Positions 1 through 42,079 of a DNA stretch of 42,079 bases are shown here, piece by piece (the stretch's first letter is position 1; each line of letters opens with the position of its first letter). The notes beneath the pieces were generated by a model. That model was not told the origin of the DNA. It did no database searches and worked only from the letters and a program-made list of their open reading frames with translations. Position numbers and translations under genes: made by a program. Source of the stretch: Ruminococcus sp. (GTDB lineage Bacteria > Bacillota > Clostridia > Oscillospirales > Acutalibacteraceae); contig JAFUJH010000002.1 of the NCBI GenBank assembly GCA_017473775.1, positions 1-42,079 on the forward strand. The letters run 5' to 3'.

Positions 1-147
1 ACTGCAAAGATCTGTGGTTGGAGCCTTTCAAAAACCGTCATGCGGTAGGAGTGATACACCAATCCACAGCACCATTTACAGTGTAGCATATTTGTCCTTG
101 GAGAGGGACTCTAAAAACTACTACTTTATTATACGAGGAGTGATAAC

Positions 148-1305
148 ATGGCAAAGCGCAGACCGTCGGGAGACGGAATGATAAGAAGAAAAAATAAAAA
201 TCTGTGGGAAGGCAGAATCACCATAGGTTATAAAAATGACGGCTCGTCAATGTTCAAATATGTCTACGGCAAGACTCAGCGAGAAGCTCTTCTGAAACTT
301 CACAAACTCCTTGAAGAGTACAAAGGTATAAAACTCACCGAAGAAAGCAACATCACAGTCGGTGAGTGGCTTGACCGCTGGCTTAACGAATATATGATAT
401 TCGCGGTCAGGGAAAGCACTTGGGAAGGCTATGAATCAATAGCAAGGCTTTACATCAAGCCTCAGATTGGTGACAAGCCTTTAGCCTTGCTGACCACTGT
501 GGATATTCAGAAGATGTATAACTATCTTCGCGAGAACGGCAGGGTTAACAAAACCGCTCGAAAGGGTGCAGGACTCTCCGACAGCTATGTCCGTAAAATA
601 CATATGATGCTTCACGAAGCGCTTGAGATGGCAGTCAGCGAAAAGCTGATTGTCAAAAATCCCACAGTAGGCACAACAGTTCCCAAGAACAACTATCCGC
701 CAATGAAAGTCCTTAATGAAGCTGAGCTTCAGAAGTTCATGGAAGTTATAAAAGCGGATGAAGTCTGGTATGACTTCTTCTATACTGAGCTTACCACCGG
801 GCTTCGCAAAGGTGAACTCTGCGGACTTATGTGGAGCGACTTTGACGCGGAGAAAGGCACCCTGAAAGTCAGCAGAACAGTCAGGCAAAAACGCGGAGGC
901 GGTCTTGAGTGGGGCGAAACCAAAACCGAGGCAGGCAGGAGAACCATCCTCCTGCCTCCAAGCACCGCTGAGATTCTCAAAGACCGAAAAGAAAAGGTTA
1001 AGGGTCAGTGGATATTCCCTAACATCTATAAGCCCGAACTTCCTATGCACCCTGAGAGCGCGTATAACCGACTGAAGACTCTGCTGAAAAATGCAGGCTT
1101 GCCTCGGATTCGCTTTCACGACCTTCGCCACACCTTCGCAACCCACGCACAGTCAGGCGGTGTGGATGTGAAGACTCTCTCAAAGATACTTGGTCATACC
1201 AATGCTTCCTTCACCATCGATACCTATACCCACGTTACAACGGATATGCAAAAGCGAGCTTCGGATATCGTGGGCGGGTTTATGGATGAGATTGCAGAGG
1301 TGTGA
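148..1305 (+). CDS. Tyrosine recombinase / phage-type integrase (first of a tandem pair)
   Basis: Site-specific recombinase that would cut and rejoin DNA through a phosphotyrosine to integrate or excise the element. Residues 1-60 form an AP2-like arm-binding domain (GDGMIRR, WEGRITIGY). A SAM-like core-binding domain follows (about 65-175), then the catalytic domain with the classic set: Arg in TTGLRKGE (about 220), HDLRH (about 324), LGH and the nucleophile Tyr in DTYTHV (about 359). Length (385 aa) is normal for the family. The start has AGGAG at 136-140. Its end overlaps the region of the second recombinase start, so the two are probably translated together. The catalytic set is complete, so it is likely active. 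Confidence 0.95.
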   Translation: MAKRRPSGDGMIRRKNKNLWEGRITIGYKNDGSSMFKYVYGKTQREALLKLHKLLEEYKGIKLTEESNITVGEWLDRWLNEYMIFAVRESTWEGYESIARLYIKPQIGDKPLALLTTVDIQKMYNYLRENGRVNKTARKGAGLSDSYVRKIHMMLHEALEMAVSEKLIVKNPTVGTTVPKNNYPPMKVLNEAELQKFMEVIKADEVWYDFFYTELTTGLRKGELCGLMWSDFDAEKGTLKVSRTVRQKRGGGLEWGETKTEAGRRTILLPPSTAEILKDRKEKVKGQWIFPNIYKPELPMHPESAYNRLKTLLKNAGLPRIRFHDLRHTFATHAQSGGVDVKTLSKILGHTNASFTIDTYTHVTTDMQKRASDIVGGFMDEIAEV

Positions 1306-1307
1306 TT

Positions 1308-2753
1308 ATGGCAAAGAAACGCAAAGTCGGAGAAGGTACTTTAAGACTTCGAAACGACGGCAGATGGGAAGGTCGAGTTGTCACAGGCTATGATGACAAG
1401 GGCTATCCCATAACTAAAAATGTGACTTCGAAAGATAAGAAAGTCTGTATGGAAAAGCTTGAGGAACTCAAGAAAGAGTACGGCACGGTAAGCACAAGGT
1501 GCAGTCCCGATATGCCTTTCGGGGATTGGGTTGACTTCTGGTACAAAAACTTCTGTAAGCCTGGAATCAGACTTTCAACTCAGGCACATTACGAGAATCA
1601 TATTTACGACCACATCATCCCCGATATTGGTAAAATTCCTCTCAACGAACTGACTCAGGCAGACCTTCAGCAGTACTATGCAAACTTAAAAGCTGACGGC
1701 AGACTTTTCAGACGAGAGGAAAACGGAACAGGACTTTCCAACGCAATGGTCAGGGGTATCCATAAAGCTTGCCGAAGTGCTTTGAAAAAAGCAGTTGAGG
1801 AAGGTCTCATAGACGCAAACCCAAGCAAGGGTTGCAAACTTCCGCCTAAAAGAAGTGCAGAAATGCAACCTCTCTCAAAAGAAGAAGCAAGGCGGTTTCT
1901 GGCACAGGCGAAAGAGGATGGAGATTACTATGAGATATTCATTCTGGAGCTTGCCACAGGACTCAGAATCGGTGAAGTCTTAGGTCTTCAATGGGATGAC
2001 ATTAACCTTGACACAGGCGAGATTTACATTCAGCGTCAGGCGACTAACATTGACGGAAATCTGCATATATCCGTTCCCAAAACCAAAGGCTCTGTCCGCA
2101 CAATTTTACTGCCTCAGTCGGTGACCAATATGCTCAAGGCGTACAAGGAGACCGTAAACTCAAAGTGGGTGTTTCCCTCTCCCAAGAAAGACGATACCCC
2201 AAGGCATCCTACCTCGGTCAGGTCGGCGTTGGCACGGACACTTAAAAAAGCACAGTGCAAGCATGTAAGGTTTCACGATTTGCGACATACTTTCGCAACC
2301 TTCTCTCTGGAAAACGGAATGGATATAAAGACTCTGTCCGATATTCTCGGTCACGAGTCAGCGGCAACCACCCTTGATGTGTACTCCCATGTCAGCGATA
2401 CAATGCGCCTGCAGGCAGCTGTCAGCATCGACCGCAAAATTGGCGGTACAAACGCTCAAATGCCCGAACTCGAGAAAGTATCCAATGACCCCGAAAAAAC
2501 GCGACCAGAGCCAAAATTCGAGCCACAAAAGCGAAAAATGCGCAAGCGAGGCACAGGCTGTGTCACAAAACTTTCCGAAACCCTCTACGAAGGCAAATAC
2601 TCCCCCAACGACGCCTACGGCAAACGTATCAGCCGCAACGTCTACGCCCCCACCGAAGAAGAATGCGAAGCAAAACTCGCAGAACTCATCAAAGAAATGA
2701 ACCGCGAAATCGCTGAAGAAAAGGCAAAACTAAAAGCAGAAACAAAACCATAA
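1308..2753 (+). CDS. Tyrosine recombinase with a second arm-binding domain at its C-terminus
   Basis: Second site-specific recombinase. The catalytic residues are all visible: Arg in ATGLRIGE (about 218), HDLRH (about 322), LGHES and Tyr in DVYSHV (about 358). The N-terminus (GEGTLRLRNDGRWEGR) matches the first integrase. I chose ATG 1308 over GTG 1302 because AGAGGTG lies just before it and the start MAKKRK mirrors MAKRRP of its neighbour. Unusual: after the catalytic domain, residues about 411-465 repeat the arm-binding pattern (GTGCVTKL, YEGKY, AYGKRISRNVY, then a Lys/Glu-rich helix). Tandem recombinases usually work as a pair on one mobile element; that role is inferred. Confidence 0.93.
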   Translation: MAKKRKVGEGTLRLRNDGRWEGRVVTGYDDKGYPITKNVTSKDKKVCMEKLEELKKEYGTVSTRCSPDMPFGDWVDFWYKNFCKPGIRLSTQAHYENHIYDHIIPDIGKIPLNELTQADLQQYYANLKADGRLFRREENGTGLSNAMVRGIHKACRSALKKAVEEGLIDANPSKGCKLPPKRSAEMQPLSKEEARRFLAQAKEDGDYYEIFILELATGLRIGEVLGLQWDDINLDTGEIYIQRQATNIDGNLHISVPKTKGSVRTILLPQSVTNMLKAYKETVNSKWVFPSPKKDDTPRHPTSVRSALARTLKKAQCKHVRFHDLRHTFATFSLENGMDIKTLSDILGHESAATTLDVYSHVSDTMRLQAAVSIDRKIGGTNAQMPELEKVSNDPEKTRPEPKFEPQKRKMRKRGTGCVTKLSETLYEGKYSPNDAYGKRISRNVYAPTEEECEAKLAELIKEMNREIAEEKAKLKAETKP

Positions 2754-2780
2754 AAAGCCGAAATTAAAACATACAAAACA

Positions 2781-2805
2781 GAGGGTAGCCCATAAAGCTA
2801 CCCTC
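2781..2805. terminator. Hairpin after the recombinase pair
   Basis: Perfect 9-bp stem GAGGGTAGC / GCTACCCTC with a 7-base loop. It lies 28 bases after the second recombinase. No clear T-run follows on the plus strand; the minus-strand side is T-rich, so direction is uncertain. Confidence 0.55.
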
Positions 2806-3191
2806 AAATTCTGCACCGCTGTAATCAGTAAAGAAAACTGTGATTGCATTTTAGAAATCAGATATTAGAGATGTGTTTAGGTGTAGTATATACATTGAAT
2901 TATAGAAATAATACAGAGATAAGAGAGCACAAGTAACGTCGTTTTAAATTTATTATATAACCGTGATGTTTGCTGCTTTTATGAAAGTAACTCTCATAAT
3001 CAATACAATGAATGTTTTTTGTGAACGTTGTGTTTTTTGTCTGGATTTTGTTTAAGTACGGCCTTCACAACAGATTCTACCACATTGGAACACTATGATA
3101 GATAAAATTATCATTTAATGTCGACGGAGGCATAGTATTTCACTTCAAGAACAGCAGTGAGGTGTGAGAATGAGAAAATAAACTATTAGTA
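2806..3191. other. AT-rich intergenic stretch between recombinases and nuclease gene
   Basis: No open frame with a credible ribosome binding site and no tRNA-like or repeat structure was seen. It separates the plus-strand recombinase genes from the convergent minus-strand operon, and marks the change to the AT-rich composition of the cargo region. Confidence 0.5.
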
Positions 3192-4232
3192 TTATTTTAT
3201 ATTATTCCAAAACAAAAAATCTATACTAAATTCATTTTTATTAAACCAGTGTATATCAATTTCAAAAACTTGTTTTGGTTCAGTTACTCGCCTTATTTTC
3301 GGTAACAAAATTTCTATTGGCACCAACCCGTTTGCCACAAACATTATTACATATTCGCTTATAGCGGAACGAAGCGAGTGTCTAATACCTGCCTTGCCTT
3401 TTTTCGCTTCCGCTTTAGTTTTTTCTAACATATTCCAAAACTCAGTTATTTCATACCTATGAAAATGAGCAAAGAATAGTAGTATGTCATAGCTTCCATT
3501 TTCTGTTGAACTATTTACAGTGCGTTCTGCTAATAGATGCAAAAAATTCCGGAAATATTGGATGGTTAACTTCTGTTGAGCAGATTTTTTCATTCCATAT
3601 TTCTCTGCTAAAAACTGATGTACTAGAGATTCGTTTTTTTGTGGTTTAATAAGAACCATTTCATTATCGGTTCCGTTCAAAATCATAATATCGATATCGC
3701 CATGTTCTTCATATATTGATTTTCTGTATTCTAGATATTCGACTATTTCCATAGGGGTAACTAGAATGCGGCACATTTCACAGTAATCGGTAAAAGACAT
3801 GCAGTTTATGTTCATACCTGAATCTGAATGTTTTCTCAACAAATGTGGGTAATTATCAATTTGATTATTTTCAAATACTACCAAAGGGATTACTTCTGCA
3901 TCTGGTTGCAGCGATATATTCTGACCACGCTTATTGTTAAAATTTGGGAGTTTTCCAGATGAAATGAACTGTAAAGTTTCCTTCACTTGACCTTTTGCGT
4001 TCTTACATTTCTTTTGAAGCCATTTGGCTTCGATAAAAGAGTCGTTGGTTTGATCTTTATCGTTACGAGATTTAAGCTGAATTGCAATAATAATGTCTCC
4101 AATATTGATAAGCAGATCAGCAACTTCTACTTCTGTGGATCCCTCTGGAGTAAATTTCAATTCATCAATTACAAGATCCTTGAAGAAATAATCCTCAGAA
4201 AAAGCACTTAACAGGTGTTCTGATTTGTTCAT
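3192..4232 (-). CDS. Probable PD-(D/E)XK-fold nuclease of unknown family
   Basis: I do not recognise the full-length family. Residues 34-56 read E-V-E-V-A-D39-LL, a hairpin, then I-I-A-I-Q52-L-K54-S, which fits the nuclease core pattern acidic...Asp...(E/Q)xK between two beta strands, as in Mrr-like restriction enzymes. The remaining 290 residues are predicted mixed helix and strand, with a Lys/Glu-rich segment near 265-285. No membrane segment or signal peptide. GGAGG precedes the start. It lies 23 bases downstream of the HTH gene and is surely co-transcribed with it. A DNA- or RNA-cutting defence or toxin role is inference from the motif and island setting. Confidence 0.6.
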   Translation of the reverse strand: MNKSEHLLSAFSEDYFFKDLVIDELKFTPEGSTEVEVADLLINIGDIIIAIQLKSRNDKDQTNDSFIEAKWLQKKCKNAKGQVKETLQFISSGKLPNFNNKRGQNISLQPDAEVIPLVVFENNQIDNYPHLLRKHSDSGMNINCMSFTDYCEMCRILVTPMEIVEYLEYRKSIYEEHGDIDIMILNGTDNEMVLIKPQKNESLVHQFLAEKYGMKKSAQQKLTIQYFRNFLHLLAERTVNSSTENGSYDILLFFAHFHRYEITEFWNMLEKTKAEAKKGKAGIRHSLRSAISEYVIMFVANGLVPIEILLPKIRRVTEPKQVFEIDIHWFNKNEFSIDFLFWNNIK

Positions 4233-4255
4233 AAGTTCCTCCGTATATGGTAATG

Positions 4256-5356
4256 TTAATTATACTTTTTTCGTGCTTTAAACTTTGCGAATCCATCGTC
4301 ATAAATAGGATCATTAATTATAAAATCCTGTACGGATTCAATATTAAGATAATTCATCAGTTTGATCAGATTATATCCATCCGGAATAGTTTCTCCCTTT
4401 TCCCATTTTTGATATGTGCGTAGCTGTACACCTACAGCGTCGGCTAAGGCTTGCTGCGTAATGTCGATTCGTTTGCGATAAAACTTAAGCGCATCTTTGT
4501 CAAACTTCATAGCAAGAGGACCAAAATAGATCGGATACCATGTATCTACACCGTCGTCATCATTATAAATATTGGGCATATATATTTTTGTTTCTGGAGT
4601 AATTCCGATGTGTAACTCCTTCTCTAGTTTAGGTGTGCCACCCATAGAATAGCAATCGTTTACTTTAACATACGCAGCATTTTCAATCCAAATACCGATC
4701 CATTCAAGTATGGGCATATTGTTATCACACGGAAACTCACCTCCAATAATAATTTCTTTGTCCTGACGTAAGAAATCTTCATTAAAGCCAACAAGTCCTG
4801 GAACATAAATAATAGGGTCTTCTCCAGCCAACACCAAGATGCGATTATATTCATATAGAAAATCTTGCGGATACTTGTTATCGATGTGCAACACATAACA
4901 CAAATCCAGATAATGAACCCATTTAAAAAACACATCTGTTCTCCCATAAGTACCAGTTAAAGTGATAGGATAACCCATAATTTCGGGCACCCCCATTTTG
5001 TATTTATAAAAGAGCTTTTCTAACGCCATGTATACTTCTTCGAAATTAGCAAGCTGATCATATTTTGCTTGTCCGTGAATTAATGACAACAAGTCGCCAT
5101 GCTGATTCTTATCGAAATCTGGTTCGTAAAAATAAAACGGAACTCGCTTGACAAAAGTATCAACATCTATGGTATGAAAACCAAAACCTTCTTTGACCAT
5201 ACTGATATTTTTTCTATGTTGATATTTTAATGCTAAATCAAATATCTCATCACCTACATGGTCATGAATACTTAAATAATTCACAACCTTTGCAGAATCA
5301 AAGTATTTTTGATTTATATGATTTCTCACAAACTGTTCCTGTTCTTTGCTAATCAT
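4256..5356 (-). CDS. Protein with a C-terminal XRE-type helix-turn-helix, partner of the nuclease
   Basis: Residues about 290-345 form a Cro/cI-like helix-turn-helix (ITQQALADAVGV, RTYQKWEKGE). The first 280 residues are unrecognised, soluble and rich in aromatic residues, with no clear catalytic motif. A C-terminal HTH behind a long N-terminal domain is the reverse of the usual regulator layout. AGGAGATG precedes the start, and a promoter with TTGAAT and TATAAT lies upstream at 5392-5420. It is first in a two-gene operon with the probable nuclease. It may be an autoregulating antitoxin or a sensor that controls the nuclease; neither is proven. Confidence 0.6.
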   Translation of the reverse strand: MISKEQEQFVRNHINQKYFDSAKVVNYLSIHDHVGDEIFDLALKYQHRKNISMVKEGFGFHTIDVDTFVKRVPFYFYEPDFDKNQHGDLLSLIHGQAKYDQLANFEEVYMALEKLFYKYKMGVPEIMGYPITLTGTYGRTDVFFKWVHYLDLCYVLHIDNKYPQDFLYEYNRILVLAGEDPIIYVPGLVGFNEDFLRQDKEIIIGGEFPCDNNMPILEWIGIWIENAAYVKVNDCYSMGGTPKLEKELHIGITPETKIYMPNIYNDDDGVDTWYPIYFGPLAMKFDKDALKFYRKRIDITQQALADAVGVQLRTYQKWEKGETIPDGYNLIKLMNYLNIESVQDFIINDPIYDDGFAKFKARKKYN

Positions 5357-5391
5357 AATAACATCTCCTGTTTGTTTTGGCTTATGATAAA

Positions 5392-5420
5392 ATTATATAT
5401 GAATATCAGTTCACATTCAA
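5392..5420 (-). promoter_or_regulatory. Sigma-70-type promoter of the HTH/nuclease operon
   Basis: On the minus strand TTGAAT (5420-5415) and TATAAT (5397-5392) are separated by 17 bases. The start codon is about 35 bases downstream of the -10 box. Confidence 0.65.
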
Positions 5421-5950
5421 GCGTCAAATGATTCGTATAAAAGCGAACAAAATTACATTTATGTTTTAAAATAATAGCTTGTAAACTTTATTTTTACAGA
5501 TAATACGAATTATGATTACAATGATCTTTTAACATTACCCCTATAAATTAATGGTAGATTTATGGGGTACCGGTACCATCTAATAGTCTTATATAATTAC
5601 ACAACAAAAAGCATTGCAGATAATAGGATATGCCTTCGAACTGCAATGTTTGATTTAGCTTATTTACTTGGGTTCTTGTAAAAAATACCGATAAAACGAT
5701 GAAACCACAATTGATACGATTGTTCAATTGCGGTTTCTGATTAGATATAGTGGAAGGATTTGAATCAACGCCTTCGTTTATGAGTAAATGTGCTTATTGA
5801 TTTGTTTGTATTTTTTATATTTTAAAGCTATTTGTAAACATCCTATTCAAATTCTATCGTCGGCGTCAAATTTAATGTTGGATTTATGGCTGATATATTC
5901 GTACCATCGCCACAATTTATGATATATTATAAATACAAGGAGGGTGAAAT
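5421..5950. other. Noncoding stretch with a palindrome and two hairpins
   Basis: No gene seen. It holds a perfect palindrome GGTACCGGTACC (5566-5577), a hairpin GCATTGCAG/CTGCAATGT (5611-5619 with 5641-5649) and a second inverted repeat (5701-5713 with 5725-5737, arms GAAACC-A-CAATTG and CAATTG-C-GGTTTC). An imperfect 20-base direct repeat ending in GATTTATGG occurs at 5546-5565 and near 5869-5888. The hairpins could be terminators or regulatory RNA; the palindrome could be an operator. Confidence 0.5.
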
Positions 5951-6090
5951 ATGAATATCAATTCTTTAGATAGTTTTATAGAAGCGCAAGCGAATATGTA
6001 CGTAAGGGTGATGGCACTATCTTTAAAGGTATTGAGAAGAAAATAGAGAGAATATACATCAGGAACATTGAATTGCTGATATTTGTATGA
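5951..6090 (+). pseudogene. Small open frame, perhaps a frameshifted or decayed gene
   Basis: AAGGAGGGTG sits ideally before ATG 5951. The first frame gives 31 residues beginning MNINSLDSFIEAQA and stops at 6046. Stepping back one base near 5992 continues in a more protein-like frame (EYVRKGDGTIFKGIEKKIERI) to a stop at 6090. The good ribosome binding site suggests a real gene start; the switch of sensible coding between frames suggests a frameshift. Function unknown. Its end overlaps the promoter of the noncoding RNA, so it may be a remnant cut by insertion of that cassette. Confidence 0.35.
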
Positions 6091-6096
6091 TATAAT
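6068..6096 (+). promoter_or_regulatory. Promoter of the reverse-transcriptase cassette and its RNA
   Basis: TTGAAT (6068-6073), 17-base spacer, TATAAT (6091-6096). The expected start of transcription, about 7 bases on, falls at 6103, exactly where the left arm of the long inverted repeat of the noncoding RNA begins. Confidence 0.8.
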
Positions 6097-6102
6097 TTTA
6101 TT

Positions 6103-6235
6103 GTATTAGAGCCTATAGTGAAAACTATGCTTTTCTGGAGTATTCTAGGAGAAAATGTAATTAACATTCCTTTGGGAATTTTTAGTCTTTCAAAGTAATT
6201 TGAAGGTTTTGACTTGTCTAAAGAGGCTCTAATAC
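6103..6235 (+). ncRNA. Structured noncoding RNA upstream of the SLATT and reverse transcriptase genes
   Basis: The ends pair perfectly: GTATTAGAGCC (6103-6113) with GGCTCTAATAC (6225-6235). Inside the closed 133-base unit are a hairpin ATAGT-GAAA-ACTAT (6115-6128, GNRA-type loop), a stem TTTTCT/AGAAAA (6131-6155), a stem ATTCC/GGAAT (6166-6179) and an 8-bp hairpin with a GTAA loop (6187-6206), itself enclosed by TTTAG/CTAAA. A sigma-70 promoter places the transcript start at its left end. It has no open frame. Most likely it is the template or cofactor RNA of the reverse transcriptase; this role is inferred from position and structure. A regulatory leader is the alternative. Confidence 0.7.
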
Positions 6236-6259
6236 ACCTTTTAAGGGAGGTTTGATTTT

Positions 6260-6823
6260 ATGGATAAGGAAAAATTGAAGAATACCATATGGACTACACG
6301 TATTTCACGTGTAAATGCAGAATCAAGGCTATTAAGAAAAAATAGTTTTATTCAGGGTGTGAATATATACTATTCTTGCGTAACCATTATTTTTTCTATA
6401 CTGACCCTAATTGAGAATAATTATGCACTTAGTTTGATAACAGTATTTATGACAATATCATTATTAGTAACTATACTTTATCTTAATTCACTAAAGTATT
6501 CTGAATGCGCAAGAGATTACAGAAGCAACTATACAATGCTTTATAAATTAGAGTTAGAATTAAACAGGGATATTTCAGAAGAGAGAATAAAGCAGATAGA
6601 GATAGAATATTGTGATTTGTTAGATACTTCGTGTAATCATATAGCGTTTGACTATTATTGTACGATGTATGGAGCAGATAAGGATTTTAGAAAAAACAAA
6701 TGGAATAGTATTAGACATAAATATTATTTTGGGATAATTTGGCGCTTAATTGTTAAAGTGTTAGTTTTACTACTTCCAATAGCCTTGTATCTTGGAGCGT
6801 GGTGGTATAATGCAAGCGTATAA
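6260..6823 (+). CDS. SLATT-type membrane protein, probable effector of the RT system
   Basis: 187 residues. Two transmembrane helices at about 35-55 and 58-78 are followed by the SLATT-like signature (KYSECARDYRSNYTMLYKLELEL) and a soluble helical part. A third hydrophobic helix lies near the C-terminus (about 160-182). SLATT proteins are membrane effectors coupled to nucleotide-signalling or reverse-transcriptase defence systems, where pore formation on activation is proposed. AAGGGAGG lies 9 bases before the start. The gene follows the noncoding RNA by 24 bases, and its last 14 bases overlap the RT gene. Assignment rests on my reading of the pattern, without a profile search. Confidence 0.75.
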   Translation: MDKEKLKNTIWTTRISRVNAESRLLRKNSFIQGVNIYYSCVTIIFSILTLIENNYALSLITVFMTISLLVTILYLNSLKYSECARDYRSNYTMLYKLELELNRDISEERIKQIEIEYCDLLDTSCNHIAFDYYCTMYGADKDFRKNKWNSIRHKYYFGIIWRLIVKVLVLLLPIALYLGAWWYNASV

Positions 6824-8120
6824 AATTTGGAACAAACTATTCTCCGAAAAGCATATAAAAGAGCATTATTATGAGAAGGTGCATTCCAAAACATCGGTAG
6901 GATTAGATAAAATAACAACAAAAAATTTTGAATTAGAAATTGATGAGAATATTCAAGTCATATTAAGAAAAACCGGTAATCAATCATATAAATTCACAAG
7001 ATATAAGCAATTGTTATTTTTGAAAGGTCCCAATAAATATCCGAGATGTGTTTCAGTACCTACTGTAAGAGATAAACTTACACTTTCTGTATTGAATGAA
7101 GTAATAGTAAAAGTTTTTGGTGAAGGATGTAACGCTAGGCTACCACAGTTGATCGTTCAAGAAATTTCTGATGAAATTGGAAATTACGATTCATTTATAA
7201 AATTAGACATCGCGTCTTTTTATTCGAATATTAATCAGGAAAATCTGATGTCTATATTGAGAAGTAGAATTCGAAAAGCGGAAATCTTATCGTTGATTAA
7301 GTCTGCTATTGAAACAGAATCATTGCCTTACCCAACAAAAGAAAAAGTAAAGAGAGGCAAAAAAACAAAAGGAATACCAGAAGGTTTGCCTATATCAAAT
7401 GCTTTGGCTAATATATATTTATCAAAGTTTGATCTCAAATTTAATAGTATGGGTAATATTAAATATTGGCGATATGTTGATGATATTTTGATTTTGGTCA
7501 ATAAAAAGGACTTGGAAAAAACAGAAAGAATTGCTAATGAGGAAATTGTAAAGCTTGGTCTTGAATTTAATTCAAAGAAAGATAGTGGAAGTGTTGTTCA
7601 AGGATTTGAATATTTGGGATATAAAATAGACAGATTGAGTATATCTGTGCGTAATAGCAGTATATTAAAATTCGAACAAGCTATAGAGGATTTAGTAAGA
7701 ACAATAAATAAAGAAAACGATAAATTTATAGAGTGGAAACTTAATAACAAAATTACAGGATTTGTGTGGAATGACAATAAATACGGATGGGTTTTCTTCT
7801 ATTCGCAGATACAGGACATGAAGCTGTTGTTTCATATGGACAATCTTCTATTGAAAATACTACGAAGATATAATCTTGATGGGCGTATTAAACCTAAAAG
7901 GTTTATCAGAACTTATTTCGAGATCACCAAAGCATTACATACTACTAATTACATACCGAACTTTGATAAATATACTATAGAAGATAAGAAGAATGTTTTG
8001 CACAGTATATATGGAGATAAGGCTCTAAAATGGAATGATGAAGAAATTGAAAGTAAGTTTCGATATATAATGTCAAAAGAAATTAAAGATATCGAAAAGG
8101 ATATAGAACATTTTTCTTAA
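6810..8120 (+). CDS. Reverse transcriptase (defence-type, SLATT-associated)
   Basis: RNA-directed DNA polymerase of 436 residues. Motifs in order: fingers region (LDKITTKNFE, CVSVPTVRDKL), palm motif A FIKLDIASFYSNIN (Asp about 133), motif B KGIPEGLPISNALANIYL (about 187-205), catalytic YVDD (about 222-225), then FEYLGYKI and a thumb with GWVFFYSQI. There is no retron NAxxH motif, and ITG in the thumb does not sit where retron VTG does. There is also no maturase or integrase domain. This fits the bacterial unknown-group/Abi-like reverse transcriptases. Start ATG 6810 overlaps the SLATT gene and uses its GGTGG. Low GC, like its neighbours. Predicted role: making DNA from the upstream RNA in phage defence. 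Confidence 0.92.
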   Translation: MQAYKIWNKLFSEKHIKEHYYEKVHSKTSVGLDKITTKNFELEIDENIQVILRKTGNQSYKFTRYKQLLFLKGPNKYPRCVSVPTVRDKLTLSVLNEVIVKVFGEGCNARLPQLIVQEISDEIGNYDSFIKLDIASFYSNINQENLMSILRSRIRKAEILSLIKSAIETESLPYPTKEKVKRGKKTKGIPEGLPISNALANIYLSKFDLKFNSMGNIKYWRYVDDILILVNKKDLEKTERIANEEIVKLGLEFNSKKDSGSVVQGFEYLGYKIDRLSISVRNSSILKFEQAIEDLVRTINKENDKFIEWKLNNKITGFVWNDNKYGWVFFYSQIQDMKLLFHMDNLLLKILRRYNLDGRIKPKRFIRTYFEITKALHTTNYIPNFDKYTIEDKKNVLHSIYGDKALKWNDEEIESKFRYIMSKEIKDIEKDIEHFS

Positions 8121-8148
8121 TGCATTTTTGTATAAGGGTGGTTTTCTT

Positions 8149-8685
8149 ATGACGGATATAAAAATTAAAGAGTTTTCACAAACATTTAAAAATGCAATAA
8201 TAGAGGCACAAGAAAACGACCAATTTGCAGATGACATGTTATTTTGTAAGTTCCCTAAAGCTTGTTGCGGAGATACTTGTTATCTGTTAGGCGAATTTCT
8301 AAAACGTCGAGGAATAAACACTATCTATGTTTGTGGTGACTTTAACGGCCAAACTCACGCATGGTTGGTTGTAAAAGATGAGAGAGTCGAAGAACCTATA
8401 AAATACGAATGCACTATTCCAGATAATGTTTTAGGTTGTTTTCGTTCATACATCGGCAGAGAAATTGAACAAACGATTCGTTCGGAACGTTATGAGGAGA
8501 AAAATCTGATAAATGGATTAATTATTGATATAACAGCGGATCAATTTGAAGAAAGTTCAGTGCATGTTGGTCCTATGGATTCATTTCATAGCAATTTTAA
8601 ATTTATGTACGCACATGATTACGATGGGATTGGTACAGAACGATTAGAAGGTTTGCTAAATGTGATATTAGACTATATTAAATGA
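8149..8685 (+). CDS. Papain/transglutaminase-like cysteine protein following the RT
   Basis: 178 residues counted from ATG 8149, which has AAGGGTGG 9 bases ahead; the longer TTG start would swallow that site. A Cys-His-Asp triad typical of the transglutaminase-like/papain fold is visible: CCGDTC (Cys40 or Cys44), QTHAW (His70) and IIDITADQF (Asp127). The spacing and the C-x-L-L-x-x-F-L helix fit that fold. No signal peptide or membrane segment, so it acts in the cytoplasm. It starts 28 bases after the RT stop on the same strand and ends at a strong terminator, so it may be a third component of the system. Substrate unknown. Confidence 0.55.
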   Translation: MTDIKIKEFSQTFKNAIIEAQENDQFADDMLFCKFPKACCGDTCYLLGEFLKRRGINTIYVCGDFNGQTHAWLVVKDERVEEPIKYECTIPDNVLGCFRSYIGREIEQTIRSERYEEKNLINGLIIDITADQFEESSVHVGPMDSFHSNFKFMYAHDYDGIGTERLEGLLNVILDYIK

Positions 8686-8724
8686 GAGAATTTACACCGC
8701 AGTAAACAATGAAATAGGCGAAAG

Positions 8725-8763
8725 AAAAAGCACTGAGGCGAATGAATCGCTTCAGTGCTTTTT
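8725..8763. terminator. Bidirectional terminator between the island and the tRNAs
   Basis: AAAAAGCACTGA-GGCGA pairs with TCGC-TTCAGTGCTTTTT, 17 bp with one G-T pair, A-run and T-run on the two sides. It can end both the plus-strand cassette and the minus-strand tRNA transcript, and touches the encoded CCA end of tRNA-Val. Confidence 0.9.
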
Positions 8764-8838
8764 GGTGGGAACAACAGGGCTCGAACCTGTGACCCTCTGC
8801 TTGTAAGGCAGATGCTCTCCCAGCTGAGCTATGCTCCC
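8763..8838 (-). tRNA. tRNA-Val (anticodon TAC)
   Basis: On the minus strand the cloverleaf starts GGGAGCA and ends TGTTCCC-A-CCA. D arm AGCTCAGCTGGGAGAGC, anticodon loop CTTACAA and T arm CAGGTTCGAGCCCTG are all intact. CCA is encoded. The 3' end faces the accessory island, a common place for integration. Confidence 0.96.
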
Positions 8839-8875
8839 GTTTACGAGGCAGGATTCGTGATGAAAACTGCCTTTT

Positions 8876-8952
8876 TGGTCGGGGCGACAGGACTTGAACC
8901 TGCGGCATCTTGCTCCCAAAGCAAGCGCGCTACCAAACTGCGCCACGCCCCG
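8876..8952 (-). tRNA. tRNA-Pro (anticodon TGG)
   Basis: Minus-strand cloverleaf with acceptor CGGGGCG/CGCCCCG, anticodon loop TTTGGGA, T arm with GGTTCAAGTCC and an encoded CCA. It is 37 bases upstream of tRNA-Val and shares its promoter. Confidence 0.96.
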
Positions 8953-9247
8953 AAATCTTCTGGGTTGTGCTGATTTTAAGTTGTGAAAACTGATGTTTTT
9001 GCGAGAAATCCATCAACTGTGGACTGCATGTGGTCGTTAGTGGTTTTTCTCTGCTCGGGGTTTCGTTTGAGATACCCGAAAGCCCGATGAATACAGGCTT
9101 TTTGAAAGAGGGGCTTTTTCGCTTAGAAAACGTAGTCCCGTTCCCAAAAACTTCGTGCTACCAACAGGATAATAATCATGATAGCTTTGCAATGTCGCCG
9201 ACATTTCTCGCTTATGCTTGCTGTATATCGGCATCAGTGCTTCCAAC
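8953..9247 (-). other. Long transcribed leader ahead of the tRNA pair, possible unknown RNA
   Basis: About 295 bases lie between the predicted transcription start and tRNA-Pro. No protein gene is convincing. It contains a perfect inverted repeat AATGTCG/CGACATT around 9192-9206 and a stem AAAGCCTG/CGGGCTTT at about 9080-9102. I could not match it to 6S, SRP or RNase P RNA. It could be a processed leader or an unrecognised small RNA. Confidence 0.4.
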
Positions 9248-9254
9248 CAAATTA

Positions 9255-9283
9255 TTATACTGAAAACTCTTCGCATTGTCAAC
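9255..9283 (-). promoter_or_regulatory. Consensus promoter of the tRNA operon
   Basis: Minus strand TTGACA (9283-9278), exactly 17 bases, TATAAT (9260-9255): a perfect sigma-70 match, as expected for stable RNA. Confidence 0.85.
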
Positions 9284-9356
9284 TACATATTTGCAACTTT
9301 TGGGGGTTTTCGCACTTATATTCTTAGCATATGAGATTCCCCTGCTCCGCTATGGT

Positions 9357-9683
9357 TTACTGCTGAGGGACCGCCGCATAAAAGACGAGGTCATCCGTGC
9401 CGATGTTAATAAGGGTATGGATCTGACCCTTTTTACAATAGTGGCAGGTGCCCTTCGTGAGGATTTCCTCCTCCCCGTCAAGGATCGCTTTACCTGTGCC
9501 TGAGAGGATAAAAATAATCTCGCTTGAGGTTTCGTGGCAATGGACACCGATAGAGCAATTCGGCGCAAGCTTACCCTTCATAATTCTGTTGCTTTCGTCT
9601 GCATACATTTTGGCAACGGTATCCCCCTCACCGCCGTAGAAATTGTGTATTACTGTTTCGCTGATATTATCAAAATCTATCAT
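9357..9683 (-). CDS. Small single-domain cupin protein
   Basis: 108 residues. The cupin metal-site pattern is present: GVHCHETSSEIIFILSGTG (motif 1 with His, His, Glu) and HTLINIG (motif 2 with His). One cupin barrel and nothing else. The start at 9683 has AAGGAG 8 bases upstream; a longer frame to 9746 lacks such a site. Substrate unknown; similar proteins bind small molecules or act as isomerases. It follows the gene ending at 9737 by 53 bases. Confidence 0.8.
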   Translation of the reverse strand: MIDFDNISETVIHNFYGGEGDTVAKMYADESNRIMKGKLAPNCSIGVHCHETSSEIIFILSGTGKAILDGEEEILTKGTCHYCKKGQIHTLINIGTDDLVFYAAVPQQ

Positions 9684-9736
9684 AATGAATCTCCTTTGCT
9701 GATGATTATCCCTTTCTGCATATTGTTTTTCTCTTA

Positions 9737-10312
9737 TTAACGGCACATCCAGCGATACACTTCTTTGTTGACTATAAAGAAGTTATTGAATATATACTCG
9801 TAGAGTTTAGTTGTAGGTAGGGTGTGATTGTCGTATGTGATGATATCCATGGAGATTTCAATATACGGAACAGGTGAGTTAGAAACACCTCTAAAATTCA
9901 AAGATATTTCGTCATAGTATCCTGCAGTGCACTTGTCAGATGTTAAAAAACTTCTGTTGCGGTATGGCTCGAAAGCAGAAACTTTGCAATATGGCAAAAG
10001 TTTTTTTAGTTGTGCATCTGTAAATTTTTCGGCATAAGAAAACAAGACCTCTTCTTTATCTTCCTCGGTTATCAAAAGTTCAGGTTTGAAATCAGATTTG
10101 CCTGACGCAAGATACTTTGCGGCTGATGTTGCTTCTGATGACACTGTAAGATCTCTGAATTGTGTTGTCTGTAATTTCTGAATAACCGCTGAACTTGTGT
10201 GAGTATATCTGATAACATTGTATGCTATTTCTTTTGATGTCAGATTCAGCGAAAGATATGTATAGATGTTATCAGGCCGTCTCTCCTGAAACTCGATTTT
10301 TGAAAAGTACAT
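9737..10312 (-). CDS. Hypothetical protein, 191 residues
   Basis: Not recognised. Soluble, mixed alpha/beta composition, no signal peptide or membrane helix. The C-terminal half contains beta-strand-like stretches (YIEISMDIITYDN) and ends in an aromatic-rich helix (YEYIFNNFFIVNKEVYRWM). AAAAAAGGTG precedes the start. It lies between the PAS protein and the cupin, all on the minus strand, and may be co-transcribed with them. Confidence 0.6.
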   Translation of the reverse strand: MYFSKIEFQERRPDNIYTYLSLNLTSKEIAYNVIRYTHTSSAVIQKLQTTQFRDLTVSSEATSAAKYLASGKSDFKPELLITEEDKEEVLFSYAEKFTDAQLKKLLPYCKVSAFEPYRNRSFLTSDKCTAGYYDEISLNFRGVSNSPVPYIEISMDIITYDNHTLPTTKLYEYIFNNFFIVNKEVYRWMCR

Positions 10313-10357
10313 ATTACACCTTTTTTCTTGTAGTTTAATATGAGGTCTTTGATTTTA

Positions 10358-10720
10358 TCACTCCATTACATACAGGCCTAATGGGTCGGCGTTTCGGTAC
10401 TCGTGCTTTTCATAGTAGCCGATGAGCTCTCCGCTCTCATCACGCAGGGCAATCATATATACATCCTTGTTTTCTTTATCGTTGTAGTAGGTGTGTACGC
10501 GGTTATTCTTTGTGCTTGATTTGAACCAATCAAGGACCCGGTCAATCTTCTGGTTGGACTGCGCATTATGGCAGATCTTTATGCTTTTGCCTGTGATATT
10601 GGCATTGTAACGCTCGATTGACGCAGGATTCATATACACCACGGTGTGCTCCAAATCGCAGATAACAACCGGAGCATTGTCGGAATCGATTACGCTTTTG
10701 AGGAATATTGAGATATTCAT
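10358..10720 (-). CDS. Stand-alone PAS-domain protein
   Basis: 120 residues from ATG 10720; a GTG at 10738 is possible but has no ribosome binding site. A single PAS fold: N-terminal cap, APVVICDLEHTVVYMNPASIERY (core strands and helix), GKSIKICHN, then VYMIALRDESGELIGYYE closing the sheet. It resembles the PAS part of DUF438-type proteins but lacks the other domains and any kinase or output domain. Probably a small-ligand or redox sensing adaptor; partner unknown. Confidence 0.75.
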   Translation of the reverse strand: MNISIFLKSVIDSDNAPVVICDLEHTVVYMNPASIERYNANITGKSIKICHNAQSNQKIDRVLDWFKSSTKNNRVHTYYNDKENKDVYMIALRDESGELIGYYEKHEYRNADPLGLYVME

Positions 10721-10881
10721 TGTATCAGCTTCTTTCACTGTAAGTTTACAAATTCAGTATAACACAACAGATTATAAATGTCATCGGGCGTTCAGAAACA
10801 AAACTCCCCGGATGCATTGGGATAAAGCTTCGAGAGGAATATGATAATATAATCTTCTCGGAGAAGATAGCTTCGGGCAGA

Positions 10882-11259
10882 TTACAGACTTTTTATCTTT
10901 GCTTCTATCTGCTTTATAACAGATACGAAAAACTCATCATCCATGCCTGTAGGGTCTTTGAGTCCCCAGTTATCATCAAAAGCCCTGCCCACATACGGAC
11001 AACCTACATCGCAACCCATAGAAATCACCACATCGGGAGCAGGGATTTTATCAAAGGTTTTACTGTATTGGGTTGACTCCATATCAATGCTGTAAAGCTC
11101 CTTCATAAGACGCACTGCGTCTTGATTGATACAAGGCTTGGTCTCTGTACCTGCTGAATAAAAATCGTATTTATCCCCTGCAATATGCTTGCCGAGGGCT
11201 TCTGCAATCTGGCTTCGGCAGGAATTGTGCACACAGATAAAAGCTATTTTCTTTTTCAT
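10882..11259 (-). CDS. arsC: Low-molecular-weight phosphatase-fold arsenate reductase-like protein
   Basis: 125 residues. The P-loop CVHNSCRSQIAEAL near the N-terminus is the CX5R phosphatase/arsenate reductase loop. Downstream, VISMGCDVGCPYVG carries the two further cysteines used in thioredoxin-coupled ArsC for the disulfide cascade, and DPTG supplies the catalytic Asp. The start at 11259 is fixed by an ATGA overlap with the upstream gene, so the two are translationally coupled. No arsB, arsR or acr3 gene is nearby, so a role in arsenate detoxification is likely from motifs but not from context. Confidence 0.85.
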   Translation of the reverse strand: MKKKIAFICVHNSCRSQIAEALGKHIAGDKYDFYSAGTETKPCINQDAVRLMKELYSIDMESTQYSKTFDKIPAPDVVISMGCDVGCPYVGRAFDDNWGLKDPTGMDDEFFVSVIKQIEAKIKSL

Positions 11260-11936
11260 CTGAAAGGACACCTCTCCCCTATACACTGATTGTTCTCCTC
11301 AAAGTGTGTGCACTTGATTTTTGGGAGCTCCATTTCTACACCAAGGTGGGTTTTCACAAAGCTTACTGCCTCGGTTACTGCAAGATAAGAGTTACGCTTA
11401 CAGCACCTCGGTCCCCCCACCTCCCCTATTGCTCTGAGAGCAGATGATGTCATCATATTTGAAAGTCCCCAGACTCTGTCTGCAAGGGGAGTTGATCCTG
11501 TAACGATTGACATAAACATTCCTGTACTCACTCCTGCTCCGCAGGCACCCCAGAATCCACAGGCACCTCCGGGCACATTTTTACCACGGGAGCACATCTC
11601 TGAAAGCGACTTGGTAAGGTCAATTTCGCCGCCTGCGTTCTTAAAGGCGGTCAGCAAGGATGCACCTACCATAATGTGATGCTCAGGTCCATGCATATGA
11701 CAAAACTCAAGGCTCATAAGACTACGGAGTATCTCCACAGGATTCTTTGAAGTCTGTGAAAGACACACACCGATTATAGTGTCTATGCCTTTTGTGTGAC
11801 AAGTGTTGCAGATAAAATGACCTTGCTCACACATAGTTTTTGTGTTCTCCTCTTTGTGACACAGCACACACTGAGCCACAGTGTCGGTATCTTTGTATAC
11901 AAGCGGTGCTCCGCAAATCAGACATTCATCCTTCAT
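11256..11936 (-). CDS. Cysteine-rich DUF5714-like protein coupled to ArsC
   Basis: 226 residues. The N-terminus holds zinc-finger-like Cys pairs (CLICG, CVLCHKEE, CEQGHFICNTCH). The middle has HMHGPEHHIMVG and a Gly/Cys-rich segment GGACGFWGACGAGVSTG, and RCCKRNS and further cysteines lie towards the C-terminus (CTHFEENNQCIGERCPF). This arrangement fits what I know as DUF5714, whose function is not established. The many cysteines and histidines suggest metal or iron-sulfur binding. AAAGGAGC precedes the start. ATGA coupling to arsC suggests joint stoichiometric function, perhaps in thiol or metalloid redox chemistry. Confidence 0.65.
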   Translation of the reverse strand: MKDECLICGAPLVYKDTDTVAQCVLCHKEENTKTMCEQGHFICNTCHTKGIDTIIGVCLSQTSKNPVEILRSLMSLEFCHMHGPEHHIMVGASLLTAFKNAGGEIDLTKSLSEMCSRGKNVPGGACGFWGACGAGVSTGMFMSIVTGSTPLADRVWGLSNMMTSSALRAIGEVGGPRCCKRNSYLAVTEAVSFVKTHLGVEMELPKIKCTHFEENNQCIGERCPFR

Positions 11937-11964
11937 TGGCTTGCTCCTTTATCAGAGTGCAGGT

Positions 11965-12345
11965 TTAACCAATCCCACGGGCTTTGCCCTTATTATCTAC
12001 TATTTCATAGCTCATATCAACGAGAGCTTTCAGCTCATCCACAGGTACACAGCCGTCCAGACGCACAGATATCCAGTGTTCCTTATTCATATGGTAGCCT
12101 GCAAATATCCGCTCATTATCCACAAGCGTGAAGCTTATCATAGGGTCGCACTTCAGGTTGAGCACATCCGCTCTTTTATCCGTTTTCACACCGAGCTTAC
12201 TCAAGGGCAGATTACCTATGAGGGCTGCAAACCACTTGCCTGTACAGTTATTCCTGAGAGCCGCATTTGTGGGTGTTGCACGCCACAGGTACTCAGGCTC
12301 TGCGCCGTAGGTATCCCTTATATATTCAAGTATCTGCTGTGTCAT
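11965..12345 (-). CDS. MmcQ/YjbR family protein
   Basis: 126 residues with the CyaY-like fold of the YjbR/MmcQ family: an N-terminal helix and short strands, KWFAALIGN, then LNLKCDPMISFTLVDN, AGYHMNKEHWISVRLDG and a C-terminal helix ending SYEIVDNKG. The HMNKxHWxxV stretch is characteristic. Members are often annotated as DNA-binding, on weak evidence. It is the first gene after a good promoter and is followed at 28 bases by the DUF5714-like/arsC pair, so all three likely form one operon. Confidence 0.85.
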   Translation of the reverse strand: MTQQILEYIRDTYGAEPEYLWRATPTNAALRNNCTGKWFAALIGNLPLSKLGVKTDKRADVLNLKCDPMISFTLVDNERIFAGYHMNKEHWISVRLDGCVPVDELKALVDMSYEIVDNKGKARGIG

Positions 12346-12362
12346 ATACTCACCTCAGATTT

Positions 12363-12391
12363 ATTATATCACGATGTAAGCAAGTGTACAA
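12363..12391 (-). promoter_or_regulatory. Promoter of the yjbR-like/arsC operon
   Basis: Minus strand TTGTAC (12391-12386), 17 bases, TATAAT (12368-12363), 18 bases before the start codon of the YjbR-family gene. Confidence 0.7.
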
Positions 12392-12427
12392 CTGTGTTGT
12401 TTACAACTAACCTGTAATAAAGTAAAG

Positions 12428-12458
12428 CTCCCCAAAGCGTTACTATCGCCTTGGGGAG
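12428..12458. terminator. Terminator after the Nudix gene
   Basis: CTCCCCAA (12428-12435) pairs with TTGGGGAG (12451-12458); flanking A and T runs allow use on both strands. It ends the glycosyltransferase/Nudix operon. Confidence 0.8.
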
Positions 12459-12485
12459 TTTTATGCTGTTATAAATTAATTTTTA

Positions 12486-12875
12486 TCAACTGCCGTATTC
12501 AGCGATTATCCGTTCAAGAATTTCTTTATCGGCAGGGCAGAATTCGTAGTCTGCAATTTCTGAGGGAGTAATCCACTTTATGTCATTATGCTCTATAAGC
12601 TTCGGTGTGCCTTCTGCAATAGTTGCATTGAAAAGAGTCAGGTGCACAAGCAGGTCAGGATAGTTATGTACCACATCCATAAACACATGGCGGACGCTGA
12701 TTTTTACATCCAGCTCCTCCATACACTCACGGATAAGGGCATCCTCCTTATTCTCTCCTGCTTCGACCTTACCACCGACGAACTCCCACAGCAGACCTCT
12801 TACTTTGTGTGCAGGTCGCTGGCAAATCATAAATTTATCATCGTCCCATATAAGGGCGGCTACTACTTCTGTCAT
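12486..12875 (-). CDS. Nudix hydrolase, MutT-like
   Basis: 129 residues, the usual size for MutT-type 8-oxo-dGTP or nucleotide pyrophosphatases. The Nudix box is complete: GKVEAGENKEDALIRECMEELDV fits G-x5-E-x7-REU-x-EE-x-G/D-U, giving the metal-binding glutamates. FMICQRP and WEFVGGK upstream also match the MutT group. It starts 4 bases after the glycosyltransferase stop, so it is the last gene of that operon. Exact substrate cannot be told from sequence. Confidence 0.93.
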   Translation of the reverse strand: MTEVVAALIWDDDKFMICQRPAHKVRGLLWEFVGGKVEAGENKEDALIRECMEELDVKISVRHVFMDVVHNYPDLLVHLTLFNATIAEGTPKLIEHNDIKWITPSEIADYEFCPADKEILERIIAEYGS

Positions 12876-12879
12876 TTAT

Positions 12880-13707
12880 TCAGCCCTCACTGCTGTCTGA
12901 GATACGCTTAGCAAGTCTTCTGCGATGCAGATACTTATACATAAATCCGGGGACAAGACCCTTGAGGATAGGCTTGAGACAATACACCCTGCAGTAAAAA
13001 GGGAACTCCATCAATCTGCAAGCGCAGAGTGTTGCGTATGCTTCATTAACTCTGAATCTGAACTTTCTGCGTTTGAAGGCAGCGTGGTCGTCCCTCATCT
13101 GATACAGAGGCTCCTGAATATTGACGCCTGTGTAGCCCTTTGCATACATCTTTGCCCACAGGTGGTAGTCCTCTACGCGCAGAAGTCTTTTGTCTACTGT
13201 GTAGCCTTCCACAGCCATATATGCTTCCCGTCTGACCATTGCCGCCGCGTGACAAAAAACATTATCTATCAGGTAGTGCTGCTTCTCAGGTCGTGGCTTC
13301 ACATGGGTTCTACCCCAGACTCCGCTCTCGTCAAAGAACAGCATATCTGTGCTGACTATGGCGATATCGGGGTTATTGTCAAGTATCTCTACCTGCTTGG
13401 CAAAGCGAGTTTCTGAGCAGGTATCATCACCGTCCATACGGGCGATGTACTCACCCTTTGCCTTACTCAGGCAGTTATTGAGAGTTATATTGAGTCCCTG
13501 ATTTGTCTTATTCTTTATTAGCACAAACTTGTCGGGGTATTTATTTACATACTCCATAGCCACCTCTACAGTTTTATCTGCAGAGCCGTCATCGCACATT
13601 ATAACCTCCCAGTTAGTATAGGTCTGTGCAAGAATACAGTCGAGAGCTTCTCTGAGAGTAGCCTCAACATTGTATATTCCCATTATAACACTGATTAACT
13701 TATCCAC
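12880..13707 (-). CDS. Family 2 glycosyltransferase
   Basis: 275 residues of GT-A fold. SVIMGIYNVEATLREALDCIL at the N-terminus, nucleotide-binding CDDGSADKT, metal-binding DGDD in ARMDGDDTC, and the acceptor-side VEDYHLW (ED as likely base). A GTG start is preceded by GGAGG. No transmembrane segment, so cytoplasmic or membrane-peripheral. It follows a second GT2 gene and precedes a Nudix gene; together they probably add sugars to a surface polysaccharide or lipid. Donor and acceptor sugars unknown. Confidence 0.93.
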   Translation of the reverse strand: MDKLISVIMGIYNVEATLREALDCILAQTYTNWEVIMCDDGSADKTVEVAMEYVNKYPDKFVLIKNKTNQGLNITLNNCLSKAKGEYIARMDGDDTCSETRFAKQVEILDNNPDIAIVSTDMLFFDESGVWGRTHVKPRPEKQHYLIDNVFCHAAAMVRREAYMAVEGYTVDKRLLRVEDYHLWAKMYAKGYTGVNIQEPLYQMRDDHAAFKRRKFRFRVNEAYATLCACRLMEFPFYCRVYCLKPILKGLVPGFMYKYLHRRRLAKRISDSSEG

Positions 13708-13740
13708 TTACTTATCCTCCGCACTGACAACTAATCAATT

Positions 13741-14718
13741 TTAACCAAAGCGTTTCTGAGTGAGCTTTCTGAACCATACCATCAGAGTAGGGCTCACTGA
13801 GCATAATGCCACCTTGAGCTTCGTACTCTTGGGACAGCTCTTACACTTGTATATTGTCTTTCGGTTGCTGCGAATTTCCCTTGCAAACTCCTTTATATGT
13901 CCCTTGTACTTCTTGGGTTCTTTGTACATATACATTATTATCATCATAAGAATCTCCAGATACGAAGAAACCGCAACATCTGTAATCTCAGGGAACTTCT
14001 CTTTGCAGAGATTAACAAGGCCAAGATAAGCCTCTCTGCCGCTAAGGAGTCTTTTGTTAAAGTAAGATTTTCTGGTTGCACTGTTCTCTGACTGGACATA
14101 ACGATACAAGGGCTCTGCCAGAAAATATGCAGACCGACACTCTGCCATAACAAGACAGGCAAACAGGGTATCTTCTCCGTGATGAATGGTTTCGTCAAAT
14201 CTTATATTTTTTATTGCACTTCTTTTATAAAACTTTGACCACACGAATCTATTAGTACCCACAATGGAATGAAACACTGCATCACATACAGACATTTTGC
14301 CTTCAAGATTCTTATGTGTATGTACTACTTTCCTGCCGTCGGGGTAATCCACGCTGTACTCAAAAATCACCACATCGGCAGTGTTCTCTGTACAAGCTGA
14401 TACTAACTTACTTATGGCGTCATTTTCGAGCCAATCGTCACTGTCAAGAAACAGCAAGAAATCACCCGTTGCCTTCTCAATTCCCATATTGCGTGCAGAA
14501 GAAACTCCGCCGTTTTCTTTTGAATAAACAACGATACGGCTATCCTTGTCTGCGTATTCAAGACAGATTCTTCTACTGTTATCCGTTGAGCCGTCATCAA
14601 CAAAGATTATCTCCATATTCTTATAAGTCTGAGATAATATCTGCTCAATACAGGTGCGAATGTAATTCTCTGCATTATATACGGGAATTACAACAGAAAC
14701 CAACGGTTGACTTTTCAT
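13741..14718 (-). CDS. Family 2 glycosyltransferase
   Basis: 325 residues. VSVVIPVYNAENYIRTCIEQIL, FVDDGSTDNS, the SSARNMGIEKA helix, and metal-binding DSDD in FLDSDDWLEND are textbook GT2. HHGEDTLFACL gives the ED catalytic motif. The C-terminal 90 residues are basic, which may help peripheral membrane binding. It is the first gene of a three-gene operon, with a promoter about 150 bases upstream. A cell-surface polysaccharide role is inferred from the pairing of two GT2 enzymes. Confidence 0.94.
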   Translation of the reverse strand: MKSQPLVSVVIPVYNAENYIRTCIEQILSQTYKNMEIIFVDDGSTDNSRRICLEYADKDSRIVVYSKENGGVSSARNMGIEKATGDFLLFLDSDDWLENDAISKLVSACTENTADVVIFEYSVDYPDGRKVVHTHKNLEGKMSVCDAVFHSIVGTNRFVWSKFYKRSAIKNIRFDETIHHGEDTLFACLVMAECRSAYFLAEPLYRYVQSENSATRKSYFNKRLLSGREAYLGLVNLCKEKFPEITDVAVSSYLEILMMIIMYMYKEPKKYKGHIKEFAREIRSNRKTIYKCKSCPKSTKLKVALCSVSPTLMVWFRKLTQKRFG

Positions 14719-14865
14719 TTTAATACTTCCTTTCGAAGTTGCACAGCATTACTTCTGTGCACAAATTGCATATCTATATGATAAGCTCAAATCACATCTA
14801 TACAATAATCCCTATTTCAATTTTGCACTTTATAGCGTATACTCTGTTCATAATTGTACATATAC

Positions 14866-14894
14866 ATTGTATTAGTTTTAAAACTTAATGTCAA
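14866..14894 (-). promoter_or_regulatory. Promoter of the glycosyltransferase operon
   Basis: Minus strand TTGACA (14894-14889), 17 bases, TACAAT (14871-14866). The transcript would have a leader of about 140 bases in which I see no known riboswitch. Confidence 0.6.
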
Positions 14895-14923
14895 TTGTCA
14901 ATATCATCAGTAGTACATCATTC

Positions 14924-14953
14924 AAAAAGCATCGGTCTCCCGATGCCTTTTAT
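14924..14953 (-). terminator. Terminator after the 41-residue gene
   Basis: GCATCGG (14929-14935) pairs with CCGATGC (14940-14946); on the minus strand TTTTT follows. It closes the EF-hand-like gene pair. Confidence 0.8.
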
Positions 14954-14975
14954 TGGTTCCAATCAATGTGCAGTT

Positions 14976-15101
14976 TTACTTCTTGCCCTTTTTCTTGGCG
15001 CATTTGTTGTTGATAATCTTCATATGCTCCTCGGTGATAAGCTCCACCGAGTTCTCACGCGCCCAGTCAACACAACCCTTCAGCACTAATACAAGTCGCA
15101 T
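14976..15101 (-). CDS. Small basic protein of 41 residues, coupled to the EF-hand-like gene
   Basis: The start ATG overlaps the stop of the upstream gene (TGATG), typical of translational coupling. The product reads MRLVLVLKGCVDWAREN and ends in a Lys-rich tail (NNKCAKKKGKK), with a mid helix SVELITEEHMKIIN. It ends shortly before a terminator. No family recognised. Coding looks real because of the stop overlap, terminator position and helix-like composition, but the small size leaves doubt. Confidence 0.5.
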   Translation of the reverse strand: MRLVLVLKGCVDWARENSVELITEEHMKIINNKCAKKKGKK

Positions 15102-15493
15102 CAGAAGCTGAAATCCTCAGGGTCAAGCCCTGCTGAGGTCAGCGCCTCGTTTCGCTCATCCTCGTCCATATATTCTAAATCAATGATATCGTCATAACCT
15201 GCTTCATTCAAGGCTTTTGCCACATCCTCAATGTCGTCGTAGCCTGAATAATAGAAATCCAGCTCATCTACAAATTCTCTGAAATCCTCGTCAACAACTT
15301 CGTCCAGCATTGGGTCTGCAAGCTCCTGTGCAAGAGCTATGCCCTCCTCTGACACTTCAACAACAAAAGTTTCTTCTTCTGCTGTAAGTGCCTTTACATT
15401 ATCATACACAGCTTTGGCTCCACGCTCAACTGTGTCGAGTTCTCCGTCACCGTTGAGGTCAAAGAGTCTGTTTATAAACTTCTTCCAAAACAT
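15101..15493 (-). CDS. Small acidic protein with one EF-hand-like calcium loop
   Basis: 130 residues from ATG 15493, which has GAGGT upstream; the longer frame to 15607 runs through the neighbouring terminator and is rejected. FDLNGDGELDTVE near residue 12 is an EF-hand or dockerin-type calcium loop (D-x-N-x-D-G-x-L-D). The rest is very acidic and helical, with two similar repeats around YYSGYDDIEDVAKALNEAGYDDIIDLEYM. No signal peptide. Function unknown; the calcium loop is the only functional clue. Confidence 0.6.
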   Translation of the reverse strand: MFWKKFINRLFDLNGDGELDTVERGAKAVYDNVKALTAEEETFVVEVSEEGIALAQELADPMLDEVVDEDFREFVDELDFYYSGYDDIEDVAKALNEAGYDDIIDLEYMDEDERNEALTSAGLDPEDFSF

Positions 15494-15526
15494 AAAACAT
15501 ACCTCATTATATAACTTTTCCGTTGC

Positions 15527-15560
15527 AAAAACACCTGTGACGAGGATGCCACAGGTGTTT
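15527..15560. terminator. Terminator of the sugar-transport operon
   Basis: AACACCTGTG (15530-15539) pairs with CACAGGTGTT (15550-15559); minus strand continues with TTTTT. Confidence 0.88.
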
Positions 15561-15578
15561 ACTTGTTGTCTTAAAGTC

Positions 15579-16448
15579 TTAGCCCTTAACTGCACCTGCG
15601 GCAACACCCTTGATGATGTGCTTCTGACAAGTGAGGTAGAACACGATAACGGGAATGATACTGAGGAGAATCAGTGCCATAGTAGCACCAAGGTCAACAG
15701 TACCGTAGCTTCCCTTCAGGTACTGGATGTGAATGGGGATTGTCATATACTTTGTTCTGTCCAGTACAAGGTAAGGCAGGAGGTAGTCATTCCATACCCA
15801 CATAATCTCAAGAATTGCAACAGAGATAATGGTGGGCTTGAGCATAGGCAGAACAACCTTGAAGTATGTTCTGAAGGGGCCGCAACCATCGATAGCGGCG
15901 GCTTCTTCAATCTCCAGCGGAATGCTCTTGACAAAGCCTGTGAACATAAACACCGCAAGTCCTGCACCGAATCCCAAATAGATAATCGGTATAGTCCAAG
16001 GAGTATTGAGCTTCAGGGTATCTGCTGTCTTTGACAAGGTAAACATAACCATCTGGAAAGGAATAACCATTGAGAAAACGCAGGTGTAATAAACTGCCTT
16101 GCAGAATACTGAGTTAACTCTGGAGATAAACCATGCCGCCATAGATGTAAAGAAAATAATCAGGAATGTTGACAGCAGGGTAATAACAAGGCTGTAAAGC
16201 ACGGACTTCCAGAAAGGATATCCTCCGAAGGTCATACCCTTGGTGAAGTTATCAAAACCTACGAAGCTCTCATCATTAGGCAGAGCAAAGGTGTCTGTCT
16301 TAACAAAGGTGTTCTTCTTGAATGAGTTGATAACTACCATAATTACAGGCATAACATAGAAGACAGACACAATTGAAAACAGTATGGTCAGCCATATTTT
16401 CTTAGGCTTGCTCTTGGGAGGTTTAACTTTCTTTGCTGTAGTTGCCAT
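15579..16448 (-). CDS. Carbohydrate ABC transporter permease, MalG type
   Basis: 289 residues with six predicted membrane helices. The cytoplasmic EAA loop is clear: EIEEAAAIDGCGPFRTYFKVVLPMLKP, which docks the ATPase. An N-terminal Lys-rich stretch precedes the first helix. Its ATG overlaps the stop of the MalF-type gene by one base (TAATG). With the partner permease it forms the membrane channel of a sugar importer. The C-terminus HIIKGVAAGAVKG is typical of the MalG family. No ATPase gene follows; a shared MsmK/UgpC-like ATPase elsewhere is likely. Confidence 0.94.
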   Translation of the reverse strand: MATTAKKVKPPKSKPKKIWLTILFSIVSVFYVMPVIMVVINSFKKNTFVKTDTFALPNDESFVGFDNFTKGMTFGGYPFWKSVLYSLVITLLSTFLIIFFTSMAAWFISRVNSVFCKAVYYTCVFSMVIPFQMVMFTLSKTADTLKLNTPWTIPIIYLGFGAGLAVFMFTGFVKSIPLEIEEAAAIDGCGPFRTYFKVVLPMLKPTIISVAILEIMWVWNDYLLPYLVLDRTKYMTIPIHIQYLKGSYGTVDLGATMALILLSIIPVIVFYLTCQKHIIKGVAAGAVKG

Positions 16449-17374
16449 TACTGCTGCACCTCCTTTTTACGGGTGGAACGAAGCTGAATAAGTCCGATAC
16501 AAGCAACCAGAACGAAGAACAGCACTGCCTTAGCCTGAGCTGTACCTCTGGAGTTTGCACCCTGACCGTAGAAGGTATTGTAGATATTCAAAGCAAGCAT
16601 CTCTGTTGTGTGGACGCTTGAGCCGTCGGGGTTGATAATGTAAGGCAGACCGCCTGTGAGAGCCAAGTTCTGGTCAAAGAGCTTGAAGCCGTTTGTAAGT
16701 GACAGGAAGGTACAGATTGTGATGGAAGGCATTACATTGGGGATAGTAATCTTAATGAGTGTCTGCCATGCGTTTGCACCGTCAATCTTTGCAGCCTCCA
16801 TCATATCCTCGGGAATTGCCTGAAGTCCTGCAACATAGATTATCATCATATAACCGACCTGCTGCCAGCACATCAGTATGATAAGTCCCCAGAAGCCCCA
16901 ACGGGTATCCATAAGGATTGATGTACCGTACGCACCTAAGATACCGTCGAATATCATACTCCAGATATAACCCAGTACGATACCGCCGATAAGGTTAGGC
17001 ATAAAGAATACTGTACGGAAGATATTTGTGCCCTTGATGCCCTGTGTAAGTGCATATGCAACCACAAAGGCAAGCAGGTTTATAAGGATAACGGAAACAA
17101 TTGCAAAAAGTGCAGTGTAGCCGAAAGAATATCGGAAGCTCTCATCAGCAAAAGCCTTCACATAGTTGGAGAAACCTACCCACTTCCAGTTACTTGTTGT
17201 CTTGAACTGACAGAAAGACAGGAACATACCATGCAGGAAGGGCCACACAAAGCCTATGCAGAATGCCGCTACCATAGGCATCAGGAAGAACCAGCCTGCA
17301 CGGCGGATGGGGCGTCTCAGTAGTCGGCTGTTCACAGCGGCACTGCTGTACGCCTTCTTCTTTTTATTTTTCAT
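16448..17374 (-). CDS. Carbohydrate ABC transporter permease, MalF type
   Basis: 308 residues with six predicted membrane helices and an EAA loop EDMMEAAKIDGANAWQTLIKITIPN. I chose ATG 17374, preceded by GGAGGTGG, over the upstream start at 17404. The start is followed by a very Lys-rich cytoplasmic tail. It pairs with the MalG-type permease below and receives substrate from the binding lipoprotein encoded above, from which it is separated by a terminator-like hairpin. Substrate is probably an oligosaccharide; not determinable here. Confidence 0.93.
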   Translation of the reverse strand: MKNKKKKAYSSAAVNSRLLRRPIRRAGWFFLMPMVAAFCIGFVWPFLHGMFLSFCQFKTTSNWKWVGFSNYVKAFADESFRYSFGYTALFAIVSVILINLLAFVVAYALTQGIKGTNIFRTVFFMPNLIGGIVLGYIWSMIFDGILGAYGTSILMDTRWGFWGLIILMCWQQVGYMMIIYVAGLQAIPEDMMEAAKIDGANAWQTLIKITIPNVMPSITICTFLSLTNGFKLFDQNLALTGGLPYIINPDGSSVHTTEMLALNIYNTFYGQGANSRGTAQAKAVLFFVLVACIGLIQLRSTRKKEVQQ

Positions 17375-17523
17375 TTTTCCACCTCCGGGAGATATTGACG
17401 GCAAGGACAGATATCACTGTGCGTTGCCTTTTAATATTTGATATCATCTGCGGGTAAAGGTTATACACGCAGAGGATATGATTTTCTACCTTTATGAAAG
17501 GAAACAAGCCGGAATTTGCAAAA

Positions 17524-17552
17524 GACGGAGCGAGGGTTCAGCTCGCTCCGTC
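17524..17552 (-). terminator. Hairpin between binding-protein and permease genes
   Basis: Perfect 11-bp stem GACGGAGCGAG / CTCGCTCCGTC, with TTTTG following on the minus strand. It would let the binding protein be made in excess over the permeases. Confidence 0.85.
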
Positions 17553-17609
17553 AGGTTTAGCAAATTAGAAATAATACTGTGAATCAGATATTTCTGAAAT
17601 TAGCAGATA

Positions 17610-18896
17610 TTACTGATTTGCAGCAGCGTACTGAGTTGCCCAACCGCCAACGAAAGCAGCCTCAACGAGCTCCCAGTTTGCATCTGTGGGATCTGCGTTG
17701 TATGTGTTCATAGCTGCAACGAGAGCTGCACGATATGCATCAACATTGGGCTGGAAGTTTGTAACCCAAGGCATTGTGTAGTTGCCAGCGTTTGCATAAG
17801 CATTAGCCTGTGCAAAGAAGGGGTTAGAAGACTCAGCAGCATTCTTGTAAGGCATAACGCCGAATGTACCAACTGCCTTCTCAGAAGCCTCAGCATCTGT
17901 AACGAGCCACTTCATAAAGTCGAGAGTTGCCTTCTGGTCTGCCTCGGAAGCGTTAGCATTAACTGCCCAGTAGTTCTCTGTACCGCAGTTAAGACCAGCC
18001 TTCTCCTCGCCTTCTACGCCACAGTAGTAGGGAATCATGGTGAGGTCCTCAGCCTTCATACCAGCCTCGGAAAGACCGGACCACTCCCAGTTACCGTTTA
18101 CATAGAACATTGCCTTACCCTCTTTGAACTCTGCAGCTGCATCGAAGCCGCCGTTTGCGAGGTCAGCACGGTTTGTAGCAGAATTTACAACCATCAGGTC
18201 ATAGAGAGCCTTGTAGTTGTCCATGTATGTACCCTTGATCTCTGCAGGGCACTCTGTCCATGCATCGGGAGCATCAACGGACTCGTAGTAGTACTCAAGG
18301 TTTGCAAGGTGTCCTGTGAATCTCCAAGAAGAAGAATCATCCATGCCGGAAGATGTGAAAGCATCGAAGCCGAGCTCTGCTGCACGAGCGTGAACATCCT
18401 CAGCAACAGTCTTCAGTGTCTCGAAGTTTGTGATGTAATCCTTAGCATAACCGGCCTGCTCAAGAAGAGCTGTGTTTACGATGATGCCGTAGCACTCGTA
18501 GCAGTAGCCGATGGAGCAGAGCTTGCCGTCAGCATCCTTCAGCATATAAGCATCAGTGTTAAGCTCGTTAGCGATGTCTGTGCCTGTCAGGTCGAGGCAG
18601 TACTCGCCCCACTGCTCAACAGCAGCTGCGTTACCAACAACAAATATTGTGGGAGGAGTGGACTTATCCATCTCTGCTGTGAGAGTCTCATTGTATGTAC
18701 CGGAAGCAGCAGTAACGATCTGAACCTCGATACCTGTCTCCTCTGTGTACATAGCTGCGATTTCCTTCAGAACCTCGTCAGATTCGGGTTTGAAGTTAAG
18801 CCAATAAACGGAACCTTTTTCTTCCTCGCCGCCTGTGCAAGCTACCAGAGAGATAACCATAAGTACAGCGAGAAGGAGTGCGAACAACTTTTTCAT
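17610..18896 (-). CDS. Sugar-binding lipoprotein of an ABC transporter
   Basis: 428 residues. The signal peptide ends in lipobox LVAC (Cys about 20), so the protein is lipid-anchored outside the membrane. Family 1 solute-binding features follow: EVQIVTAASGTYNETLTAEM, WEWSGLSEAGM, and a long aromatic-rich C-terminal lobe that fits carbohydrate binding. It is first in the transport operon and followed by two permeases. A strong promoter lies at 19001-19030. Related to MalE/UgpB-type proteins; the sugar is unknown, though an alpha-glucan fragment would fit the starch-linked protein elsewhere in the window. Confidence 0.93.
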   Translation of the reverse strand: MKKLFALLLAVLMVISLVACTGGEEEKGSVYWLNFKPESDEVLKEIAAMYTEETGIEVQIVTAASGTYNETLTAEMDKSTPPTIFVVGNAAAVEQWGEYCLDLTGTDIANELNTDAYMLKDADGKLCSIGYCYECYGIIVNTALLEQAGYAKDYITNFETLKTVAEDVHARAAELGFDAFTSSGMDDSSSWRFTGHLANLEYYYESVDAPDAWTECPAEIKGTYMDNYKALYDLMVVNSATNRADLANGGFDAAAEFKEGKAMFYVNGNWEWSGLSEAGMKAEDLTMIPYYCGVEGEEKAGLNCGTENYWAVNANASEADQKATLDFMKWLVTDAEASEKAVGTFGVMPYKNAAESSNPFFAQANAYANAGNYTMPWVTNFQPNVDAYRAALVAAMNTYNADPTDANWELVEAAFVGGWATQYAAANQ

Positions 18897-19000
18897 TTGC
18901 TTGTTCTTCCTTTCAATAAAAATTTTATCCCTATATCTTCTCTATGAACCGGAAGATATAAAAACCGAAATCAAAGCGGAACACCGCTTATTGCCCTTAT

Positions 19001-19030
19001 ATTATATACCATAAAAATATGCCTTGTCAA
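19001..19030 (-). promoter_or_regulatory. Promoter of the sugar-transport operon
   Basis: Minus strand TTGACA (19030-19025), 18 bases, TATAAT (19006-19001). About 100 bases of leader precede the start codon. Between 19031 and 19265 I see no gene. Confidence 0.72.
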
Positions 19031-19265
19031 TCAATTTTTTGTGTAATCTGTATATACAATTTTGTAACCGTAGCCAAAAATTATCTTAAATGTAAAAAGC
19101 TCAGTATTTATCAGCATTTGAGCAAAAGAGCCGTTTCCCATAAAATATCCTGCACACAACAGCGGCGGAAGCCTTACCCTGCACAAGGTAACAAATTCGG
19201 ATGATTTGTTTGGTAACATTGTATATCATACTACCTGCCCGTACTGAATTTTGTCGCACTGTGCC

Positions 19266-19294
19266 TTGACTAAACTCAATCTGAATAGTACCAT
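19266..19294 (+). promoter_or_regulatory. Possible promoter of the metallo-hydrolase gene
   Basis: TTGACT (19266-19271), 17 bases, TACCAT (19289-19294), 22 bases before the start codon; a TTATAA overlaps as an alternative -10. Confidence 0.45.
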
Positions 19295-19316
19295 TATAAA
19301 CGGAAGGTGACGCAGA

Positions 19317-20189
19317 ATGAACATTAAAATAACAGATGTACGAGCCCTCAAGGGTGACAGTGCATTCCTCATAGACTCAGGCAAGACCGCAGTACTCTAT
19401 GACTCGGGCTTTGCCTTTACAGGGTACAAGGTAGCAGAGAATATAAAGAAGGAACTGGGCGACAGAAAGCTCGATTATATATTCCTCACTCATTCCCACT
19501 ATGACCACGCCTTAGGTTCTGTATATGCACTGAAGCTTTATCCCAACGCTAAGGTAGTTGCAGGCGAATACGCCGCAAAGATTTTTGCAAAGGACTCTGC
19601 CAAGGCGGTTATGCGTGACCTTGACAGAAAATTTGCAAAAGCAAACGGCATTGACAGCTACGAGGATTTGATTGATGAGCTGAGAGTAGATATAACTGTC
19701 AAAGACGGGGATAAAATACAAGCAGGAGATATGTGCTTCACTGCCATTAACCTGCCCGGTCACACCAGATGCTCTGTGGGCTATTACCTCGAGAGTGAAA
19801 AATTCCTTCTGAGCAGTGAGACTCTGGGAGTTTTTGACGGAGAAAGTGCTGTTGTACCCTCGTATCTTGTGGGAGTACAAATGACCCTTGACTCTATAGA
19901 CAAGGCAACTGCACTGGATATTGAGCACATACTCCTGCCCCACTACGGACTCCTTGACAGTGTGCAGACAAAGCTCTATCTTGCAAATGCAAAGCAAAGT
20001 GCAGTGGAGACCTTTGAGGAAATTGCAGATATGCTGAGGGCAGGCAAATCTAAAGCAGAATGTATAGAATTCTTCAAGAATAAATTTTACAAGGGCTATA
20101 TCAAAACCATCTACCCCATTGATGCAATGCTCCTTAACACAGGCATTACAGTAGACCTGATTGCAAAGGAAATCGGAACAGAAGCATAA
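19317..20189 (+). CDS. Metallo-beta-lactamase-fold hydrolase
   Basis: 290 residues. The metal motif is THSHYDHALG (His59, His61, Asp63, His64). Further ligands are His149 in LPGHTR and His210 in LLPHYG; the usual bridging Asp position appears as SSETLGVFDG, where Glu168 or Asp174 may substitute. GGAAGGTG precedes the start. A C-terminal helical part (about 215-285) extends the core, as in glyoxalase II-like or flavoprotein-type members. Cytoplasmic; substrate unknown. Monocistronic, with a repeat and terminator behind it. Confidence 0.9.
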   Translation: MNIKITDVRALKGDSAFLIDSGKTAVLYDSGFAFTGYKVAENIKKELGDRKLDYIFLTHSHYDHALGSVYALKLYPNAKVVAGEYAAKIFAKDSAKAVMRDLDRKFAKANGIDSYEDLIDELRVDITVKDGDKIQAGDMCFTAINLPGHTRCSVGYYLESEKFLLSSETLGVFDGESAVVPSYLVGVQMTLDSIDKATALDIEHILLPHYGLLDSVQTKLYLANAKQSAVETFEEIADMLRAGKSKAECIEFFKNKFYKGYIKTIYPIDAMLLNTGITVDLIAKEIGTEA

Positions 20190-20201
20190 AGTTTTAAACT
20201 A

Positions 20202-20310
20202 CCCCTCAGTCTTTGCCTACGGCAAATCCAGCTCCCCTGACAAGGAAATTCCCCTAATAGGGGAAATGTCTGCTAAGCAGACAAAAGGGTTGCCACCCCT
20301 GCAAAGGGGA
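20202..20310. repeat. Dispersed intergenic repeat, short copy
   Basis: CCTCAGTCTTTGCC, then CAAATCCAGCTC, is the reverse complement of part of the elements at 23666 and 39501. Hairpins AATTCCCCTAATAGGGGAA, TGTCTGCTAAGCAGACA and CCCCTGCAAAGGGG follow. Non-coding. Confidence 0.65.
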
Positions 20311-20336
20311 GCCACGGGTGCCACTTTATAGACAAA

Positions 20337-20370
20337 ATAAACGGCACAGTTTTCACACTGTGCCGTTTAT
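20337..20370. terminator. Bidirectional terminator between hydrolase and thioredoxin genes
   Basis: Perfect 13-bp stem ATAAACGGCACAG / CTGTGCCGTTTAT with an 8-base loop. Confidence 0.88.
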
Positions 20371-20387
20371 CATTTATGTCGGTTATT

Positions 20388-20696
20388 TCAGCTCTCAAGC
20401 AAATCCAGAATCTGGTCTTTCTGTCTGAAGCCTGTTGCCTGATTTGCTACCTTGCCGTCCTTGATAACTACAAGCAAGGGGATGCTCACTACTGAGAACT
20501 TCTGTGCAAGCTCCATCTCCTCGTCAACATTCACCTTGCCTACTATATACTCGGGGTACTCCAGGGCAATCTCGTGCACAATGGGAGACAGCTTCTGACA
20601 AGGTAAACACCAATCAGCGTAAAAGTCCAGAAGTACAGGCTTTGAGCTGTTTATAATCTCGTTAAAGTTATTTTTATTTACACTTAATACTGACAT
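20388..20696 (-). CDS. trxA: Thioredoxin
   Basis: 102 residues, standard thioredoxin length. The redox site is WCLPC instead of WCGPC (FYADWCLPCQKL), and the cis-proline appears as SIPLL. VLLDFYADWC and the closing DGKVANQATGF are conserved. It carries out disulfide exchange in the cytoplasm. It lies 24 bases downstream of a ferredoxin:thioredoxin reductase-like gene on the same strand, which suggests reduction by ferredoxin instead of NADPH. The Leu in the active site may alter redox potential. Confidence 0.93.
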   Translation of the reverse strand: MSVLSVNKNNFNEIINSSKPVLLDFYADWCLPCQKLSPIVHEIALEYPEYIVGKVNVDEEMELAQKFSVVSIPLLVVIKDGKVANQATGFRQKDQILDLLES

Positions 20697-20720
20697 AGTA
20701 TTCTTCCTTTCCTTATAAAG

Positions 20721-20927
20721 TTATCCTTTTGATTTGTAATAAAGCATACAGTGGCAGTAGCCCTCAAACTCAGGGTCTGCAATCTGCTCGCGGAACTCCT
20801 TGCATATACACTTGAACTCCTCTGTCCTTGGCAGTCTGCATGGACAGTATCCGCCCTTTGCCTTGAGCCCCTCGCGGACTCGCCTTACAACTTCTTTGTC
20901 CTCATTGAGAGTAATCTTCGGTTTCAT
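20721..20927 (-). CDS. Ferredoxin:thioredoxin reductase catalytic-chain-like protein
   Basis: 68 residues from ATG 20927, with AAAGGAGGAG just upstream. The cysteine pattern GYCPCR, FKCICKEF, EGYCHCMLYYK matches the CPC...CxC...CHC arrangement that binds the 4Fe-4S cluster and active disulfide in FtrB. It is shorter than plant FtrB but similar to the stand-alone bacterial and archaeal forms. Directly upstream of thioredoxin in one operon, so it likely passes electrons from ferredoxin to that thioredoxin. No variable-chain subunit is seen. Confidence 0.85.
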   Translation of the reverse strand: MKPKITLNEDKEVVRRVREGLKAKGGYCPCRLPRTEEFKCICKEFREQIADPEFEGYCHCMLYYKSKG

Positions 20928-21013
20928 TGCCACTCCTCCTTTGCTTTTACTGATTATATTATATCATATGAAATTACAAAAATATGTTGAATTTTCAACA
21001 AAAGCACACACAT

Positions 21014-21093
21014 CGTAGGGGCGATTCACGAATCGCCCGTTATACCTTGGCACTGAATGAAACCTTTCGGGCGGTTCGTGAACCGCCCCTACA
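21014..21093. repeat. Paired REP-like hairpin repeats
   Basis: Two hairpins, GGGCGATTC/GAATCGCCC (21019-21038) and GGGCGGTTC/GAACCGCCC (21069-21088), are enclosed by an outer GTAGGGGCG/CGCCCCTAC pair. A related GGACGAGC/GCTCGTCC-CTACG hairpin is at 39396-39418. Non-coding. Confidence 0.7.
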
Positions 21094-21144
21094 AATATGC
21101 TCCCTCACAAGGGAGATTTATAAAGGGCAACTTAGTTTTTATAA

Positions 21145-22122
21145 TCAGAACACCTGCTCCAGAGTCTCGCCGTCAAGGCTTACACGCCACAGGCTGTGGT
21201 CCTCCAAAACAAAGTAAATCCACTGGTCGTCAAGGACATGGTACTCCTCCACATCACCGTCATAGACCTTTATACTTTCCTTTGTATTGATATCGGTTAC
21301 AAAGATACCTGTAGTTGCTTCATCATAAACAGGCAGGTTATTCACACGGGCTGCCTTATTCAGCGACACAGGTCTGCCGATGTAATCCTCTGTGCCAACT
21401 ATAATAACCTCCTCCGTCTCGGGATAATACTCAAGACAGCACAGACCTGTATCATCAACATACTCCACATACACTGTTGCGTTGCGGGTATAGATATCCC
21501 TACAGACCACATCCCCCTCAAGGGATGAGAAGTCATAGAGCATCAGGTCCTCCTCGGTGTCAGGTATATCTCTGTACAGCACAGGGGTAGCGTTTCTGTC
21601 TACAACATAATATGTTTTGCCAAAAAGCGAAATAAACAAAACGGCGGAGTCGTTCTCTGTCTGATACTTCTGGTACTGATTACGCTCCAGTACATACTCA
21701 GACATCAGCCCCTCCTCGGGGACAAACTCGCCCTCGTCAAAGTCAAAGAGGCTTATCTGACCGGTTTCAGAGTCTACCATTGCAAGGTGTTCGTCGTACA
21801 CTGCAAGGGTATTGTGGTAATTCACATTGGTTGCAGGGGACTTGATGCCGTCCCACCAGATGCGGTCAATACCGCGGTTTGTAATCTCATATATGCCATA
21901 GTTGACGGGATTGTTCCTTGTATCTACGCTGTAGTAAAGCCTTGCACCCACCTGCACCAGAGAGCCGCCGTCAGTTGTAACCGCGTTGTGTCGGTCATAA
22001 TTGGATATAAGAATCCTTGCCATTGACTCACGGCTTGTATCAAAGAGCATAAACGCCCCCACACCAAGCGCCACCGCAAACACAAGTATCACAGAAACTA
22101 TAAGAACGATACGCTTTTTCAT
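21145..22122 (-). CDS. Membrane-anchored DUF5050-like beta-propeller protein
   Basis: 325 residues from ATG 22122, chosen because GGAGAGGCG lies just before it. One N-terminal membrane helix (about residues 4-27) with a Lys-rich start anchors it facing outwards. The remainder is beta-rich with repeated short units such as GARLYYSVDTRN, IYEITNRGIDRIWWDG, QWIYFVLEDHSLWRVSLDG, as in DUF5050 or YncE-like propellers. No enzyme motif. Role unknown; perhaps a surface binding or sensing protein. Monocistronic. Confidence 0.7.
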   Translation of the reverse strand: MKKRIVLIVSVILVFAVALGVGAFMLFDTSRESMARILISNYDRHNAVTTDGGSLVQVGARLYYSVDTRNNPVNYGIYEITNRGIDRIWWDGIKSPATNVNYHNTLAVYDEHLAMVDSETGQISLFDFDEGEFVPEEGLMSEYVLERNQYQKYQTENDSAVLFISLFGKTYYVVDRNATPVLYRDIPDTEEDLMLYDFSSLEGDVVCRDIYTRNATVYVEYVDDTGLCCLEYYPETEEVIIVGTEDYIGRPVSLNKAARVNNLPVYDEATTGIFVTDINTKESIKVYDGDVEEYHVLDDQWIYFVLEDHSLWRVSLDGETLEQVF

Positions 22123-22259
22123 AAAACGCCTCTCCATTCAAAACAAAATACTACATAAAAATATATCACGCAAACCTCACAGGTGTCAACCTTGTATTAT
22201 ATATTCAACATTTTTGTAAAGCATCATAGTATATTATAAACACTTGAGGAAGGTACAAA

Positions 22260-22751
22260 ATGAATCACAACCAACTTACGAATTTTCCCCATATACTGAC
22301 ACGAAGACCCGACTTATCCGCAAGGATAAAGGGAAGCCATGCATACCCGCGAATTGACGGCACAGTGAGCTTCTATGAGACAACTTTGGGAGTTCTGGTC
22401 AGTGCACAAATTTCGGGGCTCCCAACCGACTCAGACAAATGCCGCTCTCCCGTATTTGCCTTTCATATTCATTCAGGCTCAGAGTGTACGGGAGACGCCG
22501 CCGACCCGTTCAAAAACGCCATGACACATCTGAATCCAAGCAACTGCCCACACCCCTATCACGCAGGTGACCTGCCTCCCTTATTCGGTGCAAAGGGCTT
22601 TGCTTGTTCAGCATTTCTGACAGACCGATTCACGCTGAAAGATATTATAGGAAAGGTTATTGTTATCCACGCAAATCCCGATGACTTCACCACTCAGCCT
22701 GCAGGAAACTCAGGCGCCAAAATCGCCTGCGGAGTGATAAAAAAAGTATAA
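22260..22751 (+). CDS. Cytoplasmic Cu,Zn superoxide dismutase-like protein
   Basis: 163 residues with the SodC fold. Copper ligands appear as FHIH (His69, His71), His90 and His137 (VIVIHANPDD); zinc ligands as His90, His98 or His101 and Asp104 (CPHPYHAGD). The disulfide pair is probably Cys76 and Cys157. Oddities: no signal peptide, although bacterial SodC is normally exported, and the channel arginine of GNAGxRxACGVI is Lys154 (GNSGAKIACGVI). It would convert superoxide to peroxide and oxygen; activity with Lys is uncertain. AGGAAGG precedes the start. Confidence 0.85.
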   Translation: MNHNQLTNFPHILTRRPDLSARIKGSHAYPRIDGTVSFYETTLGVLVSAQISGLPTDSDKCRSPVFAFHIHSGSECTGDAADPFKNAMTHLNPSNCPHPYHAGDLPPLFGAKGFACSAFLTDRFTLKDIIGKVIVIHANPDDFTTQPAGNSGAKIACGVIKKV

Positions 22752-22781
22752 GCTCAAATATTCACTCTGCACTTAAACAAA

Positions 22782-22827
22782 AAAGAACAACTGCCGTCAG
22801 TGTAATGCTGGCGGCAGTTGTTCTTTT
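22782..22827. terminator. Strong bidirectional terminator
   Basis: A 19-bp stem (22782-22800 with 22808-22827, one G-T pair) with a 7-base loop, A-run and T-run at its ends, between the convergent SOD-like and HIRAN genes. Confidence 0.92.
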
Positions 22828-22884
22828 GGGATGTGTATATAGAAAGAGAAAGGAAAAAGCTCTATAAAAGGGAGCAGGCTTTAA

Positions 22885-23289
22885 TCAGAACGCGATTGCA
22901 TCCTCACCTGTTTTGGTGGAATTTTTATCGCTTTGAGGTATTACAAAATCGCTGAAGAAGTCATCCTCCTGAGCCAGAATATCCATGGCTTCTTCTTTTG
23001 TAAGCAGTTTTGCAATAACCGATGAATGTGTGATAAACATTACCTGTGCGTACGCTGTTTTGCCTGTGTGCTCGTAAATTCTGCTTGCACTGCAGGTACC
23101 CTGATACACAGTGTACACGCTGTTTGCAACATAGCCCACTGTGTCAAGATAAGGCATTGCCACACGGATTGCGTCAGAGTCGTGGATATTATCCTCTTCT
23201 TTGATGAGTTTCACAAGTCTGCCCACCTTGAAGGGATTTGTACCTAAGTAATGATTGAGTCCTGTTATTGTAATAAATGTGTCCTTCAT
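22885..23289 (-). CDS. HIRAN-domain protein
   Basis: 134 residues. The HIRAN pattern spans nearly the whole N-terminal part: FITITGLNHYLG, PFKVGRLVKLIKEEDNIHDSDAIRV, LDTVGYVANS. HIRAN domains bind 3' DNA ends in HLTF-type helicases; here the domain stands alone, followed by an acidic tail. GGAGGGA precedes the start. Possibly a DNA-damage or single-strand-end binding protein. No partner gene adjacent. Confidence 0.85.
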   Translation of the reverse strand: MKDTFITITGLNHYLGTNPFKVGRLVKLIKEEDNIHDSDAIRVAMPYLDTVGYVANSVYTVYQGTCSASRIYEHTGKTAYAQVMFITHSSVIAKLLTKEEAMDILAQEDDFFSDFVIPQSDKNSTKTGEDAIAF

Positions 23290-23512
23290 AATAATCCCTC
23301 CATTTTTATTGTCTGTGTCTGCTCCCTACGATTATATACTACCACAGGCGGTGTCCCATAAACAGTACAATGCAACCAAATACCCCTTTGCGTTTTTTGC
23401 TTTAATACACTAAAGATGACAAAATTTTAGTATTTTTTGTAAATATGGTAGATTTTTATCGGATAAGGGTGTATAATTTTATCGGTGTAATTTGTGCAGT
23501 TTTTAGGGACTC

Positions 23513-23810
23513 CCCTCATATATTACATCGAGTCAATAGGAAAAGCCCTTGCCTCCCTCTGACGAGGGAATAGGCTCCCTCCCCGAGGGAGCTGTCTGCA
23601 AAGCAGACTGAGGGAGTAGGCTCCCTCCCCGAGGGAGCTGTCTGCAAAGCAGACTGAGGGAGTAGGCTCAGTTAAGAGCTGGATTTCGTCACAGCCGAAA
23701 GACTGAGGGAATTAAATCTAACCTTTCCTTTAACTCCCTTCGTCTGTGCTTCGCACAGCCACTTCCCTCAAAGAGGGAAGCTTACATAGCTCTCCCTCAT
23801 ATATTACATC
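23513..23810. repeat. Compound repeat cluster flanked by 17-base direct repeats
   Basis: CCCTCATATATTACATC occurs at 23513-23529 and 23794-23810. Between them are two identical 46-base tandem units (23571-23616, 23617-23662), built of hairpins CTCCCTC/GAGGGAG and GTCTGC/GCAGAC, then a segment CAGTTAAGAGCTGGATTT also found at 39501, and a CTGTGCTTCGCACAG hairpin. No gene. Region 23290-23512 is plain AT-rich sequence. Confidence 0.8.
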
Positions 23811-23891
23811 AGCTTATTTTATCCGCTCTGCCCCGTGGGTAGAGCCATAATCAATCAATAATATTTATAAAATCTGAAAGGAGATTTTATT

Positions 23892-25301
23892 ATGGGACTT
23901 ATTAAAGCAGGCACAGGTGCTGTAGGCAGCGTACTTGCAGACCAGTGGAAAGAATTTTTCTATTGCGAGGCACTCTCCAACGATGTGCTCGTTACCAAGG
24001 GTAGCAAGCGCATCACCGACCGCTCCTCCAACACAAAGGCATCTGACAACATCATCACCAACGGCTCAGGCATTGCTGTTGCTGACGGTCAGTGTATGAT
24101 TATTGTTGAGCAGGGCAAGGTTGTTGAGGTTTGTGCAGAGCCCGGCGAGTTCACCTACAACTCCTCTACCGAGCCTTCTATCTTTGCAGGCAGTCTGGGC
24201 TCCAGTATTCTTGAGACCTTCAAGGCTGTAGGTAAGCGTTTTACATACGGCGGCGACACAGGCAAGGACCAGAGAGTTTATTATATCAACACTAAGGAGA
24301 TTATGGACAACAAGTTCGGTACTCCTAATCCTATTCCCTTCAGAGTTGTTGACTCCAAGATTTACCTTGATATTGATGTTTCTGTTCGTTGCTCAGGTAT
24401 TTATTCCTACACAATCGCAGACCCCATTCTGTTCTATACCAAGGTTACCGGCAATGTAGAGCAGGAATACACCAGAAGTCAGATTGACTCTACATTGAAG
24501 TCAGAATTCCTCAGCGAACTTGCAGGTGCATTCAGCAAGCTTTCTGATATGGAAATCAGACCCAATCAGCTTACAGCTCACAACACAGAAATCTGCAACG
24601 CTATGAACGAGGCTCTCTCTGTTAAATGGGGCGAGCTGAGAGGTATCAAGGTTGTATCCGTTTCTATTCAGTCTGCTACTTTGCCTCCCGAGGATGCAGA
24701 GATGATCAAACAGGCACAGTACACAGCAAGACTCCAGAATCCCGGACTTGCAGGTGCAGAGCTTGTTGGTGCACAGGCAGACGCAATGCGTGCAGCGGCT
24801 TCTAACGAAGCAGGTGCTATGACAGGATTCCTTGGTATGGGTATGGCAATGAACGCAGGCGGAGGTGCAAACGCACAGCAGCTGCTCCAGATGAATCAGC
24901 AGGCTCAGGCACAGCAGGCTGCTCAGGCTCCTGCACAGGCTCAGGCAGGCGGCTGGAAATGTGCTTGCGGTGCTACAGCAACAGGTAACTTCTGTCCCGA
25001 GTGCGGCGCAAAGAAGCCCGAGGCTCCCAAGGGCTGGAAATGTGCCTGCGGTGCTACAGCAACAGGCAAGTTCTGCCCCGAGTGCGGTGCAAAGAAGCCC
25101 GAGGAGGCACAGGGTTGGACTTGTACCTGCGGTGCAGTAAATCAGGGTAAGTTCTGTGCTGAGTGCGGTGCTAAGAAGCCTGCAGGTGCTCCTCTTTACA
25201 AGTGCGACAAGTGCGGCTGGGTACCCGAGGACCCCAAAAATCCTCCCAAATTCTGCCCTGAGTGCGGCGACACATTTAACGATTCAGACATTACAGGCTG
25301 A
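23892..25301 (+). CDS. ydjI: SPFH-domain protein with zinc ribbons, YdjI-like
   Basis: 469 residues. The N-terminal 300 are an SPFH/band-7-like domain of the YdjI (virion core protein) type (KEFFYCEALSNDVLVTKGSKR, VSVRCSGIYSYTIADP, GIKVVSVSIQSATLP). A Gln/Ala-rich linker follows (about 325-350), then three short zinc ribbons of the form WKCACGATATG-(K/N)FCPECGAKKPE and a fourth rubredoxin-like CDKCGWVPEDP...CPECG. AAAGGAGA precedes the start. It heads a three-gene cluster equal to B. subtilis ydjI, ydjG, ydjH, linked there to PspA-related envelope stress. Four metal sites is more than usual. Confidence 0.9.
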   Translation: MGLIKAGTGAVGSVLADQWKEFFYCEALSNDVLVTKGSKRITDRSSNTKASDNIITNGSGIAVADGQCMIIVEQGKVVEVCAEPGEFTYNSSTEPSIFAGSLGSSILETFKAVGKRFTYGGDTGKDQRVYYINTKEIMDNKFGTPNPIPFRVVDSKIYLDIDVSVRCSGIYSYTIADPILFYTKVTGNVEQEYTRSQIDSTLKSEFLSELAGAFSKLSDMEIRPNQLTAHNTEICNAMNEALSVKWGELRGIKVVSVSIQSATLPPEDAEMIKQAQYTARLQNPGLAGAELVGAQADAMRAAASNEAGAMTGFLGMGMAMNAGGGANAQQLLQMNQQAQAQQAAQAPAQAQAGGWKCACGATATGNFCPECGAKKPEAPKGWKCACGATATGKFCPECGAKKPEEAQGWTCTCGAVNQGKFCAECGAKKPAGAPLYKCDKCGWVPEDPKNPPKFCPECGDTFNDSDITG

Positions 25302-25332
25302 TAACCTCAGCTTAAATATCAGGTGATATAAT

Positions 25333-26430
25333 ATGGCAGTATTACAGGAATACAAGTGTCCTTGCTGCGGCGGTGCCATAGAGTTCAACAGCTCCATTCA
25401 GAAGATGAAGTGTCCCTACTGTGACACTGAGTTCGAGATGGAAGCCCTTAAAGAGTTGGACGAGGTACTCGGTTACGAAGCAAGCGAGACAGATAATATG
25501 GAATGGGAGACTCAGGCAGGTGGAGAGTGGCAGGATGGCGAGGATGAGCACCTGAGAGTTTATGTGTGCAACTCCTGCGGCGGCGAGATTGTCGGCGACG
25601 AGAACACAGCCGCCACCGAGTGCCCCTACTGCAACAACCCCGTTGTTATGATGGGACAGTTCAAGGGTGCTTTGCGACCTGATGTAGTCATCCCCTTCAA
25701 GCTTTCTAAAGAGGATGCAAAAGAAGGACTCAGAAAGCACCTGAAAGGCAAGCGTCTGCTTCCCAAGGTGTTCAAGAGTGAAAACCACATTGATGAGATT
25801 AAGGGTATCTATGTGCCTTTCTGGCTGTTTGACGCGGATGCTAATGCACGAATCCGCTACAAAGCCACCAAGGTACGGCACTGGAGCGACTCAAACTACG
25901 ACTACACCAAGACCAGTTTCTTCTCTGTAGTCCGTGGTGGTGCTGTCTCCTTTGACAGAGTACCCGTTGACGGCTCCTCCAAAATGGCAGACGACCTGAT
26001 GGAGTCCATTGAGCCCTACAACTTTGCAGATGCAGTGGACTTCCAGACAGCATACCTTGCAGGCTACCTTGCCGACAAATATGATGTGACTGCTGAGCAG
26101 AGCATCGACAGAGCAAATGCCCGTATCAAGCGAAGCACAGAGGAGACCTTTGCATCTACGGTAAGCGGCTACACAACCGTCACTACCGAACACAGCAACA
26201 TCAATCTGCATAACGGAAAGGCAAAGTACGCTCTGTATCCTGTGTGGATACTCAACACCACCTACAAGGGTCAGAAGTACACCTTTGCCATGAACGGTCA
26301 GACAGGCAAATTCGTAGGCGACCTGCCTATGGATACAGGATTATTCTGGAAGTACTGGGGAATTATCGCGGCAGGTGTCACTGCGGCGGCAACCCTCCTC
26401 ATTACTCTGTTTATGAATTTCGGAGGCTGA
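25333..26430 (+). CDS. ydjG: Zinc-ribbon membrane protein, YdjG-like
   Basis: 365 residues. Two zinc ribbons at the N-terminus: CPCCGGAIEF...CPYCDTEF and CNSCGGEIV...CPYCNNPV. A conserved body follows (PDVVIPFKLSKEDAKEGLRKHLKGKRLLPKVF, GIYVPFWLFDADANARIRYKATK, ALYPVWILNTTYKGQKYTFAMNGQTGKFVGDLP). A transmembrane helix at about 338-360 lies near the C-terminus, so the zinc ribbons probably face the cytoplasm. It starts 31 bases after the YdjI-like gene and ends 4 bases before the TPM gene. These three are expected to act together at the membrane. Confidence 0.88.
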   Translation: MAVLQEYKCPCCGGAIEFNSSIQKMKCPYCDTEFEMEALKELDEVLGYEASETDNMEWETQAGGEWQDGEDEHLRVYVCNSCGGEIVGDENTAATECPYCNNPVVMMGQFKGALRPDVVIPFKLSKEDAKEGLRKHLKGKRLLPKVFKSENHIDEIKGIYVPFWLFDADANARIRYKATKVRHWSDSNYDYTKTSFFSVVRGGAVSFDRVPVDGSSKMADDLMESIEPYNFADAVDFQTAYLAGYLADKYDVTAEQSIDRANARIKRSTEETFASTVSGYTTVTTEHSNINLHNGKAKYALYPVWILNTTYKGQKYTFAMNGQTGKFVGDLPMDTGLFWKYWGIIAAGVTAAATLLITLFMNFGG

Positions 26431-26434
26431 TAAT

Positions 26435-27199
26435 ATGAAAAGATTTATTTTATGTTTATTGGCTCTCCTTCTGATACTCTGTACCTGTCTCTCGGCTTCT
26501 GTAGAGTCAATGTCAATCTCCTCCACAAACCTCTTTGATTACGAGGGATTGCTTACATACGAGGAGCAGAACGCCCTTATAGACAGACTCGAACAGGTAA
26601 GCGAGGCTTATCAGTGCGATGTGATAATCGTCACTGACTCTGACCTTCAGGGCAAGACACCCACCCAGTATGCAGATGACTTCTATGATTACAACGGCTT
26701 CGGCTACAACGATACCCGTGACGGAATTCTTCTTTTTGTGTCACTCAGCGAGCGTAAATGGGCAACCTCCACCACAGGTAAAGCTATCGACATCTTCACA
26801 GATTCTGACCTTTACTACATTGAGGATGAGTTCAAGCCCTATCTGTCAGCTGGCGACTACAACACAGCCTTCAACACCTTTGTTGATTTGTGCGAGGAGG
26901 AATTATCCACCTACGGAAAATTCCAGTTCAGTTTCTTCTATGTATTTGTAGGCTTGATTATAGGCGTGATTGTGGCGTTCATTTCTGTACTTATTATGAA
27001 GGGACAGCTCAAGTCCGTAAGATTCCAGTCTGCGGCTCATAACTATATGAGGAACAACAGCCTGAACATTACAGAGAGGAAGGACATCTTCCTGTACTCC
27101 ACTGTATCAAGGCGTGCAAAACCCAAGGACAACGGCGGCTCCTCTACACATACTTCCTCCTCAGGCTCCTCTCACGGCGGCCACAGCGGAAGTTTCTGA
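26435..27199 (+). CDS. ydjH: TPM-domain membrane protein, YdjH-like
   Basis: 254 residues. Signal peptide or N-terminal helix (1-22), then an extracellular TPM domain: NLFDYEGLLTYEEQNALIDRLEQVSEAYQCDVIIVTDSDLQG, YADDFYDYNGFGYNDTRDGILLFVSLSERKWAT. A transmembrane helix (about 167-190) leads to a cytoplasmic tail ending in a Ser/Gly/His-rich stretch (SSGSSHGGHSGSF), common in this family. Starts 4 bases after the YdjG-like gene and ends with a terminator. TPM domains are proposed acid phosphatases or assembly factors; the true role in this cluster is not settled. Confidence 0.88.
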   Translation: MKRFILCLLALLLILCTCLSASVESMSISSTNLFDYEGLLTYEEQNALIDRLEQVSEAYQCDVIIVTDSDLQGKTPTQYADDFYDYNGFGYNDTRDGILLFVSLSERKWATSTTGKAIDIFTDSDLYYIEDEFKPYLSAGDYNTAFNTFVDLCEEELSTYGKFQFSFFYVFVGLIIGVIVAFISVLIMKGQLKSVRFQSAAHNYMRNNSLNITERKDIFLYSTVSRRAKPKDNGGSSTHTSSSGSSHGGHSGSF

Positions 27200-27243
27200 G
27201 TTACAAATTTGCATTAACACCAAGTTAAATATTTTGATAAAAG

Positions 27244-27284
27244 CACCACAGATTCCAAGCCAACGGAGTCTGTGGTGTTTTTTT
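27244..27284 (+). terminator. Terminator of the ydjIGH-like cluster
   Basis: 13-bp stem, CACCACAGATTCC (27244-27256) with GGAGTCTGTGGTG (27065-equivalent right arm at 27265-27277), one G-T pair, followed by TTTTTTT. Confidence 0.92.
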
Positions 27285-27475
27285 GTGAAGTATTTTGCTA
27301 AAGCAAAATGTGAAGTTATGGCTCCTGCCATAGTGAAGTTTTGCTCACACAAAGTGAAGTTAAGTTTACCAAATCACTTCGCCTATAGGCGAAACTTCAC
27401 TGCGTCAGCAACTTCACTTCCATAGGAAACTTCACTTACCCTCAGGGTAAACTTAGTTTCAGCGTGTGTAACACG
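27285..27475. repeat. Cluster of GTGAAGT motifs alternating with hairpins
   Basis: GTGAAGT occurs at 27285, 27310, 27333 and 27354, then its inverse ACTTCAC at 27394, 27411 and 27429. Between copies lie small hairpins, each of different sequence: ATTTTGCT/AGCAAAAT, TATGGC/GCCATA, TCGCC/GGCGA, TTACCC/GGGTAA, and TCAGCGTGT/ACACGCTGA at the end. No open frame. The whole could fold into one long arm. Nature unknown. Confidence 0.75.
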
Positions 27476-27517
27476 CTGAGTACAGGTCTGTTTTTGTATA
27501 TACATGGAAATTTTCTG

Positions 27518-27546
27518 TTGTGATTTCAATGTACTTGTGATATTAT
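27518..27546 (+). promoter_or_regulatory. Promoter of the dockerin-phosphoesterase gene
   Basis: TTGTGA (27518-27523), 17 bases, TATTAT (27541-27546), about 60 bases before the start codon; AAGGAGG lies at 27597-27603. Confidence 0.55.
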
Positions 27547-27608
27547 AAATATGTATAAATGTACGCGCTTATCGTACAGACGGATTTTATCTTTTTAAGG
27601 AGGCAATT

Positions 27609-30600
27609 ATGAAAACTTCAAAGCGATTTCTGGCATTACTGCTGACTGCTGTGATGGTAGCTTCTGTAATGGTGACAGGCGTGGTTTCTGTATCCGCCGC
27701 AGAGGCAAGCATCAGCTACACCTACGCACAAAGTGATGCAGGCTATGCCGAGGGTACAATCACTCTGACCCCAAGCTCAGGCTACTACGGCACATACTAC
27801 CTGTTCTGGGCAGATGACACCGACGCGCTCAAGGGTTACAAGCCCATTGATGTGCTCAACATCTCATCAGGCTCAGGCACTGTGAAGATGCCTGCACAGA
27901 CGGTTATTCCTCCCGATGCAACAAAGATTGTCGCATTCCTGAGCAAAACCGACATCAGCGGTAACACCACTATACTCAGAGTATCTGATGCTGAGGCTGT
28001 GTACAACATCCCCGAGAGCCGCCGGCTCGGCTTTAATACCGATGATGCACTGTACACCTTCGGTGCAATCAGCGACCCTCAGCTTGCCAATGACTCCTAC
28101 GGCTCAGGTTCTTATCCTAACGATGAGGACCACCTTACAAACACCTTCAATGTCCTTGGAGGCAGAGATGTTGACTTTATTGTATCCTCAGGTGATACAG
28201 TAAACGACCAGAACGGCAACCAGACCTACGCCGCAGAGTACAAGAGATATCTGCAGATACTTGCTGACTCCCAGTTTTCCAAGCCTATCTACGAGGCACT
28301 GGGCAACCACGATGTAGGTACTGTATGGAACAAAACCGGTGGCTATTACAACAACAATGAGCCCTTCATCAAGGCAACAGGTCTTGACTCCACTGCTGAG
28401 ACTATCCTTGCAGGCAAGCCCTACTTTGAGGTTACAGAGCCCACCACAGGCGACCACTTCATATTTATGGCACTTGAGGGAGGCTTCTACACCAACAAGG
28501 GCACTCAGTTCTCAACTGCTCAGCTTGACTGGCTTGAGGGACTTCTGAAGAAGTACTCCACAGATGGCAAGAACATCTTTATCATTGAGCACGCAAACAT
28601 TGCAGGCTGGGGCTCAGGCGACAAGCTGACCGCTCCCTACTACTATGACCTTGCACTGAATCCCGACAGCCCCGATGTTGCCAGATTCATAAGCCTTATG
28701 GAGACCTACAAGGAGTGTGTCATCATCACAGGTCACACTCATCTGGAGCTTTCTGCTCAGTATAACTATTCCGACAACAACGGAACTTCTGCTGTTATGA
28801 TGCACAACTCTGCAGTAGGCGGTGTACGCCGTCTTGTAAACGGTGCTATTGACAGAACACCTGTGGCAGGACTTTCCGAGGGATACCTTGTTGAGGTATA
28901 CGAGGATTGCATCATCTTCAACGGTATGAACACCAGCTCAGACCGCATCATGCCCCTGTGCAGTTATATCATCCCCTTTGATACTGAGGCTATTAACAAG
29001 CCTGCGGAGTCTGAGTCTGCAACAGCTGGCACAGACCCCATAGAGACCACAACTGAGGCTGAGACTTCTGCTCCTGCAGAGTCCACCGCTGCAGATGCAA
29101 CTGAAGCAACAACTAATGAAGTCACAGAGGCTACCTCTGAAACCCCTGCAGAAACTATCACAATCACTCTTAAATCCAGCGGCTCTGCCACAGATTGGGT
29201 GCTCAACAGCGATAGTCGCGTGGTGACACTTATTGACAACGCAACAGGTACTGAGTACACAGCAACTCTCACCTCAGAGGGCTGGGTAGCAGAGGTACCT
29301 GCAGATGTACAGGATATCACCTTCCACAGAGTAAAGAACGGCGCTGTTTCTCACACATGGCTTGCAGGCAACCGCGGCAGTGATGTAAACTACTACATCA
29401 CAGGTGACGCACGAGGCCACTGGGAGAATGAGGTTGTTCCCGAGTATGCAGATGTATACCTGCCCGGCTCCTTCAACAGCTGGGACCAGACCGACGCCTT
29501 TGAGAAAACCTCTGACGCAAATGTTGTAACCCGTACGCTGGAGCTCTCTGCAGGCACATACACCTTCAAGGTTATGGAAGGCTCTACATGGCTTGGCAAC
29601 GGCGGCACTATCCAGAACACAACAACCACCACTTCAAGCGGCGGCTGGGTAATGTCTGCAAACGACGGCAACTGCACACTTGTGGCTACAGGCGGCGTTT
29701 ACACATTTAATTTCGACACAAGCACCAACAAGCTGATTGTTCTTTTCAGCGAGAATACAAAGGCTGTCAGTCAGATTGCCGCTATAGGTGCTGATGCAAC
29801 CTACATTATCGGCGATGCTGATTTGGACGAGGCTATCAACATCAAGGACGCAACCTTAATTCAGAAGCACTCTGCAAGCCTTGTAACTTTGGAGGGTGTG
29901 GCTCTGATACAGGCTGATGTTACTGCTGATGATGCAGTCAACATCAAGGATGCCACCGAGATTCAGAAGTTCGTTGCAGGACTTATCGATAAATTCCCTG
30001 CAAACGATGTTAATCCCTCTGAGCCTGCAACCACAGACTCAACCGAGGGCACTACTCCTGCGGCTACCGAGGATACCACAGAAGAATCCACTCCTGCCGC
30101 TACCGAGGAGACTACCGAGGAGACTACTGCTACACCCGATAACCCCGGAGCTATCGCACAAGAATATGAGCTTGCAGGTAAATACCTCAGCACATATTAT
30201 ATGTACAGCTCCTACAACCAGTATATGGCACTGAAGGACGCCTGCTTTGTGTCTGACGGAGATTTCAACTACACTGTGATTCTGCCTCAGCTTGAGAAGG
30301 AGCTCGAGGACTTCATCCTCTCCATCGGCGGCGAGCTCCTTGACCTTGATGCTCCTGCTCAGAGTGATGAGATTACAGTATACTTTACTAACAACTACAA
30401 CTGGTCTACTGTAAAGGCTTATGTATGGGGTACTGCAGGCAGTATGTCTGCTTGGCCGGGCACTGCTATGACATATGCAGATACCAATAACCAGAGTCAG
30501 AAGATTTATTCAATCACCTTCAGCTATGCGGATTATCAGAACATAATCTTCACCGACGGCAGCAGTCAGACAGCAGATATTGCCCTTTCAGGCGACAACA

Positions 30601-30668
30601 ATGTAGGCTATTACATCTCAGGCGAAAGCTCAGGCAAGTACACCTGCTCAACCTACAATTACAGTTAA
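27609..30668 (+). CDS. Secreted metallophosphoesterase with dockerin and starch-binding-like modules
   Basis: 1019 residues. Signal peptide 1-31 (cleavage near VSAAE). Residues 32-140 are a beta-sandwich domain. The calcineurin-like phosphoesterase spans about 150-450 with metal motifs DPQ (155), SGDTVND (195), GNHD (232) and GHTH (375). A Thr/Glu-rich linker follows (460-515), then beta domains including YLPGSFNSWDQTDAF and AGTYTFKVMEG (about 615-700), like the X25 or CBM48-type modules of amylases. A type I dockerin (734-795) has two DxDxDxxINIKDAT calcium repeats. After a second linker, VYFTNNYNWSTVKAYVW resembles CBM26. It would join a cohesin-bearing complex, perhaps a starch-degrading one, and hydrolyse a phosphoester. 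Confidence 0.88.
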   Translation: MKTSKRFLALLLTAVMVASVMVTGVVSVSAAEASISYTYAQSDAGYAEGTITLTPSSGYYGTYYLFWADDTDALKGYKPIDVLNISSGSGTVKMPAQTVIPPDATKIVAFLSKTDISGNTTILRVSDAEAVYNIPESRRLGFNTDDALYTFGAISDPQLANDSYGSGSYPNDEDHLTNTFNVLGGRDVDFIVSSGDTVNDQNGNQTYAAEYKRYLQILADSQFSKPIYEALGNHDVGTVWNKTGGYYNNNEPFIKATGLDSTAETILAGKPYFEVTEPTTGDHFIFMALEGGFYTNKGTQFSTAQLDWLEGLLKKYSTDGKNIFIIEHANIAGWGSGDKLTAPYYYDLALNPDSPDVARFISLMETYKECVIITGHTHLELSAQYNYSDNNGTSAVMMHNSAVGGVRRLVNGAIDRTPVAGLSEGYLVEVYEDCIIFNGMNTSSDRIMPLCSYIIPFDTEAINKPAESESATAGTDPIETTTEAETSAPAESTAADATEATTNEVTEATSETPAETITITLKSSGSATDWVLNSDSRVVTLIDNATGTEYTATLTSEGWVAEVPADVQDITFHRVKNGAVSHTWLAGNRGSDVNYYITGDARGHWENEVVPEYADVYLPGSFNSWDQTDAFEKTSDANVVTRTLELSAGTYTFKVMEGSTWLGNGGTIQNTTTTTSSGGWVMSANDGNCTLVATGGVYTFNFDTSTNKLIVLFSENTKAVSQIAAIGADATYIIGDADLDEAINIKDATLIQKHSASLVTLEGVALIQADVTADDAVNIKDATEIQKFVAGLIDKFPANDVNPSEPATTDSTEGTTPAATEDTTEESTPAATEETTEETTATPDNPGAIAQEYELAGKYLSTYYMYSSYNQYMALKDACFVSDGDFNYTVILPQLEKELEDFILSIGGELLDLDAPAQSDEITVYFTNNYNWSTVKAYVWGTAGSMSAWPGTAMTYADTNNQSQKIYSITFSYADYQNIIFTDGSSQTADIALSGDNNVGYYISGESSGKYTCSTYNYS

Positions 30669-30687
30669 TTTACAATTTCAACTGATA

Positions 30688-30714
30688 AAAGGCAGAGCTT
30701 AACGGCTCTGCCTT
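30688..30714 (+). terminator. Terminator of the dockerin-phosphoesterase gene
   Basis: AAAGGCAGAGC / GCTCTGCCTTT, 11-bp stem, loop TTAACG. The same hairpin recurs at 31352 and, with changed outer pairs, at 31748. Confidence 0.88.
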
Positions 30715-30784
30715 TACTATTACATATTAGTATTATTAATTAATATTCTAACCCATAATATTTCTGATTTTTTTGCAAAAACTA

Positions 30785-30813
30785 TTGACGAACGCTTTTG
30801 CGTACGCTATTAT
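30785..30813 (+). promoter_or_regulatory. Promoter and probable operator of the YefM/YoeB pair
   Basis: TTGACG (30785-30790), 17 bases, TATTAT (30808-30813). The palindrome GCGTACGC (30800-30807) sits in the spacer, where binding of the antitoxin complex would block transcription. Confidence 0.65.
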
Positions 30814-30833
30814 ATAAATAGAGGTGATAATAT

Positions 30834-31082
30834 ATGATTAATACCAACATCACAAATTTCCGTAAAGAAGTGTACTCCCTGTTAGAGCAGACTATCAAAT
30901 TCAATGTACCTGTTAATATAAGCACTAAATTAGGTAATGCCGTTCTGCTGAGCGAGGCTGATTACAACGGATTAATAGAAACTCTTTATCTTTCTTCTGT
31001 ACCTACCTTAAAAGAAACTATCGTTGAAGGTCTGAACACTTCTTTATCAGAGTGTGTTCCAGAGGGCGAGGTAAGCTGGTAA
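30834..31082 (+). CDS. YefM/Phd-family antitoxin
   Basis: 82 residues. N-terminal ITNFRKEVYSLLEQTIKFNVPVNISTKLGNAVLLSEADYNGLIETLYLSS follows the Phd/YefM fold, which binds operator DNA as a dimer; the C-terminal part (ETIVEGLNTSLSECVPEGEVSW) would wrap the toxin. AGAGGTGAT precedes the start. Its stop overlaps the toxin start by one base (TAATG), giving coupled translation with antitoxin first, as usual for type II pairs. Confidence 0.9.
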   Translation: MINTNITNFRKEVYSLLEQTIKFNVPVNISTKLGNAVLLSEADYNGLIETLYLSSVPTLKETIVEGLNTSLSECVPEGEVSW

Positions 31083-31345
31083 TGTATAAAATTGTTTATA
31101 CTAAGTCTGCTTCCAAGGATATCTCCAAGCTCAAAGCAGCTCACTTAGATAATAACACATTAGCTTTGATTGAGGTCCTCAAGGAGAATCCATTTCAGAA
31201 TCCACCACCATACGAAAAACTTATCGGTGATTTACAGGGTGCTTTTTCTCGCAGAATAAACCATAAACACCGCTTAGTCTATCAGGTTTACGAAGAAGAA
31301 AAAACTGTTAAGATAATAAGTATGTGGTCTCATTACGAATTGTAA
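31082..31345 (+). CDS. YoeB/Txe-family toxin, mRNA interferase
   Basis: 87 residues from ATG 31082; the longer frame from 31052 overlaps the antitoxin and is unlikely. The YoeB pattern is complete: SKDISKLKAAHLDNN, LKENPFQNPPPYEKLIGDLQGAFSRRINHKHRLVYQV, SMWSHYEL. The likely catalytic set is Glu45, Arg64, His84 and the C-terminal Tyr85. It would cut mRNA at the ribosome when the YefM-like antitoxin is lost. Followed by a terminator. Confidence 0.93.
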   Translation: MYKIVYTKSASKDISKLKAAHLDNNTLALIEVLKENPFQNPPPYEKLIGDLQGAFSRRINHKHRLVYQVYEEEKTVKIISMWSHYEL

Positions 31346-31351
31346 AACAAC

Positions 31352-31379
31352 AAAGGCAGAGCTTAACGGCTCTGCCTTT
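31352..31379 (+). terminator. Terminator of the YefM/YoeB pair
   Basis: AAAGGCAGAGC / GCTCTGCCTTT with loop TTAACG, identical to the hairpin at 30688. Confidence 0.88.
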
Positions 31380-31434
31380 ACTTATAAAGTTAAAATGACA
31401 ATATAAATTTAGTACTAATATTATATTGCTACTA

Positions 31435-31463
31435 TTGACACTTTTAGTATCATATACTATAAT
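31435..31463 (+). promoter_or_regulatory. Consensus promoter of the antitoxin RNA
   Basis: TTGACA (31435-31440), 17 bases, TATAAT (31458-31463), a perfect sigma-70 match with no protein gene behind it on this strand. Confidence 0.85.
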
Positions 31464-31469
31464 ATAAGT

Positions 31470-31560
31470 GAAAGAGCTACCGATAGACGGTTAGCCCTCA
31501 AAAATTAGTGTTAAAGAATAACCGCTAAAGTTTGGTCGCTTGGGCGGTTATTTCTTTTTA
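31470..31560 (+). ncRNA. Small RNA, likely antitoxin of a type I system
   Basis: The transcript starts about 31470 and ends at a terminator AATAACCGC/GCGGTTATT (31517-31525 with 31544-31552) followed by TCTTTTT. It overlaps the 3' end of the opposing toxin mRNA, so base pairing can block or destabilise that mRNA. It has no open frame. Both RNAs begin with a similar AGAGCTACC leader, hinting at duplication or shared folding. Extent is estimated from promoter and terminator. Confidence 0.7.
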
Positions 31561-31643
31561 ATGACCGTTATTACAAGTGTTATAACCGAAATTATAACAA
31601 TACTAAACTGAAATAAATCCTGTATAGTTATGAACAAGGGCAT
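31548..31643 (-). CDS. Hydrophobic toxin peptide of a type I toxin-antitoxin system
   Basis: 31 residues: MPLFITIQDLFQFSIV, then a continuous hydrophobic helix, ending in KKK. This is the pattern of the holin-like (Hol_Tox, TxpA/BsrG-like) membrane toxins: short polar start, one membrane helix, basic end. A second in-frame ATG at 31652 would add MGV. GGGGGTG lies directly upstream. The gene has its own promoter (31718-31746) and its 3' end is covered by the opposing RNA. Predicted to insert in the membrane and depolarise it if the RNA is lost. Confidence 0.72.
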   Translation of the reverse strand: MPLFITIQDLFQFSIVIISVITLVITVIKKK

Positions 31644-31717
31644 CACCCCCATACCGAGGGCAAGATTAAACCGCCTACCGTTATGGTAGCTCTAACGGTA
31701 CGATATGTACCATTAGT

Positions 31718-31746
31718 ATTATACCATAACCTGGTACCAGTTGCAA
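31718..31746 (-). promoter_or_regulatory. Promoter of the type I toxin
   Basis: Minus strand TTGCAA (31746-31741), 17 bases, TATAAT (31723-31718). About 65 bases of leader precede the toxin start. Confidence 0.75.
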
Positions 31747-31747
31747 C

Positions 31748-31781
31748 AACAACGGCAGAGCTTAACGGCTCTGCCGTTGTT
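31748..31781. terminator. Third copy of the GGCAGAGC hairpin
   Basis: AACAACGGCAGAGC pairs with GCTCTGCCGTTGTT around the same loop TTAACG. The core matches the terminators at 30688 and 31352, but the outer pairs differ on both sides together, keeping the stem. It is followed by another hairpin, GGAGCAGAGTA/TACTCTGCTCC (31807-31832). Confidence 0.7.
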
Positions 31782-31844
31782 ACATTAAATCTTTATACAT
31801 TAAAAAGGAGCAGAGTATTTCTACTCTGCTCCTTACATCATAGA

Positions 31845-31984
31845 CTAATAATTCTAACTTTAGCTAAAAAGCAAGGCAAAGATTCTCCTGTCTAATAATT
31901 CTAACTTTAGCAAAAAGCAAGGTGAAAATTCTCCTGTCTAATAATTCTAACTTTAGCTAAAAAGCAAGGTATAGACTCTCCTCT
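31845..31984. repeat. Three tandem copies of a 46-47-base repeat
   Basis: Units start with CTAATAATTCTAACTTTAGC at 31845, 31892 and 31938, continue AAAAAGCAAGG and end near TTCTCCTGT. Only a few positions differ between copies. No open frame runs through them. They lie between the type I toxin locus and tspO. Confidence 0.85.
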
Positions 31985-32171
31985 TTGTTAGTCTACTGAG
32001 ATTTCTCTCTAATAACATTATACTCAACATTAGAAATATGTCAAGAAAACCACACACATAACACTAATAAATTTAATATCAGTCATAACAGATATAAAAC
32101 AGTAAAAAACAATTTATTTATCAGGAATGAACGACGCCGATACGATATATAATTTACAAGGAGGTGGTTTT

Positions 32172-32642
32172 CTGAAAATTCATTGGAAGAAACTTTTACT
32201 TTTTATAGCAATTCCCTTGATTGTGGGAGGATTATCCGCACTTGTTACCTCGGGCAGTATGGAGAGCTTTGAGGCTATAGCAAAGCCTCCCCTGTCACCG
32301 CCGGGGTGGCTGTTCCCTGTTGTATGGACTATCCTGTTTATCCTGATGGGAATAGCTTCTTACATTGTGTGGGAGCAAAGCACAGGCACTCAGAGACGAA
32401 ACGCACTTGCTCTTTACTTTGTACAATTGTTCTTCAACTTCTTCTGGTCCATAATTTTCTTTAATATGGAGGCATATCTGTTCGCCTTTGTGTGGCTTGT
32501 AATTTTGTGGCTGTTAATTGCTGTTACTGCCTATCTGTTTTACAAAATCGAAAAAACAGCAGGCTACCTTATGCTCCCCTATCTTTTATGGGTTACCTTT
32601 GCAGGCTACCTTAATCTCTCCATATATCTTCTGAACAGATAA
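32172..32642 (+). CDS. tspO: TspO/MBR-family membrane protein, possible CTG start
   Basis: About 156 residues with five predicted membrane helices. IPLIVGGLSALVTSG, KPPLSPPGWLFPVVWTILFILMG, FFNFFWSIIFF and the Trp-rich fourth helix are TspO hallmarks. TspO binds porphyrins and related ligands in the membrane. Start choice: AAGGAGGTGG (32158-32167) sits 7 bases before an in-frame CTG at 32172, and the family normally begins at this point. The ATG at 32127 would add 15 residues but has no good ribosome binding site, and a TATAAT-like box lies inside that stretch. Confidence 0.9.
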   Translation: MKIHWKKLLLFIAIPLIVGGLSALVTSGSMESFEAIAKPPLSPPGWLFPVVWTILFILMGIASYIVWEQSTGTQRRNALALYFVQLFFNFFWSIIFFNMEAYLFAFVWLVILWLLIAVTAYLFYKIEKTAGYLMLPYLLWVTFAGYLNLSIYLLNR

Positions 32643-32646
32643 ACAA

Positions 32647-32684
32647 AAACGCTATGCAGGATTTTTCACCCTTGCATAGCGTTT
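32647..32684. terminator. Bidirectional terminator between tspO and guaB
   Basis: AAACGCTATGCA (32647-32658) with TGCATAGCGTTT (32673-32684), extended inward by two pairs; T-rich sequence on the plus side (AATTTTT) and on the minus side (GTTTTTG). Confidence 0.9.
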
Positions 32685-32715
32685 AATTTTTATTAAAAAC
32701 TGAACTCAAAAGTTA

Positions 32716-34221
32716 TCAGTTTGTCTGGCCTGCGGACTTGAGCATAACATCGTGGTAGCCGCCCTCTACGATAGATGTGGAGGAAACTACTGTGAGCTTT
32801 GCATTTCTCTGAAGGTCGGGAATGTTTGTAACACCGCAGTTGCACATGGTGGACTTAACCTTGTAGAGGCTCTTTGCTACATTGTCCTTCAGGGGACCTG
32901 CATAGGTAACATAAGAGTCAACGCCCTCCTCAAAAGAAAGCTTGGTCTTGCCGCCAAGGTCGTATCTCTGCCAGTTACGGGCACGGTTGGAGCCCTCACC
33001 CCAGTACTCCTTAACATAAGTACCGTTGATGATAAGTTTGTTTGTGGGAGACTCGTCAAAACGAGCGAAGTATCTGCCCAGCATCATAAAGTCTGCACCC
33101 ATAGCAAGTGCCAGAGTCATATGATAATCGTGAACAATACCGCCGTCGGAGCAGATGGGAATATACACACCTGTCTTTTCAAAGTACTCGTCTCTTGCTG
33201 CTGCAACCTCAATCAGAGCTGTAGCCTGACCTCTGCCGATACCCTTTGTTTCACGGGTGATACAGATGGAGCCGCCGCCGATACCAACCTTGATAAAGTC
33301 AGCGCCTGCCTCAGCCAAGAACATAAAGCCGTCGCGGTCTACTACATTACCTGCGCCAACCTTAACTGAGTCGCCATACTTATCGCGGATGAACTTGAGG
33401 GTCTTAGCCTGCCAGCAGGTGTAGCCCTCTGAGGAGTCGATACAGAGTACATCTGCACCTGCCTCAACCAGAGCAGGAACTCTCTTTTCGTAGTCAAGAG
33501 TGTTGATACCTGCACCAACAACAAATCTCTTCTGGCTGTCCAGTACCTCATTGGGGTTTTCTTTATGAGAGGAGTAGTCCTTGCGGAATACAAAGTAAAG
33601 GAGCTGACCATTGTCATTTACAATGGGAAGTGAGTTGAGCTTGTGCTCCCAGATGATGTCGTTAGCCTCCTTGAGAGTTGTGTTCTCAGGAGCTGTGATA
33701 AGACTTGCAAGAGGAGTCATAAAATCTGCAACCTTTGCATCAGCAGACATACGGCTTACTCTGTAATCTCTGCCTGTAACAATACCTACAAGCTTGCCGT
33801 TCTGTGTGCCGTCCTCGGTAACAGCCATTGTGCTGTGACCTGTCTGCTCGTAAAGGGACAGAACATCAGCAAGAGTGGCGTCGGGAGTAAGGTTAGAATC
33901 GCTTACAACAAAACCTGCCTTGTAGCTCTTAACTCTTGCTACCATTGCTGCCTCGTCCTCGATTGTCTGTGAGCCGTAGATAAAGGACACACCGCCCTCT
34001 TTTGCAAGTGCGATTGCCATTGTATCGTTGGAAACGGACTGCATAATTGCAGAAACCATAGGAATGTTAAGCTTGATTGCAGGCTCCTCCTCACCCTTTC
34101 TGAACTTAGTGAGGGGTGTGCTCAGGTTAACATTAGCAGGAATACACTCCTCGGAAGTATAACCGGGGATAAGCAGGTATTCGCTGAATGTGCGTGAAGG
34201 CTCGGTGTAATAGAATGCCAT
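32716..34221 (-). CDS. guaB: IMP dehydrogenase
   Basis: 501 residues. Converts IMP to XMP with NAD, the first committed step to GMP. (beta/alpha)8 barrel split by two CBS domains (about 100-215: [27 protein letters not shown]). Catalytic Cys in [16 protein letters not shown], substrate site [11 protein letters not shown], and flap [16 protein letters not shown] with the Arg-Tyr pair. IMPDH-specific VGAGINT and DSSEGY are present. The flap reads YWGEGS where bacterial enzymes often have YxGMGS. GGAGG precedes the start. Separately transcribed from the pur operon upstream by its own promoter. Confidence 0.96.
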
Positions 34222-34276
34222 AATTTTTGTCCTCCTCTTTCAAAAAACTATCTGTGACTGAATGAATATTTTTACT

Positions 34277-34305
34277 ATGTTACTGCAAAAGGCTTCAAAA
34301 GTCAA
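34277..34305 (-). promoter_or_regulatory. Promoter of guaB
   Basis: Minus strand TTGACT (34305-34300), 17 bases, TAACAT (34282-34277). It lies inside the inverted repeat that follows purL. Confidence 0.6.
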
Positions 34306-34338
34306 GTGTTTTTTATTCCAATTTATGAAGCCTTTTGC
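34285..34338 (-). terminator. Inverted repeat after purL
   Basis: Perfect 13-bp arms GCAAAAGGCTTCA (34285-34297) and TGAAGCCTTTTGC (34326-34338) with a 28-base loop. No T-run follows, so termination is uncertain; the loop carries the guaB -35 box. Confidence 0.5.
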
Positions 34339-34353
34339 CTGTTTTATTGTATA

Positions 34354-37300
34354 TTATTTGAAGTAGTCAACTGCCGCACGGAAGATGCCCATATCAGAGT
34401 TACCGGGTACATTCTTGTACAGGCCGTTGCCTACACGCTCACAGTGACCCATCTTACCGAATACTCTGCCGTCAGGGGATGTGATACCCTCGATAGCGAA
34501 TGCTGAGTTGTTGGGGTTGAACTGTACATCTGCAGTGGCGTTGCCCTCTAAATCTACATACTGAGTAGCAACCTGACCGTTTGCGATGAGCTTCTGTATA
34601 AGCTCCTCGCTTGCAAGGAATCGGCCCTCACCATGAGAGATAGGTGTAAGGTAAGTCTCGCCAACAGGAGAATACTTGAGCCAGGGTGAAAGGTTGGATG
34701 CAACGCGGACATTAACGAGCTTTGACTGGTGGCGACCGATAGTGTTGTAGGTCAGTGTGGGGCAATTCTCGTCAGTGTCGATAATCTCGCCGTAGGGTAC
34801 AAGACCAAGTTTGATAAGTGCCTGGAAGCCGTTACAGATACCGCACATCAGACCGTCACGGTTCTTGAGAAGCTCGTGTACCTGCTCGGTAACTGCCTTG
34901 TTACGGAAGAAAGCGGTAATAAACTTACCTGAGCCGTCGGGCTCGTCACCGCCTGAGAAGCCGCCGGGGATGAATACCATCTGAGCAGACTTCAGAGCGT
35001 TTGCAAAGTACTCAACACTCTCTGTAACCTGTGCAGGAGTCAGATTCTTGATAACGATAATCTCTGCATCTGCACCTGCGTCACGCATAACCTTTGCGGA
35101 GTCGTACTCGCAGTTAGTACCGGGGAATACAGGGATGAGCACCTTAGGACGAGCTACCTTGATTGCAGGAGCAATGTTTGCCTTGCCGTCAAAGCTCAGT
35201 GTGGGAATCTCTCTGTCTCCCTGGTCGATGTTACAGCTGAATACATCCTCCAGCTTGTTCTCGTAAAGGTCATTGAGAGATGTAACAGATACGGATTCAT
35301 TACCGAATACGATATCCGTAGCCTCGGTAGTTGTACCAAGCACCTTGCCGATTTCGACATTCTCTGCAAGCTCAAGGATAAATGAGCCGTAGGAGCAATC
35401 GAAGATTTCCTCACTTGTAATGCCCTGTGCAAACTTAAAGCCGATGCCGTTACCGATAGCCATTTTATAAACTGCCTCAGCAATACCGCCAAAGCCGGGT
35501 GTGTATGCAGAGAGCACCTTACCCTCACGGATAAGCTTCTCAACCTGTGCAAACACTGCCTTCTGGCTGTCTTTGTCGGGCAGACCGTATTTATTAAACT
35601 CAGGTGTCAGCAGTACAACTGTGTGACCTGCACCCTTGAACTCAGGGGAGGTAACTGTATTCACATTGCCTGTTGTAACAGCAAAGGAAACCAGTGTGGG
35701 AGGAACATCAATATCCTCAAAGCTACCGCTCATGGAGTCCTTACCGCCGATGGATGCAATCTCAAAGTCAAGCTGTGCATCAAAAGCACCGAGAAGTGCA
35801 GACAGAGGCTTGCCCCAACGCTGAGCATCAGTACGGGGGCTCTCAAAGTACTCCTGGAATGTCAGGTATGCACCATCCATAGAACCGCCTGTTGCCACAA
35901 GCTTTGCAAGTGACTCAACTACTGCAAGGTATGCACCGTGATAGGGGCTCTGCTCGCTGACATAGGGGTTGAAGCCCCAAGACATAAAGGACACTGTGTC
36001 TGTGTGCTTTTTCTCAACGGAAATCTTGTTAACCATTGCCTGAATGGGAGTTCTCTGGTATTTACCGCCGAAGGGCATCAGCACTGTGCCTGCACCGATG
36101 GTGGAGTCAAATCGCTCAGAAAGTCCGCGCTTGGAGCAGACATTCAAATCTGCAACTAACGCTTTCATATTCTCAGCGAAGCTCTCGCCTGCCTGCCTCT
36201 TGTAAAGAACAGGAGCGGCAGGTGCTATATCAATGTGCTTTTCAGCACCGTTGGAGTTAAGGAATTCTCTGGAAAGGTTTACGATAGCCTTTCCGTTATA
36301 TGTCATAACAAGTCGCTTCTCTTCTGTAACCTCTGCAACTAAAGTTGCCTCAAGGTTTTCAGCGGCGGCAAGTTCCTTGAATCTTTCTACATCGGCAGGC
36401 TCAACAACAACAGCCATTCTCTCCTGAGATTCGCTGATTGCAAGCTCTGTGCCGTCAAGTCCCTCGTACTTCTTGGGAACAGCGTTCAGGTTAATCTGCA
36501 GACCGTCTGCAAGCTCGCCGATAGCAACGGATACACCGCCTGCACCAAAGTCGTTACAACGCTTGATAAGGAGGGATGCCTCTTTGTTTCTGAATAATCT
36601 CTGGAGCTTTCTCTCCTCGGGAGCATTACCCTTTTGTACCTCAGCAGAGCAGGTCTCGATAGAAGAAAGTGTATGTGACTTAGAAGAGCCTGTTGCACCG
36701 CCGCAGCCGTCACGGCCTGTCTTGCCGCCAAGGAGGATAACTACATCACCTGGGCTTGGTACTTCACGGCGGACATTCTCCTGGGGAGCGGCGGCGATAA
36801 CTGCACCGATTTCCATACGCTTTGCCATATAACCGGGGTGATAAAGTTCGTCAACAATGCCTGTAGCAAGACCAATCTGGTTACCGTAAGAGCTGTAGCC
36901 TGCGGCGGCAGTGGTAACAATCTTTCTCTGAGAAAGTTTACCCTCGATTGTGTCAGATACAGGAACAGTGGGGTCAGCGGCACCTGTTACACGCATTGCG
37001 GAATATACATAAGAACGGCCTGACAGGGGATCACGGATAGCACCGCCGATGCAGGTAGCCGCACCGCCGAAAGGCTCAATCTCTGTGGGGTGGTTGTGGG
37101 TTTCGTTCTTAAAGAGCAGGAGCCAGTCTTCCTCTGCTCCGTCAACTTCAACCTTGATTTTTACTGTACAAGCGTTGATTTCCTCAGACTCGTCAAGGTT
37201 AGGAAGTTTGCCCTCTGCACGCAAAAATTTTGCGGCAAGAGTAGCAATATCCATAAGTGTTCTGGGCTTCTCAGTTCTGCCCAACGCCTTACGAACACTA

Positions 37301-38049
37301 AGATATCTGTTATATGCACCCTCTAAGAGCTCGTCGCAGAAGGTAACATTGTCGATATTTGTCAGGAATGTGGTGTGACGGCAGTGGTCAGACCAGTATG
37401 TATCAATCATTCTGATTTCAGTGATAGTGGGGTCTCTGTCCTCAGAGATAAAGTAGTTCTGGCAGAACTCGATATCATCTGCGTCCATTGCAAGGCCGTA
37501 CTTCTCTACAAAATCTGCAAGACCTGCTTTATCGAGTTTGCAGAAACCTGTCAGAGTCTCAACACCCTCGGGGATGTCGCACTCAAATGCAAGTGAATCA
37601 TAAGTCTCAAGCTGTGCTTCACGGCTCTCAACAGGGTTGATGATGAAGTCTTTGATAACTGCGAGCTCCTCCTCGGTAACATTGCCGTACAGGAGAAACA
37701 CCTTTGCAGTACGAACTGTAGGACGCTCACACTGAGAGATAAGCTGGATACACTGTGCGGCAGAGTCTGCTCTCTGGTCAAACTGACCGGGGAGATACTC
37801 GGTTGCAAAAACAATGCAATCAGATGTATCGGGGAGCTCATCGCTGATATTATCAAGCTGAGGCTCGGAGAATACTGTAGTCTTTGCGTAATCAAAGAGG
37901 TCTTTTTCAATATTCTCTACATCGTATCTGTTGATAACACGAAGGTCTGTGAGACTCTTTATCATCAGCAGATTGTTTATTTCATTCTTAAGGGACTGTG
38001 CCTCGGCTGTGAGTCCCTCTTTTTTCTCTACATATAATCTGTATACCAT
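34354..38049 (-). CDS. purL: Phosphoribosylformylglycinamidine synthase, single-chain
   Basis: 1231 residues. Makes FGAM from FGAR, glutamine and ATP (fourth step of purine synthesis). One chain holds an N-terminal PurS-like part, two PurM-like ATPase halves (DTYWSDHCRHTTF, KNETHNHPTEIEPFGGAATCIGGAIRDPLSGR, GAGGVSVAIGELADG) and a C-terminal glutaminase (VLIPVFPGTNCEYD, with nucleophile Cys in CGICNGFQALIKLG, and the catalytic His in SHGEGRF). This is the large PurL form, slightly shorter than the E. coli protein, found also in many clostridia. One base separates it from purD. Last gene of the pur operon in the window. Confidence 0.97.
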   Translation of the reverse strand: MVYRLYVEKKEGLTAEAQSLKNEINNLLMIKSLTDLRVINRYDVENIEKDLFDYAKTTVFSEPQLDNISDELPDTSDCIVFATEYLPGQFDQRADSAAQCIQLISQCERPTVRTAKVFLLYGNVTEEELAVIKDFIINPVESREAQLETYDSLAFECDIPEGVETLTGFCKLDKAGLADFVEKYGLAMDADDIEFCQNYFISEDRDPTITEIRMIDTYWSDHCRHTTFLTNIDNVTFCDELLEGAYNRYLSVRKALGRTEKPRTLMDIATLAAKFLRAEGKLPNLDESEEINACTVKIKVEVDGAEEDWLLLFKNETHNHPTEIEPFGGAATCIGGAIRDPLSGRSYVYSAMRVTGAADPTVPVSDTIEGKLSQRKIVTTAAAGYSSYGNQIGLATGIVDELYHPGYMAKRMEIGAVIAAAPQENVRREVPSPGDVVILLGGKTGRDGCGGATGSSKSHTLSSIETCSAEVQKGNAPEERKLQRLFRNKEASLLIKRCNDFGAGGVSVAIGELADGLQINLNAVPKKYEGLDGTELAISESQERMAVVVEPADVERFKELAAAENLEATLVAEVTEEKRLVMTYNGKAIVNLSREFLNSNGAEKHIDIAPAAPVLYKRQAGESFAENMKALVADLNVCSKRGLSERFDSTIGAGTVLMPFGGKYQRTPIQAMVNKISVEKKHTDTVSFMSWGFNPYVSEQSPYHGAYLAVVESLAKLVATGGSMDGAYLTFQEYFESPRTDAQRWGKPLSALLGAFDAQLDFEIASIGGKDSMSGSFEDIDVPPTLVSFAVTTGNVNTVTSPEFKGAGHTVVLLTPEFNKYGLPDKDSQKAVFAQVEKLIREGKVLSAYTPGFGGIAEAVYKMAIGNGIGFKFAQGITSEEIFDCSYGSFILELAENVEIGKVLGTTTEATDIVFGNESVSVTSLNDLYENKLEDVFSCNIDQGDREIPTLSFDGKANIAPAIKVARPKVLIPVFPGTNCEYDSAKVMRDAGADAEIIVIKNLTPAQVTESVEYFANALKSAQMVFIPGGFSGGDEPDGSGKFITAFFRNKAVTEQVHELLKNRDGLMCGICNGFQALIKLGLVPYGEIIDTDENCPTLTYNTIGRHQSKLVNVRVASNLSPWLKYSPVGETYLTPISHGEGRFLASEELIQKLIANGQVATQYVDLEGNATADVQFNPNNSAFAIEGITSPDGRVFGKMGHCERVGNGLYKNVPGNSDMGIFRAAVDYFK

Positions 38050-38050
38050 T

Positions 38051-39322
38051 TTAGTTTTCCTCCAGAACCTTCAGTGCTTTTTTACCGATATCCTTACGGC
38101 AATAGGAGTTTGCAAAGTGTACTTTCTCTACCTCACGGTAAGCCTTCTCTACTGCAAGTGAGAGGTTTTCTGCGGTGCATACAACACCCAGAACTCTGCC
38201 GCCTGCTGTGAGAAGTCGTCCGTCCTCAGCCTTTGCACCTGCAACGAAAATCTCTGCCTCTAAGTCCATATCGTAGGTAATCTCAAAGCCTGTGTCGTAT
38301 TTCTTGGGGTAGCCCTCTGATGCCATTACAACACAGCAAGCGGATTCGTCCTTGAACTCTACATTAATATCAGCAAGTGTGCCGTTTTCTACAGCCTGCA
38401 TAATCTCAAACAGGTCAGTTTTAAGGAGGGGCAGTACAACCTGAGTTTCAGGGTCGCCAAAACGGCAGTTGTACTCGATAACCTTGGGGCCTGCTTCTGT
38501 GAGCATAAGTCCGAAGTAGAGACAGCCTTTGAAGGTCCTGCCCATTTTATTCATAGCTTCCATAGTAGGAAGGAAAATCTCCTTCATACACTGCTGTGCA
38601 ATTTCCTCAGTATAGTAGGGGTTGGGAGCAATTGTGCCCATACCGCCTGTGTTAAGACCTGTATCGTTGTCACCGATACGCTTGTGGTCCATTGATGAAA
38701 CCATGGGAACAACCACGTTGCCGTCTGTAAAGGACAGAACGGAAACCTCAGGGCCTGTGAGGAATTCCTCGATAACAATGTTACTGCCTGAGTCACCGAA
38801 AACCTTGTCCTCCATCATCTCTTTGACAGCCTGTTTTGCTTCATCACGGGTCATTGCAATTACAACACCCTTGCCAAGTGCCAAGCCGTCAGCCTTGATA
38901 ACAACGGGAATTGCACAGGTCTCAAGATACTCAAGTGCCTTGTCCATATTGTCGAAGGTCTCATACTGAGCAGTAGGAATACCTGCATCCTTCATCATAT
39001 TCTTGGAGAAGATTTTACTTCCCTCAATGATTGCGGCTTTGCTCTCAGGGCCGAAGCAGGGAATTCCAGCCTCGTGCAGTGCATCAACAGCACCCAGCAC
39101 CAGCGGGTCATCGGGAGCAACCACAGCAAATTCAATGTTGTTTTCCTTCGCAAAATTCACGATGCCGTCGATATCCTTTGCACCGATATTAACGCAGGTT
39201 GCGTCCTGTGCAATGGCACCGTTGCCGGGAAGTGCGAAAATCTCTGTTACCTTGGGACTACTCTTAAGTTTTTTAATGATGGCGTGCTCTCTGCCGCCGC
39301 CGCCGACTACCATTATCCTCAC
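38051..39322 (-). CDS. purD: Phosphoribosylamine-glycine ligase (GAR synthetase)
   Basis: 423 residues with an ATP-grasp fold. Joins phosphoribosylamine and glycine with ATP. MVVGGGGREHAI at the N-terminus, PDDPLVLGAVDAL, GSKIFSKNMMKDAGIPTA, KADGLALGKGV, and ECRFGDPETQ-like YNCRFGDPETQVVLPLL are diagnostic. I start at GTG 39322 because AGGTG lies 6 bases ahead and it gives the normal MRIMVVGGGG opening; a GTG at 39331 would add three residues. Followed at once by purL. A long repeat region separates it from the AICAR transformylase gene upstream. Confidence 0.96.
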   Translation of the reverse strand: MRIMVVGGGGREHAIIKKLKSSPKVTEIFALPGNGAIAQDATCVNIGAKDIDGIVNFAKENNIEFAVVAPDDPLVLGAVDALHEAGIPCFGPESKAAIIEGSKIFSKNMMKDAGIPTAQYETFDNMDKALEYLETCAIPVVIKADGLALGKGVVIAMTRDEAKQAVKEMMEDKVFGDSGSNIVIEEFLTGPEVSVLSFTDGNVVVPMVSSMDHKRIGDNDTGLNTGGMGTIAPNPYYTEEIAQQCMKEIFLPTMEAMNKMGRTFKGCLYFGLMLTEAGPKVIEYNCRFGDPETQVVLPLLKTDLFEIMQAVENGTLADINVEFKDESACCVVMASEGYPKKYDTGFEITYDMDLEAEIFVAGAKAEDGRLLTAGGRVLGVVCTAENLSLAVEKAYREVEKVHFANSYCRKDIGKKALKVLEEN

Positions 39323-39395
39323 GGGGTTCACCTCATATTTAATCTGTTTGTTTGGCAGATGATCTGCCCCATCCCCTCTGATAGAGAGGGCTTGC

Positions 39396-39614
39396 GGACG
39401 AGCATTGCTCGTCCCTACGCGTAGTCTTGGCTCCCTCCGCGAGGGAAGACTCCCTCATATAATGAGGGAGATGTCACGAAGTGACAGAGGGAGACAAGCT
39501 CAGTTAAGAGCTGGATTTGCCGAAGGCAAAGACTGAGGGAGTCAAATCAAAGGTTTCCTTTACTCCCTTCGTCTGTGCTTCGCACAGCCACCTCTCTCAA
39601 AGAGGGAGGCACTC
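39396..39614. repeat. Dispersed repeat cluster inside the pur operon
   Basis: Hairpins GGACGAGC/GCTCGTCC (39396-39414), CTCCCTC/GAGGGAG, TGTCACGAAGTGACA, then CAGTTAAGAGCTGGATTT (39501-39518), GCCGAAGGC and CTGTGCTTCGCACAG. The last 120 bases match the element ending at 23785. Non-coding. Confidence 0.75.
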
Positions 39615-39931
39615 AGCCTCGGCACTTCTATGTCATGCAATCTTTCAACTCCGCTTCTCCTCGGATTTTTGTCGTACTCCCCTGATTTGCCTATGCACAT
39701 TTTTGAATAATCAAATCTGCATTGACAGGCAAATCCGCTGTCGCACTCAAAAACCGAGGGCTCCGTTGAGATTGCACTTCTTTGTCATGCCTCGTATGCT
39801 CTCCGCATCTCTTAAAAAAGTCGTCGTCCTCCCCAAATTTCCCTGCAAGCAAATGCACAGCATTTACTTGCTATTCGGCAAATTCGGTGTCGTCCTCGAT
39901 TTTTTAAGGCTACGAGCCTCGGCACTTCTAT
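39615..39931. repeat. Non-coding stretch with roughly 150-base imperfect repeats
   Basis: AGCCTCGGCACTTCTAT occurs at 39615-39631 and 39915-39931, exactly 300 bases apart, and GCACTTCT-x-TGTCATGC at 39622-39638 and 39774-39790. The second copy ends on the stop codon of the AICAR transformylase gene. No gene seen. Confidence 0.55.
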
Positions 39932-41115
39932 TAATGGTGGAATAATCTCATTCCTGTGAATGCCATTGCGATGCCGTACTTATCGCAGGTGTCAATGACA
40001 ATCTGGTCACGGATTGAGCCGCCGGGCTCTGCAATGTAGGATACACCTGAACGCTTTGCACGGTCGATGTTATCACCGAAGGGGAAGAATGCATCAGAAC
40101 CGAGGGCTACACCTGTGATAGAGTCAAGGTATGCTCTCTTCTCTGCCTTTGTCAGCTCCTCGGGTTTTACTGTGAAGAACTGCTGCCAGTTGCCCTCTGC
40201 CAGTACATCGTCGCTGTCGTCAGAGATGTAAACATCAATTGCGTTGTCACGCTCAGGTCTGCCAAGCTCAGGCTTGAAGGGGAGATTCAGCACCTTCTCG
40301 TGCTGTCTCAGATGCCAGATATCTGCCTTATTACCTGCAAGGCGTGTGCAATGGATTCTGGACTGCTGACCTGCACCAACACCGATTGCCTGACCGTCCT
40401 TGGCGTAGCATACGGAGTTGGACTGTGTATATTTAAGAGTGATAAGTGCGATGATAAGATCGCGTCTTGCACTCTCGGGGATTTCTTTATTCTGTGTTAC
40501 AACATTCTCAAGGAGAGCGTTGTTGATTTCAAAGTTGTTTCTGCCCTGCTCAAAGGTAATGCCGTAAACCATTTTGGTTTCAACTTCCTGAGGTACATAT
40601 TCAGGGTCAATCTTAACGATATTGTAGTTGCCCTTACGCTTTGACTTGAGCACCTCAAGTGCCTCATCTGTGTAGCCGGGAGCAATAACACCATCGGATA
40701 CCTCACGCTTGATAAGCTCTGCTGTCTTCAGGTCGCAGACATCGGACAGTGCAATCCAATCACCAAAGGAGGACATTCTGTCTGTACCTCTTGCTCTTGC
40801 ATATGCACAAGCCAGAGGAGACTCGTCAAGACCCTCGATATCATCTACGAAGCAAGCCTTTTTAAGCTCAGGTGACAGAGGCAGACCTACTGCGGCAGAT
40901 GTGGGGCTTACATGCTTGAAGGAGGTAGCAGCTACCATACCTGTAGCTTCTTTAATCTCCTTAACCAGCTGCCAGCTGTTGAATGCATCAAGGAAGTTGA
41001 TGTAGCCGGGTCTGCCTGAGAGAATCTCGATAGGCAGCTCTGTGCCGTCATTCATATAAATTTTTGAGGGCTTCTGGTTAGGGTTACAGCCGTATTTAAG
41101 TTCAAACTCTTTCAT
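39931..41115 (-). CDS. Stand-alone AICAR transformylase
   Basis: 394 residues, equal to the C-terminal half of PurH only. Transfers a formyl group from 10-formyl-THF to AICAR to give FAICAR. LKYGCNPNQKPSKIY at the start, SFKHVSPTSAAVGLPL (catalytic Lys-His), SNSVCYAKDGQAIGVGAGQQSRIHCTRLAG, DAFFPFGDNIDRA and YIAEPGGSIRDQ are all AICARFT signatures. No cyclohydrolase (MGS-like) domain is attached; that step falls to the separate PurO-type gene 15 bases upstream. This domain layout is a stable family of its own, not a truncation. Confidence 0.94.
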   Translation of the reverse strand: MKEFELKYGCNPNQKPSKIYMNDGTELPIEILSGRPGYINFLDAFNSWQLVKEIKEATGMVAATSFKHVSPTSAAVGLPLSPELKKACFVDDIEGLDESPLACAYARARGTDRMSSFGDWIALSDVCDLKTAELIKREVSDGVIAPGYTDEALEVLKSKRKGNYNIVKIDPEYVPQEVETKMVYGITFEQGRNNFEINNALLENVVTQNKEIPESARRDLIIALITLKYTQSNSVCYAKDGQAIGVGAGQQSRIHCTRLAGNKADIWHLRQHEKVLNLPFKPELGRPERDNAIDVYISDDSDDVLAEGNWQQFFTVKPEELTKAEKRAYLDSITGVALGSDAFFPFGDNIDRAKRSGVSYIAEPGGSIRDQIVIDTCDKYGIAMAFTGMRLFHH

Positions 41116-41130
41116 TATTACTTCTCCTTA

Positions 41131-41850
41131 TCAAGCGTTCTTGTTAATCATTCTGTTCTCTGCTTCCCCTGTCTCAAGTGAAACATAACGGACATAGAGA
41201 GAAATCTTGTTCTGCTCATTGAGAGTGCTCCAGATAGCATCTGTGAACTCATCAATATCAGAGGGGATAAACACACGCTCAGGCTCACCCTGGAATGTGG
41301 GGATAGGATTGCCGTCGCAAACATAGGTGTGGATAAAGTGACCAAGACCTGAAAGGGACTTGTAAGCATAGGTGTAGCGGTTGCAGGCTGTACCCTGTGC
41401 ATCTGCACTCTTGAGAATACTCATTTTGTATGTAAAGTCGTTATCATCAAAAGTAATCATACCGCTGATACGAGGTGTGAAGTTGGGAGCATCAGGCTCA
41501 AACTCACGCTGAGTCAGAGCATCTTCAAAGCTCATACCTGCCTTGAGTCCGTCATAAACTGTGTCGGTCTGGTCGCCGTTTGTAACAATCAGATTGTTCT
41601 CATATACTCTGATGGGAGAGTAGATAATCAGAGAAGGGTCCTCCACCTTGGAAGCATCGAAGGGGTGGATGATAACCTCGTCACCGTTCTCGATGAAAAC
41701 TCTGTTACGGCTGTTTTCGCTTCTGCCCATAATAAAGTAAGCAGTTACTGCCTTTTTGCCGTCCTCAGATTTACCGATGATAATACCTCTGCCGGGGTAT
41801 GTATTGTCCTTCAGCAGTTCCTTGATACAATTAATATTGTAGATATCCAT
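41131..41850 (-). CDS. purO: IMP cyclohydrolase, archaeal PurO type
   Basis: 239 residues. Closes the ring of FAICAR to IMP. It matches the PurO/IMP_cyclohyd family, unrelated to the PurH N-terminal domain: NTYPGRGIIIGKSEDGKKAVTAYFIMGRSENSRNRVF, DPSLIIYSPIRV, NGDQTDTVYDGL, EPDAPNFTPRISG, and GLGHFIHTY. GAGAAGGAGAC precedes the start. It lies between purN and the AICAR transformylase gene in one operon, so the two proteins replace bifunctional PurH. Confidence 0.92.
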   Translation of the reverse strand: MDIYNINCIKELLKDNTYPGRGIIIGKSEDGKKAVTAYFIMGRSENSRNRVFIENGDEVIIHPFDASKVEDPSLIIYSPIRVYENNLIVTNGDQTDTVYDGLKAGMSFEDALTQREFEPDAPNFTPRISGMITFDDNDFTYKMSILKSADAQGTACNRYTYAYKSLSGLGHFIHTYVCDGNPIPTFQGEPERVFIPSDIDEFTDAIWSTLNEQNKISLYVRYVSLETGEAENRMINKNA

Positions 41851-41889
41851 GGCTTTGTCTCCTTCTCTCTATACAATATATAAGGTAAT

Positions 41890-42079
41890 TTAAATTTCGC
41901 CTTTTAAGATTTTCTCACATACAAGCTGGGTTGATGCAGACAGAATCTTCCACTCTGCATTCTCCAGAATCCTTGCACTGAGAGTCTCGGGGGTGTCCCC
42001 CTCTATAACCTCGACAGCCTTCTGCATAATAATCTGACCGCCGTCGGGGATTTCGTTTACAAAATGAACTGTTGCACCT
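41890..42079 (-). CDS. purN: Phosphoribosylglycinamide formyltransferase, C-terminal part
   Basis: The window edge cuts the gene; only the last 62 or so codons are present. They read ATVHFVNEIPDGGQIIMQKAVEV, then EGDTPETLSARILENAEWKIL, the conserved C-terminal half of GAR transformylase (the catalytic Asp region is DGGQII-adjacent). It transfers formyl from 10-formyl-THF to GAR. Ends 39 bases before the IMP cyclohydrolase start, consistent with one operon. Confidence 0.9.
   Translation of the reverse strand, partial: GATVHFVNEIPDGGQIIMQKAVEVIEGDTPETLSARILENAEWKILSASTQLVCEKILKGEI

What the first reader, a model, noticed from the sequence alone, without database searches (positions are those of the whole stretch)
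6068..8120. SLATT + reverse transcriptase cassette driven by a promoter that starts exactly on a structured RNA
Seen: a TTGAAT-17-TATAAT promoter, then a 133-base non-coding unit closed by a perfect 11-bp stem beginning at the expected transcript start, then a 2-3 TM SLATT-like protein and an overlapping RT with intact YVDD. Known: RT defence systems often use an upstream RNA as template and a membrane or toxic effector. Inferred: the RT copies this RNA and the product, or its loss during infection, controls the membrane protein. SLATT-linked RTs are known among defence-associated RTs (I believe a DRT10-type group, unchecked), but this RNA family in a Ruminococcus-like host may be new.
Basis: partly seen in the sequence, partly recalled or inferred. 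Interest (0 to 1): 0.88.

Follow-up and report, generated by a model that had tools for sequence, protein, structure and literature searches.

The report
DRT10 phage-defence cassette in gut Clostridia
This stretch carries a three-part bacterial anti-phage system (a structured RNA, a membrane protein and a reverse transcriptase) that fits the recently described DRT10 family, whose enzymes copy a short RNA template over and over much as telomerase does; it looks like a divergent new member rather than a new kind of system.

Summary
A TTGAAT-17-TATAAT promoter ends 6 nt before a 133-nt unit closed by a perfect 11-bp stem (6103-6235; z -5.8, 0 of 200 shuffles), followed by a SLATT_5 protein (6260-6823) and an overlapping YVDD reverse transcriptase (ATG 6810, stop at 8120).

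The RT matches PADLOC's RT_UG17 model end to end (1.2e-143). The RT's last residue is Ser (S436), like the published priming serine. Two related Firmicutes loci (L012, L004) share the promoter geometry, a long closing stem and hairpins; two L012 hairpins differ from the window's by paired changes.

Most likely mechanism: the RT, primed by its own C-terminal serine, copies a short template in the loop 3' of the last hairpin into tandem-repeat single-stranded DNA that controls the SLATT membrane effector during infection. The repeat (GTCAA)n is tentative: its UUG-AC-UUG pattern is no better than chance. Covariance models from other DRT10 RNAs did not significantly recover this RNA, so it is a divergent RNA. 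New member of a known kind; modest interest.

The parts
6068..6096 (+). sigma-70-type promoter TTGAAT-17-TATAAT, -10 ending 6 nt before the RNA
   Evidence: same geometry in L012 and L004
6103..6235 (+). predicted DRT10 ncRNA, closed by an 11-bp stem, with several hairpins
   Evidence: MFE -42.8, z -5.77; one match in the own genome; L012 counterpart; covariance model hit not significant (R3: 9.5 bits, E 4)
6187..6206 (+). SL5-like hairpin CUUUCAAA-GUAA-UUUGAAGG, the predicted 5' template boundary
   Evidence: 5 of 8 pairs changed on both sides versus L012 with pairing kept, hand alignment
6207..6224 (+). predicted template loop UUUUGACUUGUCUAAAGA; tentative A-B-A' = UUG-AC-UUG, product (GTCAA)n
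   Evidence: position as in Eco3DRT10; the pattern itself is not beyond chance (48% of shuffles with the position fixed; 78% without)
6260..6823 (+). SLATT_5 membrane protein, predicted effector
   Evidence: PF18160 7e-27, RTasSLATT 7.4e-50
6810..8120 (+). UG17/DRT10 reverse transcriptase, YVDD, C-terminal Ser436 (TTG 6792 is an alternative start)
   Evidence: RT_UG17 477 bits over its full length; alignment; tree

Best explanation
It is a DRT10 (UG17) anti-phage system. One promoter at 6068-6096 drives an RNA that begins at about 6103, and probably the SLATT and RT genes downstream. Inferred from the characterised E. coli systems: the RT binds the ncRNA, starts DNA synthesis on its own C-terminal serine (S436 here), copies a short template in the single-stranded loop just 3' of the last hairpin, slips back by pairing the new 3' end to a repeated alignment segment, and so makes long tandem-repeat single-stranded DNA. 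That DNA probably holds the SLATT membrane protein in check, or triggers it, so that infection leads to membrane damage and abortive defence. Shown here: the parts, their order, the RT family, the C-terminal Ser, the RNA fold and its partial conservation in a relative. Inferred: transcription, priming, template, product, and the effector step, which the paper also leaves unproven.
For: RT_UG17 1.2e-143 over profile positions 1-429 of 429; the next specific family, Drt3a, 1.2e-28. RTasSLATT 7.4e-50. UG17 named DRT10, with an ncRNA upstream of SLATT, protein priming and an A-B-A' template (PMC12632851). C-terminal Ser in 12 of 13 RTs of alignment A1, the 13th ending in Tyr; of 54 viral-contig loci looked at (of 66 returned; the 12 weakest, L086-L097, left out) 42 end in Ser and 7 in Tyr, the two residues reported as primers. 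RNA z -5.77. L012 (54% RT identity) has the same closing stem, folds into the expected layout without constraint, and shows paired changes in SL1 (2 of 5 pairs) and SL5 (5 of 8). Promoter geometry shared with L012 and L004. Tree: window with L012 100/98, with L012 and L004 100/100. The E. coli locus L026 carries the published Eco3 template starting 49 nt upstream of SLATT, which ties the set to the tested system.
Against: Three covariance models built from 12, 18 and 26 DRT10 RNAs of other groups did not significantly find 6103-6235: R1 without filters had no hit there up to E 10, R2 gave 5.4 bits for 6115-6232, R3 9.5 bits, E 4, rank 16 of 42. The A-B-A' pattern in the window loop is only 3 nt and 48% of shuffles do as well; L012 has only 2 nt (95%). 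In the unconstrained MFE part of the proposed template loop is paired; holding it open costs about 4 kcal/mol. The closing stem does not vary between window and L012, so it carries no covariation there. No expression or phage data.
Confidence: 0.9

Rival explanations
1. A retron: the closing stem would be the a1/a2 repeats of an msr-msd RNA and SLATT a retron effector.
For: A 133-nt RNA closed by a long inverted repeat upstream of an RT resembles retron layout (layout recalled; RNA).
Against: RT scores 46 bits against retron_St85 with cut-off 235 but 477 bits against RT_UG17; the Rfam scan at gathering thresholds lists only two tRNAs in the window.
Confidence: 0.03
2. A DRT9-like or DRT3-like system: same RNA position, but a homopolymer or dinucleotide product.
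For: Published DRT9, DRT3 and DRT10 ncRNAs place the template in a comparable loop (PMC12632851; PMC13174585, passages). The window loop begins with four U.
Against: Drt9 model 50 bits, Drt3a 98.7 bits versus RT_UG17 477; the loop has no longer U run and no ACACAC; the UG17 model finds no second RT on this contig.
Confidence: 0.03
3. A UG17 cassette that is no longer active, with a template loop that cannot support repeat addition. (This keeps the family assignment, so it overlaps the best explanation.)
For: Weak A-B-A' in the window and in L012; template loop partly paired in the MFE.
Against: Both reading frames, YVDD, the C-terminal Ser and the promoter are intact; the published Eco1 and Eco2 work with 2-nt A segments.
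Confidence: 0.08

Closest known systems
DRT10 (UG17), Eco3DRT10, PMC12632851
   Same: ncRNA upstream of SLATT and RT; YVDD; C-terminal Ser; RNA of similar length (133 vs 137 nt) with closing stem, hairpins and a loop 3' of the last hairpin
   Different: RNA too divergent for covariance models from other DRT10 RNAs; A-B-A' only 3 nt with a predicted 5-nt repeat instead of 9; RT 35% identical to the Eco3-type L026
L012, uncultured Ruminococcus MAG CANQWA010000016.1
   Same: promoter geometry, identical 11-bp closing stem, hairpin order, SLATT (54%) and RT (54%)
   Different: hairpin sequences and template loop
DRT9 and DRT3
   Same: ncRNA template position according to the papers
   Different: RT family by model score; product according to the papers
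Telomerase
   Same: the repeat-addition mechanism reported for DRT10
   Different: no relation tested here; only the published claim for DRT10

Membership tests
DRT10 (UG17) | RT of the UG17 family | tested here: met
   477 bits, 1.2e-143, profile 1-429 of 429; tree
DRT10 (UG17) | adjacent SLATT protein | tested here: met
   SLATT_5 and RTasSLATT
DRT10 (UG17) | catalytic YVDD | tested here: met
DRT10 (UG17) | C-terminal Ser or Tyr as primer | tested here: met
   last residue is Ser436; only its presence was tested, that it primes was not testable
DRT10 (UG17) | about 137-nt structured ncRNA upstream of SLATT | tested here: inconclusive
   133-nt unit in that place, z -5.77, paired changes versus L012, but covariance searches not significant
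DRT10 (UG17) | A-B-A' pattern in the loop 3' of the last hairpin | tested here: inconclusive
   UUG-AC-UUG present, 48% of shuffles as good
DRT10 (UG17) | tandem-repeat cDNA and phage defence | not testable with these tools
   needs sequencing and plaque assays
Retron | retron-type RT | tested here: not met
   retron_St85 46 bits, cut-off 235; no retron model among the best 25 PADLOC matches shown
Group II intron | maturase-type RT and intron RNA | tested here: not met
   TIGR04416 121 bits, cut-off 300; Rfam gathering scan of the window lists only two tRNAs
DRT9 | Drt9 RT | tested here: not met
   50 bits versus 477 for UG17; the loop holds only a run of four U

The most novel reading that the evidence does not exclude
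The Ruminococcus-type branch (window, L012, perhaps L004) has its own ncRNA subfamily that works with a minimal 2-3 nt alignment segment and makes unusually short, perhaps imprecise, repeats such as (GTCAA)n, showing how little template identity a telomerase-like repeat enzyme needs.
Probability: 0.25. Interest if true: 0.5.

Novelty: new member of a known kind. Interest (0 to 1): 0.38.

Why it matters
DRT10 was characterised with E. coli systems and is tied by its authors to the origin of telomerase. A divergent member from a Firmicutes genome, with an RNA that models of other DRT10 RNAs miss, tests how far the repeat-addition rule and the serine-priming rule extend, and offers a natural pair (window and L012) with one closing stem and different template loops.

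Tried and rejected
Retron, group II intron, DRT9 and DRT3 readings were set aside on model scores. Covariance models R1, R2 and R3 (12, 18 and 26 RNAs) did not significantly find the window RNA. R3 over 22 sources with default filters found nothing, including in the window, L012, L004 and L017; R2 found L012 at its exact place at 11.7 bits, E 0.016, in a 1.1-kb scan without filters. MAFFT alignments of the Firmicutes RNAs are not structural, so pair changes were counted by hand. A pattern search for the closing stem in viral contigs gave one hit, L110, which lies inside a 1070-aa reading frame and is taken as chance.

Relatives are rare. Matches at E <= 1e-70, counting the genome each search was centred on: 2 of 398 phylum genomes (own and G611), 1 of 250 family genomes (own only), 1 of 348 in the class of G611 (G611 only), 1 of 87 in the family of G324 (G324 only), 1 of 321 in the class of G1380 (G1455, new). 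The order search at 1e-40 gave 9 of 394, of which only the window and G324 score like UG17. The genome-contig scan gave 5 loci, one of them (L012) a close relative. The plasmid search matched 1126 records, nearly all by other RTs as far as listed; a second search from L018 at 1e-30 gave 7. In 50,697 phage records none covered 80% of the query, and L018 and L026 RTs had no match at 1e-20. A viral-contig scan with the window RT alone found nothing; with the alignment it gave 66 loci. L019 had no match in E. coli. No repeat of the tRNA-Val end was found in window 1-10000. No DRT10 structure was seen by sequence among solved structures for the RT (29 distinct other RT chains listed) and nothing for SLATT.

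Sets used: promoter geometry was examined at 29 loci; 9 of 29 score 10 or more of 12 matches and 14 of 29 score 9 or more. A-B-A' was examined in 27 hand-picked loops; loci whose loop I could not assign by eye (among them L004, L020, L022, L023, L070, L075, L085) and some near copies were left out before counting, and close relatives within the 27 are not independent. Without fixing the start of A the mean is 4.0 against 3.3 in shuffles.

Full report
The observation. The window carries a TTGAAT-17-TATAAT promoter at 6068-6096, a 133-nt unit at 6103-6235 closed by a perfect 11-bp stem, a 187-aa SLATT gene at 6260-6823 and an overlapping RT gene ending at 8120. The RNA folds at -42.8 kcal/mol, z -5.77, with 0 of 200 shuffles as good. 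Promoter-like matches are not rare in this AT-rich stretch (16 found, 17.6 expected), so the promoter counts mainly because of its position and its conservation.

What it is. The RT matches RT_UG17 over all 429 profile positions at 477 bits; a general RT model has 133 and the next specific family, Drt3a, 98.7. The partner is SLATT_5 / RTasSLATT. I read the abstract, introduction, results, discussion and most figure legends of PMC12632851, not its supplement: UG17 is DRT10, a three-part system of ncRNA, SLATT and RT, with synthesis primed by a C-terminal Ser (likely Tyr in Eco1), a template loop 3' of SL5 with an A-B-A' pattern, tandem-repeat cDNA, and a proposed but unproven link from cDNA to SLATT. 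Passages of PMC8934634 say that 82% of UG17 RTs are found with SLATT_5. The library search for the word DRT10 listed six papers; PMC12632851 and PMC13174585 (passages seen) concern it, the other four do not by their titles.

Relatives. Full-length UG17 RTs were collected from genomes, plasmids, E. coli chromosomes and viral contigs. In an alignment of 13, identity to the window is 28-54%, RYVDD is invariant and 12 of 13 end in Ser, the other in Tyr. Of 54 viral-contig loci examined (66 were returned; the 12 weakest matches were left out) 42 end in Ser, 7 in Tyr and 5 otherwise, two of these five with broken frames; many of the 54 are near copies. An upstream ORF with a SLATT-like N-terminal motif was seen in 45 of 54. 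The E. coli locus L026 has the published Eco3 template CAATGATTCCAAT starting 49 nt upstream of SLATT. In a 43-row tree the window groups with L012 (100/98) and then L004 (100/100). All 35 rows that belong to UG17, four swapped-order ones included, form one side of a branch with 92/79. The five rows that pass NCBIfam's group II maturase cut-off (L006, L007, L008, L011, L028) form a separate group (98/92), and the retron-like L003 lies outside too. L002 and L005 also lie outside and pass no cut-off. The 31 rows without the swapped-order ones are only weakly one group (48/6). Several outside rows have long branches, so their places are unsure.

The RNA. L012 has the same closing stem and folds without constraint into closing stem, SL1, SL2, linker, SL3, SL5 and an open loop. 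The window takes a like shape if its loop is held open, at -38.7 against -42.8. Between the two, 2 of 5 SL1 pairs and 5 of 8 SL5 pairs change on both sides with pairing kept; the closing stem does not vary; SL2 differs in length and was not counted (hand alignment of two sequences). L004 closes with a different 16-bp stem. Promoters with a 17-nt spacer whose -10 ends 6 nt before the RNA stand in the window, L012 and L004; L017 and L032 show no clear one. Against this, covariance models from other DRT10 RNAs do not reach significance on the window, although model R2 reaches 13 of 25 searched loci at E < 0.01, six of which had gone into it.

The template. Over 27 hand-picked loops, 18 have an A of 4 nt or more starting in the first four loop positions, against a shuffled mean of 4.5 and maximum of 12 in 2000 trials; the loops are partly close relatives. 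The window has 3 nt (UUG-AC-UUG), matched by 48% of its shuffles, and L012 2 nt (95%). The predicted product (GTCAA)n is therefore a guess to be tested.

Context. Two tyrosine integrases lie at 148-2753 and tRNA-Val at 8763-8838, which suggests a mobile island next to the tRNA. But the window is a whole contig of a draft assembly, so the left end is unseen, and no repeat of the tRNA end was found.

Verdict. A new, divergent member of DRT10.

Noticed in passing
L074 3983-6229, L080 3938-5682, L081 3977-6222, L082 3980-6221: A UG17 subclade in viral contigs with swapped order: RT first (RT_UG17 421-460 bits in 4 of 4), then a closed structured RNA 18-22 nt after the RT stop, then a SLATT_5 gene (3 of 3 where the stretch reaches that far). 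RTs end in Tyr or ...YPK. Whether this order is in print was not determined; the text of PMC12632851 that I searched says only that the RNA lies upstream of SLATT.
   Followed up: partly
own genome C74 (L003) and C2 (L002): A retron-like RT (RT_II-A 2.4e-45) and another RT with YMDD, of no family above cut-off, in the same genome.
   Followed up: no
window 148-2753 and 8763-8952: Two tandem tyrosine integrases and tRNA-Val/tRNA-Pro suggest a tRNA-linked island; its left end is off the contig.
   Followed up: partly
window 5951-6046: A 31-codon frame starting MNINSLDSFIEAQANMYVR just upstream of the promoter looks like a gene remnant (impression only, no search; sequence).
   Followed up: no
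window 8149-8685: 178-aa ORF downstream of the RT without a family above cut-off.
   Followed up: no
L025 2512-3840: An E. coli DRT10 locus annotated with IS1 inserted in the SLATT gene.
   Followed up: no
L026 3080-5188: The Eco3-type DRT10 locus is in 185 of 5426 complete E. coli genomes, all places on chromosomes.
   Followed up: no
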